NCBI GenBank assembly: GCA_022846075.1
Contig: AP025582.1
Span: 1,984,001 to 2,048,000 of the forward strand
Reading direction: 5' to 3'
Source: Oscillospiraceae bacterium
GTDB lineage: Bacteria; Bacillota; Clostridia; Oscillospirales; Oscillospiraceae
DNA length: 64,000 bases
The notes under the pieces were generated by a model. The model ran no database searches, was not told where the DNA came from, and saw only the letters and a program-made list of their open reading frames with translations. Below, piece by piece: positions 1 through 64,000 of the stretch (position 1 is the stretch's first letter; every line of letters starts with the position of its first letter). Position numbers and translations under genes: made by a program.

Positions 1-1481
1 CGGGGCCGGGGGCCACCAACCTGACCACCGGCATCGCCACCGCCTACATGGACTCCTCCCCTGTGGTGTTCCTCACCTGCAACGTCAGCGAGAACCTCAT
101 CGGCAAGGACTCCTTCCAAGAGGTGGACATCACCGGCATCACCATGCCCATCACCAAGTGTAACTACCTGGTCCACAGCCCCGAGGAACTGGCCGACATC
201 ATCCGGGAGGCCTTCGCCATCGCCCGTTCCGGCCGGCCGGGCCCCGTGCTCATCGACATCCCCAAGAACATTACCGCCGCCTCGGCGGACTACGAGTACC
301 TCCCCGTGGAACAGCACGCCTCCCACGGCCGGCTGGCCGCCATGCTCCGCCGCTCCAGCCACGATCTCAAGACCCCGGAGCCCGACGCCGGGGATATCGA
401 CCACCTGCTGGACCTGATCGCCAAGGCCAAACGGCCCCTCATCCTGGTGGGCGGCGGCGTGATCCGCTCCAAGGGGGCGGTGCCCGAGTTCCGCAAGTTC
501 GTGGAAACCCTGAACGCCCCCGTGGCCTCCACCATCATGGGCGGCGGCGCCCTCCCCGGCAGCCATCCCCTCTTTACCGGGATGATCGGGATGCACGGCT
601 CCCACGCCTCCAATCTGGCCTCCGCCGAGTGCGACCTTCTCATCGCCATCGGCTGCCGGTTCTCCGACCGGGTGGCCACCGACACCGACGATTTCGCCAA
701 GCAGGCTCAAATCGTCCAAATCGACATTGACCGCTCCGAGATTGACAAGAACGTGAAGACCGACCACCACATCATCGGGGACGCCCGGCAGGTCTTACAT
801 ATGCTCAACGCCAAGCTCCCCGACCACGACTATCCCCAATGGAAGGAGTGGGTCTTCTCCCACCAGGAGGTGCCCCTCAAGAAGGACGACATCCTCCACC
901 CCCACGAGGTGCTGGAGACCATCCAGGCCGCCACCAACGGGGAGGCCATCATCGCCACCGACGTGGGCCAGCACCAGATGTGGTCGGCCCAGTATTACCA
1001 CTTCTCCCGCCCCGGCCAGTTCGTCACCTCCGGCGGCTTCGGCACCATGGGCTTCGGCATGGGGGCCGCCATGGGGGCCAAGCTGGGCAACCCCGACAAG
1101 CCGGTGGTGCTGTGTACCGGCGACGGCTCCTTCCGCATGAACTGCAACGAGCTGGCCACCCTGTCCCACTACCGCATCCCGGTCATCATCGCCCTCTTTG
1201 ATAACCACACTCTGGGCATGGTCCGCCAGTGGCAGAACCTCATTTACCAAAAGCGCTTCTCCCAGACCGATTTGGAGTACGCCCCCGACTTTGTGAAGCT
1301 GGCCCAGGCTTATGGCGTCCCCGGGGAGCGGGCGGCCGACCAGCCCCAGCTGGAGGCGGCCATGGAGCGGGCCCTGGCCTCGGGCGGGCCCTACTTCATC
1401 CAATGCGACATCGACAAGGACGCCATGGTCCACCCCATGGTCTCCGCGGGCACCCCCGTCACCGACTTTTTGCTGGATTGA
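1..1481 (+). CDS. ilvB: Acetolactate synthase large subunit, 5'-truncated
   Basis: ThDP-dependent enzyme that condenses two pyruvates (or pyruvate plus 2-oxobutyrate), the first common step of valine, leucine and isoleucine synthesis. The reading frame is open from base 3 and begins inside the family motif GPGATNLTTGIATAY, so roughly the first 70-80 residues lie before the window. The central FAD/transhydrogenase-like domain is present, as is the C-terminal ThDP domain with GDGSFRMNCNEL followed by FDNHTLGMVRQWQ. Stop at 1479-1481; the small subunit starts 13 bases later behind an AGGAGGGG site, so the two are co-transcribed. Confidence 0.96.
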   Translation, partial: GPGATNLTTGIATAYMDSSPVVFLTCNVSENLIGKDSFQEVDITGITMPITKCNYLVHSPEELADIIREAFAIARSGRPGPVLIDIPKNITAASADYEYLPVEQHASHGRLAAMLRRSSHDLKTPEPDAGDIDHLLDLIAKAKRPLILVGGGVIRSKGAVPEFRKFVETLNAPVASTIMGGGALPGSHPLFTGMIGMHGSHASNLASAECDLLIAIGCRFSDRVATDTDDFAKQAQIVQIDIDRSEIDKNVKTDHHIIGDARQVLHMLNAKLPDHDYPQWKEWVFSHQEVPLKKDDILHPHEVLETIQAATNGEAIIATDVGQHQMWSAQYYHFSRPGQFVTSGGFGTMGFGMGAAMGAKLGNPDKPVVLCTGDGSFRMNCNELATLSHYRIPVIIALFDNHTLGMVRQWQNLIYQKRFSQTDLEYAPDFVKLAQAYGVPGERAADQPQLEAAMERALASGGPYFIQCDIDKDAMVHPMVSAGTPVTDFLLD

Positions 1482-1494
1482 GGAGGGGAAGGAA

Positions 1495-2049
1495 ATGAAA
1501 AACGAACATACCCGCCACACCCTGTCCGTGCTGGTGGAGAACGCCCCCGGCGTTCTCTCCCAGGTCTCCCGCCTCTTCTCCCGGAAGGGCTACAACATTG
1601 AGTCCCTGGCCGTGGGCACCACCGATGACCCCAAGATCTCCCGCATTACCATCGAGGTCATCAGCGACGAGGCCATGACGGAGCAGATCATGAACCAGCT
1701 GCGCAAGCAGTTCCCCGTCTACTCGGTCCAGGAATTACTGCCCGAGCGGTCCATCCGTCGGGAGCTGGTGATGTTTAAGGTGAAAGCCGAGACCGCCGAC
1801 ACCCGCAACGAGGTCATCCAGATCGCCAACATCTTCCGGGCCTCCATCATCGACGTCTCCATCAAGTCCCTCACCCTGGCCCTCATCGGCGACGAGACCA
1901 AGGCCGAGGCCATGCAGAAGCTGCTGGAGACCTTCGGCATCCTGGAGCTGGTGCGCACCGGCATGGTGGCCCTGGAGCGGGGCGCCTACACCATCAGCGA
2001 CGAGAATAAGGAGAAGGCGGAGTTCAGCCTGGGCAAAAACCTGCTGTGA
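1495..2049 (+). CDS. ilvN: Acetolactate synthase small (regulatory) subunit
   Basis: A 184-residue regulatory subunit that binds the IlvB catalytic subunit and normally confers valine feedback inhibition. The N-terminal ACT domain is clear (HTLSVLVENAPGVLSQVSRLF, then NIESLAVGTT), and a second ACT-like half follows (RRELVMFKVKAE onward). The ATG at 1495 was chosen because AGGAGGGG lies 7-8 bases upstream and the ACT domain starts right after it. Length fits the IlvH/IlvN family (about 160-185). It could equally be named ilvH. Confidence 0.95.
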   Translation: MKNEHTRHTLSVLVENAPGVLSQVSRLFSRKGYNIESLAVGTTDDPKISRITIEVISDEAMTEQIMNQLRKQFPVYSVQELLPERSIRRELVMFKVKAETADTRNEVIQIANIFRASIIDVSIKSLTLALIGDETKAEAMQKLLETFGILELVRTGMVALERGAYTISDENKEKAEFSLGKNLL

Positions 2050-2144
2050 CCCCGCCCCCCCTATTTGTATCACATGTTACATTCTTTTCCCACCACCTGT
2101 GCGATACTGGAAGTAACCACCTATATTAAAAGGAGTGTTTTATC

Positions 2145-3164
2145 ATGGCAAAGATGTACTACGAGAAGGACTGCGACCTGAGCTACCTGAACGGCAAGAA
2201 AATCGCCATCATCGGCTACGGCTCCCAGGGCCACGCCCACGCCCTCAACCTGAAGGACTCCGGCTGCGACGTTTGCGTGGGTCTGCGCCAGGGCTCCAAA
2301 AACTGGGCCGAGGCTGAGAGCCACGGGCTCAAGGTCATGACCGTGGCCGACGCCGCCAAGTGGGGCGACATCGTGATGATGCTCATCAACGACGAGGTCC
2401 AGGCCGACGTCTACAAGAAGGACATCGCCCCCAATCTGGTGGAGGGCAACGCCCTGGCCTTTGCCCATGGTTTCAACATCCGCTACCAGCAGATCGTCCC
2501 TCCCGCGGGCGTGGACGTCTTCATGGCCGCCCCCAAGGGCCCCGGCCACACCGTCCGCTCCACTTACGTCGCCGGCAAGGGCGTGCCCTGCCTGGTGGCC
2601 GTGGAGCAGAACGCCACCGGCAACGCCTACAAGATCGCCCTGGCCTACATCGCCGGCATCGGCGGCGCCCGGGCCGGCGTGATGGAGACCACCTTCCACG
2701 ATGAGACCGAGACCGACCTCTTCGGCGAGCAGACCGTCCTGTGCGGCGGCGTGGTGGATCTGATGCAGTGCGGCTTCGAGACCCTGGTGGAGGCCGGTTA
2801 TGAGCCTGAGAACGCCTACTTCGAGTGCATCCACGAGATGAAGCTCATCATTGACCTCATCAACAAGGGCGGCGTGGGCATGATGAACTTCTCCATCTCC
2901 GACACCGCTGAGTACGGCGAGTATGTCTCCGGCCCCCGGGTCCTCCCCCACGAGGAGATCAAGAAGAACATGCGGGCCGTCCTCTCCGACATCCAGGACG
3001 GCACCTTTGCCGGCAAGTGGATCGCCGAGAACAAGAACGGCCGCACCTTCTTCAACTCCATGCGGGCCAATCTGGCCAAGCACCAGATGGAGGTCGTGGG
3101 CGGCGAGCTGCGGAAGAACATGATCTGGGGCGACGATCAGGATATGGACACCGCCTCCAAATAA
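2145..3164 (+). CDS. ilvC: Ketol-acid reductoisomerase (class I)
   Basis: NADP(H)-dependent isomeroreductase that converts acetolactate or acetohydroxybutyrate to dihydroxy acids, the second BCAA step. At 339 residues it is the short class I form. The Rossmann dinucleotide motif GYGSQGHA is at residues 24-31, and the knotted C-terminal domain carries [14 protein letters not shown] and [13 protein letters not shown] with the Mg-binding acidic residues. An AAAGGAG site precedes the ATG. It lies 95 bases after ilvN in the same direction, so it may be in the operon or have its own promoter; I see no convincing one. Confidence 0.97.
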
Positions 3165-3182
3165 GGCTGTTTTCCTTGACAG

Positions 3183-3231
3183 AAAAAGGTGCGAACGGTA
3201 CAATCAGGGTACCTTTCGCGCCTTTTTATTT
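3183..3231 (+). terminator. Rho-independent terminator after ilvC
   Basis: A 13-base arm AAAAAGGTGCGAA pairs with TTCGCGCCTTTTT (one G-U pair), with an inner GGTAC/GTACC helix, ending in a T-run. It closes the ilvB-N-C transcript. Confidence 0.85.
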
Positions 3232-3253
3232 TCTGTGTTCAGGAGGAATTCTC

Positions 3254-4942
3254 ATGAAAAAGCGTATCCTGCCGGCGCTGCTGGCCCTCATCCTGGCGCT
3301 GGGGGCGTTGTCCCCGGCCCTCGCCAAGGGAATGGTTCCGGACGGAGCCTATTGGAAGGAGCTGACCTGGGACGAGGGGGCCGCGCTCGTGGAGCAGCTG
3401 AAAACCGACTCGAACGCGTCGGCCATCCTTTTTCTCTACTCCCACAACTGCACATACTCCCAGACCTGGATCCCCCAGTTCAGGGAATACGCCGAAGCCC
3501 ACCAGATTCCCCTGTTCGGCCTGGACGACACCCTGTACTCCGGGGAGACTTCCGAACACAACAGCATTGAATTCGGGACCACCATCTCCGGGGGATACCC
3601 CGTCGCCCTGCTCTATCACGGCGACGGCCGGGAGGCCGTCAGCAGCGTCCGCTCCATGGAGGCCTTCGAGGCGGTCCTCAACAGGACGGCTCAAACCAGC
3701 GGGGACTTTGTGCTCAACCAGGAAAACCGGCTGCTGCGGTATCTGGGGGTTGGGGGCGACGTGGTGATCCCCGACGGGGTCCTTTCCATCGATCCCTCCG
3801 CCTTTGAGGGCTGCGATACCGTGCGCAGCCTGGTGGTGCCCGAGGGCGTGACCGAGCTGGAGGACCGGGTGTTTCGAGGCTGCGGCAATCTGGAGGAGAT
3901 CACCCTGCCCAGCACCGTCACCAAACTGGGGGCCGGCGTCTTCTCCGCCAACCAAACCCTGCGGCGGGTGAACATGGGCGCCTCCGGGATCACGGAACTG
4001 CCGCCCCGATGCCTGAGCAACAACTACGCTCTGAAGGAGCTGATCCTCCCCCACGGCCTGGTGAGCATCGGAGACTGGGCCATCAACAATACGGCCCTGC
4101 CCGAGCTGGTCATCCCGGCCAGCGTCACCACGCTGGGCAAGAACGCGCTGGGTCAGAATTTCAAGCTTCAAACCCTGCGTTTTCTCGGCCACAAGCCCCA
4201 AATGGCCACGGGAGAGGACGACAGCCTCGCCCGCTCCAGGGGCGCGGCCATCTATCCGGCGGACGACCCCACCTGGGGGAGCGTGGAGACCCTGCTGGCG
4301 GAGCATCCCTCTCTGAACTGGGGCGGGCTGCCGGGGCAGATCACCCCCCTCCCTGCCCGGAGCGAGCTTGACGACGGCACCCTGGCCGATTGGGCGGCGG
4401 ACGAGGTGGCCCTGGCCGCCTCCTACGAGCTGACCGCGCCGGCCGACCGGCAGAGCTACAGCCAGCCCATCACCAGAGTGAACTTCTCCCAGCTGATGAT
4501 GCGGGTGGTGGAAAAGGTCACCATGCAGACCGTCCGGGAGATCTGGAACAGCGACAAGGGGGACGTGCCCCCCTTCTCCGACGTCAGCAACATCTACACC
4601 TTCGCCGCCGCGAAGCTGGGCCTGGTGAGCGGCCGGGGCGACGGATGCTTCGACCCGGAGGGGGCCATCACCCGCCAGGAGGCGGCGGTGATGCTGGCCC
4701 GGACGGCCCAATACCTGGGTGCGGCCGGCGCAGGCGCCCAACAAGACTTTGCCGACCGCGGGGACGTTGCCTCCTGGGCGCTGGAGAGCGTCGATCTGGT
4801 CTCCGGACTTACCACCCCGGAGGGGCGGGCGGTCATGGGAAGCACCGGCTCCGGCTTCTCCCCCTTGGCCACATACAGCAATCAGGAGGCCCAGTGCTCG
4901 TTTCTGCGCCTCTATCAGGCGGTCACCGTCCTCGACTCCTAA
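3254..4942 (+). CDS. Secreted thioredoxin-like / BspA leucine-rich repeat / SLH-like protein
   Basis: A 562-residue exported protein. The ATG at 3254 follows AGGAGG by 7 bases and opens a signal peptide (MKKR, hydrophobic stretch, cleavage near ALA-KG at residue 24). Residues about 30-145 look thioredoxin-like (LFLYSHNCTYSQTW), but the active site is C66-T-Y-S69, lacking the second cysteine. Residues about 168-315 contain BspA-type leucine-rich repeats (VVIPDGVLSIDPSAFEGC, then repeated IPxSVTxLGxxAF-like units). Residues about 436-558 contain two S-layer-homology-like segments (PFSDVSNIYTFAAAKLGLVSG; ITRQEAAVMLAR). This suggests a cell-wall-anchored surface protein; its substrate is unknown. 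Confidence 0.8.
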   Translation: MKKRILPALLALILALGALSPALAKGMVPDGAYWKELTWDEGAALVEQLKTDSNASAILFLYSHNCTYSQTWIPQFREYAEAHQIPLFGLDDTLYSGETSEHNSIEFGTTISGGYPVALLYHGDGREAVSSVRSMEAFEAVLNRTAQTSGDFVLNQENRLLRYLGVGGDVVIPDGVLSIDPSAFEGCDTVRSLVVPEGVTELEDRVFRGCGNLEEITLPSTVTKLGAGVFSANQTLRRVNMGASGITELPPRCLSNNYALKELILPHGLVSIGDWAINNTALPELVIPASVTTLGKNALGQNFKLQTLRFLGHKPQMATGEDDSLARSRGAAIYPADDPTWGSVETLLAEHPSLNWGGLPGQITPLPARSELDDGTLADWAADEVALAASYELTAPADRQSYSQPITRVNFSQLMMRVVEKVTMQTVREIWNSDKGDVPPFSDVSNIYTFAAAKLGLVSGRGDGCFDPEGAITRQEAAVMLARTAQYLGAAGAGAQQDFADRGDVASWALESVDLVSGLTTPEGRAVMGSTGSGFSPLATYSNQEAQCSFLRLYQAVTVLDS

Positions 4943-4950
4943 GCCGTAAT

Positions 4951-4986
4951 AAAAGTGCCTGTCCCGGACGGGACAGGCACTTTTTT
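4951..4986. terminator. Bidirectional intrinsic terminator
   Basis: Arms AAAAGTGCCTGTCCCG and GGGACAGGCACTTTT flank a 3-base loop, with T-runs on both strands. It separates the convergent LRR protein gene and the VOC-family gene. Confidence 0.9.
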
Positions 4987-4993
4987 CGTCTAT

Positions 4994-5368
4994 TCAGCAG
5001 GCGAAGAGGCACCAGCGCACGCCGAAGCGGTCGGTGAGGTCCGCCATCAGGGGGCTGTAATCACAGGGCCCCAGCGGAAAGTGGACCTGGGCCCCCTCTT
5101 TCAGCCCATCGTAGATCTTCCGCACCAAGGCCTCGTCCTTTTCCTCAAAGTGGAGGCAGAACTGCATCACGCTCCCCGTCTCGGCTGCCTTCTCCGGCAA
5201 CGCCTCGGACACCGCCAGGATTTGGCCGTAGACGTCCAGCTCGGAGTGGTAGTATGTCCCGTCAGAATTGAGATAGCTGTCCAGCAGCGGGGCGTCAAAA
5301 ACCTTCTGGTAGAAGGGAACGGCCCCGTTGCTCCCCCGCACATAGACCTGGAACATGGATCGCTTCAT
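4994..5368 (-). CDS. VOC-family (glyoxalase/PhnB-like) protein
   Basis: A 124-residue protein of the vicinal-oxygen-chelate fold, PhnB/3-demethylubiquinone-methyltransferase-like group: FQVYVRGSNGAVPFYQKVFDA near the N-terminus and DLTDRFGVRWCLF at the end. The start MKRSMFQVY at 5368 is preferred over an upstream in-frame ATG because AAGGGAG lies 9 bases before it. Enzymatic function cannot be assigned; many members of this group bind small hydrophobic ligands or antibiotics. It is a single gene between two minus-strand units. Confidence 0.85.
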   Translation of the reverse strand: MKRSMFQVYVRGSNGAVPFYQKVFDAPLLDSYLNSDGTYYHSELDVYGQILAVSEALPEKAAETGSVMQFCLHFEEKDEALVRKIYDGLKEGAQVHFPLGPCDYSPLMADLTDRFGVRWCLFAC

Positions 5369-5447
5369 GAAAAACATCTCCCTTTTCGATTTTCCCCATG
5401 TTACCATCCATTCTTCCCGCGGGATTGTAAAAACCGGACCTTTCGCC

Positions 5448-6137
5448 TCAGCGCGTGGAGGGCTCCTCCAGCCCCATCACGTCCATGGCGTGGTGCATGT
5501 GGATGGCCATAGCGTGTTCCGCGCCGCTCTCGTCCCGCTTTTGAAAAAAGTCCATCAGCAGGGCATGGTCCCGGCTGGTGTCCTCCGCCAGCTCCTGGGC
5601 GTGGCCGCCGGAGACGATGGCGGCGGTCACCGCCTCGCCGATGATGGGCATAAGCCGGGCCATAAACTCATTGTGGGCGGCCCGGACAATGGCGGCGTGG
5701 AAATCCCGGTCGGCCTGGGTGCGGTCCCGGCCGGAGCGGATGCACCGCTCCACCTCCCCGCCCCTAGCCAGGATCTCCTCCATTTCCCCCTCCGTGGCCC
5801 GGCGGCAGGCCAGGCGGGCCACCTGGGGCTCAAAGAGGAGGCGCAGCTCAAACAGGTCCTTGAGCTGGGCCCGCCCCCGGTCCAGGGCGGCGAAGCCGAA
5901 ATCGTCCAACTCCCCCGCCCCCTCGGCCACGAAGGTCCCCTTCCCCCGGCGGACCTCCAGCACCCCCTGGGCCGCCAGGGTGCGGATGGCCTCCCGCAGA
6001 GTGGCCCGGCTCACTCCCAGCTCGGCGGACAGCTCCACCTCTCCGGGCAGCTTCTCCCCCGGCGCCAGCCGCTTCTCCACCGCCACCATAGCGTAGAGCC
6101 GCTCCGCCGTCTGCTGGGACAGATTCTTTTTCTCCAT
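5448..6137 (-). CDS. GntR-family (FadR/FCD subfamily) transcriptional regulator
   Basis: A 229-residue repressor-type regulator. A winged HTH occupies about residues 10-75 (LPGEVELSAELGVSRATLREAIRTLAAQGVLEVRRGKGTFV), and an all-helical FCD ligand domain follows with metal-site type residues (DRDFHAAIVRAAHN, and a late His-rich segment). The start MEKKNLSQQ at 6137 has a GAGGTGG site 7 bases upstream; an ATG at 6197 is in frame but lies inside the operator. It is divergent from ilvD across about 100 bases containing two TNGTNNNACNA sites, so it probably controls ilvD and perhaps itself. The effector is unknown. Confidence 0.92.
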   Translation of the reverse strand: MEKKNLSQQTAERLYAMVAVEKRLAPGEKLPGEVELSAELGVSRATLREAIRTLAAQGVLEVRRGKGTFVAEGAGELDDFGFAALDRGRAQLKDLFELRLLFEPQVARLACRRATEGEMEEILARGGEVERCIRSGRDRTQADRDFHAAIVRAAHNEFMARLMPIIGEAVTAAIVSGGHAQELAEDTSRDHALLMDFFQKRDESGAEHAMAIHMHHAMDVMGLEEPSTR

Positions 6138-6156
6138 CTCCGCCACCTCGTTTTCC

Positions 6157-6185
6157 TTGACATCCTTTTCCCTATCATATAATAT
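6157..6185 (+). promoter_or_regulatory. ilvD promoter
   Basis: TTGACA at 6157-6162, and TAATAT at 6180-6185 with 17-base spacing (an alternative TATAAT at 6178 gives 15). The predicted start is just before or within the GntR operators. Confidence 0.7.
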
Positions 6186-6186
6186 A

Positions 6187-6216
6187 TTGTCATACAACGC
6201 AAGAGTAGTCAGACAA
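6187..6216. promoter_or_regulatory. Two FadR-type GntR operators
   Basis: TTGTCATACAA at 6187-6197 and TAGTCAGACAA at 6206-6216 both fit TNGTNNNACNA, the palindrome known for FadR-subfamily GntR proteins. Their centres are 19 bases apart. They lie immediately downstream of the ilvD -10 element and upstream of the regulator gene, as expected for a repressor site. Confidence 0.72.
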
Positions 6217-6241
6217 CTTTTTACATAAGGAGGAACCTCCC

Positions 6242-7903
6242 ATGCGCAGTGACAACGTGACCAAAGGCGCCGAGCGCGCCCCCAACCGCTCCCTCTTCTA
6301 TGCCCTGGGCTATACCAAGGAGGAGCTGGAGCGCCCCCTCATCGGCGTGGTCTGCTCCCAGAACGAGATTGTCCCCGGTCACATGAACCTGGATAAGATC
6401 GCCGAGGCGGTGAAGGCCGGCATCCGTCTGGCGGGAGGCACCCCCATCGAGTTCCCCGCCATCGCCGTGTGCGACGGCATCGCCATGGGCCATGTAGGCA
6501 TGAAATACTCCCTGGTCTCCCGGGAGCTCATTGCCGACTCTACCGAGGCCATGGCCCTGGCCCACCAGTTCGACGGCCTCGTCATGATCCCCAACTGCGA
6601 CAAGAACGTCCCGGGCCTGCTGATGGCCGCCGCCCGGCTGAACATCCCCGCCATCTTCTGCTCCGGCGGGCCCATGCTGGCGGGCACCATGACCGACGGC
6701 CGCCGCACCTGCCTGTCCCACATGTTCGAGGCGGTAGGCGCCTACAAGGCGGGCAAGCTGGACGAGGCCGGGCTGGAGGAGTACGAGAACAACGCCTGTC
6801 CCTCCTGCGGCTCCTGCTCGGGCATGTACACCGCCAACTCCATGAACTGCCTCACCGAGGGCATCGGCATGGCTCTGCGGGGCAACGGCACCATCCCCGC
6901 CGTCCTCTCCGCCCGGCTGCGGCTGGCCAAGCACACCGGCATGCAGATCATGGAGCTGGTCAAGAAGGACATCCGCCCCCGGGATATCATGACCGAGGCC
7001 GCCTTCCACAACGCCGAAACCCTGGACATGGCCCTGGGCTGCTCCACCAACTCCATGCTCCACCTGCCCGCCATCGCCCACGAGTGCGGCATCGAGCTCT
7101 CCTTCGACTACGCCAACCAAATCTCCCAGCGCACCCCCAACCTCTGCCACCTGGCCCCCGCCGGGGATACCTACATTGAGGACCTGGACCGGGCCGGCGG
7201 CGTCTACGCCGTCATGAAGGAGCTCACCAAGAAAAACCTGCTGGACACCTCTGGGATGACCGTCACCGGCAAAACCGTGGCGGAAAACCTGGAGGGGGTG
7301 GAAAACCTGAACCCTGAGATCATCCGCCCCATCGACAACCCTTACTCCCCCTATGGCGGCATCGCCGTTTTAAAGGGCTCCCTGGCCCCCGATGGGTGTG
7401 TGGTGAAGCAGTCCGCCGTGGCTCCCGAGATGATGACCCATACCGGCCCCGCCCGGGTCTTTGACTCTGAGGAGGAGGCCATCGAGGCCATCTACGCCGG
7501 GAAGATCGTCTCCGGCGACGTGGTGGTCATCCGCTACGAGGGCCCCAAGGGAGGCCCCGGCATGCGGGAGATGCTCAACCCCACCTCCGCCATCGCGGGC
7601 ATGGGCCTGGACAAGGAGGTGGCCCTCATCACCGACGGACGCTTCTCCGGCGCCACCCGTGGGGCCTCCATCGGCCACGTCTCCCCCGAGGCGGCCCTGG
7701 GCGGGCCCATCGCCTTCGTGGAGGAGGGAGATATCATTTCCATCGACATCCTCAACCACTCCATCGAGCTGAAGGTGGACGAGGCTACCCTGGCCGCCCG
7801 GAAGGCCAAGTGGGTCTGCCCCACCCCCAAGATCACCACCGGCTACCTGGCCCGGTACGCCAAGCAGGTCACCTCCGCCGCCCGGGGGGCGGTGCTGGAA
7901 TAA
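6242..7903 (+). CDS. ilvD: Dihydroxy-acid dehydratase
   Basis: Fe-S lyase that dehydrates dihydroxy acids to 2-oxo acids in BCAA synthesis. It has 553 residues, normal for the family. Cluster-binding cysteines are seen in [10 protein letters not shown] and [19 protein letters not shown]-terminal signatures are [13 protein letters not shown] and [21 protein letters not shown] lies 8 bases before the ATG. It is separate from ilvBNC and probably controlled by the divergent GntR gene. Confidence 0.97.
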
Positions 7904-7907
7904 CAGG

Positions 7908-7945
7908 AAAAGCGGCTCCCTCCGTATGGAGGGAGCCGCTTTTTT
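7908..7945. terminator. Terminator after ilvD, bidirectional
   Basis: Arms AAAAGCGGCTCCCTCC and GGAGGGAGCCGCTTTTTT with a short loop. It also serves the convergent minus-strand gene, whose stop codon touches it. Confidence 0.9.
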
Positions 7946-8390
7946 ACTCTTCGGCCCAGAGGGGCGGAAAATCCGGCGTCCAATCGCCTGGATCGCTTTG
8001 GAGCTCCGGTACATTGGCCCGGCTGGCCCAATATTCCTGATACATCTGAGGAGACGAGGCCAAAATCAGCCAGTTCTCTGTATTTTCATCGGCCAGGGTG
8101 AACGCGAAATCCCTCATGTCACGGGAACAGAGAGTGACGGGGTCATACAGCGCCATGGTGGTCAGCCCGTTCCTCGTATACCCAAGGCCGCCCCTGCCCT
8201 CCACAGCCAAGCCGCCCACCATGTCCTCCCAGTTGGTCCACTCCACACACCCGATGGCAAACCGGCCCCAGTAGTCCCGTTTGCCGTTAAACACGTTCAA
8301 ATTCACCTCGCCCTGAAGCTCCACCGGGGTGTAGGCCACCAGCACCCCGCCTTGATAGACCCCGGCGGTGATAGTCTGGTCGTTTTTTTC
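7944..8390 (-). pseudogene. Displaced C-terminal part of frameshifted XRE regulator
   Basis: This frame continues the upstream XRE-type gene after a one-base shift at the A7 run (8383-8389 on the plus strand). It encodes about 145 residues, including TITAGVYQGGVLVAYTPVELQGE, WGRFAIGCVEWTNWEDMVGG and MYQEYWASRANVPELQ. It has no start codon or ribosome binding site of its own. One extra A in the run would join it to the HTH-TM part as a 271-residue membrane-anchored regulator. The domain is unrecognised; it may be an extracytoplasmic sensor. A sequencing or assembly error, a true inactivating deletion, or slippage on A7 are all possible. Confidence 0.6.
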
Positions 8391-8758
8391 GTCGTGGGCG
8401 GATTCAAATTCAGCCAAAAGGCGGCGATGACCAGTAAAAGAAGTAACGTGGGTACGCTCTCCTTGAGCAGCTTCCCGCGCTCCCGGCGGCGCTGCTGGCG
8501 GAAGGCCTCCATGGCCTCCTTCAGCGCCGCCTCCACGTCCCGCTCCTCCGTCCGCTCTCCCCGCAGCAGGTCCAGCACGTTCAGCTCCAGCGCGGCGGCC
8601 AGCCGCTCCAAGATGGACACGTCGGGAAAACCCGCGCCCCGCTCCCATTTGCTGACGGTGCGGTCGGAGACGTGGAGCCGCTCCGCCAGTTCCCGCTGGG
8701 TCAGACCCTTTTCCCGCCGGGCCGCCGCGATCAATTCTCCCGTCCGTTTCATATCCAT
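8303..8758 (-). CDS. XRE-family HTH protein with one TM segment (N-terminal part of frameshifted gene)
   Basis: The N-terminal XRE/Cro helix-turn-helix (ELIAAARREKGLTQRELAERL, DRTVSKWERGAGFPD) is followed by a charged linker and one transmembrane segment near residues 103-118 (VPTLLLLLVIAAFWLNL). As read, the frame ends at residue 151 with a low-complexity tail (TTKKTTRLSPPGS onward) that looks like out-of-frame translation. The natural protein most likely continues in the -1 frame after the A7 run. Start alternatives ATGGATATGAAACGG exist. It is monocistronic. Confidence 0.65.
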   Translation of the reverse strand: MDMKRTGELIAAARREKGLTQRELAERLHVSDRTVSKWERGAGFPDVSILERLAAALELNVLDLLRGERTEERDVEAALKEAMEAFRQQRRRERGKLLKESVPTLLLLLVIAAFWLNLNPPTTKKTTRLSPPGSIKAGCWWPTPRWSFRAR

Positions 8759-8842
8759 GGGCGCTCACCTCCCCGTTATTGTAACAGCCGTCCTCCTTCT
8801 TGGCAACAAACGCAGCGTGGAGCCGCCGATTTGCAAGGAAAA

Positions 8843-8875
8843 CGGGCGGCGGACCTTCCCGGTCCGCCGCCCGTT
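8843..8875. terminator. Hairpin terminator below secreted protein gene
   Basis: CGGGCGGCGGACC pairs with GGTCCGCCGCCCG around a 5-base loop, with a T5 on the plus strand and T4 on the minus strand. It lies 10 bases past the stop of the minus-strand gene. Confidence 0.8.
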
Positions 8876-8884
8876 TTTGAATGG

Positions 8885-10702
8885 TTAGAGGTCCTCCAGA
8901 GGCACCGTGTAGAAATAACGGGTGTTATTCAGGTTGGCGTACCACATGACCTGATCGCCTACCACCTGGGGCTGACAGGTGGAGATGTTGTACCCCTCCA
9001 GGGTCCCGGTCTTGCTGGAGGGGGAACCATCCTTGTTCAGCACCACGTACTTCACGTCCAGGGGCTTGTCGCTGTAGACATAGCCGTTGCGGTCGTATCT
9101 CTGGTACTCCTGCCACAGGACGATGGCGCGGCCGTCGGGGAGGGAACAGACAGTGGGCATGAAGCCGAACTTCTCGCTGTCGTGCCAGTAGTCGCCCACC
9201 ACGTACTCCTTGGCCCCAGTGGTGGAGACATTGTTCATGGGCACTGCGGCGACCACGATACGGAACATGGACTCGGCGGGCTCGTCGATCCAGTATTTCG
9301 GGTCCCGCTCCCCCGCCGTGGCGACATAGTGGGTGGCGGTGGCGGCGGCGTCACCGTAGGTGAGGCCGGGGATGCCGGTGCCGGGCTGGGGGAACATATA
9401 GCCGGCCTGGCTCTCGTCGGGGTAGGAGAAGGGGGCGGTGTCCGCCCGGTAGAAAGTAAGGGCCCGGTGCATATCGGCGTCCGCCACGTCGATGGTGACG
9501 AAGCTGTCCTTGCCAGCCACGATGTCGGTGCCCAGGGAGTGGCTGGTGCCCCAGCCGCGGGTGCCCTTCTCCTGAGTGTAGTTCTTCATATTGAATCCCA
9601 GCGTGGCGCTTCCCTGGTGGCTCTCGCCGGTGTAGTCCACATAGTAGGTTTTGGAATAGTGGAGGATGACGGTGTCCCCCAGCTCCACCATGGCCGCGCC
9701 GCCGCCATAGAAAGGAGTCATCAACTGGTTCTCGTTCCTGCCGTCGCCCCGTACGGAGACAGCCCCCAGGCGGTTCCAGTCCGCGTCGTACTTGACGATC
9801 CGCAGAACTTCCAGCTTGTCGTCCTGGTTGGGGTTCTCCTGGCCGTAGCAGATGTAGTTATAGGTCTCGCCGTGGAGGAAGGCGCCGAACATGGGCAGCT
9901 CCTCCGGCAGGGTCTTGGTGCTGATACGGCTGAAATCGGAGGTGTCGTAGACCGAGACCTCCACGCTGCCGTAGTTTAGAAAATCGTTGTCATAGCCCGG
10001 GCGTGCGCTGGCGTCCACCACCGTGACGGTGCCGTTGCCGCTGTCGTAGAGGGAGCAGGTCTTGGGATACTCATAGTTGGGCGTGCTGCCGAGGCGGGCG
10101 TTCTGGTATTTTTGATAGTCGTCCTCGGCCCCGCCGTTGACGGTGACCCGGTGGACACCCTCTATCGACGCGCCGGACCAAAGGCCCACTACACCGGTCT
10201 CCTGGTCCCAGGTGACGGTGAAGCCGGCCAGGTCGGCGATGTCCCGCAGGCGCAGATAATTGTGGCCCTCGATGGCGTAGGCCTTGACTTGGCGCTCCAC
10301 GCCATTGACAAAAATCGGGTTTGCCGAGGGCACGGCCTTGGAGTCGTAGAGGTCCCGGGAGGCAAGGAAATTGGGAATCGCCTTCTCGGCGGTATACTCC
10401 ACACCGGGGATAACCTCCACGGAATTGGTCTCGGCGTTGTACTGCACGTCAAACGGGGTCGTGCTGTAATTCATGGCCAGGGCCACATGGCGGAGCTGGA
10501 CATAGTGCTCGTCTCCGATAAGATAGCTGGCGAACATGTTGTTTTCGTACTCGTAGGGCAGATTTCTGCTGTGCATCTTTCCGTCGATGCGGAAGTACAT
10601 GGCGACCCCCTTCGCCTGTATGGCCTCCTCCGCCGCCAGCGCGGGCGAGGCCACGGTCAGCGCCAAAACCACCGCCAGGAAAAAGGAACAAAATCGTTTC
10701 AT
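8885..10702 (-). CDS. Secreted protein with copper-amine-oxidase-N-like (stalk) domain
   Basis: A 605-residue exported protein. The signal peptide spans residues 1-23 (MKRFCSFFLAVVLALTV, cleavage after SPALA). Residues about 30-175 resemble the copper amine oxidase N-terminal-like domain common on clostridial surface proteins (HYVQLRHVALAM; YLRLRDIADLAGFTVTWD). The remaining ~430 residues, rich in Tyr, Asp and Gly, look beta-rich and propeller-like, but I recognise no family. A minus-strand promoter precedes it. It is divergent from the PadR operon; the function is unknown. Confidence 0.75.
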   Translation of the reverse strand: MKRFCSFFLAVVLALTVASPALAAEEAIQAKGVAMYFRIDGKMHSRNLPYEYENNMFASYLIGDEHYVQLRHVALAMNYSTTPFDVQYNAETNSVEVIPGVEYTAEKAIPNFLASRDLYDSKAVPSANPIFVNGVERQVKAYAIEGHNYLRLRDIADLAGFTVTWDQETGVVGLWSGASIEGVHRVTVNGGAEDDYQKYQNARLGSTPNYEYPKTCSLYDSGNGTVTVVDASARPGYDNDFLNYGSVEVSVYDTSDFSRISTKTLPEELPMFGAFLHGETYNYICYGQENPNQDDKLEVLRIVKYDADWNRLGAVSVRGDGRNENQLMTPFYGGGAAMVELGDTVILHYSKTYYVDYTGESHQGSATLGFNMKNYTQEKGTRGWGTSHSLGTDIVAGKDSFVTIDVADADMHRALTFYRADTAPFSYPDESQAGYMFPQPGTGIPGLTYGDAAATATHYVATAGERDPKYWIDEPAESMFRIVVAAVPMNNVSTTGAKEYVVGDYWHDSEKFGFMPTVCSLPDGRAIVLWQEYQRYDRNGYVYSDKPLDVKYVVLNKDGSPSSKTGTLEGYNISTCQPQVVGDQVMWYANLNNTRYFYTVPLEDL

Positions 10703-10738
10703 ATACGTCGCTCTCCTTCTCTTTATGTAACTTGTTCC

Positions 10739-10767
10739 AATATACTACGCATATGAAATTTCGTCAA
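10739..10767 (-). promoter_or_regulatory. Promoter of the secreted protein gene
   Basis: On the minus strand TTGACG (10767-10762), a 17-base spacer and TATATT (10744-10739). Confidence 0.7.
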
Positions 10768-10781
10768 GAAAACAATTCCTA

Positions 10782-10835
10782 TTGACACATATCGAATATT
10801 GATATACTATAATGATAGCGATAATCGATATAGTC
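10782..10835 (+). promoter_or_regulatory. PadR operon promoter and probable operator
   Basis: TTGACA at 10782-10787 and TACTAT at 10805-10810 (17-base spacer); TATAAT at 10808 is an alternative. Around the -10 lie repeated TATC/GATA elements, including ATATCGA (10789-10795) and its complement TCGATAT (10825-10831). This arrangement fits autoregulation by the adjacent PadR protein. Confidence 0.6.
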
Positions 10836-10851
10836 CAAAGGAGGTGAGACC

Positions 10852-11178
10852 TTGGCCCGAAAAAAGCTGGAAACTTTGACCGAGCAGATGTATTACGTCC
10901 TCCTCTCCCTCACCAGGGAGCCCCGGCACGGCTACGGCATCATGCAGGATGTGGCCGGCCTCACCGACGGGCGGGTGACCATTGGGGCGGGCACCCTGTA
11001 CGCCCTCCTCTCCCGGTTTGAGTCCGAGGGGCTCATCGCCCTCACCGACATGGAGGAGGGACGGAAATACTACCTGCTCACCGCCGAGGGAAAACGGGTG
11101 CTGACCGAAGAATACGACCGGCTCCGCCGCCAGGTCTCCGACGGGGCGGCCATCCTGGAAGGAGGGAAAACGCTGTGA
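10852..11178 (+). CDS. PadR-family transcriptional regulator
   Basis: A 108-residue PadR regulator with the winged-HTH signature MYYVLLSLTREPRHGYGIM and GTLYALLSRFESEGLI. Translation begins at TTG 10852 behind a strong AAAGGAGGTGAG site. Its stop overlaps the next start (GTGA), so it is translationally coupled to a DUF2812 gene, a frequent partner of PadR regulators. It probably represses its own operon. Confidence 0.93.
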   Translation: MARKKLETLTEQMYYVLLSLTREPRHGYGIMQDVAGLTDGRVTIGAGTLYALLSRFESEGLIALTDMEEGRKYYLLTAEGKRVLTEEYDRLRRQVSDGAAILEGGKTL

Positions 11179-11582
11179 AGATCCGCTGGTTCCCCTATCA
11201 GCTGGCCGACGCCAAGGCCATGGAGGCCGAGCTCAACCGCTTGGCCGCGGAGGGCTGGGAGCTGAAGTGGCTCCGGTTGGACCTGGCCTACTTCCACCGC
11301 TCCGGCCGCCGGGACCTGCGCTACGCGGTGGAACCCCGGCCCATATGCTATTCCGACCAGGACCAGGTTGCCTGGGATCAGGCCGACCGGGACTACATAC
11401 AGCTCTGCGCCGACGCCGGCTGGGAGGCAGCCTGGACCGCCCCGGCGGAGCGGGGGCACCAAATCCTGGTATTCCAGGCCGGGACCGTGGCCGCCCGGAT
11501 CACCGCCCCTCTGGACCTCACTGAACCGGAAATGCTGGCGGTCATCCAAGCCAGGCTTCTGGGGATGGACGCCATGCGCTGA
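11175..11582 (+). CDS. DUF2812 domain protein, short soluble form
   Basis: A 135-residue protein matching the DUF2812 pattern: an N-terminal segment AMEAELNRLAAEGWELKWL, then an aromatic RRDLRYAVEP strand and YIQLCADAGWEA. GTG start at 11175 overlaps the padR stop; GGAGGG lies upstream. No transmembrane segment follows the domain, unlike its two neighbours. DUF2812 proteins are found beside PadR genes; their function is unknown and they may act as accessory sensors of the regulator. Confidence 0.8.
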   Translation: MKIRWFPYQLADAKAMEAELNRLAAEGWELKWLRLDLAYFHRSGRRDLRYAVEPRPICYSDQDQVAWDQADRDYIQLCADAGWEAAWTAPAERGHQILVFQAGTVAARITAPLDLTEPEMLAVIQARLLGMDAMR

Positions 11583-11597
11583 AAGGAGTGACACGCC

Positions 11598-12818
11598 GTG
11601 AAAACCACCTGCTGGAAACTTTTCCGCTATCTGGTCATCGACCACAAGGCCGCCCAGGACTGGCTCAATGAAATGGCCGCGGAGGGCTGGGAGCTGGAGC
11701 ATATCTACCTGGGCCTCTTCGCCCGGTTCCGCCGGACGGAACGAAGGGATCTAACCTACTTTTTGGACTGGACCTCCGCTCTGGAGGACGCGGAATACCT
11801 CCAGCTCTGTTCCGACGCCGGGTGGGACTTTGTGCAGAGCGTGGGCTATCTCAATTTCTACGCAGCCAAGCCGGGCGCCCGCCCCCTCCCTATCCAGACC
11901 GACCCGGAGCTGGAATACCAGCGGTTTCAGAAAAAAACGGCCCGGAATGTCCTATTCAGCGCAGCCTATCTGGCCGTCCTGCTGGCCGTATGCGTTTGGA
12001 TCATGCTGACCAGGACGACCCCCTCCCAGCTTCTGGCCGACCTGCTGACCTCGTACAGCACCCTTGTTTTTCTGGGACTTACCGCCCTTCCCGTGTCCCT
12101 GTTCCTGGCCCTGTACCTGCTCCTCGTCCTCCGGTGGGGCCTGGCGTGCCGACGGGCTCTCCGCCAGGGGGAGCCCCTCCCCGCGGCGGGGCGGGCCCAG
12201 GCCCGGAAAAGGGGCCTGCTGCGGGTGGCGGGGCGGGGGTATCTGCTCCTGTGCGCGCTCTTTTTCCTGGCGGACGTGCTGATCAACCAGGTCTTTTCCA
12301 TCTCCTTCGCCCTGACCCTGCTGGTTCTCCAGGGTATCGTTTTCCTGGGCAGCAGGAAGGACGACCCCTCCAGGCACCGGCAGGCAAAGTCCCACATCCT
12401 GAGCTTTCTCCTGCCCGTACTGATCTGCTCCTTCCTCTCCTTCCCCCTCCAGGCCATCCTCCCCCACCGCGCCCCGTCCTTTCCCCTCCCCCATGGGGAA
12501 GAGGGCTACCGCCAGCGGGACAGCCTTATCGGCAGCCGCCTCCGTTGGAGCTGGTACTCCGACCCCGCCGATGAGGACCACTTCCGCTGGACGGCTAATC
12601 TCTATATCTGGGCCTCCCCCGCCCTGATGGAGCGCTTTTCTCCCTATTCCACCGACGGCCTGGAGCCGGTGGAGGGCCGTCCGGGGCTCTGGCGGATCGC
12701 GGACGACCGCTACCTGTACTGCCAGGGGACCTCCCAGATGGAATTGACCAGCATCACCCGGGAGGATTTTTCCGACGAGCTCTTGTACCTAGTGACGGGT
12801 ATTCAGCGAGGTGGATGA
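11598..12818 (+). CDS. DUF2812 membrane protein (paralogue 1)
   Basis: A 406-residue protein with an N-terminal DUF2812 domain (WLNEMAAEGWELEHIYLGLFA, RRDLTYFLDW, EYLQLCSDAGWDFVQSVGYL), followed by about four hydrophobic helices between residues 120 and 280 and a C-terminal extracytoplasmic-looking region. The GTG start at 11598 is behind AAAGGAG. The next gene is a clear paralogue, so this is a tandem duplication. Confidence 0.78.
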   Translation: MKTTCWKLFRYLVIDHKAAQDWLNEMAAEGWELEHIYLGLFARFRRTERRDLTYFLDWTSALEDAEYLQLCSDAGWDFVQSVGYLNFYAAKPGARPLPIQTDPELEYQRFQKKTARNVLFSAAYLAVLLAVCVWIMLTRTTPSQLLADLLTSYSTLVFLGLTALPVSLFLALYLLLVLRWGLACRRALRQGEPLPAAGRAQARKRGLLRVAGRGYLLLCALFFLADVLINQVFSISFALTLLVLQGIVFLGSRKDDPSRHRQAKSHILSFLLPVLICSFLSFPLQAILPHRAPSFPLPHGEEGYRQRDSLIGSRLRWSWYSDPADEDHFRWTANLYIWASPALMERFSPYSTDGLEPVEGRPGLWRIADDRYLYCQGTSQMELTSITREDFSDELLYLVTGIQRGG

Positions 12819-12820
12819 CG

Positions 12821-14095
12821 ATGGATGAAAAAACCTGCTGGGCCCCCTTCTCCTTCCTGACCGTCGACCACAAGGAAGCTCAGGCGTTTTTGGACCGGAG
12901 AGCCGCCCAGGGCTGGGAGCTGGTCAAGGTCCGGGGGCCCTTCGCCAAGTTCCGGCGGACGGAGCGGAAGGATCTGACCTATTTTCTGGACTGGAGCGAT
13001 CCCAAGTTCCATGAGGACCCGGACTATCTTCAGCTCTGCGCGGACGCCGGGTGGGAGCTGGTGCAGACGGTGGGCTACCTGAACCTCTACGCCTCCAAGC
13101 CCGGAACCCACCCCCTTCCCATCCAGACCGACCCGGCGCTGGAATTCCAGCGCTGCCGGAAAAAAGTCCTGCACCGGATGTTCTGGGGGAGCTTTCCCCT
13201 CCTCCTGCTCATGGCTATCCTGGTCCTGGCCTTCCTCTATCTCCCCCACAGGGATCCGGGGGCCCTCCTCTGGGAGATGATGTCCGAGAGCAATCTATTT
13301 GCCCTCCTGTTTCTCCTCTCGCCGCTGTACCTGCCCGGGGGAGCGGCCTACCTCGTCTATCTGGCCCGGAGGCTTCTCCGCTGGCGGCGGGCGGCCCAGG
13401 CCGGGGAACCGCTGCCGGGTCCCGATCCCCGGTGGGCGAGGGTATGGAGCCGCCTCAACCTGGCCCGGTGGGCCCTCTCCGTGCCCCTTCTCCTGTGCAC
13501 CCTGGCGGACGGCCTGCTCAATCAGCTGTTTTCCGCCGCCTACTGTGTCGCGCTGTTTTTCGGCACTGCCCTGATCTCGGCCCGGGAATCCGAGCAGCCC
13601 AACGCCCGCTCCAGCGCCCCGGTGCTCCTCGGCGTGACGGGCCTCCTGCTCCTGTGCGTCCTCCTCCGCGGCCCCGCGCGGGCCGCCTTTCCCGGCCGGT
13701 TCCCCACCCCGCCCATCCAGGCCCAGGCGGTTCTGGATACCTCATTGAGCTATGCCCCCTCCCGCCACGACACCTTTCTGGGCAGTCGGGCGGAGTGGAC
13801 GGAGCTCCTGCCCGGTTCCAGCCCGGAGCTTCACACCACCGGCGTTACCTCCAGCCTCAGCGTTCAGGCCGAGGCCTGGGCCTCCCCCTGGCTGGCCAGC
13901 CGGGCCTTTTCTCCGATCCCGGAGGGCATGGAGCCCCTGGAGGGCCGGGAGGGGGTCTGGTGGTCGACGGACCCCGATAGGCATTGGACCACCTACCTGA
14001 TCCGGGAGGGCAGTGTCCAGGTCCGGCTCCGCTATTATGGCCTCCCCCAGGTCGATCCTCTGGACACCGTCCTGGCGTGGGTCCACCGTCTCTAA
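12821..14095 (+). CDS. DUF2812 membrane protein (paralogue 2)
   Basis: A 424-residue paralogue of the preceding protein: N-terminal DUF2812 (AAQGWELVKVRGPFAKFRR, KDLTYFLDW, YLQLCADAGWELVQTVGYL), then about four membrane helices (residues 120-270) and a C-terminal domain. ATG 12821 is chosen because GAGGTGG (12808-12814) sits 6 bases before it; an ATG at 12815 that overlaps the previous stop is too close to that site. It is the last gene of the PadR operon, followed by a strong terminator. Confidence 0.76.
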   Translation: MDEKTCWAPFSFLTVDHKEAQAFLDRRAAQGWELVKVRGPFAKFRRTERKDLTYFLDWSDPKFHEDPDYLQLCADAGWELVQTVGYLNLYASKPGTHPLPIQTDPALEFQRCRKKVLHRMFWGSFPLLLLMAILVLAFLYLPHRDPGALLWEMMSESNLFALLFLLSPLYLPGGAAYLVYLARRLLRWRRAAQAGEPLPGPDPRWARVWSRLNLARWALSVPLLLCTLADGLLNQLFSAAYCVALFFGTALISARESEQPNARSSAPVLLGVTGLLLLCVLLRGPARAAFPGRFPTPPIQAQAVLDTSLSYAPSRHDTFLGSRAEWTELLPGSSPELHTTGVTSSLSVQAEAWASPWLASRAFSPIPEGMEPLEGREGVWWSTDPDRHWTTYLIREGSVQVRLRYYGLPQVDPLDTVLAWVHRL

Positions 14096-14097
14096 AT

Positions 14098-14136
14098 AAA
14101 AACCCCTCCGGCGGAAGTTTCCGCCGGAGGGGTTTT
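14098..14136. terminator. Bidirectional terminator of the PadR operon
   Basis: Arms AAAACCCCTCCGGCGGAA and TCCGCCGGAGGGGTTTTT with a 3-base loop; it also serves the convergent DUF975 gene. Confidence 0.92.
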
Positions 14137-14144
14137 TCATTTTC

Positions 14145-14999
14145 TCAGAAGGGCTGGGGGCCGCTGCCGGGATCGGAGTCGTACACCGGCCCGATATAGC
14201 CTCCGCTGGGACGGTTGGCGCTGGTGACGAAGTCGTAGAAATTGGCCTCCGTAGCCCCCATGTAGGGGTTGAGCCACAGGTACAGGATCCCCAGGGTGAA
14301 CATCCCCAGAATGATCCAGCCCACGAAGGACATGTCCAGCACGAAGAGCTCACCCTTCCATCCTCTCATGGCCGCCTTGCTGCGGCGAATGGACTCCCGG
14401 GCCGTACAGGCCGGATCGTCCAGGAGGAAGTAAGCCGCCAGGCGGTAACGGTAGGACATCACGAGACCCACGATCATACCGGCCATGTAGAGGAGCCAGC
14501 CCGGTATCAGCAGGCCGGAACTCTCGTTCACAGCCCCGATAACCATGACGATGCCCCCCGGCACCAGGCCGATCATCATCCAAAGGCCGGTAAAGACGGC
14601 TGTCAGGATATTCATCCACAGCACCCGGCCCACCCTGGCAAACCCGTCGAAGAGGTTGCGGTAGCCGGGCTGCTCGTTCCGGGCCAGCCGGAGGGAATAG
14701 GAGGTGTAGCCGAAGCCCATCACCGTCGTATAGAGATTCAGCAGCAGCTCCAGGACAAAAAAGATCCCGATCCGGCCCGTCCCCCGGAGGAACACGTAGC
14801 GGAACACCTCTTCCGGATCATAGCCCCGGGTAATGTAACCCATGGCCTCGCTCCAGGGATTGTTCACCACATTCAGCACGATATTGGTGAGGACCCCGGT
14901 CAGCAGGACGAAAACCAGCGCCACCAGCATGGGGTGTGGGTGGGCCTGCCGCATGCTGTTTTTGGCGGCCATCTTGGCCTCAAAACGATTAAAACCCAT
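14145..14999 (-). CDS. DUF975 family integral membrane protein
   Basis: A 284-residue polytopic protein with about five to six hydrophobic segments (LVALVFVLLTGVLTNIVLNVV; ILTAVFTGLWMMIGLVPGGIVMVIG; VLDMSFVGWIILGMFTLGILYLW). The pattern SYRYRLAAYFLLDDP, then SIRRSKAAMRGWKGELFVLDM, is typical of DUF975. AGAGGA precedes the ATG. It is the last member of the minus-strand xpaC/telA/lemA/TPM run. Function unknown. Confidence 0.85.
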   Translation of the reverse strand: MGFNRFEAKMAAKNSMRQAHPHPMLVALVFVLLTGVLTNIVLNVVNNPWSEAMGYITRGYDPEEVFRYVFLRGTGRIGIFFVLELLLNLYTTVMGFGYTSYSLRLARNEQPGYRNLFDGFARVGRVLWMNILTAVFTGLWMMIGLVPGGIVMVIGAVNESSGLLIPGWLLYMAGMIVGLVMSYRYRLAAYFLLDDPACTARESIRRSKAAMRGWKGELFVLDMSFVGWIILGMFTLGILYLWLNPYMGATEANFYDFVTSANRPSGGYIGPVYDSDPGSGPQPF

Positions 15000-15038
15000 T
15001 TGAATTCCTCTTTTCTCTCTGTTCCGGGCTCCAGCCCG

Positions 15039-16052
15039 TCAACGGCCCGCGCCGCCGCCCCGGGATCCTCCGCCCCCGAAACCGCCGCCGGAGAAGCCTC
15101 CCCCTCCGAAACCGCCTCCGCCAAAGCCACCGCCGCCGAAGCCTCCCCCGAAGGAGCCGCCGCCCCGGCCCGCACCGCCGCCGCGGGAGCTGCCGCCCCC
15201 AAAGCCGCCGCCGGAGAAACCGCCTCCGCCGAAGCCGCCGCCGCGGGGCGGACGGGGGCCTCCCCGGTGGTCGTCCCAGTGGTCATAGTGATGATGGTGA
15301 TGGGGACGCCCGAAGAAGATGGGGTAATAGATGGGCGGAGGGGGCATCCCCGGCCCCATGTACCGCCGGCGGTAGCGGCTGTACCGGGCGCCGTCCAGGG
15401 CCACCAGGACCACCACGATCATGATGATGACGAAGAGCACCCCAAACATGCCGATGCCGGGATTATAATAGCCGCCGCCGTACTCCGGCTGGGGCCCGTA
15501 ATTCCCCCCCGGCACGGGGGCAGGTTCCGCCAGGGTGCCCGCTTCCAGCGCGGCGTCGATGCCGCCGTAGTAGCTGTCGAACCAGTCGTAGGCGGCGTCA
15601 AAGAAGGCCTTGGTGGCGCTGTCATATTCCCCGTTGTCGTAGCCGTCGTAGAAATAGCTCTCCAGCATGTTTTCCAGCGTGCCGGAGGTGAGGGAGTTTT
15701 CGATGCCGCTGCCCTGGAGGGCCCGGACCTTGTTCTCCCCCACGGCGTAGACCAGCAGGAGGCCGTTGTTGCGCCCGGCGTCCCCGACGCCCCAGGTGTT
15801 GAAGCACTCGTAGGCGTAGTCGGCGGAGCTCATGCCGTCCATAAAGTCCACCGTCACCACCACGATGGCGGCCCCGGTGGCCCGGCTGAGCTTGTCGTTC
15901 TGGTCGATGATGTGCTGCTCGGTCTCGTCGGAGAGCACGTTGGCGTAGTCCCCCACGTAGGTGTTGGCGGGGGCGTCCACAATGGCCAGGGCAGGCACGG
16001 CCAGCAGGGCGGTCATAGCCAGGGCCATCAGGCCGGAAAGCAATTTTTTCAT
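15039..16052 (-). CDS. TPM-domain (YgcG-type) membrane protein with glycine-rich tail
   Basis: A 337-residue protein: signal peptide (residues 1-23), a TPM domain at about 30-165 (VGDYANVLSDETEQHIIDQNDKL, AAIVVVTVDFMDGMSSADYA, NNGLLLVYAVGENKVR), one transmembrane helix near 200-218 (MFGVLFVIIMIVVVLVAL), then a His/Arg/Pro linker and a low-complexity GGGFGGGG/FSGGG tail over the last ~80 residues, encoded by a GC-rich imperfect repeat (15045-15275). TPM proteins usually pair with LemA proteins, as here. Role in envelope or membrane-protein maintenance is inferred. Confidence 0.9.
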   Translation of the reverse strand: MKKLLSGLMALAMTALLAVPALAIVDAPANTYVGDYANVLSDETEQHIIDQNDKLSRATGAAIVVVTVDFMDGMSSADYAYECFNTWGVGDAGRNNGLLLVYAVGENKVRALQGSGIENSLTSGTLENMLESYFYDGYDNGEYDSATKAFFDAAYDWFDSYYGGIDAALEAGTLAEPAPVPGGNYGPQPEYGGGYYNPGIGMFGVLFVIIMIVVVLVALDGARYSRYRRRYMGPGMPPPPIYYPIFFGRPHHHHHYDHWDDHRGGPRPPRGGGFGGGGFSGGGFGGGSSRGGGAGRGGGSFGGGFGGGGFGGGGFGGGGFSGGGFGGGGSRGGGAGR

Positions 16053-16062
16053 GGTTTTCTCC

Positions 16063-16608
16063 TCACTGGTAGACGGGCAGCTCCCGGATGCCGGTCAAGG
16101 GCCCCAACACACTGGCGGGAAAGCTCCCCAGGGTCGTTTCGTTGAACTCCTTCGCCGCCGCGGTGTAGGGGTCATTGGAAATGGTAAAAGCACGGGATTC
16201 CAATTCCTGCGCAAATCCCGCCACATATTTGGCGTCCTGTTCCGACAGCGCCGCCCCATTCAGCTTTTCAATGAGGACTTGAGAAAGGGCTTCCACCGCC
16301 TCATAGTAGGCCGCGTCCTTCTCCGTCTCCTTTTCATATAAGAGATCGGAAAGCTCTTTGGCCGCCTGCTCCACCTCAGGCCGGTCCGAATACCGCTCCG
16401 CCACCGCGCAGAGGTTCAGGCCGGTGTTAAAGCGAACGAAAAGATCGTTGCTCACCGAGTGCCCATCATCCTTCTCTCCCTGGACATAGAGCGTAAAAAT
16501 CTCATCTCGGACGGCCATCAGAGACCGGCGGGCGCCAAAGACAGTGGAAAAAATCACCGCAAACACCAATACCACCGCCGCGCCGGAGCGGGATTTCAAA
16601 AAACGCAA
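16063..16608 (-). CDS. LemA-like membrane-anchored protein
   Basis: A 181-residue protein with one N-terminal membrane anchor (AAVVLVFAVIFSTVFGA) and a helical outer domain. The C-terminus AAKEFNETTLGSFPASVLGPL resembles the LemA ending (YN...FP...G), though the N-terminal LemA core is divergent. TTG start at 16608, behind AAAGGAGGGAG. It sits directly before the TPM gene, the usual LemA-TPM pairing. Confidence in the LemA assignment is moderate. Confidence 0.65.
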   Translation of the reverse strand: MRFLKSRSGAAVVLVFAVIFSTVFGARRSLMAVRDEIFTLYVQGEKDDGHSVSNDLFVRFNTGLNLCAVAERYSDRPEVEQAAKELSDLLYEKETEKDAAYYEAVEALSQVLIEKLNGAALSEQDAKYVAGFAQELESRAFTISNDPYTAAAKEFNETTLGSFPASVLGPLTGIRELPVYQ

Positions 16609-16654
16609 AGGGCTCCCTCCTTTCCGTAATAGGCTTCCCTTGTGACGAAGTTTT

Positions 16655-17863
16655 TTACCCCCGCAGCTCCAGCAGCTTCTTTTTCAGCTCGCCCTCGATG
16701 CGGCCCAGCTCCACCTCGGCCTCCTTGCGCTTCTGGGCGCCCTCGTCCTGGATGCGCATCATCTCGTCCAGGGTGGAGATAAGCTGCTGGTTGGTGTGTT
16801 GGAGGGTCTCGATGCTCACTACGCTCTTCTCCGCCTCCTTGGCGGTCTCGATGGTGCCCATCTTGAGCATGTCGGCGTTCTTTTGCAGCAGCTCGTTGGT
16901 CATGTTGGTGACCGCCGCCTGGGCGGCGGTGGCCTGCCGGGAGTTCTCCAGGCCCAGGGCCAGCACCATCTGGCTCTTCCACAGGGGGATGGTGTTCACA
17001 AGGGAGGACTGGAGCTTCTCCAGCATCAGCGCGTCGTTATTCTGGATGAGCCGGACCTGGGGCCCCATCTGGATGGACACCATCCGGGTCAGCTCCAGGT
17101 CGTGGAGCTTCTTCTCGAAGCGGTTGCACATGTTGGCAAGATCGTTGTACGCCTGGGCGTCCTCCTGGCTGCCGGAGGTAGTGGCCTTCTTGCGCAGCTC
17201 CTCCAGCTCCCCGGAGCGGGTGGCCGCCAGCTTCTTCTTGCCCGCCAGGATATACATGGTGAGCTCCTTATAGTATTTGGTGTTCAGCTCGTACATCTGG
17301 TCCAGCATGGCCACGTCCTTCATCAGGGTGACCTGATGGCCCTCCAGGACCTCCACGATCTTGTTGACGTTGGTCTCCGCCTTGGCGTACTGAGCTTTCA
17401 AAGCCTGGATATCGTTTTTCTTCTTCTGGAAGAAGCCGAAAATCCCGCCCTTGTCCTCCTGCTGGCCGAAGTTCTGCAGCTCCCCCACCAGTCCGGCCAG
17501 GGCGTCGCCCACCTCGCCCAGGTCCTTGGTACGCACTTTGCCCAGGGCGCTCTCCGAGAAGCCGGCGATATTTTTCTGGGCCGCGGCGCCGTACTGGAGC
17601 ACCACGTTGGAATCTTTGATGTCGATCTTCTCGGCGAAGTCGGCCACCATCTTCCGCTCCGGCTCGGAGAGCATAGACTCGTCCAGGTGGACGGCGTTGG
17701 CGTCCCGGGCGGCCTGGTCGGCCTGCTTGACGGCCGCGTCGGCCGTGGAGGGGTCCAGCGTCAGGTTGGGGGCCTCGGGGGCCCTGGCCTCCGCGGTGGC
17801 GGCGGCGGTATTCAAATCGGGGGTAAGAGTCAGCTCCGGGGTGAAATCAGTATTGTCGGCCAT
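16655..17863 (-). CDS. Toxic anion resistance protein, TelA/YaaN family
   Basis: A 402-residue mostly helical protein of the TelA family (tellurite/nisin/envelope stress tolerance). The N-terminal ~50 residues are acidic and Ala-rich; the family core carries GGIFGFFQKKKNDIQALKAQ, LMKDVAMLDQMYELN, RMVSIQMGPQVRLIQNND and LWKSQMVLALGLENS. Coiled-coil heptads run through much of the second half. AAAGGATGAG precedes the ATG. The gene follows the xpaC-like gene, the same order as xpaC-yaaN in Bacillus. Confidence 0.92.
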   Translation of the reverse strand: MADNTDFTPELTLTPDLNTAAATAEARAPEAPNLTLDPSTADAAVKQADQAARDANAVHLDESMLSEPERKMVADFAEKIDIKDSNVVLQYGAAAQKNIAGFSESALGKVRTKDLGEVGDALAGLVGELQNFGQQEDKGGIFGFFQKKKNDIQALKAQYAKAETNVNKIVEVLEGHQVTLMKDVAMLDQMYELNTKYYKELTMYILAGKKKLAATRSGELEELRKKATTSGSQEDAQAYNDLANMCNRFEKKLHDLELTRMVSIQMGPQVRLIQNNDALMLEKLQSSLVNTIPLWKSQMVLALGLENSRQATAAQAAVTNMTNELLQKNADMLKMGTIETAKEAEKSVVSIETLQHTNQQLISTLDEMMRIQDEGAQKRKEAEVELGRIEGELKKKLLELRG

Positions 17864-17919
17864 GTTGTCTCATCCTTTCCCGCGGCGCTTATGGGGCCGC
17901 ATCCATTGTTCTGTTTCGG

Positions 17920-18573
17920 TCAGCCGCCCGCGGCGAAGGGCTTCTCGTCGGCCAGCCCCTCCTGCTTGAGCAGATTTTCCATGACAGTGATGTCGGTGGA
18001 GATGTCCAGCGCCTCGTCGGCGAAAAGGGCGTCCAGCTGTTTATCAAAGGCGGAGACAATGGTCTCCATCATGGTCTCGATCCTGCCCATGGCGCCGCCG
18101 ATGTTGGCCCCCGCCACCCCGGCGTCGTCCATCCGGTCGTAGGCGTTGAGGAGCTTCAGGGTGGTGGGCAGGTAGTAATTCATGAATTTGCGGATCTGGG
18201 GTAGCTTCCCCGGGTGGGCCACCACATGGGAGATGATCTTCCTGGTGTCCTCCTCCAGGTGGTCGATCTGGGCGGAGATCTTCTCCCCGGGGATGTTGTC
18301 GTTCAGACGGCGCATCTCGGCCACCGCCCGGTCCCGCTCGGCGATGAGGGCATCCAGCTGGGCGTCCCCCGTGGTCTCCGGCTCCACCGGGTCGGGGACC
18401 TCAAAGACCTTGTCCGGGAAGAGCTTCTTCCCCACCAGGCCCCCTGCTGTGGACAGGCAGATGAGAATGATAAAATGGGTGAGCTTATAAAGGGGGAAAA
18501 ACAATCCCCAGATAAGCCACGCCGCCGCCGCCAGGTAGAGCGGCGCCGGAGAACGTTTGACCACTTTTGCCAT
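17920..18573 (-). CDS. xpaC: XpaC-like protein (5-bromo-4-chloroindolyl phosphate hydrolysis family)
   Basis: A 217-residue protein. Two N-terminal hydrophobic helices (LYLAAAAWLIWGLFFPLY; THFIILICLSTAGGLVG) precede a cytoplasmic helical domain with DALIAERDRAVAEMRRL, KLPQIRKFMNYYLPTTLKLL and DITVMENLLKQEGL, the pattern of XpaC. MAKVVKRSP at 18573 is the chosen start because TAGGAGGAG lies 7 bases upstream. It is first gene of a five-gene minus-strand run ending at 14145. Confidence 0.85.
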   Translation of the reverse strand: MAKVVKRSPAPLYLAAAAWLIWGLFFPLYKLTHFIILICLSTAGGLVGKKLFPDKVFEVPDPVEPETTGDAQLDALIAERDRAVAEMRRLNDNIPGEKISAQIDHLEEDTRKIISHVVAHPGKLPQIRKFMNYYLPTTLKLLNAYDRMDDAGVAGANIGGAMGRIETMMETIVSAFDKQLDALFADEALDISTDITVMENLLKQEGLADEKPFAAGG

Positions 18574-18721
18574 GGCGTCTCCTCCTATTGCGGGGAAACA
18601 CTTCCCCATTTAAATTCATTCTACCTTTTCACCCCTCCCATGTCAAGAAATGTGATAGGAATTCACATTTCCTTCATGTCTTCCCCCGGTCTGCCGCCCT
18701 TCCCTTTTTCCCTTCCAGACG

Positions 18722-18750
18722 TTGACTTTCCCCCTGAAAAATTATATGAT
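18722..18750 (+). promoter_or_regulatory. ilvA promoter
   Basis: TTGACT at 18722-18727, a 17-base spacer, TATGAT at 18745-18750. Predicted transcription start is about 30 bases before the ATG. Confidence 0.78.
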
Positions 18751-18786
18751 AATGAGAAATTCCTACGGAAAGAAGATGGTCTCCCC

Positions 18787-20004
18787 ATGATGACTCTGGA
18801 AGATTTTAAAGCCGCCCGGAAAGTGCTGGACGGCGTGATCGCGCCCACCCATCTGGTCCCAAGCCCCGCCTTTTCCAAGGCCACGGGCAACCACGTATAC
18901 CTGAAACCGGAGAACATGCAGATCACGGGCGCTTATAAGATCCGGGGAGCCTATTTCAAGATCAGCACCCTCACTGACGAGCAGAAGGCCAAGGGCCTCA
19001 TCACCGCCTCCGCGGGCAACCACGCCCAGGGAGTGGCCTACGCCGCCCAGCGCGCGGGGGTGGCCGCCACCATCGTCATGCCCACCACCACCCCCCTGGT
19101 GAAGGTGAACAACACCAAGGACTACGGCGCCGCGGTGGTCCTCCACGGGGAGACCTTCGACGATGCCGCCGCCAAGGCCCAGGAGTTGGTGGAAGAGCAG
19201 GGCTACACCTACATCCCCCCCTTCAATGACCTGACCGTGGCCACCGGCCAGGGTACCATCTCCTACGAGATCTTCTCCGACCTGCCCGACGTGGACATGA
19301 TCCTGGTCCCCATCGGGGGCGGCGGCCTGGCCGCCGGCGTGTCCACCCTGGCCAAGCTCCTCAATCCCAAGGTGAAGGTCATCGGCGTGGAGCCCACCGG
19401 CGCCGCCTGCATGAGGGCCAGCCGGAAGGCGGGCAAGGTGGTCACCCTTCCCAAGGTGGACACCATCGCCGACGGCGTGGCCGTCAAGACCCCCGGCGAC
19501 CTGGTTTTCCCCTACATCCAGGAGAACGTGGACGAGATCATCACCATCGACGACTCCGAGCTGGTGGACGCCTTCCTGGACATGATGGAGAAGCACAAGA
19601 TGATCGTGGAGAACGCCGGGCTTCTCACCGTGGCCGCCCTCAAGCATCTGAAGGCCGAGGGCAAAAACGTGGTCCCCGTCCTCTCCGGCGGCAATATGGA
19701 CGTCATTACCGTCTCCTCCCTGGTTCAGCACGGCCTGATGGGCCGGGGCCGCATCTTCACCTTCTCGGTGATGCTCCCCGACCGGCCCGGCGAGCTGCTG
19801 CGGGTGGCCGGCGTGGTGGCCGGCGAGAACGGCAACATCATCAAACTGGAGCACAACCAGTTCGTCAATCTGAACCGCCAGGCGGGGGTGGAGCTGAAGG
19901 TCACATTGGAGGCCTTCGGCCAGGAGCACAAGGCCCAGATCATGGCCGCCCTCAAGAAGGCGGGCTATACCGCCCGGGAGACCAGCACCACCGAGGTCTA
20001 TTGA
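18787..20004 (+). CDS. ilvA: Threonine ammonia-lyase with C-terminal ACT domain
   Basis: A PLP enzyme that deaminates threonine to 2-oxobutyrate, feeding isoleucine synthesis or propionate formation. 405 residues. PLP lysine in ENMQITGAYKIRGAY; SAGNHAQGVAYAA and IPIGGGG-type phosphate loop (LVPIGGGGLAAGVSTL); C-terminal ACT domain begins near MLPDRPGELLRVAGVV. The ATG at 18787 fits the promoter (TTGACT/TATGAT), which excludes longer in-frame starts; the Shine-Dalgarno (GGAAAGAAG) is weak. The catabolic (tdcB-like) form has a similar length, so the biosynthetic role is inferred from the other ilv genes nearby. Confidence 0.92.
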   Translation: MMTLEDFKAARKVLDGVIAPTHLVPSPAFSKATGNHVYLKPENMQITGAYKIRGAYFKISTLTDEQKAKGLITASAGNHAQGVAYAAQRAGVAATIVMPTTTPLVKVNNTKDYGAAVVLHGETFDDAAAKAQELVEEQGYTYIPPFNDLTVATGQGTISYEIFSDLPDVDMILVPIGGGGLAAGVSTLAKLLNPKVKVIGVEPTGAACMRASRKAGKVVTLPKVDTIADGVAVKTPGDLVFPYIQENVDEIITIDDSELVDAFLDMMEKHKMIVENAGLLTVAALKHLKAEGKNVVPVLSGGNMDVITVSSLVQHGLMGRGRIFTFSVMLPDRPGELLRVAGVVAGENGNIIKLEHNQFVNLNRQAGVELKVTLEAFGQEHKAQIMAALKKAGYTARETSTTEVY

Positions 20005-20317
20005 GCCCGGACAGCATTTGCCCCCGGCCGGGCGAAGCCGGCCGGGGGCTATATGATGCGGCGCCGACAAGCCGCGGCCGCCGTGGCCGGAGCCGTGGGT
20101 CTGGCTGTCTGGGGAAGACCGGCGGGGGCAGGTCGGGCATCCGCTTAGTGTATCCTATGACCGGGCCAGGCCCCCGGTTCTCGCCGGAAGGGGCCCGCTC
20201 CATTTTGCTTCCGGCGCGGGTGGGCCGAAAGCTCCATATCCGCAGGCTCCTTCCTCCTTTCCCCACAAAATGGTTCCATTTTGTGGGGCCCCATTTTGAT
20301 TCGAAAGGACGATCCCT
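20005..20317 (+). other. 313-base intergenic region rich in inverted repeats, before rpe
   Basis: No convincing gene. It holds a GC hairpin at 20020-20049 (GCCCCCGGCCGG/CCGGCCGGGGGC) that may end ilvA transcription although no T-run follows; CGCCGGAAG (20182-20190) with its complement CTTCCGGCG (20208-20216); and a perfect palindrome CCCCACAAAATGG-TT-CCATTTTGTGGGG at 20261-20288, just before the rpe ribosome binding site. The motif CATTTTG/CAAAATG recurs four times. A structured leader or operator is possible. Confidence 0.5.
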
Positions 20318-20965
20318 ATGGTGAAGATCGCGCCCTCCATCCTCTCCGCCGACTTCTGCAACCTGGAGCGGGACATCCAAAGGGTTTCCACCGCCGACTG
20401 GCTCCATGTGGACGTGATGGACGGCATGTTCGTCCCCAACATCTCCATCGGCGTACCGGTGGTCCAGTCTATCCGCGCCCATACCGATATGTTCCTGGAC
20501 ACCCACCTGATGGTGGAAAAGCCGGGGCGGTACGTGGAGGCCTTCGCCAAGGCGGGGGCCGACCTTCTCTCCATCCACCTGGAGGCGGATATGCCCCCCG
20601 CCATCCACGCCGCCTTGGACCAGATGGAGGCCCTGGGGGTCAAGAAGGGCATCGTCCTGCGGCCCATCACCGCCGCCGAGGCGGTGGTCCCCTACCTGGA
20701 GCGGGGGCTTGACCTCATTCTGGTCATGACGGTGGAGCCCGGCTTCGGGGGCCAGTCCTTCATGGCCGACCAGCTCCCCAAGATTTCCGCTATCCGGGCC
20801 CTCATCGACCGGTACTGCCCCGGCTGCCGCCTGGAGGTGGACGGCGGGGTCAACGCCAAGACCGCCAAGGACTGCATCGCCGCCGGAGCCGACGTGCTGG
20901 TGGCGGGCTCCGCCATCTACGGCGCCGCCGATATCCCCGCCGCCATCGCCGCCCTGCGCGGATAA
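20318..20965 (+). CDS. rpe: Ribulose-phosphate 3-epimerase
   Basis: A TIM-barrel enzyme interconverting ribulose-5-phosphate and xylulose-5-phosphate. 215 residues, standard length. Signatures: KIAPSILSADFCNLERDI, HVDVMDGMFVPN (metal His/Asp), DTHLMVEKP, MTVEPGFGGQSF, EVDGGVNAKTA and GSAIYG. AAAGGA is 7 bases from the ATG. recR follows after 32 bases on the same strand. Confidence 0.96.
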   Translation: MVKIAPSILSADFCNLERDIQRVSTADWLHVDVMDGMFVPNISIGVPVVQSIRAHTDMFLDTHLMVEKPGRYVEAFAKAGADLLSIHLEADMPPAIHAALDQMEALGVKKGIVLRPITAAEAVVPYLERGLDLILVMTVEPGFGGQSFMADQLPKISAIRALIDRYCPGCRLEVDGGVNAKTAKDCIAAGADVLVAGSAIYGAADIPAAIAALRG

Positions 20966-20997
20966 CCACTCCCCATCTCACAACGGAGGTCCTTCCC

Positions 20998-21600
20998 ATG
21001 GAATATTTTCCCCCCGCCCTGGAAGCCCTGGTAGAACAGTTCGCCCGCCTCCCCGGCGTGGGCAAAAAGTCCGCCCAGCGGTTGGCCTTCTTCGTCCTGG
21101 GCCTCCCCACCGAGGAGACCCAGGCCTTTGCCGACGCCATCGTGGCCGCCAAATCCTCCATCGCCCTGTGTCCGGTGTGCCGCAACTTCACCGAGGGGGA
21201 AGGATTGTGCCCCATCTGCCGCAGCTCCAAACGGGACGAGGCCACCGTCTGCGTGGTGGCCGACCCCAAGGACGTGGTGGCCCTGGAGCGCTCCCGGGAA
21301 TACACCGGCTGTTACCACGTGCTCCACGGGGTCATCTCCCCCATGAACCACGTGGGGCCCGACGACCTGCACATCAAGGAGCTGCTGGACCGGGTGGCCG
21401 GGGGAGATATCCGGGAGGTCATCATGGCCACCAACCCCACCACCGAGGGGGAGGCCACAGCCATGTACCTGTCCCGGCTGCTGAAGCCCTTCGGGGTCAA
21501 GGTCACCCGCCTGGCCTACGGCGTCCCCGTGGGCGGGCAGCTGGAATTTGCCGACGACGCCACCCTGGGCCGGGCTCTGGAGGGCCGCCGGGAAATGTAA
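20998..21600 (+). CDS. recR: Recombination mediator protein RecR
   Basis: A 200-residue RecR acting with RecF/RecO to load RecA at gaps. N-terminal helix-hairpin-helix (FARLPGVGKKSAQRLAFF), a four-cysteine zinc finger (CPVCRNFTEGEGLCPIC), a TOPRIM domain starting CVVADPKDVVALE with EVIMATNPTTEGEATA, and the C-terminal VTRLAYGVPVGGQLEFADD. ACGGAGG precedes the ATG. dnaX is not upstream in this window; the preceding gene is rpe. Confidence 0.97.
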   Translation: MEYFPPALEALVEQFARLPGVGKKSAQRLAFFVLGLPTEETQAFADAIVAAKSSIALCPVCRNFTEGEGLCPICRSSKRDEATVCVVADPKDVVALERSREYTGCYHVLHGVISPMNHVGPDDLHIKELLDRVAGGDIREVIMATNPTTEGEATAMYLSRLLKPFGVKVTRLAYGVPVGGQLEFADDATLGRALEGRREM

Positions 21601-21614
21601 GTGAATCAAGGAAC

Positions 21615-21685
21615 GCGGGCGGATATTATCCGCCCCTACATGGGACGCAGTGTCCGATTCGTAGGGGCGGATAGCATCCGCCCGC
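21615..21685. repeat. Interspersed palindromic repeat, copy 1 (paired halves)
   Basis: The left half GCGGGCGGATA..CCTAC (21615-21639) and right half GTAGGGGCGGATAGCATCC..GC (21661-21685) are inverted relative to each other, and each half is itself palindromic (GGGCGGATA-TATCCGCCC type). Copies occur also at 45441-45503 and, as a single half, at 63670-63694, always between genes. Confidence 0.85.
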
Positions 21686-21710
21686 TTATCAAAGGAAGGA
21701 GGAAAACCCT

Positions 21711-22955
21711 ATGTCCCAGGGCAGACTGTTCGAGCTGGTCTACCTCCTGCTGGAGCGTGGGCAAATGACCGCCAAGGAGCTCTCGGAGCGGTTCGAGGTA
21801 TCCATCCGCACCATCTACCGGGATGTGGACGCCCTCTCCGCCGCCGGGGTGCCGGTGTATGCCACCCCCGGCCGGAACGGCGGCGTAGCCCTTATGGACC
21901 ACTACGTTTTGAGCAAGGCCGCCCTCACCGACGACGAGCAGTCCCAGCTCCTCACCGCCCTGCGCTCCCTGGCCGGGGACGACGCCCTGGGCTCGTCGGA
22001 GACCCTCTCCAAGCTCTCCGCCCTCTTCCGCCGGGACCAGCCTGACTGGCTCCAGGTGGACATGTCCCGCTGGGGAAATTCCCCCGACGGGAAAGCCAAG
22101 TTCGCCGCCCTGAAAGACGCCATCCTAACCCGCAAGGTCATCTCCTTTACCTATGTCAGCTCCTACGGCCAGACCACCGCCCGTCAGGCCCTCCCCGCCA
22201 GGCTGGTTTTTAAAGGGCAGGCCTGGTACCTACAAGGTTTTTGCCTTGACAAGCAGGCTTACCGCACCTTCAAGGTCTCCCGGATGCTGGAGCTGTCCGT
22301 CACCGGCCAGACCTTCTCCACCCCTCTGTCGCCGCCCCCCATCGACGACCCGGAGGCCGCCGCCCCCTGCCCGGTGGACCTGCGGCTGCGGTTCCCCCCC
22401 ACCCAGGCTTTCCGGGTCTACGACGAATTCGGGGAATCCAGCGTCAAGGCCCTGCCCGACGGGTCTTTGGAGGTCTCCGTCTCCTTCCCGGAGGACAACT
22501 GGGTCTACGGCTACCTTCTCTCCTTCGGCCTGGGGGTGGAGGTGCTGGAGCCGGAGCGGATGCGCCTGGGGCTGGGCGCCCTGGCGCACAAAATTTCGGC
22601 CCACTGCAAAAACCCTGACACAGGATGTCAGGGTTTCGGTGCTACCATGGGGACATCACAAACAAAGGAGGACGTTTTCATGAACGCCGACCAAACCTTC
22701 TGCCAATCCTGCGGCATGCCCCTGACCGATCCCACCCAGAGAGGTGCCGAGAAGGACGGGACCCCCAGCCCCCACTACTGCAAATACTGCTACCAGGACG
22801 GCGCCTTTACCGGAGAGATGACCATGGAGGAGATGATCGCCTTCTGCGCCCCCATGATGGCCCAGTCCAACCCCGATATGACCGAGGAACAGGCCAAGGA
22901 GCAGATGCGCAAGTTCTTCCCCCTGCTTCTGCGCTGGAAAGAGGCGGATAAATGA
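21711..22955 (+). CDS. YafY/DeoR-type WYL regulator, open into a downstream zinc-ribbon protein
   Basis: A 414-residue open frame. The N-terminal HTH_11 domain (ELVYLLLERGQMTAKELSERF, SIRTIYRDVDALSAAGVPVYA) and a WYL domain (VISFTYVSSYGQTTARQALP, AWYLQGFCLDKQAYRTFKVSRM) make a normal ~300-residue regulator ending near LGALAHKISAHC. After that the frame runs without stop through an 11-bp-arm palindrome and a strong ribosome binding site into a separate zinc-ribbon protein (from 22680). The junction residues look like translated regulatory DNA, so a stop codon was probably lost or missed. A true fusion cannot be excluded. Confidence 0.8.
   Translation: MSQGRLFELVYLLLERGQMTAKELSERFEVSIRTIYRDVDALSAAGVPVYATPGRNGGVALMDHYVLSKAALTDDEQSQLLTALRSLAGDDALGSSETLSKLSALFRRDQPDWLQVDMSRWGNSPDGKAKFAALKDAILTRKVISFTYVSSYGQTTARQALPARLVFKGQAWYLQGFCLDKQAYRTFKVSRMLELSVTGQTFSTPLSPPPIDDPEAAAPCPVDLRLRFPPTQAFRVYDEFGESSVKALPDGSLEVSVSFPEDNWVYGYLLSFGLGVEVLEPERMRLGLGALAHKISAHCKNPDTGCQGFGATMGTSQTKEDVFMNADQTFCQSCGMPLTDPTQRGAEKDGTPSPHYCKYCYQDGAFTGEMTMEEMIAFCAPMMAQSNPDMTEEQAKEQMRKFFPLLLRWKEADK
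22610..22636. promoter_or_regulatory. Palindromic operator or hairpin between regulator and zinc-ribbon gene
   Basis: AAACCCTGACA (22610-22620), a 5-base spacer and TGTCAGGGTTT (22626-22636): perfect 11-base arms. The CTGACA/TGTCAG core resembles operators that I recall near YafY-type regulators of clostridia, but that is from memory. It lies inside the open frame. Confidence 0.6.
22680..22955 (+). CDS. Putative zinc-ribbon protein (likely separate start)
   Basis: A 91-residue product starting at ATG 22680, 7 bases after AAAGGAGGA. Zinc-ribbon cysteines are QTFCQSCGMPL near the start and HYCKYCYQDGAF in the middle; EMTMEEMIAFCAPMM follows. This pattern matches the putative zinc-ribbon family often encoded next to YafY and GyrI-like genes. 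It is in frame with the upstream regulator, but the ribosome binding site argues for independent translation. Its stop overlaps the next start (ATGA). Confidence 0.8.
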   Translation: MNADQTFCQSCGMPLTDPTQRGAEKDGTPSPHYCKYCYQDGAFTGEMTMEEMIAFCAPMMAQSNPDMTEEQAKEQMRKFFPLLLRWKEADK

Positions 22956-23407
22956 GTTATTCTCTCTCCTCTGTGACCCTCCGCGCCAACAACAGTGCGG
23001 AGGGTCTGGCCGCCGTCGGCGCTCTCTGGGGGGACGTCACCTCCGGCAAGCTCCCCCTGCTTTTCGACAGCGAGGGACAGTTTCAGCCCGGCGTCTCCCC
23101 TGTCTCCCTCTACCACAATTACGCCGGAGATGAGCGCGGGGACTACGACCTGACCATTCTGGCGGCTTCCTCCGGCTTCTTCACCGCTCTGGAGGAAAAA
23201 ACCGCCCAGGGGACCTACCGGAAGTATGAGGCGGAGGGTGAGGATCTGTCCGCCTGCGCCCGGAACGCCTGGGCTCTGGTTTGGGCCGACCAGCAGTCGG
23301 GGGCCCTCTGCCGGGCCTTTACCGAGGACTTCGAGAGCACCGTCCCCGGAGCCTATACCAAGGACGGGAAGGACCGGTGCTTCCTCTATATCGCGGTCAA
23401 GCCCTGA
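22952..23407 (+). CDS. GyrI-like / effector-binding domain protein
   Basis: A 151-residue protein of the GyrI/Cass2-like effector-binding fold: SLYHNYAGDERGDYDLTILAAS in the first half, YRKYEAEGEDLSACARNAWALVW, FESTVPGAYTKDGKDRCFLYIAVKP at the end. The start overlaps the zinc-ribbon stop by 4 bases, so the two are coupled. With the WYL regulator this makes a three-gene module likely to sense or sequester small hydrophobic molecules; ligand unknown. Confidence 0.8.
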   Translation: MSYSLSSVTLRANNSAEGLAAVGALWGDVTSGKLPLLFDSEGQFQPGVSPVSLYHNYAGDERGDYDLTILAASSGFFTALEEKTAQGTYRKYEAEGEDLSACARNAWALVWADQQSGALCRAFTEDFESTVPGAYTKDGKDRCFLYIAVKP

Positions 23408-23450
23408 CCGGCTCCGCCGTAAAACGGGGCCCGGCCTCTTCCGGCGGCCT

Positions 23451-23873
23451 TTACAGGTGCGCCCGCATGTACGCCCGGATAAATTTTTCCGACGGGGAGT
23501 AGAGCTTCTCCGGCAAATCGTGAAAGCTGAACCATCTCCACTCGTCCTGCTTGTCCGGCTCCATCACCCGGGCCTCCCCGCCGTGGCCGTTGGCGATCAC
23601 CTGGACGGTCACAAAATGCTTGTCCGGCTGGATATCATCCACGGCGCTGAAAATTTGAAGATCCCAAACCTCCAGGCCGGTCTCCTCCCGCACTTCCCGT
23701 TTGGCCCCTTCCAGGATCGTCTCGTGGTACTCCTGCTTCCCTCCGGGCAGGCACCAGGTGCCGGGCTCGTAGATCCCGCCCGTATCCTTCCCCTTCCTGA
23801 CCCGGTGTCCCAGCAGGACCCTATTTTCCCTGACGATCAATACTCCGATGCCGACTTGAATGATATGGTCCAT
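23451..23873 (-). CDS. NUDIX hydrolase
   Basis: A 140-residue NUDIX enzyme. The NUDIX box is intact (GGKQEYHETILEGAKREVREETGLE: G-x5-E-x7-REVREETG). The N-terminus IIQVGIGVLIVRENRVLLGHR and the GTWCLPGG lead-in resemble ADP-ribose/8-oxo-dGTPase-type members, but the substrate cannot be told. AAGGAG precedes the ATG. It is a single gene convergent with the GyrI-like gene. Confidence 0.93.
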   Translation of the reverse strand: MDHIIQVGIGVLIVRENRVLLGHRVRKGKDTGGIYEPGTWCLPGGKQEYHETILEGAKREVREETGLEVWDLQIFSAVDDIQPDKHFVTVQVIANGHGGEARVMEPDKQDEWRWFSFHDLPEKLYSPSEKFIRAYMRAHL

Positions 23874-24055
23874 CCCGACTCCTTTTCATTCTCCTGTAAT
23901 TTCCATTTTATCAAATGCGCCTTCTCCGTTCCGTGTGATCTGCAATCTTTTTATATACTATCATATCGGCCTGTTCTCCTCAAGGTCGTTTGGCGAAACG
24001 GCAAAGCTTTTACCATACACATTTATCCGCAAATGAGGACCAAAAAGTCCCCCTC

Positions 24056-24083
24056 TTGACAAATTCCCGCAAATCATTAAAAT
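24056..24083 (+). promoter_or_regulatory. Promoter of MATE gene 1
   Basis: TTGACA at 24056-24061, 16-base spacer, TAAAAT at 24078-24083. Predicted start near 24090, giving a leader of about 117 bases. Confidence 0.75.
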
Positions 24084-24089
24084 AGTACT

Positions 24090-24206
24090 GTTCATCGGAG
24101 GACGCGCGCCCCAGGGCATCAAGAGGCGCGTTGGCCGGATAAGATGGAGGACCGAGAGGTCCCCCTCTTATCCGGCTTTTTGAGTTTTTTGTTGGGAGGC
24201 CTTTTT
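24090..24206 (+). promoter_or_regulatory. Structured leader with attenuator-like terminator before MATE gene
   Basis: Between promoter and gene lie a hairpin CGCGCC (24105-24110)/GGCGCG (24125-24130) and then a strong intrinsic terminator: GCCGGATAAGA (24134-24144) with TCTTATCCGGC (24166-24176), inner helix GGACC/GGTCC with a GAGA loop, then T5-GAG-T6. The gene begins 31 bases beyond the stem. Transcription would have to pass this terminator to reach the pump, so conditional read-through is likely. I do not recognise a known riboswitch class. Confidence 0.65.
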
Positions 24207-25556
24207 ATGCGGCAAGACACCGCCGACTTTACCCGGGGGAGAATCTTTCTGCCCCTGCTGAAATTTTCCCTGCCCATCCTCATGGCCCTGGTCCTGCAGA
24301 CGGCCTACGGCGCCGTGGACCTCTGGATGGTGGGCAAATTCGCCACCTCCGCCGACGTGTCGGCGGTGTCCACCGGTAGCCAGCTGATGCAGTCCATCAC
24401 CTCCATCATCGCGGGCCTCACCATGGGGGCCACCGTCCTGCTGGGCCAGACGTTGGGGGAGGGGCGGAAGGAGGAGGCCGGTCCAGTCATCGGAAGCGGC
24501 ATCTGCCTCTTCGCCGCCATGGCCGTCCTGCTCACCGGCCTGACCCTGCTGGGGGCCGGGGGACTGGCCACCGTCACCCAGGCCCCGGCGGCCGCCTTTT
24601 CCCAGACCGTGTCCTACATCCGCGTCTGCGCCGGCGGGCTGGTGTTCATCACGGCCTATAACGTTTTCGGCAGCATCTTCCGGGGGCTGGGAGACTCCAA
24701 AACCCCGCTGATGACCGTCTTTATCGCCTGTATCGTTAACATCATAGGGGACTACATCCTGGTGCGGGTCTTCGGCCTGGGGGCCCTGGGGGCCGCCATC
24801 GCCACGGTGGCCGCCCAGGGGGTGAGCGTGGCGGTCTCCCTGCTGGTGGTCAGGCGGCGGGGCCTGCCCTTCCCCTTCTCCCGGAAGCACCTGCGCTTCC
24901 GGGGCGGCCACGTGGGCCGCATCTTCCGGCTGGGGGCCCCCATCGCCCTCCAGGACGGGCTGGTGTCCGTCTCCTTCCTGGTCATCCTGGCCATCGTCAA
25001 CTCTCTGGGCCTCACCGCCTCCGCCGGGATGGGCGTGGCGGAGAAGCTCTGCGGCTTCATTATGCTGGTGCCCTCCGCCTTCATGCAGTCCATGTCCGCC
25101 TTCGTGGCCCAGAACGTGGGGGCCGGGCGGCTGGACCGGGCGGGCAAGGCCCTGGGCCGGGGCATCCTCGCCTCCCTCTCCTTCGGCCTGGTCATCGGCT
25201 GCTTCGCCTTTTTCCGCGGCATCCTCCTCACCGGCTTTTTCACCCCGGACGCCGCCGTGGCGGCGGCGGGGGCGGATTATCTGCGGGCCTACGCCGTGGA
25301 CTGCCTTCTCACCTCCTTCCTCTTCCCCTTCATCGGCTACTTTAACGGCCGGGGCCGCACCGCCTTCGTCATGCTCCAGGGCATCGTCGGGGCCTTCGGC
25401 GTCCGTATCCCCGTCTCTTTCCTTATGAGCCGGATCACCCCCGTCTCCCTCTTCCTGGTGGGCCTGGCCACCCCCTGCTCCTCCCTGGTGCAGATCGCCC
25501 TCTGCGGGGCATACTTCTTCTATCTCCACCGCCGGAGCAAACAGGAGACGGCCTGA
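24207..25556 (+). CDS. MATE family efflux transporter 1
   Basis: A 449-residue, 12-helix multidrug/toxin exporter coupled to Na+ or H+. Family features: N-terminal FTRGRIFLPLLKFSLPILMALVLQ, VDLWMVGKFATSADVSAVS, the AGLTMGATVLLGQTLGEG loop, GAYVFGSIFRGLGDSKTPLM-like segment (residues about 152-172) and AAAGADYLRAYAVDCLLTSF in the second half. ATG 24207 is chosen for the GGGAGG site at 24194-24199; an upstream in-frame ATG at 24144 lies in the attenuator. Substrate unknown. Confidence 0.93.
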   Translation: MRQDTADFTRGRIFLPLLKFSLPILMALVLQTAYGAVDLWMVGKFATSADVSAVSTGSQLMQSITSIIAGLTMGATVLLGQTLGEGRKEEAGPVIGSGICLFAAMAVLLTGLTLLGAGGLATVTQAPAAAFSQTVSYIRVCAGGLVFITAYNVFGSIFRGLGDSKTPLMTVFIACIVNIIGDYILVRVFGLGALGAAIATVAAQGVSVAVSLLVVRRRGLPFPFSRKHLRFRGGHVGRIFRLGAPIALQDGLVSVSFLVILAIVNSLGLTASAGMGVAEKLCGFIMLVPSAFMQSMSAFVAQNVGAGRLDRAGKALGRGILASLSFGLVIGCFAFFRGILLTGFFTPDAAVAAAGADYLRAYAVDCLLTSFLFPFIGYFNGRGRTAFVMLQGIVGAFGVRIPVSFLMSRITPVSLFLVGLATPCSSLVQIALCGAYFFYLHRRSKQETA

Positions 25557-25557
25557 T

Positions 25558-25586
25558 TTGCCTTTTCCCCGCGGGGATGCTATACT
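25558..25586 (+). promoter_or_regulatory. Promoter of GNAT-rsmA-DUF1905 unit
   Basis: TTGCCT at 25558-25563, 17-base spacer, TATACT at 25581-25586. Confidence 0.65.
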
Positions 25587-25617
25587 GTACCCAAATTTCT
25601 CATTGTGAGGTAACGAT

Positions 25618-26268
25618 ATGGAATTGACCCTCCGCCCGGAGACCCCCGCCGATTTCCGCGCCTGCGAGGCCTTGACCCGGGCGGCCTTCTGGGACGTGTA
25701 TCAGCCCGGCTGCATGGAGCACCACTTCCTCCACCGGCTGCGCCAAAGCCCGGCCTATCTCCCCTCCCTGGCCTGGCTGGCCTTTGACGGGGACACTCTG
25801 GCGGGCGCCATCTACTACGCCCGGAGCCAGGTGGTTCGCCCCGACGGCTCCGCCGTCGATACCGTCACCTTCGGCCCCTTGGGCGTCCTGCCCGAATGCC
25901 AGGGCAAGGGGGTGGGCGGCGCCCTGATCCGGGACACCCTGGCCCGGGCGGCGGACGAGGGCCATGCCGCCGCCGTCATCCTGGGGGACCCCCGGTATTA
26001 CGGCCGCTTCGGCTTCCACGGCTGCGAGCGCTTCGACCTCAAACTGGAAAATGGGATGTACCTGCCCGGCCTGATGGCCCTGGAGCTGCGCCGTGGCGCC
26101 CTGGCCGGGGGCGGACGGTTCCACGAGGGCTTCCGTTACGATCCGGAGGGGCTGGAGGCCTTTGATGGGAATTTCCCCGTCCGGGAAAAGACCGTCCGGC
26201 CTTCTCAGGCGGTCTTTCAAGTCATGTGCGATCTGGGGTATGAGGTGAGCGGCGATGGATCTTTGTAA
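25618..26268 (+). CDS. GNAT family N-acetyltransferase
   Basis: A 216-residue GNAT enzyme resembling YhbS-type proteins: TLRPETPADFRACEALTRAAF, then VTFGPLGVLPECQGKGVGGALIRD with the acetyl-CoA pyrophosphate loop Q-G-K-G-V-G-G, and VILGDPRYYGRFGFHGC. Preceded by a TGAGG site. Its last 14 bases overlap rsmA, suggesting translational coupling. The acceptor substrate is unknown. Confidence 0.92.
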   Translation: MELTLRPETPADFRACEALTRAAFWDVYQPGCMEHHFLHRLRQSPAYLPSLAWLAFDGDTLAGAIYYARSQVVRPDGSAVDTVTFGPLGVLPECQGKGVGGALIRDTLARAADEGHAAAVILGDPRYYGRFGFHGCERFDLKLENGMYLPGLMALELRRGALAGGGRFHEGFRYDPEGLEAFDGNFPVREKTVRPSQAVFQVMCDLGYEVSGDGSL

Positions 26269-27106
26269 TATCGAGGAGATCAAGGCCCTGCTGGGCCGCC
26301 ACGGCTTCCGCTTCTCCAAATCCATGGGCCAGAACTTTCTCATCGAAAGCTGGGTGCCCCAGGACATCGCCGACGCCTCCGGCGCGGGGGCGGGCACCGG
26401 GGTGCTGGAGATCGGCCCCGGGATCGGCCCCCTCACCGTCCAGCTGGCCCGGCGGGCCGACAAGGTGGCGGCGGTGGAGCTGGACAGGGCCCTCCTCCCC
26501 ATTCTCTCCGAGACCTTGGCCGACTGCCCCAACGTCACCGTGGTCCCCGGGGACGTGATGAAGCTGGATCTGCCCGCCCTGGTGGCCCAGCAGTTTGCCG
26601 GCCTCACCCCCCTGGTGTGCGCCAACCTGCCCTACAACATCACCACCCCCGTCCTCACCCTTCTCCTGGAGAGCGGGCTCTTCGCCTCCATCACCGTGAT
26701 GATCCAGCGGGAGGTGGCCCAGCGCGTCTGCGCCGCCCCCGGCACCGGGGACTACGGGGCCTTCTCCGTCTTCTGCCAATACCACGCCGGGACGGAGCTC
26801 CTCTTCGAGGTGCCCCCCGAGTGCTTCCTTCCCGCCCCCAAGGTGACCTCCGCCGTCCTGCGGCTCACCCCCAGGCCCGCCCCGGCGTGCGTCCATGACG
26901 AAAAGCGGTTCTTCCGGGTGGTCCGGGGGGCCTTCGGCCAGCGGCGCAAAACCCTTTTGAACGCCCTGACCTCCGCTTTTCCCCTCTCCAAGGACGACCT
27001 GCGGGCCTGCATCGAGGCCGCCGGCCTCCCCGCCGACGTCCGGGGGGAACGGCTGGGTATCGAGGAATTCGCCCGGCTGGCGGATGAGATCGGCGGCAGA
27101 GGATAA
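26255..27106 (+). CDS. rsmA: 16S rRNA adenine(1518/1519)-N6-dimethyltransferase
   Basis: KsgA/RsmA dimethylates two adjacent adenines in the 3' hairpin of 16S rRNA during late 30S assembly. 283 residues. [27 protein letters not shown] (SAM motif I), VELDRALLP, and the catalytic NLPYNIT motif; C-terminal domain with [17 protein letters not shown]. Starts inside the end of the GNAT gene. Confidence 0.97.
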
Positions 27107-27143
27107 GATAGTCCCAGTTCCAAAAGACGCGGAGGGATCTGTC

Positions 27144-27413
27144 TTGAATAAAAAGGAATACCGCTTTCGGGCTGTCATCCAAAAAGTGCCCGGCATAGAC
27201 GGCGCCTATGTGGAGTTCCCCTACGATGTCCAGTCGGAGTTCGGCAAGGGCCGGGTCAAGGTGGACGCCGCCTTTGACGGAGTGCCCTATCGGGGGAGCC
27301 TGGTCCGTATGGGGACGCCGGGCCACATTTTGGGCCTTCGAAAGGACATCCGTTCCGCCATCGGCAAACAGCCCGGCGACACGGTGTTGGTCACCCTCCG
27401 GGAGCGGGCATGA
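27144..27413 (+). CDS. DUF1905 domain protein
   Basis: An 89-residue small protein: [49 protein letters not shown] and a C-terminal [13 protein letters not shown], the DUF1905 beta-barrel pattern. The TTG start at 27144 has GGAGGG 7-8 bases upstream; a longer form from 27084 would overlap rsmA and lacks a ribosome binding site. Function unknown. Followed by a terminator. Confidence 0.85.
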
Positions 27414-27418
27414 ACAGC

Positions 27419-27460
27419 AAAAAAGCCCCGGTGTTACCAATGTAACGCCGGGGCTTTTTT
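27419..27460. terminator. Bidirectional terminator
   Basis: Arms AAAAAGCCCCGGTGTTAC and GTAACGCCGGGGCTTTTTT around CAAT. It serves both the DUF1905 gene and convergent sigG. Confidence 0.92.
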
Positions 27461-28229
27461 ACAAACTTTTTCGGATCTGTTCCAGCGCGCTTTTCTCCAG
27501 CCGTGACACCTGGGCCTGGGAGATGCCCACCTCGGAGGAGACCTCCATCTGGGTCTTGCCCTGGAAAAACCGCAGGCTCAAAATCCGTTTCTCCCGCTCG
27601 GGCAGCTTGTCCACCGCGTCTTTCAGGGCGATATGCTCCAGCCAGCTCTCGTCGGTGTTCTTGCTGTCCTTCACCTGGTCCATGACGCACACCGCGTCCC
27701 CGCTGTCGGAGTAGACCGGCTCGTAAAGGCTCACCGGGTCGGTGATGGCCTCCAGGGCAAAGACCACATCCTCCCGTTTCGTCTCCAGCATCTTGGCGAT
27801 CTCCTCGATGGTGGGCTCCCGCTGGTGCTCGGACATGAATTTCTCCTTGGCCTGGAGAACCTTGTAGGCCGTGTCCCGCATGGACCGGGACACCCGCATG
27901 GCGCTGTTGTCCCGGAGGTAGCGGCGGATCTCCCCCACGATCATGGGCACCCCGTAGGTGGAAAAGCGCACATCCAGGTCAATGTTGAAATTATCGATGG
28001 CCTTGATGAGGCCGATACAGCCCACTTGGAACAGATCGTCGGCGTTCTCCCCCCGACGGTCGAATTTTTGAATCACCGACAGCACCAGACGGAGGTTCCC
28101 GGCGATAAGCTGTTCCCGGGCGTCCATGTCCCCCTCCTTGGTGCGGCGGAGCAGCGCCATGGTCTCCTCGTTCTTGAGGACCTTTAATTTGGAGGTTTTG
28201 ACCCCGCAGATCTCCACCTTGCCCTGCAC
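27459..28229 (-). CDS. sigG: Sporulation sigma factor SigG
   Basis: Late forespore-specific sigma factor. 256 residues. The sigma-G hallmark VEICGVKTSKLKVLKNEE lies near the N-terminus; region 2 has NLRLVLSVIQKFDRRGENADD and DLFQVGCIGLIKAIDNF; regions 3-4 have MIVGEIRRYLRDNSAMRVSRS and GKTQMEVSSEVGISQAQVSRLE. GTG start with GGGAGG 6 bases before it. In many Firmicutes sigG directly follows sigE; here a CarD-like and a MmcQ-like gene lie between. Confidence 0.97.
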   Translation of the reverse strand: MQGKVEICGVKTSKLKVLKNEETMALLRRTKEGDMDAREQLIAGNLRLVLSVIQKFDRRGENADDLFQVGCIGLIKAIDNFNIDLDVRFSTYGVPMIVGEIRRYLRDNSAMRVSRSMRDTAYKVLQAKEKFMSEHQREPTIEEIAKMLETKREDVVFALEAITDPVSLYEPVYSDSGDAVCVMDQVKDSKNTDESWLEHIALKDAVDKLPEREKRILSLRFFQGKTQMEVSSEVGISQAQVSRLEKSALEQIRKSL

Positions 28230-28250
28230 ACACGATCCCTCCCGCCTTCA

Positions 28251-28270
28251 AAATACTGGTTTCAGTATTT
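28251..28270. promoter_or_regulatory. Inverted repeat upstream of sigG
   Basis: AAATACTG (28251-28258), GTTT, CAGTATTT (28263-28270): perfect 8-base arms, 22 bases before the sigG start. It may be an operator or a small hairpin in the sigG leader; no partner is known. Confidence 0.5.
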
Positions 28271-28358
28271 CCCCGGCAGGGGCTTTCATACGGCGCGGGA
28301 CCGGGCTATATTTTTTATCGTGGGACCGCTTTCGATGGATTTTTCCCCAGGCATGAAA

Positions 28359-28388
28359 AGAGCGCCGGGACCAATGTCCCGGCGCTCT
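28359..28388. terminator. Hairpin terminator after carD-like gene
   Basis: AGAGCGCCGGGAC/GTCCCGGCGCTCT with a CAAT loop; four T residues follow on the minus strand, just past the CarD-like stop. Confidence 0.8.
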
Positions 28389-28400
28389 CTTTGCCTTATT

Positions 28401-28898
28401 TTAGGCCTGCGCGGCCTGCTTCACCCGCCAGCCGATATACTCCGGCACCTCTTCCATCGGAAGTTCCAGAGCCGCGGCCAGCTCTCCGAAGAGGAGCTCC
28501 TCGCCCCACTTCATAAACCGCTCGTCCACGGCGCCGAACTTGCGTTTCTGCCCCTGGGCCGTCTTTTTCTTGGCGTAGAGGGACATGGTCATCTCGATCA
28601 AATCCTGGCACTCGTGGGTGTCGATGGACGCCTGATAGTGCTCCGTCAGCTCCCGCATCGCCCGGTTCTCATAGGCCTCCACTTCCAGAGAAGGGATCAG
28701 GTCTACCAACCGCTGGGCCTCCTCCCTGGAGATGATGGGCCGCATAAAAACCTTGACGCTGTCCACCGGAGCAAAGATATCACAGGACTGGTATAGGGGC
28801 TTCAGCGCGTAAAAATCCTGTCCGTCCCGGTGTTCGATCCGCTCCACCCGGCACACGCCGGTGCGCCCGTACAGGACCAAGTCTCCCGCTTGATACAT
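28401..28898 (-). CDS. CarD-family transcriptional regulator
   Basis: A 165-residue CarD/CdnL-type RNA-polymerase-binding protein. The N-terminal Tudor-like RNAP-interacting domain is MYQAGDLVLYGRTGVCRVERI with FYALKPLYQSCDIFAPVDS; the C-terminal helical DNA-binding domain follows (EEAQRLVDLIPSLE, EDLIEMTMSLYAKKK-like segment). These proteins modulate open-complex stability. It sits between sigE and sigG, which hints at a role in sporulation transcription, but that is inference. Confidence 0.9.
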   Translation of the reverse strand: MYQAGDLVLYGRTGVCRVERIEHRDGQDFYALKPLYQSCDIFAPVDSVKVFMRPIISREEAQRLVDLIPSLEVEAYENRAMRELTEHYQASIDTHECQDLIEMTMSLYAKKKTAQGQKRKFGAVDERFMKWGEELLFGELAAALELPMEEVPEYIGWRVKQAAQA

Positions 28899-29015
28899 TC
28901 AATCACCTCATTATTTAATATAGTATACCACATTTTAGCCCTTCCATGTAAGCAAAACTTTTCTTTTCTCCTGGACAGCCATTCGCCCGGATGGTACACT
29001 GGAGGGCAAGAGGTG

Positions 29016-29402
29016 ATGAAAATGAACCGTTATCCCTGGCTGGAGGCCTATCTGCTGGGCAAGTCCGGCGCGGAGCACGACTACAAGCTGGAGTGGCAGT
29101 GGGACCGGTACCTGGTCCGGGGCAGGCAGTTTGCCGCCATCTGCACCCCCGACCCCAAGTACGCCCCCTATGACGGGCGGACCATGGTTCTTCTCAAATG
29201 CGATCCCCGGATGGCCGAGCTCTACCGGGCGACCTACCCCGACGTGGTGCCCGGCTTTTACTCCGACAAGCGGACCTGGAACACCGTCTATCTGGACGGG
29301 GCCGTGCCGGAGGACGTCCTGCGTGAGATGTGCGACCAGTCCTACGCCCTGGTGACGGCGAAGCTGACCAAGGCGGCCCAGCGGGAACTGGGACTGATCT
29401 GA
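29016..29402 (+). CDS. MmcQ/YjbR family protein
   Basis: A 128-residue protein of the MmcQ/YjbR (CyaY-like fold) family: YPWLEAYLLGKSGAEHDYKLEW, VLLKCDPRMAELYRATYPDVVPGFYSDKRTWNTVYLDG and the C-terminal SYALVTAKLTK. Start is ATG 29016 (GGAGGG nine bases upstream) or ATG 29022 (AAGAGGTG seven bases upstream). The biochemical role is not established; DNA binding has been proposed for the family. It is transcribed opposite to its sporulation neighbours. Confidence 0.88.
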   Translation: MKMNRYPWLEAYLLGKSGAEHDYKLEWQWDRYLVRGRQFAAICTPDPKYAPYDGRTMVLLKCDPRMAELYRATYPDVVPGFYSDKRTWNTVYLDGAVPEDVLREMCDQSYALVTAKLTKAAQRELGLI

Positions 29403-29406
29403 GACA

Positions 29407-29441
29407 GGCGGGCGGGTCATTGACCCGCCCGCCCTCTTTTT
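29407..29441. terminator. Terminator after MmcQ-like gene
   Basis: GGCGGGCGGGTCA/TGACCCGCCCGCC with a very small loop, then CTCTTTTT. The end abuts the sigE stop codon. Confidence 0.88.
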
Positions 29442-30163
29442 CACATCATTTTCAGGATCTCCCGCTTGAGCCGCTGGATGATGCGCTTTTCCAGCCGGGA
29501 GATATAGGATTGGGAGATGCCCAGCAGGTCGGCCACCTCCTTCTGGGTCCGCTCCGTCCGCCCGTCCAGGCCGAAGCGCATGGTGATGATGACCTTCTCC
29601 CGCTCCTCCAGCCGGTCCATGGCCTGGGAGAGGAGCTGGCGGTCCACGTCCTCCTCCAGGGGCTTCATCACCACGTCCCCCTCGGTGCCCAGGATGTCGG
29701 ACAGCAGCAGCTCATTGCCGTCCCAGTCGGTGTTCAGCGGCTCGTCGAAGGAGACCTCCCCCCGCTGGTTGGAGGTCTTTCTCAGGTGCATCAGGATCTC
29801 GTTTTCGATGCACCGGGAGGCGTAGGTGGCCAACTTGATGTTTTTCTCCGCCTTGTAGGTGCTCACCGCCTTGATGAGGCCGATGGTGCCGATGGAGATG
29901 AGGTCCTCGATGCCCACGCCGGTGTTCTCGAACCGCTTGGCGATATAGACCACCAGCCGGAGATTGCGCTCGATGAGGGTGCTCTTGGCGTCCTCGTCCC
30001 CCTCTCCCAGCCGGGCGATGAGGGCGGCCTCCTCCTCCCGTTTCAGCGGCGGGGGCAGCGTGTCGCTCCCCCCGATGTACATGATCTTTCCCGGCAGGGC
30101 CACCCCCCAGCGGGCCAGGATGGCCCGGAAGGCCCACCACATACGCCTGAGCTTTTCCCCCAT
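29441..30163 (-). CDS. sigE: Pro-sigma-E, mother-cell sporulation sigma factor
   Basis: A 240-residue early mother-cell sigma factor made as an inactive precursor. Its N-terminal pro-sequence ([19 protein letters not shown], up to about residue 27-30) is followed by the cleavage-region motif [12 protein letters not shown], as in Bacillus SigE. Regions 2-4: [59 protein letters not shown]. Start at ATG 30163 behind AGAGGAGGAAG. It lies 53 bases after spoIIGA, the protease gene that activates it. Confidence 0.97.
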
Positions 30164-30216
30164 GTTTCTCTTCCTCCTCTTTCTGATAGGCCCCCTCCGG
30201 CGGGAAGGCTCTTTTA

Positions 30217-31035
30217 CTAGGCTCCAATCAGTGCGTGATAACCGCCCCCGTCGGACAGGGGGGTGGGCGAGAGTGCCACCAGGATGGGGCCGTAGTCCTC
30301 GCCCCCCACCATGGCCCGGTCCACCCGGACCGCCAGCAGCAGGCCGTGGTCCACCCCCACCGCCCGGTAGGGCAGCAGCCGCCAGCGGCGGCCGTCCTTC
30401 TCCCGGCGGGCCAGGGCCGCCACCGGGTCGCTGAGCTCCTCGGGCCCGGGGGCCTCTCCCGCGGGAAATAGAGGCGTGGCCCGCTCCCCCTCCGCCACCA
30501 TCACCGGCCGCCCCGTGGCGGGGTCCGTCAGGGTGTTGCCCGTGTCCACCAGGGCGGTGAGGCGGCACCGCTTCCCCCCCAGCGTCAGCTCGGCGCTGGC
30601 CAGCTCCCCCCCGGTGTGCCTGGCCGTCCGCCGGAAGATCAGGGTGATAAAGAGGTAGCACCCCGCCGCCGACAGCAGCACCGTCTTCAGATCCAGGACG
30701 GCCGGGGCCCCCCAGAAGAGCTGGAGGGCCAGCACCCCGCCGCCGAAGGCGGCGGACACCCCCAAAAACACCAGGCTCACCCGCAGCAGCCGCCGGGAGG
30801 AACCGAAGACCAGCAGGCACATCCCCACGGCGGCGGCGGCCTTGCAGGCCGGATGGCTCAAAAAACCGAGTCCGGGCAGGAACACCCCGGCGGCGTACAG
30901 CCCACCCAGGACGGCCCCCAGGGCCATCCGCCCCCGGTACAGCGGCTCCCCCGCCAGCTTGGCGGCGGAGAGCAGCAGCAGATAGTCGATGACGGCGTTC
31001 AGCAGAAACACCTCATCTATGTATACCACCGTCAC
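30217..31035 (-). CDS. spoIIGA: Sigma-E processing peptidase SpoIIGA
   Basis: A 272-residue membrane aspartic protease that cleaves pro-sigma-E at the septum. Five or so N-terminal membrane helices (residues 1-135; [21 protein letters not shown]) precede a cytoplasmic protease domain with the catalytic motif [14 protein letters not shown]. The C-terminus ends [21 protein letters not shown]. Operon spoIIGA-sigE is conserved. Confidence 0.95.
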
Positions 31036-31064
31036 GCCCGTCCCCTCCCCTTTCCTGCCTGCCC

Positions 31065-31121
31065 ATTATAAAAGAGACGACCTTCAAAAAACGTCTTAAA
31101 GAGCGGGAAGATTTTCGAAAA
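31065..31121 (-). promoter_or_regulatory. Possible Spo0A-dependent spoIIGA promoter
   Basis: On the minus strand a TATAAT (31070-31065) has no consensus -35 at 17 bases; TTTTTGAA (31090-31083) and TTTTCGAA (31121-31114) resemble the 0A box TTGTCGAA with two and one mismatches. The Bacillus spoIIG promoter likewise uses Spo0A with unusual -35/-10 spacing. Support is by analogy. Confidence 0.45.
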
Positions 31122-31127
31122 ATTCCC

Positions 31128-31156
31128 TTGACTTGTCCCCGGGACCGTGATAGAAT
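31128..31156 (+). promoter_or_regulatory. Promoter of rpmG-secE-nusG operon
   Basis: TTGACT at 31128-31133, 17-base spacer, TAGAAT at 31151-31156; predicted start near 31163. Confidence 0.8.
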
Positions 31157-31162
31157 ACCATC

Positions 31163-31378
31163 ACCTATGAAAAGGGCTCTTTTTTCATGTCCGTTTTTAC
31201 GGTGTGACGGGACGTGAAACCCTTTTCCTCTCTGAGGTCATAGGGAGGCAGATCATGCCGGATCCACACCGCCATGTCCAAGGGCCCATTGCGGCTCTTT
31301 TGGCTGGATCCGGCGAACAGACCGGACCCGGCTTTTTTTATGCCGGAAACGGTCAAGAATTAAGGAGGTGCCGACGTT
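31163..31378 (+). promoter_or_regulatory. Long leader with terminator/antiterminator arrangement before rpmG
   Basis: A ~215-base untranslated leader. GCCGGATCC (31257-31265) is perfectly complementary to GGATCCGGC (31306-31314). The latter arm can instead pair with CCGGACCC (31322-31329) to form a hairpin (31303-31332) followed by T7 at 31333-31339, an intrinsic terminator ahead of rpmG. The two pairings exclude each other, the classic attenuator layout. The regulatory ligand or protein is unknown. Confidence 0.6.
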
Positions 31379-31543
31379 ATGGCAAAGGCAGGCAACCGGG
31401 TGAAGATCACCCTGCGCTGCAACGAGTGCAAGCAGCGTAATTACAATACCAAGAAGAACAAGAAAAACGATCCCGACCGTCTGGAGATGAACAAATTCTG
31501 CCCCTTCTGCAGAAAGCACACGGTCCATACCGAGACCAAGTAA
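31379..31543 (+). CDS. rpmG: 50S ribosomal protein L33
   Basis: A 54-residue L33 of the zinc-binding type, with CNEC (residues 14-17) and CPFC (residues 41-44). ATG 31379 has AAGGAGGTG 8 bases upstream. It heads the secE-nusG-rplK-rplA string, the usual Firmicutes position. Confidence 0.96.
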
Positions 31544-31591
31544 TGAGCCCCTCCTACAAAAACGGCTCACAAGAAAGAAGGGTATCACTGA

Positions 31592-31912
31592 ATGGCTGAA
31601 AACGAGAACGTGGAAAAAGCGGAAGTGACCGCTGCCGCCTCTGAGACCCCCGCGGCTCCCGCCAAGAAGGAAAAGGCCGAGAAGAAGACGGAAAAGAAGT
31701 CCAAGCCCGGCATCTTCGCGCGGATGGGTCATTGGTTCAAAGAGATGAAGGCCGAACTGAAGAAGGTCCAGTGGCCCACTTGGAAGCAGACCTTGAACAA
31801 CACCCTCATCGTCATCGCCTTCTGCGTGGTGATCGGCGTTTGTATCTGGCTGTTCGACATGTTGGCGAAGAATCTCTTGGGCGCCCTAATCACCTTCTTC
31901 CACCAAGTCTAA
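31592..31912 (+). CDS. secE: Preprotein translocase subunit SecE
   Basis: Single-spanning SecE, clamp of the SecYEG channel. 106 residues: a charged Ala/Glu/Lys-rich N-terminal extension (about 40 residues), the amphipathic helix WFKEMKAELKKVQWPTWKQ, and one transmembrane helix (LIVIAFCVVIGVCIWLFDML). Followed by nusG after 10 bases. Confidence 0.96.
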   Translation: MAENENVEKAEVTAAASETPAAPAKKEKAEKKTEKKSKPGIFARMGHWFKEMKAELKKVQWPTWKQTLNNTLIVIAFCVVIGVCIWLFDMLAKNLLGALITFFHQV

Positions 31913-31922
31913 GGGGCGCGGC

Positions 31923-32444
31923 ATGGAAGAGGCGAAATGGTACGTGGTCCACACCTACTCCGGCTACGAAAACACCGTCGCGGCCAGTATTGAGAAGGCT
32001 GTGGAAAACCGCGGCATGCGCGACCTCATTCAAGAGGTCAACATCCCCATGGAGACCGTCACCGAGATCACGGACAACGGTCCCAAAACGGTGGAGCGCA
32101 AGGTCTTCCCCGGCTATGTGCTGGTGAAGATGGTGCTCACCGACGACACCTGGCATCTGGTGCGCAACATCCGCGGCTCCACCGGCTTCGTGGGCTCCGG
32201 CAACAAGGCCATTCCCCTCTCTGAGGAGGAGATCGCGGCTCTGGGCGTGGAGAAGCACGAGGTTGTGGTCAATTACGCCCTGGGTGACAGCGTCAAGATC
32301 ACCGACGGCGCCCTGGAGTCCTTCATCGGCACGGTGGAAGAGATCGACATGGACCACAGCAAGGTCCGGGTCGTGGTGTCCATGTTCGGCCGGGAAACTC
32401 CCGTGGAGCTGGAGCTGGACCAGGTGGAACCTGTCAGCGATTGA
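31923..32444 (+). CDS. nusG: Transcription termination/antitermination factor NusG
   Basis: A 173-residue RNAP-binding elongation factor. The NGN domain begins AKWYVVHTYSGYENTVAASIE and contains RKVFPGYVLVKMVL and HLVRNIRGSTGFVGSG; the C-terminal KOW domain has YALGDSVKITDGALESFIGTV. Normal length. It acts on paused RNAP and links to ribosomes. Confidence 0.97.
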   Translation: MEEAKWYVVHTYSGYENTVAASIEKAVENRGMRDLIQEVNIPMETVTEITDNGPKTVERKVFPGYVLVKMVLTDDTWHLVRNIRGSTGFVGSGNKAIPLSEEEIAALGVEKHEVVVNYALGDSVKITDGALESFIGTVEEIDMDHSKVRVVVSMFGRETPVELELDQVEPVSD

Positions 32445-32540
32445 CATCCGGCCGCTTTCGGGCGGCTCATCCCCCGCGACGTGGGAGGGACCGCATTGGG
32501 TCCCGTCCATACCACATTTATGTAGGAGGTGCTGTTTCAA

Positions 32541-32966
32541 ATGGCACAGAAAATTACCGGTTACGTGAAACTGCAGATCCCCGCCGGCAAGGCGACTCCG
32601 GCCCCCCCTGTGGGCCCGGCCCTCGGCCAGCACGGCATCAATATCGCCGCTTTTACCAAAGAGTTCAATGAGCGGACCAAGAACGACGGCGGCCTGCTGA
32701 TCCCCGTGGTCATCACCGTCTACGCCGACCGCTCCTTCTCCTTCATCACCAAGACCCCTCCCGCCGCCGTCCTCATCAAGAAGGCCTGCGGTCTGGACAA
32801 GGCCTCCGGTGTGCCCAACAAGGACAAGGTTGCCACCATCAGCAAGGAAGACATCCGCAAGATCGCTGAGACCAAGATGCCCGACCTCAACGCTTCCAGC
32901 ATCGAGGCCGCCATGAGCATGATCGCCGGTACTGCCCGCTCCATGGGCGTCCTGGTGGGCGACTAA
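32541..32966 (+). CDS. rplK: 50S ribosomal protein L11
   Basis: A 141-residue L11, exactly the usual length. N-terminal [34 protein letters not shown] and GTARSMGV near the end. ATG 32541 has TAGGAGGTG 9 bases upstream; the in-frame ATG-like GTG/ATG at 32529 is upstream of that site. A hairpin GGGACC/GGGTCCC near 32488-32505 in the leader might be an L1 autoregulatory site. Confidence 0.97.
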
Positions 32967-32984
32967 GGCAAGGAGGAATCAGAG

Positions 32985-33677
32985 ATGTTTAGAGGTAAGA
33001 AATATCAGAACGGCGCCAAGCTCATCGACAAGAACGCCGCTTACGACGTCACCGAGGCCATGGACCTTGTGGTCAAGACCGCTCCCGCCAAGTTCGACGA
33101 GACCGTGGAGCTCCACGTGAAGCTGGGCGTTGACTCCCGCCACGCCGACCAGCAGGTCCGCGGCGCCATCGTCCTCCCCCACGGCACCGGCAAGACCCAG
33201 CGGGTGCTGGTCTTCGCCAAGGGCGACAAGGCCGAGGCCGCCAAGGCCGCCGGCGCCGACTACGTGGGCGAGATGGACCTTGTCGAGAAGATCCAGAAGG
33301 AAAACTGGTTCGACTTCGACGTGGTGGTCGCCAGCCCCGACATGATGGGCGTGGTGGGCCGTCTGGGTAAGGTCCTGGGCCCCAAGGGCCTGATGCCCTC
33401 CCCCAAGGCCGGCACCGTGACTCCCGACGTGGCCAAGGCCGTCCAGGAAGTCAAGGCCGGTAAAGTGGAGTATCGTCTGGACAAGACCAACATCATCCAC
33501 TGCCCCATCGGCAAGGTCTCCTTTGGTCCCGAGAAGCTGACCGAGAACCTGAACGCCCTCATGGGCGCCATCGTCAAGGCCAAGCCCTCCGCCGCCAAGG
33601 GCACTTACGTCAAGAGCTGCGTCGCCGCCTCCACCATGGGCCCCGGCGTGAAGCTCAACGCCGCCAAGTTCGTGTAA
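32985..33677 (+). CDS. rplA: 50S ribosomal protein L1
   Basis: A 230-residue L1. Signatures: [65 protein letters not shown] and [14 protein letters not shown]. 18 bases after rplK with AAGGAGG. L1 of most bacteria represses its own operon. Confidence 0.97.
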
Positions 33678-33685
33678 AAAGAAGT

Positions 33686-33812
33686 GCGGAGGGTAGGCGC
33701 ATAGGGCGGGTAAGACCCGCAGCGGAGCAAACGGACGGGCAGCCCAAAGGGCTGAACGACGGCTTGCGCAGTCGGAGGGACTTAGACGCCCGGCCATGCG
33801 CCCAACCCGCAG
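33686..33812 (+). ncRNA. Candidate structured RNA between rplA and rplJ
   Basis: Nine bases past rplA lies a ~127-base segment closed by its own ends: GGGT-A-GGCGCAT (33691-33702) pairs with ATGCGCC-CA-ACCC (33796-33808), flanked by GCGG/CCGC-like bases. Inside are perfect hairpins GCGGGT-AAG-ACCCGC (33706-33720) and AGCCC-AAA-GGGCT (33741-33753). It is upstream of the rplJ promoter, so it would be on the rplA transcript 3' end or a separate RNA. No T-run and no conserved family recognised. Confidence 0.5.
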
Positions 33813-33857
33813 CATGACAGCTTTCCCTTTGTAATATCCATTTCGGGCGGGTTTTGC

Positions 33858-33886
33858 TTGACAGAACCCGCCCGGGATGATATTAT
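33858..33886 (+). promoter_or_regulatory. rplJ-rplL promoter
   Basis: TTGACA at 33858-33863, 17-base spacer, TATTAT at 33881-33886. The -35 element sits in the loop of CGGGCGGGTT/AACCCGCCCG (33844-33874), an inverted repeat that may also end the rplA transcript. Confidence 0.88.
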
Positions 33887-33892
33887 ACTTTT

Positions 33893-34040
33893 CGTGTTCA
33901 GAGACAGCGGGGAGCCTTCGGCTCTAACGACATTCGTCCCCCGCCGAGAATGCAGCCAACAAGAATGTCTTTTTGTGCTGTTTTCGTGCCGAACACGAAA
34001 GCGGCATTTTTTTGTCGCTACCAAAAACTCTGGAGGTGAA
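33893..34040 (+). promoter_or_regulatory. Ribosomal protein L10 leader
   Basis: A ~150-base leader before rplJ. CGTGTTC near its start can pair with GAACACG (33991-33997), which competes with the terminator stem TGCCG/CGGCA (33987-34006) followed by T7. A GGGGAGCC-TTCG-GGCTC-like hairpin and AGAATG repeats lie between. Position and layout match the known L10 leader, where L10(L12)4 binding favours termination. Confidence 0.8.
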
Positions 34041-34048
34041 TTCCCAAT

Positions 34049-34666
34049 ATGCCTAACGCAAAGGTTCTGAGCGAGAAGCAGGCCATCGTGGCCGAGCTGG
34101 TCGAAACCCTGAAGTCTTCTGCCAGCGGCGTGCTGGTGAATTACGAGGGTATCACCGTGTCCGAGGACACCACCCTTCGTAATGAGCTGCGCAAGGCCGG
34201 CGTGGAGTACTCCGTGGTGAAGAACACCCTGGTGCGCCGCGCTCTGGACGACGCCGGGCTCTCCGAGCTGGACGGCGTGCTCCACGGCACCACTTCCCTG
34301 GCTGTCAGCAAGGAGGACCCCATCGCCCCCATGCGTGTCATCCACAAGTTTGCCAAGGGGCTCAACGGCGACCGGTTCGTCATCAAGGCCGGCTTCATGG
34401 AGGGCAAGGTCCTTCCCATGGACGACATTGCCGCTCTGGCCGAGCTGCCCTCTAAGGAGGCGCTGGTGGGTCAGGTGCTCGGCATGATGCTCTCCCCCAT
34501 CACCAGCCTGGCCATCGTCATCAAGGCCATCGCCGAGAAGGGTGGCGTCCCCGCCGACAAGCCCGCCGAGGAGGCCGCTGCCCCCGCTGAGGAGGCTCCC
34601 GCCGCCGAGGCCGCTCCCGCCGAGGAGGCCCCTGTCGAGGCTGCCGCCGAGACCCCCGCTGAGTAA
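34049..34666 (+). CDS. rplJ: 50S ribosomal protein L10
   Basis: L10 of the ribosomal stalk base: LSEKQAIVAELVETLKSSAS, VLVNYEGITVSEDTTLRNELRKAGVEYSVVKNTLVRRAL. 205 residues, longer than the usual ~165-175 because of a C-terminal Ala/Glu/Pro-rich acidic tail from about residue 170 (PADKPAEEAAAPAEEAPAAE). Tail function is unknown; such extensions occur in some Clostridia. Confidence 0.96.
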   Translation: MPNAKVLSEKQAIVAELVETLKSSASGVLVNYEGITVSEDTTLRNELRKAGVEYSVVKNTLVRRALDDAGLSELDGVLHGTTSLAVSKEDPIAPMRVIHKFAKGLNGDRFVIKAGFMEGKVLPMDDIAALAELPSKEALVGQVLGMMLSPITSLAIVIKAIAEKGGVPADKPAEEAAAPAEEAPAAEAAPAEEAPVEAAAETPAE

Positions 34667-34709
34667 TCAAAAACAAAACGTTTAAACCAAATTTAGGAGG
34701 TATACTATT

Positions 34710-35084
34710 ATGGCTAGCGAGAAGATCACTGCTCTGATCGAAGAAGTGAAGTCCCTGACCGTCCTGGAGCTCAACGACCTGGTGAAGGCTCTGGAGGAGG
34801 AGTTCGGCGTTTCCGCCGCCGCCATGGCCGCTCCCGCCGCCGGTGGCGCCGCCGCCCCCGCCGCCGAGGAGAAGACCGAGTTCGACGTCGTCCTGGCTGA
34901 AATCGGCGCCGAGAAGATCAAGGTCATCAAGGTCGTCCGCGAGATCACCGGCCTGGGCCTGGCCGAGGCTAAGGCCGCTGTCGAGGCCGCTCCCAAGGCC
35001 ATCAAGGAGGCCGTCTCCAAGGACGAGGCCGAGGAGCTCAAGAAGAAGCTGGAAGAGGTCGGCGCCAAGGTCGAGCTGAAGTAA
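34710..35084 (+). CDS. rplL: 50S ribosomal protein L7/L12
   Basis: A 124-residue stalk protein: N-terminal dimerisation helices ([30 protein letters not shown]), an Ala-rich hinge, and the C-terminal factor-binding domain ([35 protein letters not shown]). TAGGAGG precedes the ATG. The operon ends here at a terminator; rpoB is not next. Confidence 0.98.
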
Positions 35085-35101
35085 GCTTCTTTCCCTTTGT
35101 C

Positions 35102-35144
35102 AAAAAAAGAGGTGTCCCGACAATCGTTGGGGCACCTCTTTTTT
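35102..35144 (+). terminator. Terminator of rplJ-rplL
   Basis: AAAAAAGAGGTGTCCCGAC pairs (with one mismatch and G-U) with TTGGGGCACCTCTTTTTT; T6 tail. Confidence 0.9.
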
Positions 35145-35217
35145 CCTATTCTCTGTAACCTTTTTCTCCATTCTCCGTATTTACTGTCAGAACCGGTTCT
35201 TGGAAGGAAGTGACGCT

Positions 35218-35775
35218 GTGGACGAGGGCAAGCTGACCCAAAAGCTGCGTAGGGGCGACCGTCTGGCCCTCGACCGCGCCATCGAAGCCTACACCCCCTA
35301 TCTCTCCACCGTGGCGTGGCGGGCCCTGGGGGCCTCCGCCTCCCGGGAGGACGTGGAGGAGGTGGTCTCCGACGCCTTCCTGGCCCTGTGGGAGCACCGG
35401 GCCGCGCTGGACCCGGCCCAGGGGGTCAAGTCCTACCTGTCGGCCATCACCCGGAACAAGGCCACCGACTGCCTCCGCGCCGCCCGGCCCACGCCCCTTC
35501 CCCTCTCCGACTGGGAGGCGGAGCCCGGGCCCGGGCCGGAGGAGCTGGTGGAGCGGCACATGTTCGCCGAACGCCTCCGTCTGGCGGTGGAGGCCCTAGG
35601 CGAGCCGGACCGCACGCTGGTCATCGGCTACTACTACGAGGGCGAAAAGCTCAAGGACATCGGAAAGCGCTTGGGCCTCAGCGCCCCGGCGACCAAGACC
35701 CGGCTGTGCCGGGCCCGCAGGGATTTGAAAGAACGATTGACGAAAGGAGGGTCGGCACTTGAACCGGATGGATGA
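35218..35775 (+). CDS. ECF-type RNA polymerase sigma factor
   Basis: A 185-residue sigma-70 family ECF factor. Region 2: LALDRAIEAYTPYLSTVAWRALG with SREDVEEVVSDAFLALWEHR; region 4: ALGEPDRTLVIGYYYEGEKLKDIGKRLGLSAPATKTRLCRAR. The GTG start at 35218 has GGAAGGAAG upstream. The stop overlaps the start of a membrane protein with an anti-sigma layout, so the pair is probably a sigma/anti-sigma module. The regulated genes are unknown. Confidence 0.92.
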   Translation: MDEGKLTQKLRRGDRLALDRAIEAYTPYLSTVAWRALGASASREDVEEVVSDAFLALWEHRAALDPAQGVKSYLSAITRNKATDCLRAARPTPLPLSDWEAEPGPGPEELVERHMFAERLRLAVEALGEPDRTLVIGYYYEGEKLKDIGKRLGLSAPATKTRLCRARRDLKERLTKGGSALEPDG

Positions 35776-37150
35776 GCTTTGGAAGGACATGGGCAGAACG
35801 GACGCGCCCACGGCGGCGGACGCCCGGGCGGTGAAGGCAAGGGTCCACGCCGCGCTGGACGCCGACCCCACAGAGAGGAAGGTTTATATGAGACAGAAAA
35901 CGAGGTTCGCCCTGGCGGCGGCGGCGCTGGCCGTGGCCGTTACCGGCAGCGCCCTGGCCGTGAGCGCCAACCTGGACGTGCTCCAGGCGTTTTTCCAGGG
36001 GGACACCTCCCCCGCCCAGGAATATATGGACAGCACCGTGCGGTCCGTCAGTGACGAAAACTACACCCTCACCGTGGAGAGCTCGGTGGCGGACGAAAAC
36101 ACCGCCTATCTGGTGGTGACGGTGAAGGCCCTCAACGAAGAGAGCCGCCAGTTCCTTTTCTCCAAGGAGTTTACCGGAATGGACACCTTCCACGTGGGGA
36201 CCCTGAACGCCGACGGCACCAGAGCTGAGCACGGCATCAGCGGCTTCGGCATGGGCGAGCTCAAGGAGGCCCGGACCGAGGACTCCATGAGCTGGTACGC
36301 CGACGCCGACCTCACCGGCCCCGCCGCCTTCGTCCGCATCCGGCTGGACTACATGGGCGAGGATAAGGAGGTCAGGGTGCCGCTGAACCCCGCCCCCTCC
36401 GTCACCGTGGAGGTAAACGCCTCCGGGGTGGGTGTTCTGGACTTTGAGACCACCACAGCCGGCACCCTCACCGTGGAGCGGGTGATCCTCACCCCCCTCA
36501 CCTGCAAGATTCTGACGGCGGATGAGCCCCGGAGCCGCGGCTACGAGACCAACCCCCGCATCTTCTTCCGCATGGCGGACGGCTCCATCCGCACCCAGAG
36601 CCAGATGATGGAGAGCACCAGCGGAAGCACGGTGGAAAACTCTGAGCACTTAGGACAGGATAACGTCACCCTGGCCCGCGCGGAGCACGACTACCGCTTC
36701 AAGGCCGTGCAGGACTTGGCCGACATCCGGTCGGTCATCGCCTTCGACCGGGAGTACCCCCTGGACGGCTCGGCCTCCACCCCCGTGGCCCACGACTCGG
36801 CCCTGGACCCCGTCACCGTCCCCGCCGGGACGCCTCTGACCGAGGACGCCGGCTACCCCCTTCTCGTCCGGGCCCTGACGGAGACCCTGGGCGGCACCTG
36901 TGACTGGGACGCCGCCACCGGGAACGTTACCTGCGTCTACCGTGGCGTCACCGTCGTCCTCACCGCCGGCAGCACCACCGCCCTGGTGGATGGACAGCCG
37001 GTGACCCTTCTCCAGGCCCCGGCCTATCAAAACGGCGTGATGGCCGCCGACTGGTCGGTGTTCCAGGATGCCTGGGGCCTGGACGGCTTCGTCCGGCGGA
37101 CCAGGGACGGGGACGACACGATCTGGGGCGACTGGTATATCATCCCCTGA
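35759..37150 (+). CDS. Membrane-anchored anti-sigma-like protein (DUF4179-type) with copper-amine-oxidase-like C-terminus
   Basis: 463 residues. The N-terminal cytoplasmic ~45 residues (MDELWKDMGRTDAPTAADARAVKARV) precede one membrane helix (residues about 49-68, FALAAAALAVAVTGSALAV), followed by a large outer domain with DUF4179-like features (ENYTLTVESSVADENTAYLVVTV). The last ~100 residues (YPLLVRALTETLGGTCDWDAATGNVTCVYRGVTVVLTAGS) resemble the copper-amine-oxidase N-like unit. The TTG start has AAAGGAGGG 9 bases upstream; ATG 35768 is an alternative. It overlaps the sigma gene by 17 bases. Confidence 0.78.
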   Translation: MNRMDELWKDMGRTDAPTAADARAVKARVHAALDADPTERKVYMRQKTRFALAAAALAVAVTGSALAVSANLDVLQAFFQGDTSPAQEYMDSTVRSVSDENYTLTVESSVADENTAYLVVTVKALNEESRQFLFSKEFTGMDTFHVGTLNADGTRAEHGISGFGMGELKEARTEDSMSWYADADLTGPAAFVRIRLDYMGEDKEVRVPLNPAPSVTVEVNASGVGVLDFETTTAGTLTVERVILTPLTCKILTADEPRSRGYETNPRIFFRMADGSIRTQSQMMESTSGSTVENSEHLGQDNVTLARAEHDYRFKAVQDLADIRSVIAFDREYPLDGSASTPVAHDSALDPVTVPAGTPLTEDAGYPLLVRALTETLGGTCDWDAATGNVTCVYRGVTVVLTAGSTTALVDGQPVTLLQAPAYQNGVMAADWSVFQDAWGLDGFVRRTRDGDDTIWGDWYIIP

Positions 37151-37168
37151 TCCTTTCTCCCCGCGACA

Positions 37169-37207
37169 AAACAGCGGCCATACCCGATTCGGGTATGGCC
37201 GCTGTTT
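37169..37207. terminator. Bidirectional terminator
   Basis: AAACAGCGGCCATACCCGA pairs perfectly with TCGGGTATGGCCGCTGTTT. It lies between the convergent anti-sigma-like gene and tetR-type gene. Confidence 0.88.
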
Positions 37208-37221
37208 CAAATGCTTTGAAA

Positions 37222-37842
37222 TCAACCCTGGGCGATGGCCCGGAGGATCATATGGAAGCCATCCTCCAGAAATTCCTCCCGGCTGCGGCCCACCTGCCGC
37301 TCCAGGCTGTCGGCGTTTCGGTCGGCCATGTGGATCATGCCGGACACGCTGGCCCAGAAAAGCATCACCGTCTCCATGGGGGCCATGGCGCAGCGGATGG
37401 TCCCGGCGGTCATTCCCCGCTCCAGGAAATCCGCCAGCTCCCGGCAGAACTCTCCGGCCACCCGCTTGATATCCTGGTCGCTCTTGCTCCCCTCCGCCCC
37501 GGTGAGGGAGCCGCCCATCACCGCCTCGTAGGCGGTGGGGTTCTCCTCATAGAAGCCGGTGATGGCCAGGCAGACGGCATCATAGGCCTCGAGCCAGTCG
37601 GTGTGGCCCTCGATGGCCTGGTGGACCCGCTTTTTCAGCATGGCCATGCCGTTGAGGAGGATGGCGCCCACGATCTCCTCCTTGCTCTGAAAATAGACGT
37701 AAAGAGTGGCCTTGCTGTACTCGGCCTCCCGCGCGATATCGTCCATGGTGGTGCGGTCGGTGCCCTTTTCCGAGAACAGCCGCTCCGCCGCGGCCAGGAT
37801 GGATCCCCGGTGGTATTCCGCCAGCGCCTGCCGTTTGCCCAT
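37222..37842 (-). CDS. TetR/AcrR family transcriptional regulator
   Basis: A 206-residue repressor. N-terminal TetR HTH: HRGSILAAAERLFSEKGTDRTTMDDIAREAEYSKATLYVYFQSKEEI. The C-terminal ligand domain is helical and not specific. A perfect 16-base palindrome lies 27 bases before its start, likely its operator. The target may be itself; mgtE lies just upstream in the same direction, so read-through is possible. Confidence 0.93.
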   Translation of the reverse strand: MGKRQALAEYHRGSILAAAERLFSEKGTDRTTMDDIAREAEYSKATLYVYFQSKEEIVGAILLNGMAMLKKRVHQAIEGHTDWLEAYDAVCLAITGFYEENPTAYEAVMGGSLTGAEGSKSDQDIKRVAGEFCRELADFLERGMTAGTIRCAMAPMETVMLFWASVSGMIHMADRNADSLERQVGRSREEFLEDGFHMILRAIAQG

Positions 37843-37869
37843 GTCCTTCGCCCTCTTTTCCTCAAATTA

Positions 37870-37885
37870 TGGTATGATCATACCA
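37870..37885. promoter_or_regulatory. TetR-type operator
   Basis: TGGTATGATCATACCA, a perfect 16-base palindrome just before the TetR-family gene; it contains TATGAT, a plausible -10, on both strands. Confidence 0.7.
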
Positions 37886-37929
37886 CATTTTCTCCGCAAA
37901 GGCAATGTTAAGGTATCGCAAAGATGCCC

Positions 37930-39288
37930 TCACAGGCCCAAAAGCCGCTGGGCCAGCGTGAAGTAGACCACCAGGGACACGGCGTCCACGATGGTGGTGA
38001 TCAGGGGGGCGGCCATGATGGTGGGGTCCACGTGGAGGCGCTTGGCCAGGATGGGGAGCATGGAGCCGATGGTCTTGGCCATCACCACCGTCACCAGCAT
38101 GGCCCCGGCCACAGTGAAAGAGACCATCGTGTTGCCCGGATACTGGATCTGAAGGCGGACAAAGTTCACCGCGCTCAGGATCACCCCCACCAGGATACTG
38201 ACCCGCAGCTCCTTCCAGAGGACCCGCAGGAAGTCCCCCATCTCGATCTCCCCCACCGCCATGCCGCGGATGATCATGGTGGAGCTCTGGCTGCCGGCGT
38301 TTCCGCCGGTGTCGGTGAGCATGGGGATAAAGGTGACGAGAAGGGGCACGGCGGCGAAGGCCGCCTCGTACTTGCCCAAAATGCCGCCGGTGACCATGCT
38401 GGAGACCATCAGCACCAGCAGCCACACGATCCGGTTTTTGGCCAGGGAAAAGACGCTGGTCTTGAGGTAGGGCTTCTCCGAGGGGGCCATGGCGGCCATC
38501 TTCTCGAAGTCCTCGGTGGCCTCCTCCTCCATGACGTCCATGACGTCGTCTACGGTGACGATGCCCACCAGCCGGTGCTCCTGGTCCACCACGGGCAGGG
38601 AGATGAAGTCGTACTTCATCATCCGGTTGACGGCCTCCTCCTGGTCCTCGGTGGTGAGGGCAGTGATGAGGTCGGTCTCCATCAGCTCCTCCACGACAGT
38701 GTCGTCGTCGGCCACCAGCAGCTCCCGGAGGGTCACCACCCCCTCCAGGACGCGGCGGGAGTCGATGACGTAGCAGGTGTAGATGCTCTCGCTCTCGTCG
38801 CCGCTGCGGCGGATGCGGGTGATGGCCTCGCTGACCGTCATGGACTTGCGCAGGTCGATGAACTCGGCGGTCATGATGCTGCCCACCGAGCTGTCGGGGT
38901 AGTTCAAAAACTGATTGATGAGCTTGCGGGTATCGGGCCGGGCGGTCTTAAGCACCCGCTTGACCACGCTGGCGGGCAGCTCCTCCAGCATGTCCACCGC
39001 GTCGTCCACGTTCAGATCCTCCACCAGCTCGGAGACCTCCCGGTCTGTGGCGGAGGAGATGATGAGCTGCTGGTCCTCCGGCTCCAGGTTGGCGAACACG
39101 TCGGAGGCCATCTCCTTGGGCAGCATGCGGAAGACCAGCACCGTTTTATCCGGCGGCAGTTCCGCCATGAATTCGGCCACGTCCACCTCGTTGGCGTCGG
39201 CCAGCTGGGTTTTTAAGGTCCGGTAGTCCCGCTCGGTCAGCATGGTCTCCCACACCAGGAGCAGGTCCCTGCGCTCCATTTCTTCCAT
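37930..39288 (-). CDS. mgtE: Magnesium transporter MgtE
   Basis: A 452-residue Mg2+ channel. N domain (ADANEVDVAEFMAELPPDKTVLVFRMLPKEMASDVFANLE), two CBS domains (about residues 135-255; VGSIMTAEFIDLRKSMTVSEAI, FISLPVVDQEHRLVGIVTVDDVMDVMEEEATEDF), then five membrane helices with the pore signature PLLVTFIPMLTDTGGNAGSQSSTMIIRGMA. AGGAGG is 7-8 bases from ATG 39288. A long structured leader with an upstream ORF precedes it. In the family, Mg2+ binding to N/CBS domains closes the channel. Confidence 0.96.
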   Translation of the reverse strand: MEEMERRDLLLVWETMLTERDYRTLKTQLADANEVDVAEFMAELPPDKTVLVFRMLPKEMASDVFANLEPEDQQLIISSATDREVSELVEDLNVDDAVDMLEELPASVVKRVLKTARPDTRKLINQFLNYPDSSVGSIMTAEFIDLRKSMTVSEAITRIRRSGDESESIYTCYVIDSRRVLEGVVTLRELLVADDDTVVEELMETDLITALTTEDQEEAVNRMMKYDFISLPVVDQEHRLVGIVTVDDVMDVMEEEATEDFEKMAAMAPSEKPYLKTSVFSLAKNRIVWLLVLMVSSMVTGGILGKYEAAFAAVPLLVTFIPMLTDTGGNAGSQSSTMIIRGMAVGEIEMGDFLRVLWKELRVSILVGVILSAVNFVRLQIQYPGNTMVSFTVAGAMLVTVVMAKTIGSMLPILAKRLHVDPTIMAAPLITTIVDAVSLVVYFTLAQRLLGL

Positions 39289-39320
39289 ACTTCTTTCCTC
39301 CTGTCTTTTGATACAGCGAG

Positions 39321-39483
39321 GAAGTACGTAAGGACAGCAAACCGCGCTGGTAAAGCAGTTGCTTTACCAGCGCGGCGACATTCCGATCATGGGCACGGGA
39401 AATCTAGCCCCGCGCCTGCCTCAGGAGGAACGGGGGGCGATTTACCGCCCATAAGGGAACATCGCTGTCCTGTCTGGTACTTC
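39321..39483 (-). promoter_or_regulatory. Structured mgtE leader, candidate Mg2+-responsive element
   Basis: On the minus strand a closing helix forms between GAAGTAC/AGGACAGC (39483-39477, 39471-39464) and GCTGTCCT/GTACTTC (39338-39331, 39327-39321): 7+8 bp around an internal loop. Inside are ATGGGC/GCCCAT (39452-39447 with 39394-39389), a GGCG-GTAAAT-CGCC hairpin, a CCCCG/CGGGG helix and a perfect 34-base palindrome (39375-39342; arm CCGCGCTGGTAAAGCA). The M-box consensus elements I know are absent. The mgtE ribosome binding site begins about 20 bases downstream. Confidence 0.6.
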
Positions 39484-39499
39484 GGCCGCAGATGTCCAC
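39404..39499 (-). CDS. Upstream leader ORF of mgtE (31 residues)
   Basis: GTG at 39499 lies 7 bases after AAAGGAGGA, one of the best ribosome binding sites in the area, and opens a 31-codon frame ending at TAG 39404-39406. The peptide starts VDICGRSTRQDSD and contains W17 and the stretch N20-R-P-P-F-L-L. It covers the 5' strand of the leader closing helix and part of its interior, so ribosome movement would remodel the RNA. In Salmonella, proline-containing leader peptides (MgtL) control an Mg2+ transporter; here this is analogy only. No homologue known to me. Confidence 0.5.
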   Translation of the reverse strand: MDICGRSTRQDSDVPLWAVNRPPFLLRQARG

Positions 39500-39569
39500 T
39501 GACTGTTCCTCCTTTAATCTCTATTTTAGACGGATCTTCCGCCTCTTTTTCAAGAATACCACGTCAGGC

Positions 39570-40949
39570 TCATTTTTTCAAGTCTTTTTGTCCCTCTTCC
39601 ATGGCCCGCATCTTCCTCAGGAAGCTCACCGACAGGGGGACGGTGAGCACCGTCGCCAGCAGGTCGGCGATGGGCTGGGCCAGCATGACCCCCGTAAAAT
39701 CAAAGAGAGGGGGCAGGATCAGGATCAGGGGGATGAAGAATAGACCCTGCCGGGCCAGGGCCAGCACCGACGCCCGAAAGTTCTCCCCCACGGTCTGGAG
39801 CATCATATTGTTTAAGATCACGTAGCTCATCACCAGAAGGGTGACCAGCTGGCAGCGCATGGCGGCGGTGCCCAGCTCCACCACCAGAGGGGCGTTGGGC
39901 TGGAAGAAATGGACGATCTGAGGGGCAAACCAGATCCCCAGCGCCGCGATCACCGTCAAAACCGCGGTGCCCACCTTCACACAAAACCAGTAAGCCTGGC
40001 GCACCCGGCCATAGAGCCCGGCGCCGTAGTTGAAGCCGCACACCGGCTGGAAGCCCTGGCCGAAGCCGATGAGGGCGGAGCCGGAAAACATGCCGAAGCG
40101 GTTGACGATACCCATGGCGGCAATGGCCGCGTCCCCAAAGGGACCGGCCGCCCGGTTGAGGAGAATGGAGGCCACGCTGGCCAAGCCCTGCCGGTAGAAG
40201 GAGGGCAGGCCGCCCCGGATGATATTGCCCAGGATGCCGCCCTTGAGGGTGAACCGCTTCCAGCGGATGGGGAGGGTCCCGCCGCGGCCGGTGTTGAACA
40301 GGAGGATGCAGAAGCTCACCAGCTGGCTGAGGATAGTGGCCAGGGCCGCCCCGCCGATGCCCATATTCAGGCCGAAGATAAAGATGGGGTCCAGGATCAT
40401 GTTGAGGATGCCGCCGGTGGTAATGCCCATCATGGCGTAGGTGGCGCTCCCCTCAAAACGCAGCAGGTTGTTGAGCACCAGGGAACCCACCATGTAGGGG
40501 GCGCCCAGGAGGATGTACCGGGCGTAGTCACGGGCATAGGGCAGGATGGTGGGCGTGGCCCCCAGGGCGCTGACCAGGGGGTCCAGAAACAAAAGCCCCA
40601 GCACCGCCACGGCAAGGCCCCCGAAGATGCCGGAGAAAAAGCCTGTGGCGGCCACCCGCTCGGCCTCCTCCTGGTTCTTTTGGCCCAGCAGCCGGGAGAC
40701 ATAGTTGCCCGAGCCGTTCCCAAAGGTAAAGCCAAGGGCCTGGATAATGGCCATGAGGGAGAACACCACCCCCACCGCCCCCTGGGCGCTCTCTCCCAGG
40801 CCGCCCACGAAATAGGTATCCGCCATGTTGTAGATGGAAGTGATGAGCATGGAGATGATGGTGGGCACCGCCAGCTGTCCCACCAATCCGGGGATGGGCG
40901 CTGTGGTGATCCACTGGAATTTTTCGTCCGGGTTGGTGAATTTCCGCAT
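39570..40949 (-). CDS. MATE family efflux transporter 2
   Basis: A 459-residue, 12-helix exporter: VGQLAVPTIISMLITSIYNMADTYFVGGLG, ALGFTFGNGSGNYVSRLLGQKNQEEAERVA, AAIAAMGIVNRFGMFSGSALIGFGQGFQPVCGFNYGAG and PQIVHFFQPNAPLVVELGTAAMRC. This is the MepA/NorM-like clostridial branch and clearly different from MATE gene 1. GAGGAAG precedes the ATG. mgtE lies 281 bases downstream with its own leader. Substrate unknown. Confidence 0.93.
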   Translation of the reverse strand: MRKFTNPDEKFQWITTAPIPGLVGQLAVPTIISMLITSIYNMADTYFVGGLGESAQGAVGVVFSLMAIIQALGFTFGNGSGNYVSRLLGQKNQEEAERVAATGFFSGIFGGLAVAVLGLLFLDPLVSALGATPTILPYARDYARYILLGAPYMVGSLVLNNLLRFEGSATYAMMGITTGGILNMILDPIFIFGLNMGIGGAALATILSQLVSFCILLFNTGRGGTLPIRWKRFTLKGGILGNIIRGGLPSFYRQGLASVASILLNRAAGPFGDAAIAAMGIVNRFGMFSGSALIGFGQGFQPVCGFNYGAGLYGRVRQAYWFCVKVGTAVLTVIAALGIWFAPQIVHFFQPNAPLVVELGTAAMRCQLVTLLVMSYVILNNMMLQTVGENFRASVLALARQGLFFIPLILILPPLFDFTGVMLAQPIADLLATVLTVPLSVSFLRKMRAMEEGQKDLKK

Positions 40950-41054
40950 GTCGGATTCGCTTCCTCTGCGTTAACATTCTATTTTAGTTAGTATACCACC
41001 TTTTCCCACCCGGCGCAAACCCCATTCTCAACATGCCCTTTCCCGTTTCTCTCA

Positions 41055-41083
41055 TTGACTGCCTTTCCCGCCGGTGATATAAT
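41055..41083 (+). promoter_or_regulatory. Promoter of the methyltransferase gene
   Basis: TTGACT at 41055-41060, 17-base spacer, TATAAT at 41078-41083. Confidence 0.85.
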
Positions 41084-41120
41084 ATTATGACTTTGTGTAT
41101 TTGCTTGTAAGAGGTGCAAT

Positions 41121-41984
41121 ATGTGGATTTCCGAGCGTTGGAAAGACTATGAGCTCATTGACTGCGGCGGCGGGGAAAAGCTGGAGCGGTGGGGAAAATA
41201 CATCCTGGTGCGGCCCGACCCCCAGGCCATCTGGAACACCCCCCGCACCGACCCCCGCTGGCGCAAGCCGGACGCCCGGTACGCCCGCTCGGCCACCGGC
41301 GGCGGCCAGTGGGCCAAGAAGGACGTGCCCGAACGGTGGACGGTGGACTACGGCGAATTGACCTTCAACATCAAGCCCATGAACTTCAAGCATACCGGTC
41401 TCTTCCCCGAGCAAGCGGCCAACTGGGACTTCTGCCAGAAGGCCATCCGCTCCGCCGGACGGCCCATCAACGTGCTGAACCTTTTCGCCTACACCGGCGG
41501 GGCCACCGTGGCCTGCGCCGCTGCGGGGGCCAGTGTGTGCCACGTGGACGCCGCCAAGGGTATGGTGGCCTGGGCCAAGGAGAACGCCAGGTCCTCCGGC
41601 CTGGAGGAGCGGCCCATCCGCTGGATCGTGGACGACTGCGGCAAGTTCGCCGAGCGGGAGATCCGCCGGGGCAGGACCTACGACGGCATCATCATGGACC
41701 CCCCCTCCTACGGCCGGGGTCCCTCCGGGGAGATCTGGAAGCTGGAGGAGAACCTCTGGCCCTTCGTGGAGATGGTCTCCAAGCTCCTCTCCGACGAGCC
41801 CCTTTTCTTCCTCATCAACTCCTACACCACGGGCCTTGCTCCCTCGGTGCTGACCTATATCCTGGAGACCTTGGTCACCAAGCGCTACGGCGGCCACACC
41901 GAGAGCCAGGAATTGGGGCTGGCAGTGTCCTCCAACGGTTTGGCCCTCCCCTGCGGCGCCACGGGGCGCTGGCTGGCCGACTGA
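41121..41984 (+). CDS. Class I SAM-dependent methyltransferase (RlmI/RlmK-like)
   Basis: 287 residues. The SAM-binding core is NVLNLFAYTGGATVACAAAGA, VCHVDAAKGMVAWAKENA and WIVDDCGKFAERE; the catalytic-type motif is YDGIIMDPPSYGRGPSGE. This is the pattern of the RlmI/YccW-type rRNA cytosine methyltransferases, without the N-terminal PUA domain. AGAGGTG precedes the ATG. The target (rRNA or other) is inferred. Confidence 0.88.
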   Translation: MWISERWKDYELIDCGGGEKLERWGKYILVRPDPQAIWNTPRTDPRWRKPDARYARSATGGGQWAKKDVPERWTVDYGELTFNIKPMNFKHTGLFPEQAANWDFCQKAIRSAGRPINVLNLFAYTGGATVACAAAGASVCHVDAAKGMVAWAKENARSSGLEERPIRWIVDDCGKFAEREIRRGRTYDGIIMDPPSYGRGPSGEIWKLEENLWPFVEMVSKLLSDEPLFFLINSYTTGLAPSVLTYILETLVTKRYGGHTESQELGLAVSSNGLALPCGATGRWLAD

Positions 41985-42009
41985 TCCGCCCAAGAAAGGA
42001 GCCGCAGCC

Positions 42010-42822
42010 ATGGAGATCGTCGTCTTTCTGCTGATCCCCATACTCACGGGCGCCGCCGCGGCGGCCCTGCTGTGCTTCCTTCGGGGGCTGCGGCCCACCG
42101 TGCTCCCCTGGCCCACCCTCTTTTTCCTGGCCGCACTGGGCACGGCAGCCAACAACGTCTCCGCCGTCTGGTTCACCGGGACCTGGGCCTTTCTCCCCTC
42201 CTCCGGCGGCTTCTTCGGCGGGGACAACTTCACCGCAGCCATCGGCGGGCTGTCTCTGGTCCTCTGCGCATTGCCCGGCCTCGTCGTGTGCCTCTTCCTC
42301 TCCCATAAGAAAGAGGGCGCGCCCAATCCCGCCGCAGGCTGGGCGTGGAGCTGGGTCACCACTCAGGCCGTGTTGTCCATGCTGATTTTCCTGGCGGGCT
42401 TCGCCTTCGAGTTTCGCTCCCGTTCCGAGGGCAGGGGCCTGCCCCTCTGGGCCTATCTGATTTTGGCCGCCCTCCTCTGCCTGGGACTGGGCCTGTTCTT
42501 CGGCTCCCGCTGGGGCAGATGCGGAAGTGCGGCCATCCCCTTAGTCGGCCTTGCCGCCCTCTGCGCCCTCTCGGGGGCCCTTGTCTGGGGAATGCTGGCC
42601 CAGGCCAGCGACGTCACCTGGGGCCTCAGCCTTATCCAGACCCCCGCCGGGATGTGGTACGCCCGGCTGGACCTCCCCGCCGCCCTTCTGCTGGGCGACT
42701 ATCAGTACGCCTGGGACGTGAGCGCGCCCGGTATCTGGCTCTCCGCCCTGGCGCCCCATTTGCTCTTCACCGGGGGCTATCTGGCCCCCAGGCTGTTTAA
42801 ACGAGGGAATGAAAATGTCTGA
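42010..42822 (+). CDS. Polytopic membrane protein of unknown function
   Basis: 270 residues with about six or seven hydrophobic segments (VVFLLIPILTGAAAAALLCFL; LFFLAALGTAANNVSAVWF; AIGGLSLVLCALPGLVVCLFL; AYLILAALLCLGLGLFFG; AIPLVGLAALCALSGALVWG; LLFTGGYLAPRLF). AAAGGAG precedes the ATG. It is 25 bases after the methyltransferase and overlaps the start of ecfA1, so it is in one operon with both. It is not an evident ECF S component, though the position would suit one. Confidence 0.65.
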   Translation: MEIVVFLLIPILTGAAAAALLCFLRGLRPTVLPWPTLFFLAALGTAANNVSAVWFTGTWAFLPSSGGFFGGDNFTAAIGGLSLVLCALPGLVVCLFLSHKKEGAPNPAAGWAWSWVTTQAVLSMLIFLAGFAFEFRSRSEGRGLPLWAYLILAALLCLGLGLFFGSRWGRCGSAAIPLVGLAALCALSGALVWGMLAQASDVTWGLSLIQTPAGMWYARLDLPAALLLGDYQYAWDVSAPGIWLSALAPHLLFTGGYLAPRLFKRGNENV

Positions 42823-43657
42823 CGCCATCATCAAAACAGAAGACCTCCGCTTTTCCTACTCCGGAGAGGAGACCCCCAAGGTGGTCCTGGACGGGGTGAG
42901 CCTGGAGATCGAGGCCGGGTCCTTCGTGGCCGTGCTGGGCCACAACGGCTCTGGCAAGTCCACCCTGGCCAAGCACCTGAACGCCATCCTCCTCCCCTCC
43001 GGGGGCAAGGTGTACGTCTCCGGCATGGACACCGCCGACGAAGCCCTGCTTTTGGATATCCGCCGCACAGTGGGCATGGTCTTTCAGAACCCGGACAATC
43101 AGATCGTGGCCAACGTGGTGGAAGAAGACGCCGCCTTCGGCCCAGAAAACCTGGGCATTCCCCCCGACGAGATCCGCCGGCGGGTGGACGAGGCCCTCAA
43201 GGCCGTAGGCATGTACGAATACCGGGAACACGCCCCCCACCTCCTCTCCGGCGGGCAGAAGCAGCGGGTGGCCATTGCCGGCATCCTGGCCATGAAGCCC
43301 CGGTGCGTGGTGCTGGACGAGCCCACCGCCATGCTGGACCCCATCGGACGCAAAGAAGTACTGGAAACCATTCGGAAGCTCAATGAGACTCAGGGGGTCA
43401 CCGTGGTCCTCATCACCCACCACATGGACGAGGCCGCCCAGGCCGGGCGGCTGGTGGTGATGGCCAAGGGCAGAGTCATCGCCGACGGCCCCCCGAAGGA
43501 GGTCTTTCAAAAGGTGGAGGAGCTCCGGGCCGTGGGCCTCACTGTCCCCGAGACCGTCTCCCTCCTCTGGGAGCTGAAGCAGGAGGGGCTGGACGTGCCC
43601 CTGGACGCCCTCTCCGACGAGGCCTGCGCCCAGGCGCTCTATCAACTGCTGGCGTAA
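42815..43657 (+). CDS. ecfA1: Energy-coupling factor transporter ATPase EcfA1
   Basis: A 280-residue ABC ATPase of the shared ECF energising module. Walker A GHNGSGKSTLAKHLNA, Q-loop MVFQNPDNQIVANVVEEDAAFG (the ECF-typical NPDNQ), signature LLSGGQKQRVAIAGILA, Walker B CVVLDEPTAMLDP, H-loop ITHHMDEA. ATG 42815 has GAGGG 7 bases upstream; an ATG at 42809 is too close. It overlaps the preceding membrane protein gene by 8 bases. Confidence 0.95.
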   Translation: MSDAIIKTEDLRFSYSGEETPKVVLDGVSLEIEAGSFVAVLGHNGSGKSTLAKHLNAILLPSGGKVYVSGMDTADEALLLDIRRTVGMVFQNPDNQIVANVVEEDAAFGPENLGIPPDEIRRRVDEALKAVGMYEYREHAPHLLSGGQKQRVAIAGILAMKPRCVVLDEPTAMLDPIGRKEVLETIRKLNETQGVTVVLITHHMDEAAQAGRLVVMAKGRVIADGPPKEVFQKVEELRAVGLTVPETVSLLWELKQEGLDVPLDALSDEACAQALYQLLA

Positions 43658-43746
43658 CGCGCCGTATCGGACGCGACCCGGAAGGGTGCGGCTCAGACAA
43701 ACGCACTTCAAGGGCGTGTACCACTTAACGTTAGGACTGACGCCAT

Positions 43747-44613
43747 TTGGAACCCATTATTCAAACAGAAAAATTGTGCCACATCTATTCCGCGGGCACC
43801 CCCTTCGAGCACGGGGCCCTCATCGACGTGGATTTCACCGCCTACCGGGGGGAATACCTGGGGGTCATCGGCCACACCGGCTCGGGGAAATCCACCCTGA
43901 TCCAGCACTTGAACGGCCTTTTGAAGCCCACTTCGGGGCGGGTGCTGGTAGAGGGCCGGGACATCTGGGAGAGCAAGGCGGCCACCCGGGCCACCCGCTT
44001 CCAGGTGGGCCTGGTGTTCCAGTATCCCGAGTACCAGCTCTTCGAGGAGACGGTCTACAAGGACATCGCCTTCGGCCCCAAAAACATGGGGCTGGACGAG
44101 AGGGAGATCGACCACCGGGTGCGGGAGGCCGCCGCCTTCGTGGGGCTGTCCGACGCCATTTTGGACGCTTCCCCCTTTGAGCTCTCCGGCGGGCAGAAGC
44201 GGCGGGTGGCCATCGCCGGGGTCATCGCCATGGAGCCCGCCGTCCTCATCCTGGACGAGCCCACCGCCGGGCTGGACCCGGTGGGGGTGGAGCAGATTTT
44301 GAGCAACATCCGGGACTATCATGAGGCTAAAAACGCCACCATCATCATCGTCTCCCACTCCATGGAGGAGATGGCCCGGACGGTGGACCGGCTGGTGGTC
44401 ATCAACGACGGCCGCATCCCCTTCCAGGGCGCGCCCCGGGAGGTCTTTGCCCACGGGGAGGAGCTGGAGGCTATGGGCCTGGGCGTGCCCCAGATCACCC
44501 GGGTGTTCCATCGGCTGAAGGCCATGGGGGCCGACGTGGACCCCTCGGTCTACACCATCCCCCAGGCCAAAGAAGCCGTCCTGGCGGCCCTGAAGCGGAA
44601 GGGGGCGGTATAA
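43747..44613 (+). CDS. ecfA2: Energy-coupling factor transporter ATPase EcfA2
   Basis: 288 residues, second ECF ATPase. Walker A GHTGSGKSTLIQHLNG, Q-loop VGLVFQYPEYQLFEETVYKDIAFGPKN (EcfA2-typical YPEYQLFEETV), signature LSGGQKRRVAIAGVIA, Walker B VLILDEPTAGLDP. The start is TTG 43747, with AGGA about 10 bases upstream; translation may be weak. It is 89 bases after ecfA1 and adjoins ecfT. Confidence 0.95.
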   Translation: MEPIIQTEKLCHIYSAGTPFEHGALIDVDFTAYRGEYLGVIGHTGSGKSTLIQHLNGLLKPTSGRVLVEGRDIWESKAATRATRFQVGLVFQYPEYQLFEETVYKDIAFGPKNMGLDEREIDHRVREAAAFVGLSDAILDASPFELSGGQKRRVAIAGVIAMEPAVLILDEPTAGLDPVGVEQILSNIRDYHEAKNATIIIVSHSMEEMARTVDRLVVINDGRIPFQGAPREVFAHGEELEAMGLGVPQITRVFHRLKAMGADVDPSVYTIPQAKEAVLAALKRKGAV

Positions 44614-45429
44614 ATGGCACTGAAAGACATTACCCTGGGCCAGTACTTCCCCGGGGACACCGTGCTCCACAGGCTGGACCCCCGGTGCAAGCTGTTACTC
44701 ACCGTCCTCTATATCGTGGCCCTCTTCCTGGCCAAAAACGCCTTGGGCTACGGCCTGCTGGCCGTGACCCTCATCGCCGCCATCCTCATCTCCAGGGTGG
44801 GCTTCAAGGCGGTATTCCGGGGGATGAAGCCGGTTTTCTTCATCGTGCTCTTCACCGCCGTTTTGAACCTTCTCTACACCGCCGGCAAGGGAGAGCCCCT
44901 GGTCTCCTTCTGGATCATCAACATCTACAAGGAGGGCGTGCGCTCCGCCATCTTCATGGTGCTGCGGATCATGCTGCTCATCTCCTGCACCTTCCTGCTG
45001 ACCTACACCACCTCCCCCATCCTCCTCACCGACGGGCTGGAAAATCTGCTGGGCCCCCTGAAGAAGATCAAGGTCCCCGTCCACGAGCTGGCCATGATGA
45101 TGTCCATCGCCCTGCGGTTCATCCCCACCCTCATCGAGGAGACCGACAAAATCATGTCCGCCCAGAAGGCCCGGGGGGCCGACTTCGATACCGGCAACCT
45201 GATCCAGAAGGCCAAGGCCCTCATTCCCCTGTTGGTGCCCCTCTTCATCTCCGCCTTCCGCCGGGCCGACGAGCTGGCGGTGGCCATGGAGTGCCGGTGC
45301 TACCACGGCGGGGACGGCCGGACCCGGATGCGGGTGCTTAGGTACGCCGGGCGGGACTACGCCGCCCTGCTGCTGGGGCTGGCCCTCTGCTTCGGCGTCT
45401 GGGGCCTCAATTTCCTGGGCGTGTTCTAA
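44614..45429 (+). CDS. ecfT: Energy-coupling factor transporter transmembrane protein EcfT
   Basis: A 271-residue membrane scaffold joining EcfA1/A2 to substrate-binding S components. N-terminal GQYFPGDTVLHRLDPRCKLLLTVLYIVALF, coupling-helix motif KAQRARGADFDTGNL-like (SAQKARGADFD) and a second conserved RRADELAVAMECRCYHG. Its ATG directly follows the ecfA2 stop. The S component RibU is encoded 7.4 kb downstream. Confidence 0.95.
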   Translation: MALKDITLGQYFPGDTVLHRLDPRCKLLLTVLYIVALFLAKNALGYGLLAVTLIAAILISRVGFKAVFRGMKPVFFIVLFTAVLNLLYTAGKGEPLVSFWIINIYKEGVRSAIFMVLRIMLLISCTFLLTYTTSPILLTDGLENLLGPLKKIKVPVHELAMMMSIALRFIPTLIEETDKIMSAQKARGADFDTGNLIQKAKALIPLLVPLFISAFRRADELAVAMECRCYHGGDGRTRMRVLRYAGRDYAALLLGLALCFGVWGLNFLGVF

Positions 45430-45440
45430 AACACAGCGGA

Positions 45441-45503
45441 CGGGCGGATGCTGTCCGCCCCTACGGGGGGCTTCTTTTGTAGGGGCGGACAGCATCCGCC
45501 CGC
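45441..45503. repeat. Interspersed palindromic repeat, copy 2 (paired halves)
   Basis: CGGGCGGATGCTG..CCTAC (45441-45464) and the inverted GTAGGGGCGGACAGCATCC..GC (45479-45503), with a 14-base spacer. Same family as copies at 21615 and 63670. It lies in the ecfT-truA gap and could act as a terminator. Confidence 0.85.
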
Positions 45504-45548
45504 GGCTCTTGCAAGTTTAAGAAAATCTTTAGACGGGTTTCATGATTT

Positions 45549-46316
45549 ATGAGAAATATTGCGCTAAAGTTAATGTACGTCGGCACCGCCTACCACGGCT
45601 GGCAGATCCAGAAGAATGCCGTTACTGTGGAGGAGGTTCTGGAAAAGTCCCTGGAGAAAGTGGTGGGCCACCCGGTGAAGTGCACCGGGGCGGGCCGCAC
45701 AGACGCCGGGGTCCACGCCAAGGTCTACGTGGCCAACTTCCGTACCACCTCCTCCATCCCCTGCGACCGGCTGCCCCTGGCGGTGAACACCCGCCTGCCC
45801 GACGATATCGTGGTCACTGGGGCGGTGGAGGTGTCCGAGGGCTTCAACGCCATCAGCTCCTGCGTGAAGAAGGAGTACACCTACCGCATCTACAACTCCC
45901 GCATCCGCAACGCCTTTTTCGTGGACCGGGCCTGGTTCTACCCCAAATACCTGGACGAAGGGATCATGCAGGCCGCCGCGGACCGTTTCGTGGGCACCCA
46001 TGACTTTGCCGCCGTGAAGAGCGTGGGCACCGATGTAAAGACCACCGTGCGGACGGTCCACTACTTCGACATCCGGCGCTCCGGCATCGTCATCGACTGC
46101 AAGGTGTGCGCCAACGGCTTCCTCTACAACATGGTGCGGGCCATGGTGGGCACCGTCATCTATGCCGCCGAGGGGAAATTCCCCCCAGAGGCGGTCACCG
46201 ATATCCTGGAGGGCCGCTGCCGCACCGACGCCGGTCCCACCGCCCCGCCGGGAGGGCTGTACATGTCCAGGCTTTGGTACAACGAACCCGGTCTCACCGA
46301 GGAGGAGCTGACATAG
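45549..46316 (+). CDS. truA: tRNA pseudouridine(38-40) synthase TruA
   Basis: 255 residues. N-terminal LKLMYVGTAYHGWQIQKN, catalytic Asp in GAGRTDAGVHAKVYVANF, KEYTYRIYN and NGFLYNMVRAMVGTVIYAAEG. The ribosome binding site is weak. It commonly follows ecfT in Firmicutes, which supports the assignment. Confidence 0.96.
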   Translation: MRNIALKLMYVGTAYHGWQIQKNAVTVEEVLEKSLEKVVGHPVKCTGAGRTDAGVHAKVYVANFRTTSSIPCDRLPLAVNTRLPDDIVVTGAVEVSEGFNAISSCVKKEYTYRIYNSRIRNAFFVDRAWFYPKYLDEGIMQAAADRFVGTHDFAAVKSVGTDVKTTVRTVHYFDIRRSGIVIDCKVCANGFLYNMVRAMVGTVIYAAEGKFPPEAVTDILEGRCRTDAGPTAPPGGLYMSRLWYNEPGLTEEELT

Positions 46317-46317
46317 G

Positions 46318-47487
46318 ATGGAAGAGGAAAAGAAGGAAAAGCGAAACCCGTTCCTCCGGTTTCTGGCCTTCCTCGTCACCCTGGCCCTGGTGCTGGGGGC
46401 GGTCTTTCTGGTGGCCAACTGGCAGAAATTGAACTTTGACGCGGTGAAGCGCTACTTTACTTACCGCTCCCTGGTGAAAAACGAAAGCGGACAGGCTGAG
46501 TCCTATTCCTATGACGGGGGCATCTCCAGCTCCTTTGCCCGTCTGGGGGACGACCTGCTGGTCTGCTCGGCCAGCGGCATCCGGCTCTATTCCGCCAGCG
46601 GGGCGGCCTACGTGGACCAGACCTGCCATCTGGACCACCCGGTGGTGTCGGTGGGCGGAAACGCCGCTTTGGTCTACGACGCCGGAGGCACCGACCTCTA
46701 TGTCTACGCCAACCGGGAGCTGGTCTTTTCCCTCACCGTGGAAAACGATTACTCCATCCTCTCGGCCAGCCTCAGTGCCCAGGGCCAGCTTACCGTGGTG
46801 ACCCAGGCCAGCGGGCTCAAGGGCGCCGTCACGGTTTACGACGCCGCCTATCAGCCGGTGCTGGGGGTCAACCTCTCCTCCCGCTTCATCACTGACGCCA
46901 TCCTCTCCCCCGACGGGAAAACCCTGGCCCTGGCCACCGCCGGACAGACGGGCGGGGTCTATGACAGCCAGATCGCCTTTTATTCTCTCAGCCGGACCAC
47001 CGACGACAGGGAGCCGGATAAGATCTGCTCCCTGGGCAACAACGCCGTTTTGAAGCTGAGCTGGCCCTCCCAGCCCCTCCGGGTGCTGGGGGAAAACGCC
47101 CTGTGCTACGTCTCCGCCGACGGGACCCTGACCGGCTCCTATTCTTACGGCGGCCGGTATCTCAAGGGCTACTCCCTGGACGCCGACGGCTTCGCCGCTC
47201 TCCTGCTGGGCAAGTACCGGGCGGGCAGCTCCGCCGATCTTGTGACGGTGGACCTCACCGGGCAGGAGGCCGCCGCCCGCTCCTTCGACTATCAGATCCT
47301 CTCCCTCTCCGCCGCGGGGCGCTATCTCTCCGTGCTCACCGCCGACGGCCTGACCATCTACACCCAGGACTTGACCCCCTACCACACCCTGGAGGGGGGC
47401 CAGGGGGCCCGGAAGGTCCTCCAGCGGCCCGACGGCTCGGTGATGCTCATCGCCGGAGAAACCGCCCGGCTGTACCTGCCCGATTAA
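46318..47487 (+). CDS. Membrane-anchored propeller-like protein (DUF5711-like)
   Basis: 389 residues: a cytoplasmic charged start (MEEEKKEKRNP), one membrane helix (residues about 12-32, FLRFLAFLVTLALVLGAVFLV), then a repeat-rich domain with regular blades such as SFARLGDDLLVCSASGIRLYS and AALVYDAGGTDLYVYANREL. The pattern suggests a beta-propeller outside the membrane, DUF5711-like. GGAGGAG precedes the ATG, two bases after truA. Function unknown; its cvpA-like neighbour is in the same operon. Confidence 0.75.
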   Translation: MEEEKKEKRNPFLRFLAFLVTLALVLGAVFLVANWQKLNFDAVKRYFTYRSLVKNESGQAESYSYDGGISSSFARLGDDLLVCSASGIRLYSASGAAYVDQTCHLDHPVVSVGGNAALVYDAGGTDLYVYANRELVFSLTVENDYSILSASLSAQGQLTVVTQASGLKGAVTVYDAAYQPVLGVNLSSRFITDAILSPDGKTLALATAGQTGGVYDSQIAFYSLSRTTDDREPDKICSLGNNAVLKLSWPSQPLRVLGENALCYVSADGTLTGSYSYGGRYLKGYSLDADGFAALLLGKYRAGSSADLVTVDLTGQEAAARSFDYQILSLSAAGRYLSVLTADGLTIYTQDLTPYHTLEGGQGARKVLQRPDGSVMLIAGETARLYLPD

Positions 47488-47523
47488 ATCAAAGGTATCT
47501 CTCCCACGAAAAGAAGGTAAACT

Positions 47524-48210
47524 ATGACAGTGCCCGTGATCATCGATATCATCATCCTGGCCGTTCTGGTCCTCTTCCTGGTCCTGGGGGCCCACCGGGG
47601 GTTCATCCTCACCCTGTGCTCCCTGGCGGCGGTCCTCGTGGCCCTGGTGGGGGCGAACTTCGCCGCCGACGCCCTGGCCCCCAAGCTGGCGGACACCCTG
47701 GAGCCCCGGCTGGCCCAGACCATCCAGGAGAGCCTGGAGCAGCGGGCCCTGGAGGCGGGCACCACCGGCGACGGCCTGGCCGTCACCGAGGTGCTGGCCG
47801 CCCTCAAGGAAAAGGGGGGGCTCTACGAGTGGGCCGCCGACAAGCTGGAGGACACTTTGGGAGCCGGCATCGCCCAGACGGCGGCCCAGACCGCCGCCGC
47901 GGCGGCCGCGGCCATCGCGGAACAGATCGCCCACAGCCTCCTTTTCCTCCTGGCCTTCTTCGTGGTGCTGCTGGCCTGGACCCTTCTGAGCCACGCGCTG
48001 GACCTGGTGGCCAAGCTGCCGGGCCTCAGCGGCCTCAACAAGCTGGCCGGGGGCCTGCTGGGTCTGGTCAAGGGACTGGTGATCGTCTATCTGGCCGCCT
48101 GGGTCCTGTGCGGCCTCACCGGCTTCATCCCGCCGGCCACCATCCAGGAGACCCATCTGCTGCGGTTCCTCACCGAGCACAGCCCCTTCGATATGCTGAT
48201 GCTGGTATGA
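47524..48210 (+). CDS. CvpA family membrane protein
   Basis: 228 residues. N-terminal VIIDIIILAVLVLFLVLGAHRGFILTLCSLAAVLVALVGA matches CvpA (colicin V production) proteins; an Ala-rich central region is followed by two further membrane helices (LLFLLAFFVVLLAWTLL; LVKGLVIVYLAAWVLCG). CvpA family members often affect cell envelope processes. AGAAGG precedes the ATG. Confidence 0.82.
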   Translation: MTVPVIIDIIILAVLVLFLVLGAHRGFILTLCSLAAVLVALVGANFAADALAPKLADTLEPRLAQTIQESLEQRALEAGTTGDGLAVTEVLAALKEKGGLYEWAADKLEDTLGAGIAQTAAQTAAAAAAAIAEQIAHSLLFLLAFFVVLLAWTLLSHALDLVAKLPGLSGLNKLAGGLLGLVKGLVIVYLAAWVLCGLTGFIPPATIQETHLLRFLTEHSPFDMLMLV

Positions 48211-48241
48211 GCGGACCCTTTACGAAAGAGTGGTGAAGTCC

Positions 48242-48772
48242 ATGAATGTCCCCAATATGCTCTCCCTGATCCGGCTTTGCCTGGTCCCGGTGTTCGCGGT
48301 GGTCTTTTTTCTCCCCGATCCCTCGGCCCACCAGTGGGCCGCCCTCATCTACGCCGTGGCCTTCGCCACCGATATTGCCGACGGCTATATCGCCCGGCGC
48401 TTCGACATGATCACCAAGCTGGGCCGGGTGCTGGACCCCCTGGCGGATAAGCTGATGACCTTCACCGTGATCATCTGCGTCACCGCCGACGGCATCATCC
48501 CCGTGTGGGCAGTGGTCATCTTCTTCTGCAAGGAGCTGGCCATGGGCGTGGGCGGCTTCCTCATGCTCCGCCGCACCAAGGACGTGATCCCCTCCAACTG
48601 GCTGGGCAAAACCTCCACCGGGGTCTTTTTCGTGGTGCTGGCCGCCCTGGTGCTCTTCCCCGTTCCCCGGCCCTGGGCCACCGGCCTTATCGCCTTCGCC
48701 CTGGCCCTCACCGTGGCGGCGCTCGTGAGCTACGCCATGAATTTCCGTAAAATGATACAAAATAATTTGTAA
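48242..48772 (+). CDS. pgsA: CDP-alcohol phosphatidyltransferase (pgsA-like)
   Basis: 176 residues, several membrane helices. The CDP-OH-P motif D-G-x2-A-R-x8-G-x3-D-x3-D is complete in DIADGYIARRFDMITKLGRV followed by LDPLAD. Most likely CDP-diacylglycerol-glycerol-3-phosphate 3-phosphatidyltransferase for phosphatidylglycerol. MNVPNMLSLIR at 48242 is preferred over GTG 48230, based on family N-termini. Confidence 0.88.
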   Translation: MNVPNMLSLIRLCLVPVFAVVFFLPDPSAHQWAALIYAVAFATDIADGYIARRFDMITKLGRVLDPLADKLMTFTVIICVTADGIIPVWAVVIFFCKELAMGVGGFLMLRRTKDVIPSNWLGKTSTGVFFVVLAALVLFPVPRPWATGLIAFALALTVAALVSYAMNFRKMIQNNL

Positions 48773-48881
48773 TTTTCACACGCAGTTCACAATTTCGGGT
48801 TAGAATGAAACGCTCAGAGGGGTATGTATGCCCTCTGGCGGCCTGGGCGGACGGTCCGTGGCCGAAAAGGAGTGACCAAAT

Positions 48882-51446
<2,565 letters not shown>

Positions 51447-51455
51447 AGAAGCAGG

Positions 51456-51490
51456 AAACCGCCCGGGGCCAGATGGTCCCGGGCGGTTTT
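51456..51490 (+). terminator. Terminator after clpE
   Basis: AAACCGCCCGGGGCC/GGTCCCGGGCGGTTT (one G-U) around AGAT, with a TTTT tail. Confidence 0.88.
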
Positions 51491-51572
51491 ATCATTTCTT
51501 AAGGCTTTCTTCCTTTCCTCTTTTCCTTTCTATGGGAAAATAAGGACAGGAAAAAGGAAAGGATGTGCCCCC

Positions 51573-51869
51573 ATGAAACTCACCGCCCGAGCCGCCGCCC
51601 TGGCGCTGACCGCCGCCCTCCTGCTCCCCACCGCCACCTTCTTGGAGGAGACCGGCAATTTCCCCTTTTCCATGGAGACTCAGTCAACCGCCCCCCGCCT
51701 CCCGGACAGCCTGGCCGGGAACCAGCGGTCCTTCCCCATCCCGGCCTTACCCTTCGACGGGGATTGGTATCTGTCCGCCATCACCTTTTCCCGGGGAGAT
51801 TTTGTGGGGCGGATCATCACCGCCGGGACCCGGGGTGCCGTCCGCCGGGCCGCGGACCTCTTCCGCTGA
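51573..51869 (+). CDS. Small exported protein of unknown function
   Basis: 98 residues. N-terminal signal-like segment (MKLTARAAALALTAALLLP), then a Pro/Phe-rich body (NFPFSMETQSTAPRLPDSL, FPIPALPFDGDWYLSAITFSRGDF). AAAGGA lies about 9 bases before the ATG. No recognised domain. It may be real because its start is well placed, but GC-rich shadow reading is a risk. Confidence 0.5.
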   Translation: MKLTARAAALALTAALLLPTATFLEETGNFPFSMETQSTAPRLPDSLAGNQRSFPIPALPFDGDWYLSAITFSRGDFVGRIITAGTRGAVRRAADLFR

Positions 51870-51874
51870 CAAAC

Positions 51875-51902
51875 AAAAAAGAGGCGGGACACGCCCGCCT
51901 CT
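51875..51902 (-). terminator. Terminator of SLOG-family gene
   Basis: GAGGCGGGCGTGTCCCGCCTC-type hairpin (arms of 8) with T6 on the minus strand, immediately after the stop. Confidence 0.85.
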
Positions 51903-52404
51903 AAGCCTCCACATCCAGGGTCACCACTTCAAGGCCCTGGCGCATGGCATAGGTGATGGTATGCATGGTCCCGCCCAGAAGGCCGTTGAAAGCGGCAATG
52001 AGCAAGGAGGCGTGGTCCACCATATACCGGTTGCGCCGGAGCAAACATCCCGGATCATAGCTGCGCTGGACCATGGTCTCATAGTCGCACCGGGCCACCA
52101 GGTCAAAATACCGGTCCCGGTCCCGCTCCGGCCAGCGGGCGGCCTGAGTCTCACAGGGGATGGCCGCCTCCACCGTGACGCTGGGCCGCTCCTCCCGGAA
52201 GGCCAGGGCCGCCTCGCAGAAATAGAAGTCCGCCCCCCTGGCCATGCCGCAGATAAAATGCCGGTATCCTCTCTCATAGGCCAGGCGGATCTGGGCGGAG
52301 ATCTCCTCCTTGAGCCGGACGCAGCGCGGGTCCGACTCGTCGCCGTGCCATGGCAGCTTATCGGGGCGGTGCCCCGTAAAACAACAGCTGGTCTCCCGCT
52401 TCAC
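51901..52404 (-). CDS. SLOG family (DUF1273/YpsA-like) protein
   Basis: 167 residues. CCFTGHRPDKLPWHGDE near the N-terminus, ERGYRHFICGMARGADFYFCEAAL and YMVDHASLLIAAFNGLLGGTMHTI match the SLOG/DUF1273 (YpsA, YoqJ) fold, which is thought to bind nucleotide-related ligands. Function unresolved. Single gene. Confidence 0.88.
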   Translation of the reverse strand: MKRETSCCFTGHRPDKLPWHGDESDPRCVRLKEEISAQIRLAYERGYRHFICGMARGADFYFCEAALAFREERPSVTVEAAIPCETQAARWPERDRDRYFDLVARCDYETMVQRSYDPGCLLRRNRYMVDHASLLIAAFNGLLGGTMHTITYAMRQGLEVVTLDVEA

Positions 52405-52524
52405 GGGCCCCGTCCCCTCTCTCTGTCTGGTGCTTTTATTGTACCCAGTTGTCCCAATGAAGTCAAGAGGAAATAGAACGTTTGTGCGAAATTCAGAAGC
52501 AAGATCTTCATCACAAATTTCCTA

Positions 52525-52552
52525 TTGCATTTTGCCCAAAAGCCGCTATAAT
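52525..52552 (+). promoter_or_regulatory. ribU promoter
   Basis: TTGCAT at 52525-52530, 16-base spacer, TATAAT at 52547-52552; transcription begins just before the riboswitch. Confidence 0.8.
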
Positions 52553-52578
52553 AGTAAGCGGAACAACTGAATGAAAAA

Positions 52579-52712
52579 TGTCTTCAGGGCAGGGTGAAAA
52601 TCCCGATCGGCGGTAAAGTCCGCGACTGGCCTAACGGCCACTGACCCGGTGAAACTCCGGGACCGACAGTGACGCGTCTCTATGGGGTGCGAAGTCTGGA
52701 TGAAAGAAGATG
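52579..52712 (+). ncRNA. FMN riboswitch (RFN element)
   Basis: The conserved RFN blocks are in order: TCTTCAGGGCAGGGTGAAAATCC, GGCGGTAAAG, CGCGACTGGC, GACCCGGTGAAACTCCGGGACCGACAGTGA, GTCTGGATGAAAGAAGA. The ends (TCTTC and GAAGA) form the closing helix. Downstream, CTCCTTTTTGT (52730-52740) can pair with ACAAAAAAAGGAG (52779-52791), masking the ribU ribosome binding site, and CACCTGAAAG/CTTTCAGGTG forms a further hairpin without a good T-run. This suggests translational control. Confidence 0.97.
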
Positions 52713-52800
52713 TGTGAAGCAAATGCACGCTCCTTTTTGTTTTACACCTGAAAGACATGGGCCTTTCAGGTGTTACCGACAAAAAAAGGAGTGTTTTATT

Positions 52801-53517
52801 ATGTCTGAACTCACTGCCTCCGACCGCGCCTCTTCCCGCTCCGCCTACTCCACCCGGCAGATCGCCTGTATGGCCATGCTCTGCACCGTGGCCTATCTGG
52901 TGATGTACCTGTCCAAGGTCATTTTCGCCCCCATCCAGGTGGCCGGCTTTCTCACCTTCGATTTGAAGGACGTGGTCATCGCCATCGGCGGCTTCCTCTT
53001 TGGGCCTGTGTCCGCTTTCGTGGTGTCGGTGGTGGTCTCCCTCATCGAGATGGTGACGGTCAGCGGCACCGGCCCCGTGGGCCTGCTCATGAACGTACTC
53101 TCCACCGTGGCCTTTGTCTGCCCCGCCGCCTTCCTCTACCGCCGCCGCCATCAGGTCTCGGGCGCCGTGGCGGGCCTGGTGCTGGGCGGGATCATCATGA
53201 CCGCCGCCATGCTGCTGTGGAATTACCTCATCACCCCCCTCTATATGAACGTGCCCCGTGGGAAGGTCGTGGAGATGCTCTTCCCCATCTTCCTCCCCTT
53301 CAACCTCATCAAGGCGGCCATGAACGGCGCCCTCACCATGGTCCTCTATAAGCCTGTGGTCACCGCCCTGCGGCGGGCCAAGCTGGCTCCCGAGAGCCAG
53401 GGGCAGGCGGCCAACACCGCCAAGAAGGGGATTTCCAAGGCCAGCGTATCCATCATCGGCATCATCGTCCTGGCCACCACTATCCTTCTGGCTCTGGTGC
53501 TGGCGGGCAAAATCTGA
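52801..53517 (+). CDS. ribU: Riboflavin ECF transporter S component RibU
   Basis: A 238-residue membrane protein, six helices. QIACMAMLCTVAYLVMYLSKVIF, FLTFDLKDVVIAIGGFLFGP (conserved riboflavin-S motif DLKD) and FLPFNLIKAAMNGALT are typical RibU features. AAAAAGGAG precedes the ATG. The FMN riboswitch directly upstream confirms the substrate. It needs EcfA1/A2/T, encoded at 42.8-45.4 kb. Confidence 0.96.
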   Translation: MSELTASDRASSRSAYSTRQIACMAMLCTVAYLVMYLSKVIFAPIQVAGFLTFDLKDVVIAIGGFLFGPVSAFVVSVVVSLIEMVTVSGTGPVGLLMNVLSTVAFVCPAAFLYRRRHQVSGAVAGLVLGGIIMTAAMLLWNYLITPLYMNVPRGKVVEMLFPIFLPFNLIKAAMNGALTMVLYKPVVTALRRAKLAPESQGQAANTAKKGISKASVSIIGIIVLATTILLALVLAGKI

Positions 53518-53529
53518 TCTCCAAATATT

Positions 53530-53562
53530 ACAACCCCCACACTTCCGTGTGGGGGTTGTTTT
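53530..53562 (+). terminator. Terminator after ribU
   Basis: ACAACCCCCACAC/GTGTGGGGGTTGT with a TTCC loop and T5. Confidence 0.92.
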
Positions 53563-53584
53563 TATAGAACAGGTGTGCTATATT
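53556..53584 (+). promoter_or_regulatory. dinB promoter
   Basis: TTGTTT at 53556-53561 (overlapping the terminator tail), 17-base spacer, TATATT at 53579-53584. No LexA box (GAACNNNNGTTC) seen. Confidence 0.6.
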
Positions 53585-53604
53585 GAAGAAAAGGAGGCGG
53601 GGAG

Positions 53605-54804
53605 ATGGACCGGGTCATCCTGCACTGTGATTTGAACGGATTTTACGCCTCGGTGGAGCTGCTGGACCACCCGGAGCTCCAGGGCCGCCCGGTGGCGGTA
53701 TGCGGCGACCCTGAGAGCCGGCACGGCGTCATCCTGGCCAAGAATGAGCCCGCCAAGGCCTTTGGCGTCAAGACCGCCGAGACGGTCTGGCAGGCCCGGA
53801 AGAAGTGTCCCGGCCTGGTCCTCCTCCCCGCCCACCACGAGAAATACCACCTCTATTCCAAGAAGGTCAACGCCATCTATGAACGGTTTACCGACTTGGT
53901 AGAGCCTTTCTCCATCGACGAGAGCTGGCTGGACGTGACGGGCACCCTCCACCTGTTCCGCACCGACGGCCGTGGGCTGGCCGACCAGATCCGCCGGACG
54001 GTCCGGGAGGAGCTGGGGCTCACCATCTCCGTGGGGGTGTCCTTCAACAAGATCTTCGCCAAAATGGGCAGCGACTACAAAAAGCCGGACGCCACCACCC
54101 TCATCACCCGGGAAAACTACCGGGACCTGCTCTGGCCCCTGCCGGTCACCGAGCTGATCTTTGTGGGGCGGGCGGCGGCCAAGACCCTGGGAGAATACGG
54201 CATCCAGACCATCGGGGACCTGGCCCGCTTCGATCCCGCCGCCCTCGTCTCTATGCTGGGCAAGCAGGGGGTCACCCTACACGACTACGCCACGGGCGCC
54301 GAACACGCCCCCGTCATCCCCGCCCGGGAGCTCCCACCCCCCAAATCGGTGGGCAACGGCCTCACTTTTCCCCGGAACCTGCTGGGCTGGGAGGAGCTCC
54401 AGGCCGGTGTCTCCCTCCTGGCCGACGAGGTGGCCGCCCGGCTGCGGCGGCTGAATATGAAATGCGCCACGGTGAACATCGCCGTCCGGGACCCCAGCTT
54501 CAAGGACATCTCCCGCCAAAAGGCGCTGACGGTGCCCACCTACTTGGCCCGGGAGATCAGCCAGGGGGCTATGGAGCTGCTCTACGGCGCCTGGAACCCG
54601 AAAGCGCCGGTCCGGGCCCTCACCGTCACCGCCCAAAACCTGATCCCCGCGGAGGAGGCGGGGGAACAGCTGGACCTGCTCACCCCCCAGGCCGCTCCCA
54701 GGCGGGAGAAGGTGGAAAAACTGGAGCGGGCCATGGACGGCATCCGGGACAAATTCGGCAAGGAGGCCATCACGCCCGCCCGGCTGAAAAAGAAAACGAA
54801 ATAA
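53605..54804 (+). CDS. dinB: DNA polymerase IV (Y family)
   Basis: 399 residues, translesion polymerase. N-terminal VILHCDLNGFYASVELLDHPEL (catalytic Asp), SRHGVILAKNEPAKAFGVKTAE, the palm motif FSIDESWLDVTGT, then LTISVGVSFNKIFAKMGSDYKKPDATT and the little-finger domain. Start ATG 53605 behind GGAGGCGGGGAG. No beta-clamp-binding peptide is obvious at the C-terminus (ITPARLKKKTK), although QLDLLTP near residue 353 could serve. Confidence 0.93.
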   Translation: MDRVILHCDLNGFYASVELLDHPELQGRPVAVCGDPESRHGVILAKNEPAKAFGVKTAETVWQARKKCPGLVLLPAHHEKYHLYSKKVNAIYERFTDLVEPFSIDESWLDVTGTLHLFRTDGRGLADQIRRTVREELGLTISVGVSFNKIFAKMGSDYKKPDATTLITRENYRDLLWPLPVTELIFVGRAAAKTLGEYGIQTIGDLARFDPAALVSMLGKQGVTLHDYATGAEHAPVIPARELPPPKSVGNGLTFPRNLLGWEELQAGVSLLADEVAARLRRLNMKCATVNIAVRDPSFKDISRQKALTVPTYLAREISQGAMELLYGAWNPKAPVRALTVTAQNLIPAEEAGEQLDLLTPQAAPRREKVEKLERAMDGIRDKFGKEAITPARLKKKTK

Positions 54805-54840
54805 AAAGGCGCTCCCGCCCAAAAGCGGGAGCGCCTTTTT
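54804..54840 (+). terminator. Terminator after dinB
   Basis: AAAAAGGCGCTCCCGC/GCGGGAGCGCCTTTTT, loop CCAAAA. Confidence 0.92.
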
Positions 54841-54852
54841 CTGGGAAAAGCG

Positions 54853-54888
54853 CAGACGGGGTGCGGCCTTTTGGCCGCACCCCGTCTG
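54853..54888 (-). terminator. Terminator after NSS transporter gene
   Basis: CAGACGGGGTGCGGCC and its complement flank a four-base loop; on the minus strand CGC-TTTT follows. Sixteen-base perfect arms. Confidence 0.85.
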
Positions 54889-54925
54889 GTTGGAGAGAAA
54901 ATAAGATCGTTTTTTGGAGCGGGAA

Positions 54926-56317
54926 TCAGCCGATACCGCCCAGAGCCGCGCCGGCGACAAGGGCCACAATGGCCAAGATGCAGTAGCCATACTTGGCCAG
55001 GGGGTAGAACCAGTTGCCGATGGGCTTCGCGGAGCCCTCGTTGACGTTCTTGAGGACATAATCCTTGCCGGCCACCCAGAAGAACATGACACCGGCCAGG
55101 AAGGCGCCCAGGGGGCAGATGTAAATGGAGACGATATCCATCCACTGAGAGGTATAGCCCTGGATCAGGAAGGCGACGATGCCGCCGATCACACCGATGA
55201 TGGCCACGGCGGGAACGCGCTTGACCTTGAAGCGCTCCTGGAGCATGGCCACAGGGGCCTCATACAGGTTAACGATGGAGGACAGGCCCGCGAAGAGGAC
55301 GGCGATGTAGAAGATCATACCTACGATCCGGCCGCCGGGCATGCCGTTGAGCACGTTGACCAGGTAGACGAACATCAGGCCAGGGCCGCCCTTGGACAGC
55401 TCGGCACCGCCGGCCGCCATGGCGGGGATGATGACCAGCGCGGCCAGCATGGCGGCCAGGGTGTCAAAGAAGGCCACGTTGCGGGCAGAGCTGGGGATGC
55501 TCTCGTTCTTGGGCAGGTAGGAGCCGTAAATCACGGAGCCGTTGCCCGCCACCGACAGGGAGAAGAACGCCTGACCGAAGGCGAAGATCCAAACCTTGGG
55601 GTTGGCCAGGCCGCCCGGCTGCAGGGTGAAGATGTACTTGTAGCCTTCGCCGGAACCAGGCAGGGTGAAGATGTAAATGCCCAGAGCCACGAACAGGAAG
55701 AACAGGACGGGCATCATGATCTTGTTGGCCTTCTCGATGCCGCCGGCCACGCCAAGGGCCATGATGACCAGGCTGACCACCAGACCGATGACCAGCCAAA
55801 GGGCATTGCCCGCGCCGCCCAGGACCACGGAGACGCTCTCGCCGATGCTGGCGGTCTCAGGAGCGGTAGCGCCGAACATGCCGCCGATGGCGCCCATGTC
55901 GGTGCCCAGGTTGAACAGCTGGCCGGTGATGGACATAAAGGCATACTTGAAGATCCAGCTCAGAACCACGGTGTAGCCGATGGCCAGGCCCATGGCGCCG
56001 AGGATGGGAATCCAGCCGATGATCTCGCCGGGCTTTTTATTGCCGGTACGGACTTCGGTACACTTACCGAAGGCACCGATGGGGCCGGCGGACGCGGAAC
56101 GGCCCAGAGCGAACTCGCCGATCACGCCGGTGGCGCCGATCAGGACCACAAACAGGAAATAGGGGATCAGGAAGGTCAGGCCACCATAGGTGGAGACCAT
56201 GATGGGGAAACGCCAGATATTGCCCATGCCGACGGCGGAACCGATACACGCGAGAATAAAGCCCCACTTGCTTTGGAAGCCATCGCGTTTTTCCACAGTT
56301 GTCTCAGGAGCTGCCAT
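54926..56317 (-). CDS. Sodium-dependent NSS-family amino acid transporter
   Basis: A 463-residue secondary transporter of the neurotransmitter:sodium symporter family. The family N-terminus WGFILACIGSAVGMGNIWRFP is complete (TM1 with the unwound Na+/substrate site), and about 11-12 helices follow. ATG 56317 is chosen because GAGAGGTGG lies 6-7 bases upstream; a longer frame to 56437 passes through a terminator. Its neighbour encodes a tryptophanase-family lyase, so tryptophan or tyrosine is the probable substrate (as for TnaT), by context only. Confidence 0.92.
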   Translation of the reverse strand: MAAPETTVEKRDGFQSKWGFILACIGSAVGMGNIWRFPIMVSTYGGLTFLIPYFLFVVLIGATGVIGEFALGRSASAGPIGAFGKCTEVRTGNKKPGEIIGWIPILGAMGLAIGYTVVLSWIFKYAFMSITGQLFNLGTDMGAIGGMFGATAPETASIGESVSVVLGGAGNALWLVIGLVVSLVIMALGVAGGIEKANKIMMPVLFFLFVALGIYIFTLPGSGEGYKYIFTLQPGGLANPKVWIFAFGQAFFSLSVAGNGSVIYGSYLPKNESIPSSARNVAFFDTLAAMLAALVIIPAMAAGGAELSKGGPGLMFVYLVNVLNGMPGGRIVGMIFYIAVLFAGLSSIVNLYEAPVAMLQERFKVKRVPAVAIIGVIGGIVAFLIQGYTSQWMDIVSIYICPLGAFLAGVMFFWVAGKDYVLKNVNEGSAKPIGNWFYPLAKYGYCILAIVALVAGAALGGIG

Positions 56318-56396
56318 AAAAATCCACCTCTCTCTTAAAAATCGTGCTGTTGACTCTCTCTCCAAACGCCTCTCTTTGCCGTTTCTTTGCCATAGG

Positions 56397-56454
56397 GACA
56401 AAAAACGGGCGTCCGCGGGAATCGATACATATATCAATTTGCGGACGCCCGTTT
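56397..56454 (-). terminator. Terminator between lyase and NSS transporter genes
   Basis: AAACGGGCGTCCGC (56403-56416) and GCGGACGCCCGTTT (56441-56454) form a 14-bp stem with a 24-base loop, followed on the minus strand by T6. It would end or attenuate the lyase transcript before the transporter gene. A second small palindrome CCTGTCAG-TTCC-CTGACAGG is at 56504-56523. Confidence 0.8.
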
Positions 56455-56548
56455 CTCTGCTGTACGCTTCTCCGTGGTACAGATACGTTACAATTTTCGC
56501 TGGCCTGTCAGTTCCCTGACAGGGTGTTTCTCACATTCCGGGCGCGTC

Positions 56549-58186
56549 TTACTTGTTGGGGTAGGGCTCCAGGAAGGCGTGGAAGTGACGCATGGGCAGG
56601 TTGTGGCCCCAGACGATGCGGATGTTGGGGATGTTCTCCCGATCCTCGTACAGAGCCTTCACAGCGGCGATGACGTAGTCCAGGTGCTCCTGGGTCAGGC
56701 GGCTGCGGTCGATGGCGAAGCGGACCACGTTGGCCAGCTCGGCCTGCTGCTCGGGAGTCTTCAGGTCGTACTCCATGGAGTAGTCGCCCAGCTCGGAGGT
56801 ACGGATACCGTAGCGGCGGATCAGCTCGATGCTGAAGCCCTGGCCGGCGAAGGTATCGTGGCCCCGCTTGCCGTCGAAGAACTCGTCCATGTTGATGTAC
56901 ACGGCGTGGCCGCCGGCGGGAAGCACGACGCCCTTGACACCGGCCTTGTAGAAGCCCTGGGCCAGGTACTCGCACTGCTTCACGCGCTCGTCCATGTAGT
57001 TGAAGTCGCAGCTCTCGTAGAGACCCACGGCCAGAGCCATGATGTCACGGCCGGACATGCCGCCGTAGGAGTCGTTGCCGTAGCAGGAGATCTGCTTGAC
57101 CTTCAGCAGCACGCCCACGTCGGTCTTGATGGAGCCGTCCTCATTGAAGTCGGAGAACTTCTTCCAGAACCGGCCCTTGTCGCGGAAGGCAACCATGCCG
57201 CCCATGTTGGCGTGGCCGTCCTTCTTGGCGGACATGCAGAAGGCGTCGCACAGGGAGAACATCTCGGTGGCGATCTCGGCAATGGACTTGTCGGCGTAGC
57301 CGTCCTCGTTCATCTTGATGAAGTAGCAGTTCTCCGCCCAGCGGGCCACGTCGAAGACCAGGGGGATGTCGTACTTGGCGGCAACCTTGTGGATCTCCTT
57401 CAGGTTGGCCATGGAGACGGGCTGGCCACAGATGGGGTTGTTGGTGATGCAGGTGAAGATCAGGGGCACGTTCTCCACGCCCACGCCCTGGATCAGCTGC
57501 TCCAGCTTCTCAATGTCCATGTTGCCCTTGAAGGGGTTCTTGGCGTAAGAGCCGCCCTCGGGGATCTCGTACAGCAGGTCCTTGTTGTACAGGTTGCGGG
57601 GGATGGAGCCCATCTGCTTGATGTTGCCCTCGGTGGTGTCGAAGTGGCCGTTGGAGGGGATGGTGAAGACCTTGCCGGGATGACGGGCGGCCAGGATCTT
57701 CTTCACGATCTCCATCAGGACGGACTCAGCGGCACGGCCCTGCTGGATGATGAAGGTGTTGGGACGCTCCATCTGAGCGGCGCCGCCATTGAAGAGGCCG
57801 CCCTCGTACTCGCACAGGTACATCTCGTCCATCATCTTCTCCACGTCCCGGCAGTCGGTCCGCACGAGGTCGATGACTTTCTTCCAGTTCTTCTCGCCGC
57901 CGCGCTCAAAGATGTCGCGGAAGGTGTCCAGCAGGACGTAGTAGCCGGTGTTGCGGCCATAGGCCTCGTCGCCCAGGAACAGAGAGGCCCACTGGTGGTT
58001 GGTCATGGCGGTGGTGCCGGAGTCGGACAGCATGTCGACGGTCAGCATGCCGGCGGGGAAGGCGAACTCGTTGTAGTGGGTGGCCTTCAGCGCGCGCTCA
58101 CGCTGCTCTACGGTGACTTCGGGCAGATCGCGCACCGCAAAGGTGAAATGATGGGGGGTGGGAACACTCAGCGGGTACTTTTCCAT
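56549..58186 (-). CDS. tnaA: Tryptophanase / beta-eliminating lyase family, long form
   Basis: 545 residues, PLP-dependent. Family landmarks: LTVDMLSDSGTTAMTNHQWASLFLGDEAYG, the substrate loop, FDVARWAENCYFIK, and the PLP lysine in CMSAKKDGHANMGG (E. coli TnaA K270 region). It is about 75 residues longer than E. coli TnaA (471), mostly from an insert after GYYVLLDTFRDIF (about residues 85-145; KKVIDLVRTDCRDVEKMMDEM and CEYEGGLFNGGAAQ). ATG 58186 lies 8 bases after GGAGG. It may cleave tryptophan (to indole, pyruvate, ammonia) or tyrosine; substrate not decided by sequence alone. Confidence 0.85.
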   Translation of the reverse strand: MEKYPLSVPTPHHFTFAVRDLPEVTVEQRERALKATHYNEFAFPAGMLTVDMLSDSGTTAMTNHQWASLFLGDEAYGRNTGYYVLLDTFRDIFERGGEKNWKKVIDLVRTDCRDVEKMMDEMYLCEYEGGLFNGGAAQMERPNTFIIQQGRAAESVLMEIVKKILAARHPGKVFTIPSNGHFDTTEGNIKQMGSIPRNLYNKDLLYEIPEGGSYAKNPFKGNMDIEKLEQLIQGVGVENVPLIFTCITNNPICGQPVSMANLKEIHKVAAKYDIPLVFDVARWAENCYFIKMNEDGYADKSIAEIATEMFSLCDAFCMSAKKDGHANMGGMVAFRDKGRFWKKFSDFNEDGSIKTDVGVLLKVKQISCYGNDSYGGMSGRDIMALAVGLYESCDFNYMDERVKQCEYLAQGFYKAGVKGVVLPAGGHAVYINMDEFFDGKRGHDTFAGQGFSIELIRRYGIRTSELGDYSMEYDLKTPEQQAELANVVRFAIDRSRLTQEHLDYVIAAVKALYEDRENIPNIRIVWGHNLPMRHFHAFLEPYPNK

Positions 58187-58300
58187 GTTTATTACCTCCA
58201 TTAGACGTTTATCGTCTTTATTTAGAGGATACCCCGGTCGTCGGCGGCCGGCTTTCATTCCCGGACCTTTGCGACTAGCGGACAGTACCTTGCGAGAATT

Positions 58301-58329
58301 ATGCTATCATCATTTTCTTCTCATGTCAA
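58301..58329 (-). promoter_or_regulatory. Lyase gene promoter
   Basis: Minus strand TTGACA (58329-58324), 17-base spacer, TAGCAT (58306-58301); leader of about 110 bases. The 58187-58552 gap is AT-rich and holds both divergent promoters. No Trp-containing leader peptide (tnaC) seen. Confidence 0.7.
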
Positions 58330-58446
58330 GTTGTTCTTGTGAAATCTTGACCGAAAATCTCTCTCAAATCCTGTGCATTTTATATACTTCTTAACTTATA
58401 CCTCGCTTTTTGAGAAAATTTCTATTGCCTTTACCCATTTTATCTC

Positions 58447-58475
58447 TTGCTTCTTCTCTTTTACCATGTTATGAT
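58447..58475 (+). promoter_or_regulatory. Promoter of YheO-like regulator
   Basis: TTGCTT at 58447-58452, 17-base spacer, TATGAT at 58470-58475. Confidence 0.6.
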
Positions 58476-58552
58476 GGTTCCACCACGATAAGAATTTTTT
58501 CGCCGTTTGTATTAATTTTTATCTTATTTTAATAAGCTAATGGGGTGAAGCA

Positions 58553-59251
58553 ATGAACCGCGCCATGCTGAAACAGTATACAAAGCTCGTGGAATTTCTG
58601 GGGTTGACCCTGGGCCCCAGCTATGAGATCACGCTCCATGACGTCAGCGGCAAAAACAGCTCCATCATCGCCATCGTCAACGGCGACATCAGCGGCCGGA
58701 ACCTGGATTCCCCTCCCACGGACATGGCCCTGCGGGCCATCACGGAAAACGCCGCCGGGCGGGACTACCGGATCAACTACAACGGTCTGGCCGGGGGGAA
58801 TAAGGTTCTGCGCTCCTCTACTTATTACATCAAGGACAGCGGCGGGAATCTGGTGGGCATGCTGTGCATCAACTTTGACGACAGCAAGTTCCAGGCCCTC
58901 TCCAGCCAGCTGTTCCAGCTCATCCACCCGGACAACTACGTGGAGAACAACATCGCCATCCGCAGCGACATCCTGGAGCTGACAGAGGACGCGCCCGAGA
59001 CCGAGCGCTTCAACGACTCCGTGACCTCGGTGGCCCAGAGCGTCATCCAGGAGGTTTTGAGTGAGGACGGGGTGCCGGTGGACCGGCTGACCCAGGCCGA
59101 GAAGATCCGCATCGTCTCCCAGCTGGAGCAGCGGGGAGTCTTCCGCCTCCGGGGGGCGGTGGACAACGTGTCCAAGGCCCTGCGCAGCTCCCCCGCCAGC
59201 ATCTACCGCTATCTGACCCGGATCCGCAGTGATAAGGGGGAGTCCTTTTGA
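58553..59251 (+). CDS. YheO/DauR-like PAS-HTH transcriptional regulator
   Basis: 232 residues. The N-terminal YheO-type PAS domain (PF08348-like) has LGPSYEITLHDVSGKNSSIIAIVNGDISGRN and YYIKDSGGNLVGMLCINFDDS; the C-terminal HTH (HTH_22-like) has LTQAEKIRIVSQLEQRGVFRLRGAVDNVSKALRSSPASIYRYL. Divergent from the lyase gene, so it probably regulates it; the ligand may be an amino acid or an indole. A GGGG-GTGAAG site precedes the ATG. Confidence 0.9.
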   Translation: MNRAMLKQYTKLVEFLGLTLGPSYEITLHDVSGKNSSIIAIVNGDISGRNLDSPPTDMALRAITENAAGRDYRINYNGLAGGNKVLRSSTYYIKDSGGNLVGMLCINFDDSKFQALSSQLFQLIHPDNYVENNIAIRSDILELTEDAPETERFNDSVTSVAQSVIQEVLSEDGVPVDRLTQAEKIRIVSQLEQRGVFRLRGAVDNVSKALRSSPASIYRYLTRIRSDKGESF

Positions 59252-59293
59252 GCTTCCTCTTCCCTGTTATCTCCCACAACGAGGTATCATGAA

Positions 59294-60010
59294 ATGAGTT
59301 ATCGAAAGCGTGTATTTTTTCTAATCATCGGCCAGCCCATCTCCTCTCTGGGCGTGGCCGCTTTGGTGCAGGCCAATATCGGACTGGACCCCTGGGGCGC
59401 TCTTCACCAGGGGTTGAGCAACGTCACCGGACTCTCCTTTGGTATCTGCACCATCCTGGTGGGCGCCTTGGCCATCCTCATTTCCGCCCTGCTCAAGGAG
59501 CCCCTGAGCGTGGGCACCATCGTCAGCGTCATCGCCCCGGGCATCTTCGTGGACCTTTTCCAGGGGATGGGCCTTATCCCCCAGATGCAGGGGCTCTGGA
59601 GCGGCGTGGCCTTGATGCTGCTGGGGCAGGTCATGCTGGCCCTGGGCACCTATTTCTACATGGCCGCCGCCATGGGCGCCGGGCCCCGGGACGCCCTCAT
59701 GGTGGCTGTCTCCCGCCCGCTCCATTTGCAGGTGGGCGTCTGCCGCACCGTCATTGAGATCACGGCGCTGATCCTGGGTTATTTCATGGGCGCCAAGATC
59801 GGCGTAGGCACCATCATCGCCGCGCTCACCATCGGCCCCGCCCTCCAGGCGGTTTTCGCCCTGTTCCACTATGACCCGAAAACCGTCCACCATGACAGCT
59901 TTTCCGAGCTGTGGATGGTGTTCCGCCGCTGGGTCCGCAGAGAGCCCCCGGAGGCCCCCTCCCCGATGCCCTGCCCATCTGACAACAAAGAAAACGGAGG
60001 ACCGGCTTAA
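59294..60010 (+). CDS. YczE/YitT-like integral membrane protein
   Basis: 238 residues, about five to six helices: VFFLIIGQPISSLGVAALVQANIGLDPW, ISFGICTILVGALAILIS-like helix and GTYFYMAAAMGAGPRDALMVAVSR. This is the YczE/YyaS/YitT-type family. The last residues (KENGGPA) are encoded inside the arm of a terminator. Function unknown. It is 42 bases after the regulator on the same strand. Confidence 0.85.
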   Translation: MSYRKRVFFLIIGQPISSLGVAALVQANIGLDPWGALHQGLSNVTGLSFGICTILVGALAILISALLKEPLSVGTIVSVIAPGIFVDLFQGMGLIPQMQGLWSGVALMLLGQVMLALGTYFYMAAAMGAGPRDALMVAVSRPLHLQVGVCRTVIEITALILGYFMGAKIGVGTIIAALTIGPALQAVFALFHYDPKTVHHDSFSELWMVFRRWVRREPPEAPSPMPCPSDNKENGGPA

Positions 60011-60027
60011 GCCGGTCCTCCGTTTTT
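59991..60027. terminator. Terminator overlapping the end of the YczE-like gene
   Basis: AAAACGGAGGACCGGC/GCCGGTCCTCCGTTTTT around TTAA; the TAA stop (60008-60010) is in the loop. Confidence 0.9.
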
Positions 60028-60039
60028 CTATATTCAATC

Positions 60040-60669
60040 CTACATCAAAATGGCGCTCTCGATCCCAGCGTCCAGGAGGGACACGAACTTCTCCGCGTCC
60101 GCCCGGCTTCCCACCACGCTGCCGTAGTGGATGGGCACCGCCGCCTTGGGCCGGATGGCGTTCACCAGCCCCGCCGCCGCTTGGGCGTCCATGGTATAGG
60201 TGCCGCCCACGGGCACCAGGGCCGCGTCGCACCGGACCGCCCGGGCTTCCGGGGTATCGTCGGTGTCCCCGGCGATATAATAGCGGACCCCGTCCAGGGT
60301 GACGACGTACCCCAGCCACCCGTTCTGCTTGGGGTGGAAGGGCTTGCTCTCATTATAGGCCGCCACGGCCTCTACCGTCACGCCCCCGGCCTCCCCCCGC
60401 TCCCCGGGGGCCAGGGTGACGACCTTTTCCCGGGAAAAACCCAGGTCCTCGGCCTTGTCCGCCTCGGACGCGGGCAGGACCAGCACGGTCTCCTGCTTCC
60501 GCACCCGCCCGATGTCCTCCGGGGACAGGTGGTCGTAGTGGCTGTGGGTCACCAAAATCACGTCAGCGTCGTGGGGGGCCTCGGTCAAGCCATAGGGGTC
60601 CGTGTAAACCACGGCCTCCCCTTCCAGCCGCACGCAGGCGTGGAAGGGCACCGAGACACGTTCCAGCAT
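60040..60669 (-). CDS. MBL-fold metal-dependent hydrolase
   Basis: 209 residues, beta-lactamase fold. The metal motif is VTHSHYDHLS (H-x-H-x-D-H); the Asp/His metal site continues with YYIAGDTDDTPEAR and VPIHYGS. Resembles UlaG/YtkL-type hydrolases, but the substrate is unknown. Its ATG overlaps the argF stop (TGATG), so it is translationally coupled to the arginine genes; GTG 60672 is an alternative start. Confidence 0.9.
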   Translation of the reverse strand: MLERVSVPFHACVRLEGEAVVYTDPYGLTEAPHDADVILVTHSHYDHLSPEDIGRVRKQETVLVLPASEADKAEDLGFSREKVVTLAPGERGEAGGVTVEAVAAYNESKPFHPKQNGWLGYVVTLDGVRYYIAGDTDDTPEARAVRCDAALVPVGGTYTMDAQAAAGLVNAIRPKAAVPIHYGSVVGSRADAEKFVSLLDAGIESAILM

Positions 60670-61583
60670 CACAGCTTCCCCTCTCCCATCAGGATGGCCA
60701 TGACGGCCTTCTGGGCGTGGAGGCGGTTCTCCGCCTCGTCAAAGATCTCCTCAGCGTGGGCCTCGAAGGTCTCGGCGGTGATCTCCTCCCCCCGGTGGGC
60801 GGGCAGGCAATGCTGGACCATACAGCCGGGGTGGGCCAGCTTCATGAGGTCCTCGTTCACCTGGAATATCCCGGCGAAGGCCTTCTCCCGCTTCTCCTTC
60901 TCCCCCTCCTGGCCCATGGAGGCCCAGACGTCGGTAAAGACGGCGTCGGCGTCCGCCGCCGCCTCCTTGGGGTCCCGGCACAGGGTGAATTTCTGGCCCT
61001 TGGCGAAGTCCAGCACCTTGGGGTCGGGGTCGTAGCCCTCGGGGCAGGCCACCGCCACCTCCATGCCGCACTTCAGCCCGCCCACGATGAGGGAGTTGGC
61101 CATGTTGTTGCCGTCGCCGATGAAGGCCAGCTTCAGCCCCTCCAGCCGGGTCATCTTCTCCCGGATGGTCATCAGGTCGGCCAACACCTGGCAGGGGTGG
61201 GCAAAATCGGTGAGGCCGTTGATCACGGGGATATCGGCGTACTTGGCCAGCTCCTCCACCTCGTCCTGGCCGAAGGTGCGGATCATGATGCCGTCGCAGT
61301 ACCGGGAGAGGACCCGGGCGGTGTCCTCAATGGGCTCCCCCCGGCCGATCTGGCTCTCCTTTCCGGAAAGGAAGAGTGCGTGGCCCCCCAGCTGGTACAT
61401 GCCCACCTCGAAGGACACCCGGGTACGGGTGGAGTTCTTCTCGAAGATCATGGCCAGGGTCTTGCCCTCCAGATAGTTGTGGGTCAAGCCGTGCTTCTGG
61501 TTGTACTTCATCTGGTCGGCCACGTTGAGGATGTGGTCGATGTCCTTGCCGGAAAGGTCCAGCAGCTTCAACAGATCATTCAT
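60669..61583 (-). CDS. argF: Ornithine carbamoyltransferase
   Basis: 304 residues, forms citrulline from ornithine and carbamoyl phosphate. Carbamoyl phosphate site FEKNSTRTRVSFEVGM, ornithine-binding region with TDVWASMGQE and the cysteine motif VQHCLPAHRGEEIT. GGAGG lies 7 bases from the ATG. Anabolic role inferred from linkage to argJ-argB-argD. Confidence 0.96.
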   Translation of the reverse strand: MNDLLKLLDLSGKDIDHILNVADQMKYNQKHGLTHNYLEGKTLAMIFEKNSTRTRVSFEVGMYQLGGHALFLSGKESQIGRGEPIEDTARVLSRYCDGIMIRTFGQDEVEELAKYADIPVINGLTDFAHPCQVLADLMTIREKMTRLEGLKLAFIGDGNNMANSLIVGGLKCGMEVAVACPEGYDPDPKVLDFAKGQKFTLCRDPKEAAADADAVFTDVWASMGQEGEKEKREKAFAGIFQVNEDLMKLAHPGCMVQHCLPAHRGEEITAETFEAHAEEIFDEAENRLHAQKAVMAILMGEGKL

Positions 61584-61595
61584 CGTCGTTCCTCC

Positions 61596-62777
61596 TTATT
61601 CCCCTAAAACCCGGGCCATGATGGCAAGGCCCTCGTCCATTTCCTCCCTGGTGATGGTCAGCGGCGGCAGCAGCCGCAGTACATTATGCCCTGCCGTCAG
61701 CACCAACAGCCCGGCGTCCATCAGCCTGGCCGCCAACTCCTTGTTGGTGTGGCCCTCGGCCACCTCCACCCCGATCATCAGCCCCAGCCCCCGGGTCTTG
61801 CCCAGGCAGGGCAGCTCCAGGGCCTCGATCCCGCGGCGCAGATATTGTCCTTTTTCCGCCACCTGTTCCAAAGCGGCATCGTCCAAAATCTCCTGGACCT
61901 CCAGCGCCGCGGCGGCGCACACGGGGTTGCCCCCGAAGGTGGAGGCGTGGGTGCCGGGCCCCAGGACCCCCCTGCACCGTTCGCTGACCAGGAAGCCGCC
62001 CATGGGCAGGCCCCCGGCGATGCCCTTGGCGAAGGTCACCGCGTCGGGCAGGATGCCGTACTGCTGGAAACAAAACAGCGTTCCCGTCCGGCCCACGCCG
62101 GTCTGCACCTCGTCCACCAGCAGCAGCCAGTCCCGCTCGGCGCAGAGGACGGCCAGGTCGTGGACGAAGGCCTTGTCCATGGGGAATACGCCCCCCTCCC
62201 CCTGCACCAGTTCCAGCATCACGGCGCACACGTCGTGGCCCGCCACCTCCGAGATGCCGTCCATGGTGGGCTCGGCGTAGCGGAAGCCGTCGGTGAAGGG
62301 GAAAAAGTAGTTGTGGAACACGTCCTGGCCCGTGGCGGCCAGGGTGGTCACCGTCCGGCCGTGGAAGGAGTTTTTCAGAGTCAGGATGGTCCCCCGCCCC
62401 TTGCCATATTTGTCGAAGGAGTACTTCCGGGCCAGCTTGATGGCTCCCTCGTTGCTCTCGGCCCCGGAGTTGCCGAAGAAGGCCCCCGCCATGCCGGAGC
62501 GTTGGCAAAGCGTCTCGGCCAGTCGGGCATAGGGCTGGTTATAAAAGAGGTTGGAGATGTGCCCCAGCTTCAAGGCCTGGTCGGTGATGGCTTTGGCCCA
62601 GCGCTCGTTTCCGTAGCCCACTGAGGCGGTGCCGATGCCGGCGGTGAAGTCGACGTACTCCTTCCCCGCCAGGTCCCACAGCCTGGCGCCCTTGCCGTGG
62701 TCGATGTCCACGTCGAAACGCCCGTAGGTCTGAAGCGTGTATTGATGGTCCAGCTTGACCAGTTCCTCATGGGTCAT
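61596..62777 (-). CDS. argD: Acetylornithine aminotransferase
   Basis: 393 residues, PLP class III aminotransferase. YVDFTAGIGTASVGYGNERW, FFGNSGAESNEGAIKLARKYSF, LLVDEVQTGVGRTGTLF and the PLP lysine in DAVTFAKGIAGGLPMG. GAGAGGTG precedes the ATG. Lies 12 bases upstream of argF. Confidence 0.96.
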   Translation of the reverse strand: MTHEELVKLDHQYTLQTYGRFDVDIDHGKGARLWDLAGKEYVDFTAGIGTASVGYGNERWAKAITDQALKLGHISNLFYNQPYARLAETLCQRSGMAGAFFGNSGAESNEGAIKLARKYSFDKYGKGRGTILTLKNSFHGRTVTTLAATGQDVFHNYFFPFTDGFRYAEPTMDGISEVAGHDVCAVMLELVQGEGGVFPMDKAFVHDLAVLCAERDWLLLVDEVQTGVGRTGTLFCFQQYGILPDAVTFAKGIAGGLPMGGFLVSERCRGVLGPGTHASTFGGNPVCAAAALEVQEILDDAALEQVAEKGQYLRRGIEALELPCLGKTRGLGLMIGVEVAEGHTNKELAARLMDAGLLVLTAGHNVLRLLPPLTITREEMDEGLAIMARVLGE

Positions 62778-62792
62778 ATCTGTTCACCTCTC

Positions 62793-63647
62793 TCAAAGAA
62801 TCATGGTGCCGATGCCCTTGTCGGAGAGCATCTCGATCAGAATGGAGTGGGGGATGCGGCCGTCCAGGATATGGGTGCGGGGCACCCCCTGGCGCACCGC
62901 CTCCACACAGCAGTCCACCTTGGGGATCATCCCACCGGAGATGACCCCGTCCTTCACAAGGCCGGGGATCTCGTGGAGATGGGCCACGTGGATGAGGGTC
63001 TCCTCGTCGTGGGCGTCCCGCAGGAGGCCCCGCACGTCGGTGAGGAGGATAAGCTTTTCCGCGTGGAGGGCCACCGCCAGCTTGGCGGCGGCGGTGTCGG
63101 CGTTGATATTGTAGGCCGTCTCGGCGTCCACCCCCTGGGCCACGGTGGACACCACCGGGACGTAGCCGTTGCCCAGGCAGTCCTCCACCGGCTGGGGGTC
63201 CACCTGGACGATCTCCCCCACCAGGCCGTATTTCTCGTCCAGCTGCCTGGCCTGGAAGAGCCCGGCATCCATGCCGCACAGGCCCACGGCCCGGCCCCCC
63301 GTGCGGTTCAGGGTGGCCACCAGGTCCTTGTTCACCTTGCCGCAGAGGATCTGCTGGACAATATCCATGGTCTCGGCGTCGGTATAACGAAGACCGTCCA
63401 CGAATCGGGACTCCTTGCCGATCTTTTTCAGCATGGCGGAGATCTCCGGCCCGCCGCCGTGGACCACCACCACCCGGATGCCCACCAGGGACAGCAGGAT
63501 GATATCGGAGATGACGGCCTTTCGGAGGTCCTCGGAGATCATGGCGTTGCCGCCGTATTTGACTACGATGGTCTTGCCGTAAAACTTCTGGATATACGGA
63601 AGGGCCTCCGCCAGCACCTCGGCCCGCTCCACGTGGGTATAGGACAT
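62793..63647 (-). CDS. argB: Acetylglutamate kinase
   Basis: 284 residues, phosphorylates N-acetylglutamate. Motifs: TIVVKYGGNAMI (K/G-rich loop), RVVVVHGGGPEIS, GYVPVVSTVAQG-type segment and the ATP site KLILLTDVRGLL. MSYTHVERAEVL at 63647 is the chosen start (GGAGG 8 bases upstream) over an ATG 15 bases before. 15 bases separate it from argD. Confidence 0.96.
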   Translation of the reverse strand: MSYTHVERAEVLAEALPYIQKFYGKTIVVKYGGNAMISEDLRKAVISDIILLSLVGIRVVVVHGGGPEISAMLKKIGKESRFVDGLRYTDAETMDIVQQILCGKVNKDLVATLNRTGGRAVGLCGMDAGLFQARQLDEKYGLVGEIVQVDPQPVEDCLGNGYVPVVSTVAQGVDAETAYNINADTAAAKLAVALHAEKLILLTDVRGLLRDAHDEETLIHVAHLHEIPGLVKDGVISGGMIPKVDCCVEAVRQGVPRTHILDGRIPHSILIEMLSDKGIGTMIL

Positions 63648-63669
63648 ATTCAAAACCTCCACGCCCCCG

Positions 63670-63694
63670 GCGGGCGGATAATATCCGCCCCTAC
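63670..63694. repeat. Interspersed palindromic repeat, copy 3 (single half)
   Basis: GCGGGCGGATAATATCC..CTAC at 63670-63694, same palindromic core and CTAC tail as the other two copies; only one half is present, between argJ and argB. Confidence 0.75.
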
Positions 63695-63724
63695 TGGGCG
63701 GTCGCTTTCATGTGAGACGGACCT

Positions 63725-64000
63725 TTAGGTCCGGTAATCCCCGTTGATTTTCACGTAGTCGTAGGTGAGGTCGCAGCCCCAGCAGGAGACGGTGTGGTCC
63801 CCCTCGTGGAGGTCCACCAAAATCTCCACGTCGTCCCGGCTGAGGATGGCCTTGGCCCGGTCCTCGTCGAAGTCCACCCCGGCGCCGTCCTTGCACACCA
63901 GGATGTCCCCCAGGTCGGAGGCGAAGCGCACGTCCACGTACTCCGGGCGGAAGGGGGCCTTGGAGTAGCCCATGGCGCACAGGACCCGGCCCCAGTTGGC
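63725..64000 (-). CDS. argJ: Bifunctional ornithine acetyltransferase/N-acetylglutamate synthase, C-terminal part
   Basis: The last ~91 codons are in the window; the gene continues beyond base 64000. The ending ANWGRVLCAMGYSK..., VDFDEDRAKAILS, HTVSCWGCDLTYDYVKINGDYRT is the conserved ArgJ C-terminus. The stop TAA lies in the loop of a small hairpin CGGACC/GGTCCG (63718-63733). Confidence 0.94.
   Translation of the reverse strand, partial: ANWGRVLCAMGYSKAPFRPEYVDVRFASDLGDILVCKDGAGVDFDEDRAKAILSRDDVEILVDLHEGDHTVSCWGCDLTYDYVKINGDYRT

Follow-up and report, generated by a model that had tools for sequence, protein, structure and literature searches.

A candidate translation-coupled leader of mgtE in Oscillospiraceae and related short uORFs before Mg2+ transporter genes

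Introduction

Leader-peptide control of Mg2+ uptake is known already, and the excerpted sources report leader peptides that sense Mg2+ through the ribosome in E. coli and Salmonella. In E. coli, according to the excerpt of PMC11282234, MgtL is translated at sufficient Mg2+, whereas at low Mg2+ ribosomes drop off on its EPDP residues and mgtA is expressed. The excerpt of PMC3641672 describes tandem attenuators of Salmonella mgtCBR, whose leader ORFs are expected, through their translation, to govern stem-loops ahead of a Mg2+ transporter operon; the likeness to the leader studied here lies in that expectation, while the genes are others, the control is transcriptional and there are two ORFs. 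Nearest in the literature are two further systems. The M. tuberculosis pe20 M-box leader with uORF1 and uORF2 (PMC12810186, in excerpt) shares a conserved uORF, an alternation of SD, anti-SD and anti-anti-SD strands, and Mg2+-related genes, but differs in having an M-box, a mycobacteria-specific peptide and Rho dependence. The mgtE motif (PMC11109978, Nucleic Acids Res. 2024) is likewise a candidate structured RNA located before mgtE, with the SD as part of it; compared by the part of its description available, it differs in being confined to Thioalkalivibrio and a riboswitch candidate, with no uORF stated. Within the open-licence literature, subscription papers being outside this scope, no description of such an mgtE leader peptide or uORF was found.

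Here we analyze the leader of mgtE in a stretch of 64,000 nucleotides from an Oscillospiraceae genome, the whole of which is called the window. Our main reading, to which we give a probability of about 0.55, is that this leader is a translation-coupled, MgtL-like Mg2+ control element of mgtE and a lineage-specific form of a leader-peptide family found ahead of Mg2+ transporter genes throughout the phylum as sampled. What appears new here is the architecture, the range and the target gene.

Like MgtL before mgtA of E. coli and Salmonella, the leader contains a short, SD-preceded uORF ahead of a Mg2+ transporter gene, and this uORF overlaps alternative RNA structures (here P0, P1 and P2). Many relatives show an acidic and Pro-containing N-terminus (MDSDPLP, MDADPG and VDPDLC beside EPDP), and some of them stand before MgtA-type ATPases. 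The longer MgtL sequence is MEPDPTPLP. Unlike MgtL, the output here looks translational, by a predicted masking of the mgtE SD, the SD of the uORF itself can be buried by P0, the target is mostly mgtE, and the window peptide has no EPDP. The likeness, read from sequence, is one in the kind of leader.

Layout of the leader

The MATE-family gene (40949-39570) and mgtE (39288-37930) are both encoded on the minus strand and are separated by a 281-base gap. Read directly in this gap, as the earlier note had reported, are an SD, AAAGGAGGA, and a uORF of 31 codons with a GTG start (39499-39404, minus strand). The features of the leader are as follows.

37930-39288, minus: mgtE, 452 amino acids, MgtE, MgtE_N and CBS domains (Pfam PF01769, PF03448 and PF00571)
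39507-39515, minus: Shine-Dalgarno of the uORF, AAAGGAGGA, from the sequence; GG-x-GG is invariant in 27 aligned leaders, these bases being fixed by the search motif
39404-39499, minus: uORF, VDICGRSTRQDSDVPLWAVNRPPFLLRQARG, GTG start at 39499, 31 amino acids (31 codons), TAG ending at 39404, read directly
39505-39513, minus: 5' strand of P0, the SD of the uORF (partner-swap test, 0/5000)
39423-39431, minus: 3' strand of P0, GTTCCTCCT, within uORF codons 23-26 (partner-swap test, 0/5000)
39477-39483, minus: 5' strand of P1b, GAAGTAC, uORF codons 6-8 (P1 partner-swap test, 0/5000)
39464-39470, minus: 5' strand of P1a, GGACAGC (MFE structure and P1 swap test)
39448-39465, minus: 5' strand of P2, uORF codons 12-17, approximate ends (swap test, 0/5000)
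39376-39393, minus: 3' strand of P2, approximate ends (swap test, 0/5000)
39342-39375, minus: P3 hairpin, 16-base arms and 2-base centre (RNAalifold; swap test, 0/5000)
39332-39338, minus: 3' strand of P1a, GCTGTCC (MFE structure and P1 swap test)
39321-39327, minus: 3' strand of P1b, GTACTTC, its CTTC doubling as the first bases of the anti-SD strand (P1 swap test; CTTCCT invariant in 27 leaders)
39287-39328, minus: sequestor hairpin, TACTTCCTCGCTGT with ACAGGAGGAAAGAAGTA (MFE structure; strands nearly invariant)
39297-39302, minus: SD of mgtE, AGGAGG, from the sequence

The 220-nt leader has an MFE of -109.9 kcal/mol compared with -71.7 for shuffled sequences (z = -7.9), and none of 200 shuffles was equally stable. 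The closing helix that had been proposed for it can be read in the sequence as P1, in which GAAGTAC (39483-39477) pairs with GTACTTC (39327-39321) and GGACAGC (39470-39464) with GCTGTCC (39338-39332). Two features go beyond the earlier note: the helix P0, able to bury the uORF's own SD, and the anti-SD strand, CTTCCTCGCTGT, for which both the uORF-side helix and the SD of mgtE are possible pairing partners. P1 and the anti-SD strand have bases in common, and the anti-SD strand is able to mask the mgtE SD. A scan for intrinsic terminators at 39250-39650 found none. A promoter-like TTGAAA-17-TATTCT is located at 39581-39553, starting inside the end of the MATE gene.

Pairing in window-type leaders

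We aligned 27 leaders, leaving out L011, which is cut, and L054, L060, L063 and L072. On this alignment RNAalifold showed changes on both sides in 10 of the 11 pairs of P3 and did not report P1 or P2, perhaps because of alignment gaps and their crossing with P0. For this reason we used a partner-swap test, in which the duplex energy of each leader's own strands is compared with that of strands exchanged among leaders, with 18 representatives of less than 80% identity and 5000 permutations. Own and swapped energies were -19.6 and -16.0 for P0, -18.8 and -16.2 for P1, -19.0 and -13.4 for P2, and -26.9 and -14.9 for P3, and in each case 0 of 5000 permutations were as good; five deliberately wrong pairings, used as control, gave 661 to 4374 of 5000. 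The sequestor, the anti-SD hairpin on the mgtE SD, gave 3794/5000, its strands being nearly invariant and therefore without covariation signal.

The partner-swap test thus backs both the closing helix P1 and the inner helices P2 and P3. The element described as a perfect 34-base palindrome (39375-39342) is a paired one, stem P3, which covaries in relatives; perfect it is not, with 16-base arms around a non-palindromic AC centre. A protein site at this palindrome was considered and rejected, as it corresponds to the variable and covarying P3.

P0 pairs the SD of the uORF with codons 23-26 and crosses P1 and P2, which overlap codons 6-17; because of this crossing, P0 is probably an alternative fold to P1/P2.

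The covariation of P1, P2 and P3, a Mg2+ transporter as target, and the overlap of P1 with the anti-SD strand, as in riboswitch platforms, would also suit a direct riboswitch in which the P1-P2-P3 junction binds Mg2+ or another metal and the uORF is incidental. Such direct sensing by the RNA, to which the earlier note had given room, appears quite unlikely, since L054, L060, L063 and L072 keep the uORF and show an MFE structure without the three-way junction (z of -1.6 to -2.3, far weaker than the window). In L060 and L072 P1 is kept beneath an unbranched stem, and L054 and L063 have a stem resembling P0 at the SD of the uORF. Furthermore, both the sequence and the length of P2 and P3 differ greatly among window-type leaders, the 27-leader alignment has few invariant bases apart from those of the uORF start and of the SD and anti-SD strands, and the uORF family occurs with quite different RNAs.

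Distribution and reading frame of window-type leaders

Counting the window's own genome, 10 of 16 genomes of the genus carry the leader according to DNA search. The uORF-start motif was found with up to 3 mismatches in 17 of 400 family genomes, a count that includes the window's own and one hit judged false, and with 2 mismatches in 4 of 297 genomes of the order sample; on these counts the window-type form is patchy in family and order. The false hit (L033, 3 mismatches) is the start of a long ORF, and all true matches in the family genomes have 0 or 1 mismatch. The exact degenerate motif of the uORF start matched 35 stretches in the GTDB genome collection, among them sequences from Pseudoflavonifractor, Flavonifractor, Anaerotruncus massiliensis, Anaeromassilibacillus senegalensis and an Anaerofustis MAG. 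mgtE lies downstream in 32 of these matches, and the other three sequences end 52, 260 and 386 bases past the motif start. Flavonifractor sp. An100 shows two leader-mgtE loci (L048 and L070), each with its own uORF variant.

The frame of the uORF spans 19-41 codons and reaches at least 25 codons in 30 of 31 leaders (25-41 in those 30), compared with 24 of 31 for the +1 frame (span 2-80) and seven of 31 for the +2 frame (span 1-62). The GTDB search motif fixes codons 2, 5 and 6 (Asp, Gly and CGA), codon 7 as AGY and most of codon 4. Therefore, constancy of codons 2 and 4-7 is no evidence, and third-position-only changes at codons 2 and 5 are no coding evidence, being forced by the motif. Among 23 non-redundant leaders, codon 3, which the motif leaves free, encodes Ile, Leu or Val in 19. 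In these relatives the start and N-terminus recur and the peptide drifts past about eight residues. The window peptide has acidic residues D2, D11 and D13 and a Pro at P15 (D11-S-D13-V-P15), with no acid at position 4, no Pro before 15 and no EPDP. The Pro-Pro motif, mentioned earlier for the uORF, is conserved in only four of 31 uORFs and was rejected as a functional motif; conserved instead are Asp2 and, in relatives, early Asp/Pro. The case for translation of the uORF, as judged from sequence comparison, comes mainly from a wider family and not from the window type.

A wider family of uORFs before mgtE

A survey based on mgtE, with no leader motif, covered 110 family, 127 class and 109 phylum genomes, of which 83, 74 and 49, respectively, showed mgtE at the cut-offs used, and 89, 78 and 29 upstream regions (196 in total) were examined. 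The filter was blind to the peptide and accepted uORFs with an SD of at least 5 of 6, 12-50 codons, and a position 80-400 bases ahead of the first aligned mgtE codon. The survey omits three partial mgtE matches at the family level (G147 and the second ones of G135 and G148), second copies of tandem mgtE (G766, G705, G678, G690 and G691) and the partial match G786 at the class level, and all rows without loci at the phylum level. L254 and L238 are one gene counted twice, with such a uORF in neither.

The 196 regions contain 121 SD-preceded uORFs, 80 of them with Asp or Glu at residue 2 (D/E2); these 80 are found in 79 regions, and 117 regions show no D/E2 uORF under the filter. The first 167 regions contain 67 D/E2 uORFs compared with a mean of 3.85 in 20 dinucleotide shuffles (maximum 7), and 53 that also have a P/G motif, framed after seeing the data, compared with 0.25 per shuffle set; on the reverse strands of these regions three of 27 uORFs are D/E2. 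As further controls, D/E2 was found in 14 of the 145 short ORFs of the window, the uORF itself among them, and in one (Glu2) of the five uORFs found in 29 MATE upstream regions. Among the 80 D/E2 uORFs, D/E occurs at residue 4 in 25 and Pro at residue 5 in 21; a second D, E or P within residues 3-8 is present in 50 of the 80 as against 29 of the 41 other uORFs. Peptide forms include MDAGSSNGTxxGRS, MDxxPLP, MDAxPGR, MDADPG, VDGDSG and VDPDLC, as well as MDSDPLP and MDAGSSNGTSAGRS, and the Asp/Pro and Gly/Ser/Arg forms recur in-frame across the phylum.

Pairing of the ribosome binding site was also found in this wider family. In 22 uORFs chosen for P[LGS][PRSN], two of them near-copies, the Pro codon is CCT in 13, CCC in seven and CCG in two, and a strand further downstream pairs with the RBS and start codon (own -18.2, swapped -13.0, 0/5000). 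P0-like pairing in the 104 testable uORFs of the family gave own and swapped values of -17.0 and -13.2 (0/5000), the own partner ranking in the top 5% in only 33 of the 104, and the control with an upstream stretch gave 468/5000. The peptide changes freely across the family while this pairing persists. Taken on sequence, both the uORF family and its pairing appear well supported.

These data bear on two other explanations of the uORF. Recurrence of its start and N-terminus could mean that it encodes a working small protein, for instance a regulator of MgtE, with the RNA pairing secondary. This we hold to be most improbable, given the drift past about eight residues, the free change across the family while the RBS pairing is kept, and the lack of any NCBIfam (four peptides scanned) or Pfam (three peptides) family. 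It is very unlikely, too, that the SD-GTG stretch is untranslated and serves only as an anti-anti-SD strand, the role reported for SD1 in the pe20 M-box leader of mycobacteria. Such pairing is feasible given P0 and the anti-SD strand, an SD1/aSD/SD2 logic is described in the excerpt of PMC12810186, and nearly all codons of the window-type uORF belong either to a helix or to the search motif, which makes a coding constraint inseparable there; but the presence of Asp/Glu2 in 80 of 121 uORFs across the phylum, the in-frame recurrence of Asp/Pro and Gly/Ser/Arg forms, and a length of 25-41 codons in 30 of 31 window-type uORFs speak against it. We consider it highly probable that the uORF is translated and regulatory.

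The distant mgtE paralogues L167, L169 and L170 (26-29% identity) also show Asp2 uORFs, e.g., MDSCGSTGRSRVC and VDGESTGRRRPHG. In some class-level leaders, such as L177, L181, L185 and L188, the uORF spans the leader and its stop lies on or beside the SD or start of mgtE, a layout that suggests translational coupling or occlusion, unlike the scheme of the window.

Relation to the M-box

Rfam showed no family at threshold in the window leader, an FMN riboswitch being the sole match of the window. For the leader at E up to 10, all matches fell far short of threshold, the best being a microRNA model on the plain hairpin P3 (25.5 bits against a threshold of 90), and no M-box was found in 39000-39800. 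M-box elements had been reported as not visible here, with which the absence of an RF00380 match in the leader agrees, and M-box searches found none in 16 members of the genus. An M-box or other known riboswitch as the control element of the window leader was rejected on these results, and the uORF leader is the sole control element seen there.

In relatives the M-box (RF00380, ykoK) also stands before mgtE, and of 80 family genomes with mgtE, 18 have one; the filters applied when M-boxes were sought over 40 genomes were stricter. A further Rfam scan of 40 relative loci, chosen by hand and partly for M-box-like sequence, found 16 with an M-box, and also a single T-box, on the opposite strand, and a single tRNA. 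In 11 of these 16 M-box loci a D/E2 uORF (SD score of at least 4) begins 52-150 bases past the M-box, so that in such leaders it can add a second layer of control behind the M-box. The loci with M-box and uORF in series before mgtE are L114, L147, L161, L163, L164, L166, L170, L204, L205, L216 and L222; a hairpin with a T-run between both elements was seen by eye in all 11.

Target genes beyond mgtE

A whole-genome search with the MDAGSS-form motif gave one match in each of 13 genomes out of 150. Twelve are before mgtE, nine of them already in the survey, and the thirteenth is before a Mg2+-translocating P-type ATPase (NCBIfam PRK15122, 537 bits, and TIGR01524, 513 bits), a gene cut by the end of the locus and below the full-length cut-offs. 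Eight more matches to MgtA-type ATPases were obtained from six of 99 genomes, seven of them with upstream DNA (L292 to L298), and an M-D/E frame is found ahead of six of these seven genes. Two passed the strict SD filter (MESDGS and MDGNPR) and two more reach an SD score of only 4 (MDSDSSPRR and MDTGSSTS); MDSDSGPRR (L294) and MEAGGG (L296) were read by eye, neither frame meeting a stop ahead of the ATPase start within the stretch inspected, and L298 shows no M-D/E frame. G008, of the window's genus, has both mgtE and MgtA-type targets.

Mg2+ is named as the signal mainly because two unrelated Mg2+ transporters carry such leaders; resting on this gene association, it is likely to be the signal. 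A leader peptide that senses another cue (an amino acid, a polyamine, an antibiotic or the general translation rate) and tunes Mg2+ uptake to the state of the ribosome would be compatible with a link to Mg2+ by gene association only, and in the 11 loci with an M-box already upstream a second Mg2+ sensor might be redundant. Still, we judge another cue unlikely: the peptide shows no run of a single amino acid, uORFs of this kind stand before two Mg2+ transporters that are unrelated to each other, the early Asp/Pro resembles MgtL, and two leader ORFs are described in the Salmonella mgtCBR leader according to the excerpt of PMC3641672.

Proposed mechanism

For the MgtL-like control of mgtE we infer the following ON/OFF logic. 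With enough Mg2+, the uORF would be translated and ribosomes would keep P0, P1 and P2 open; with P1/P2 open, the anti-SD strand would be free and the mgtE SD closed (OFF). At low Mg2+, ribosomes would drop off early on the acidic and Pro-containing N-terminal chain (D2 and D11-S-D13-V-P15 in the window), as in E. coli MgtL, so that P1/P2 could form, the sequestor would be weakened and mgtE translated (ON). Early drop-off as the sensor is a tentative element of this scheme.

In base-pair calculations over 18 leaders without a ribosome, the mgtE SD was paired with a mean of 0.85 (0.99 in the window) and P1b formed at 0.28 on average (0.06 in the window). With a ribosome modelled on codons 9-19, mean P1b was 0 and the sequestor 0.96. 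In many cases where P1b forms, the sequestor partly persists. Folding without a clean switch may reflect either tertiary or kinetic effects missed by the calculation or a different logic.

The proposal of a translation-coupled leader of an undescribed type is supported by the absence of Rfam matches, the helix covariation and the uORF family before Mg2+ transporter genes. Related tiny peptides before such genes in many related bacteria point to a widespread, undescribed ribosome-based control of Mg2+ uptake. It is conceivable, although we would not call it probable, that they make up a phylum-wide Mg2+-sensing leader-peptide family, a counterpart of enterobacterial MgtL, which uses the ribosome's need for Mg2+ as sensor, governs both MgtE and MgtA-type ATPases, hides its own start site to form a self-sustaining translation switch, and acts alone or behind an M-box. 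If so, N-terminal chains of this kind ahead of mgtE and mgtA in Clostridia of the gut would show a widespread principle, many natural variants would be at hand to learn which nascent chains destabilise ribosomes, and it would be explained how Mg2+ uptake may be set without an M-box.

Elsewhere in the window, the region 34049-35084 (+) carries by translation what we take to be an rplJ-rplL pair, and Rfam showed no L10 leader at threshold in the window. The FMN riboswitch of the window is located at 52576-52715 (+), with 98.6 bits against a threshold of 66.2.
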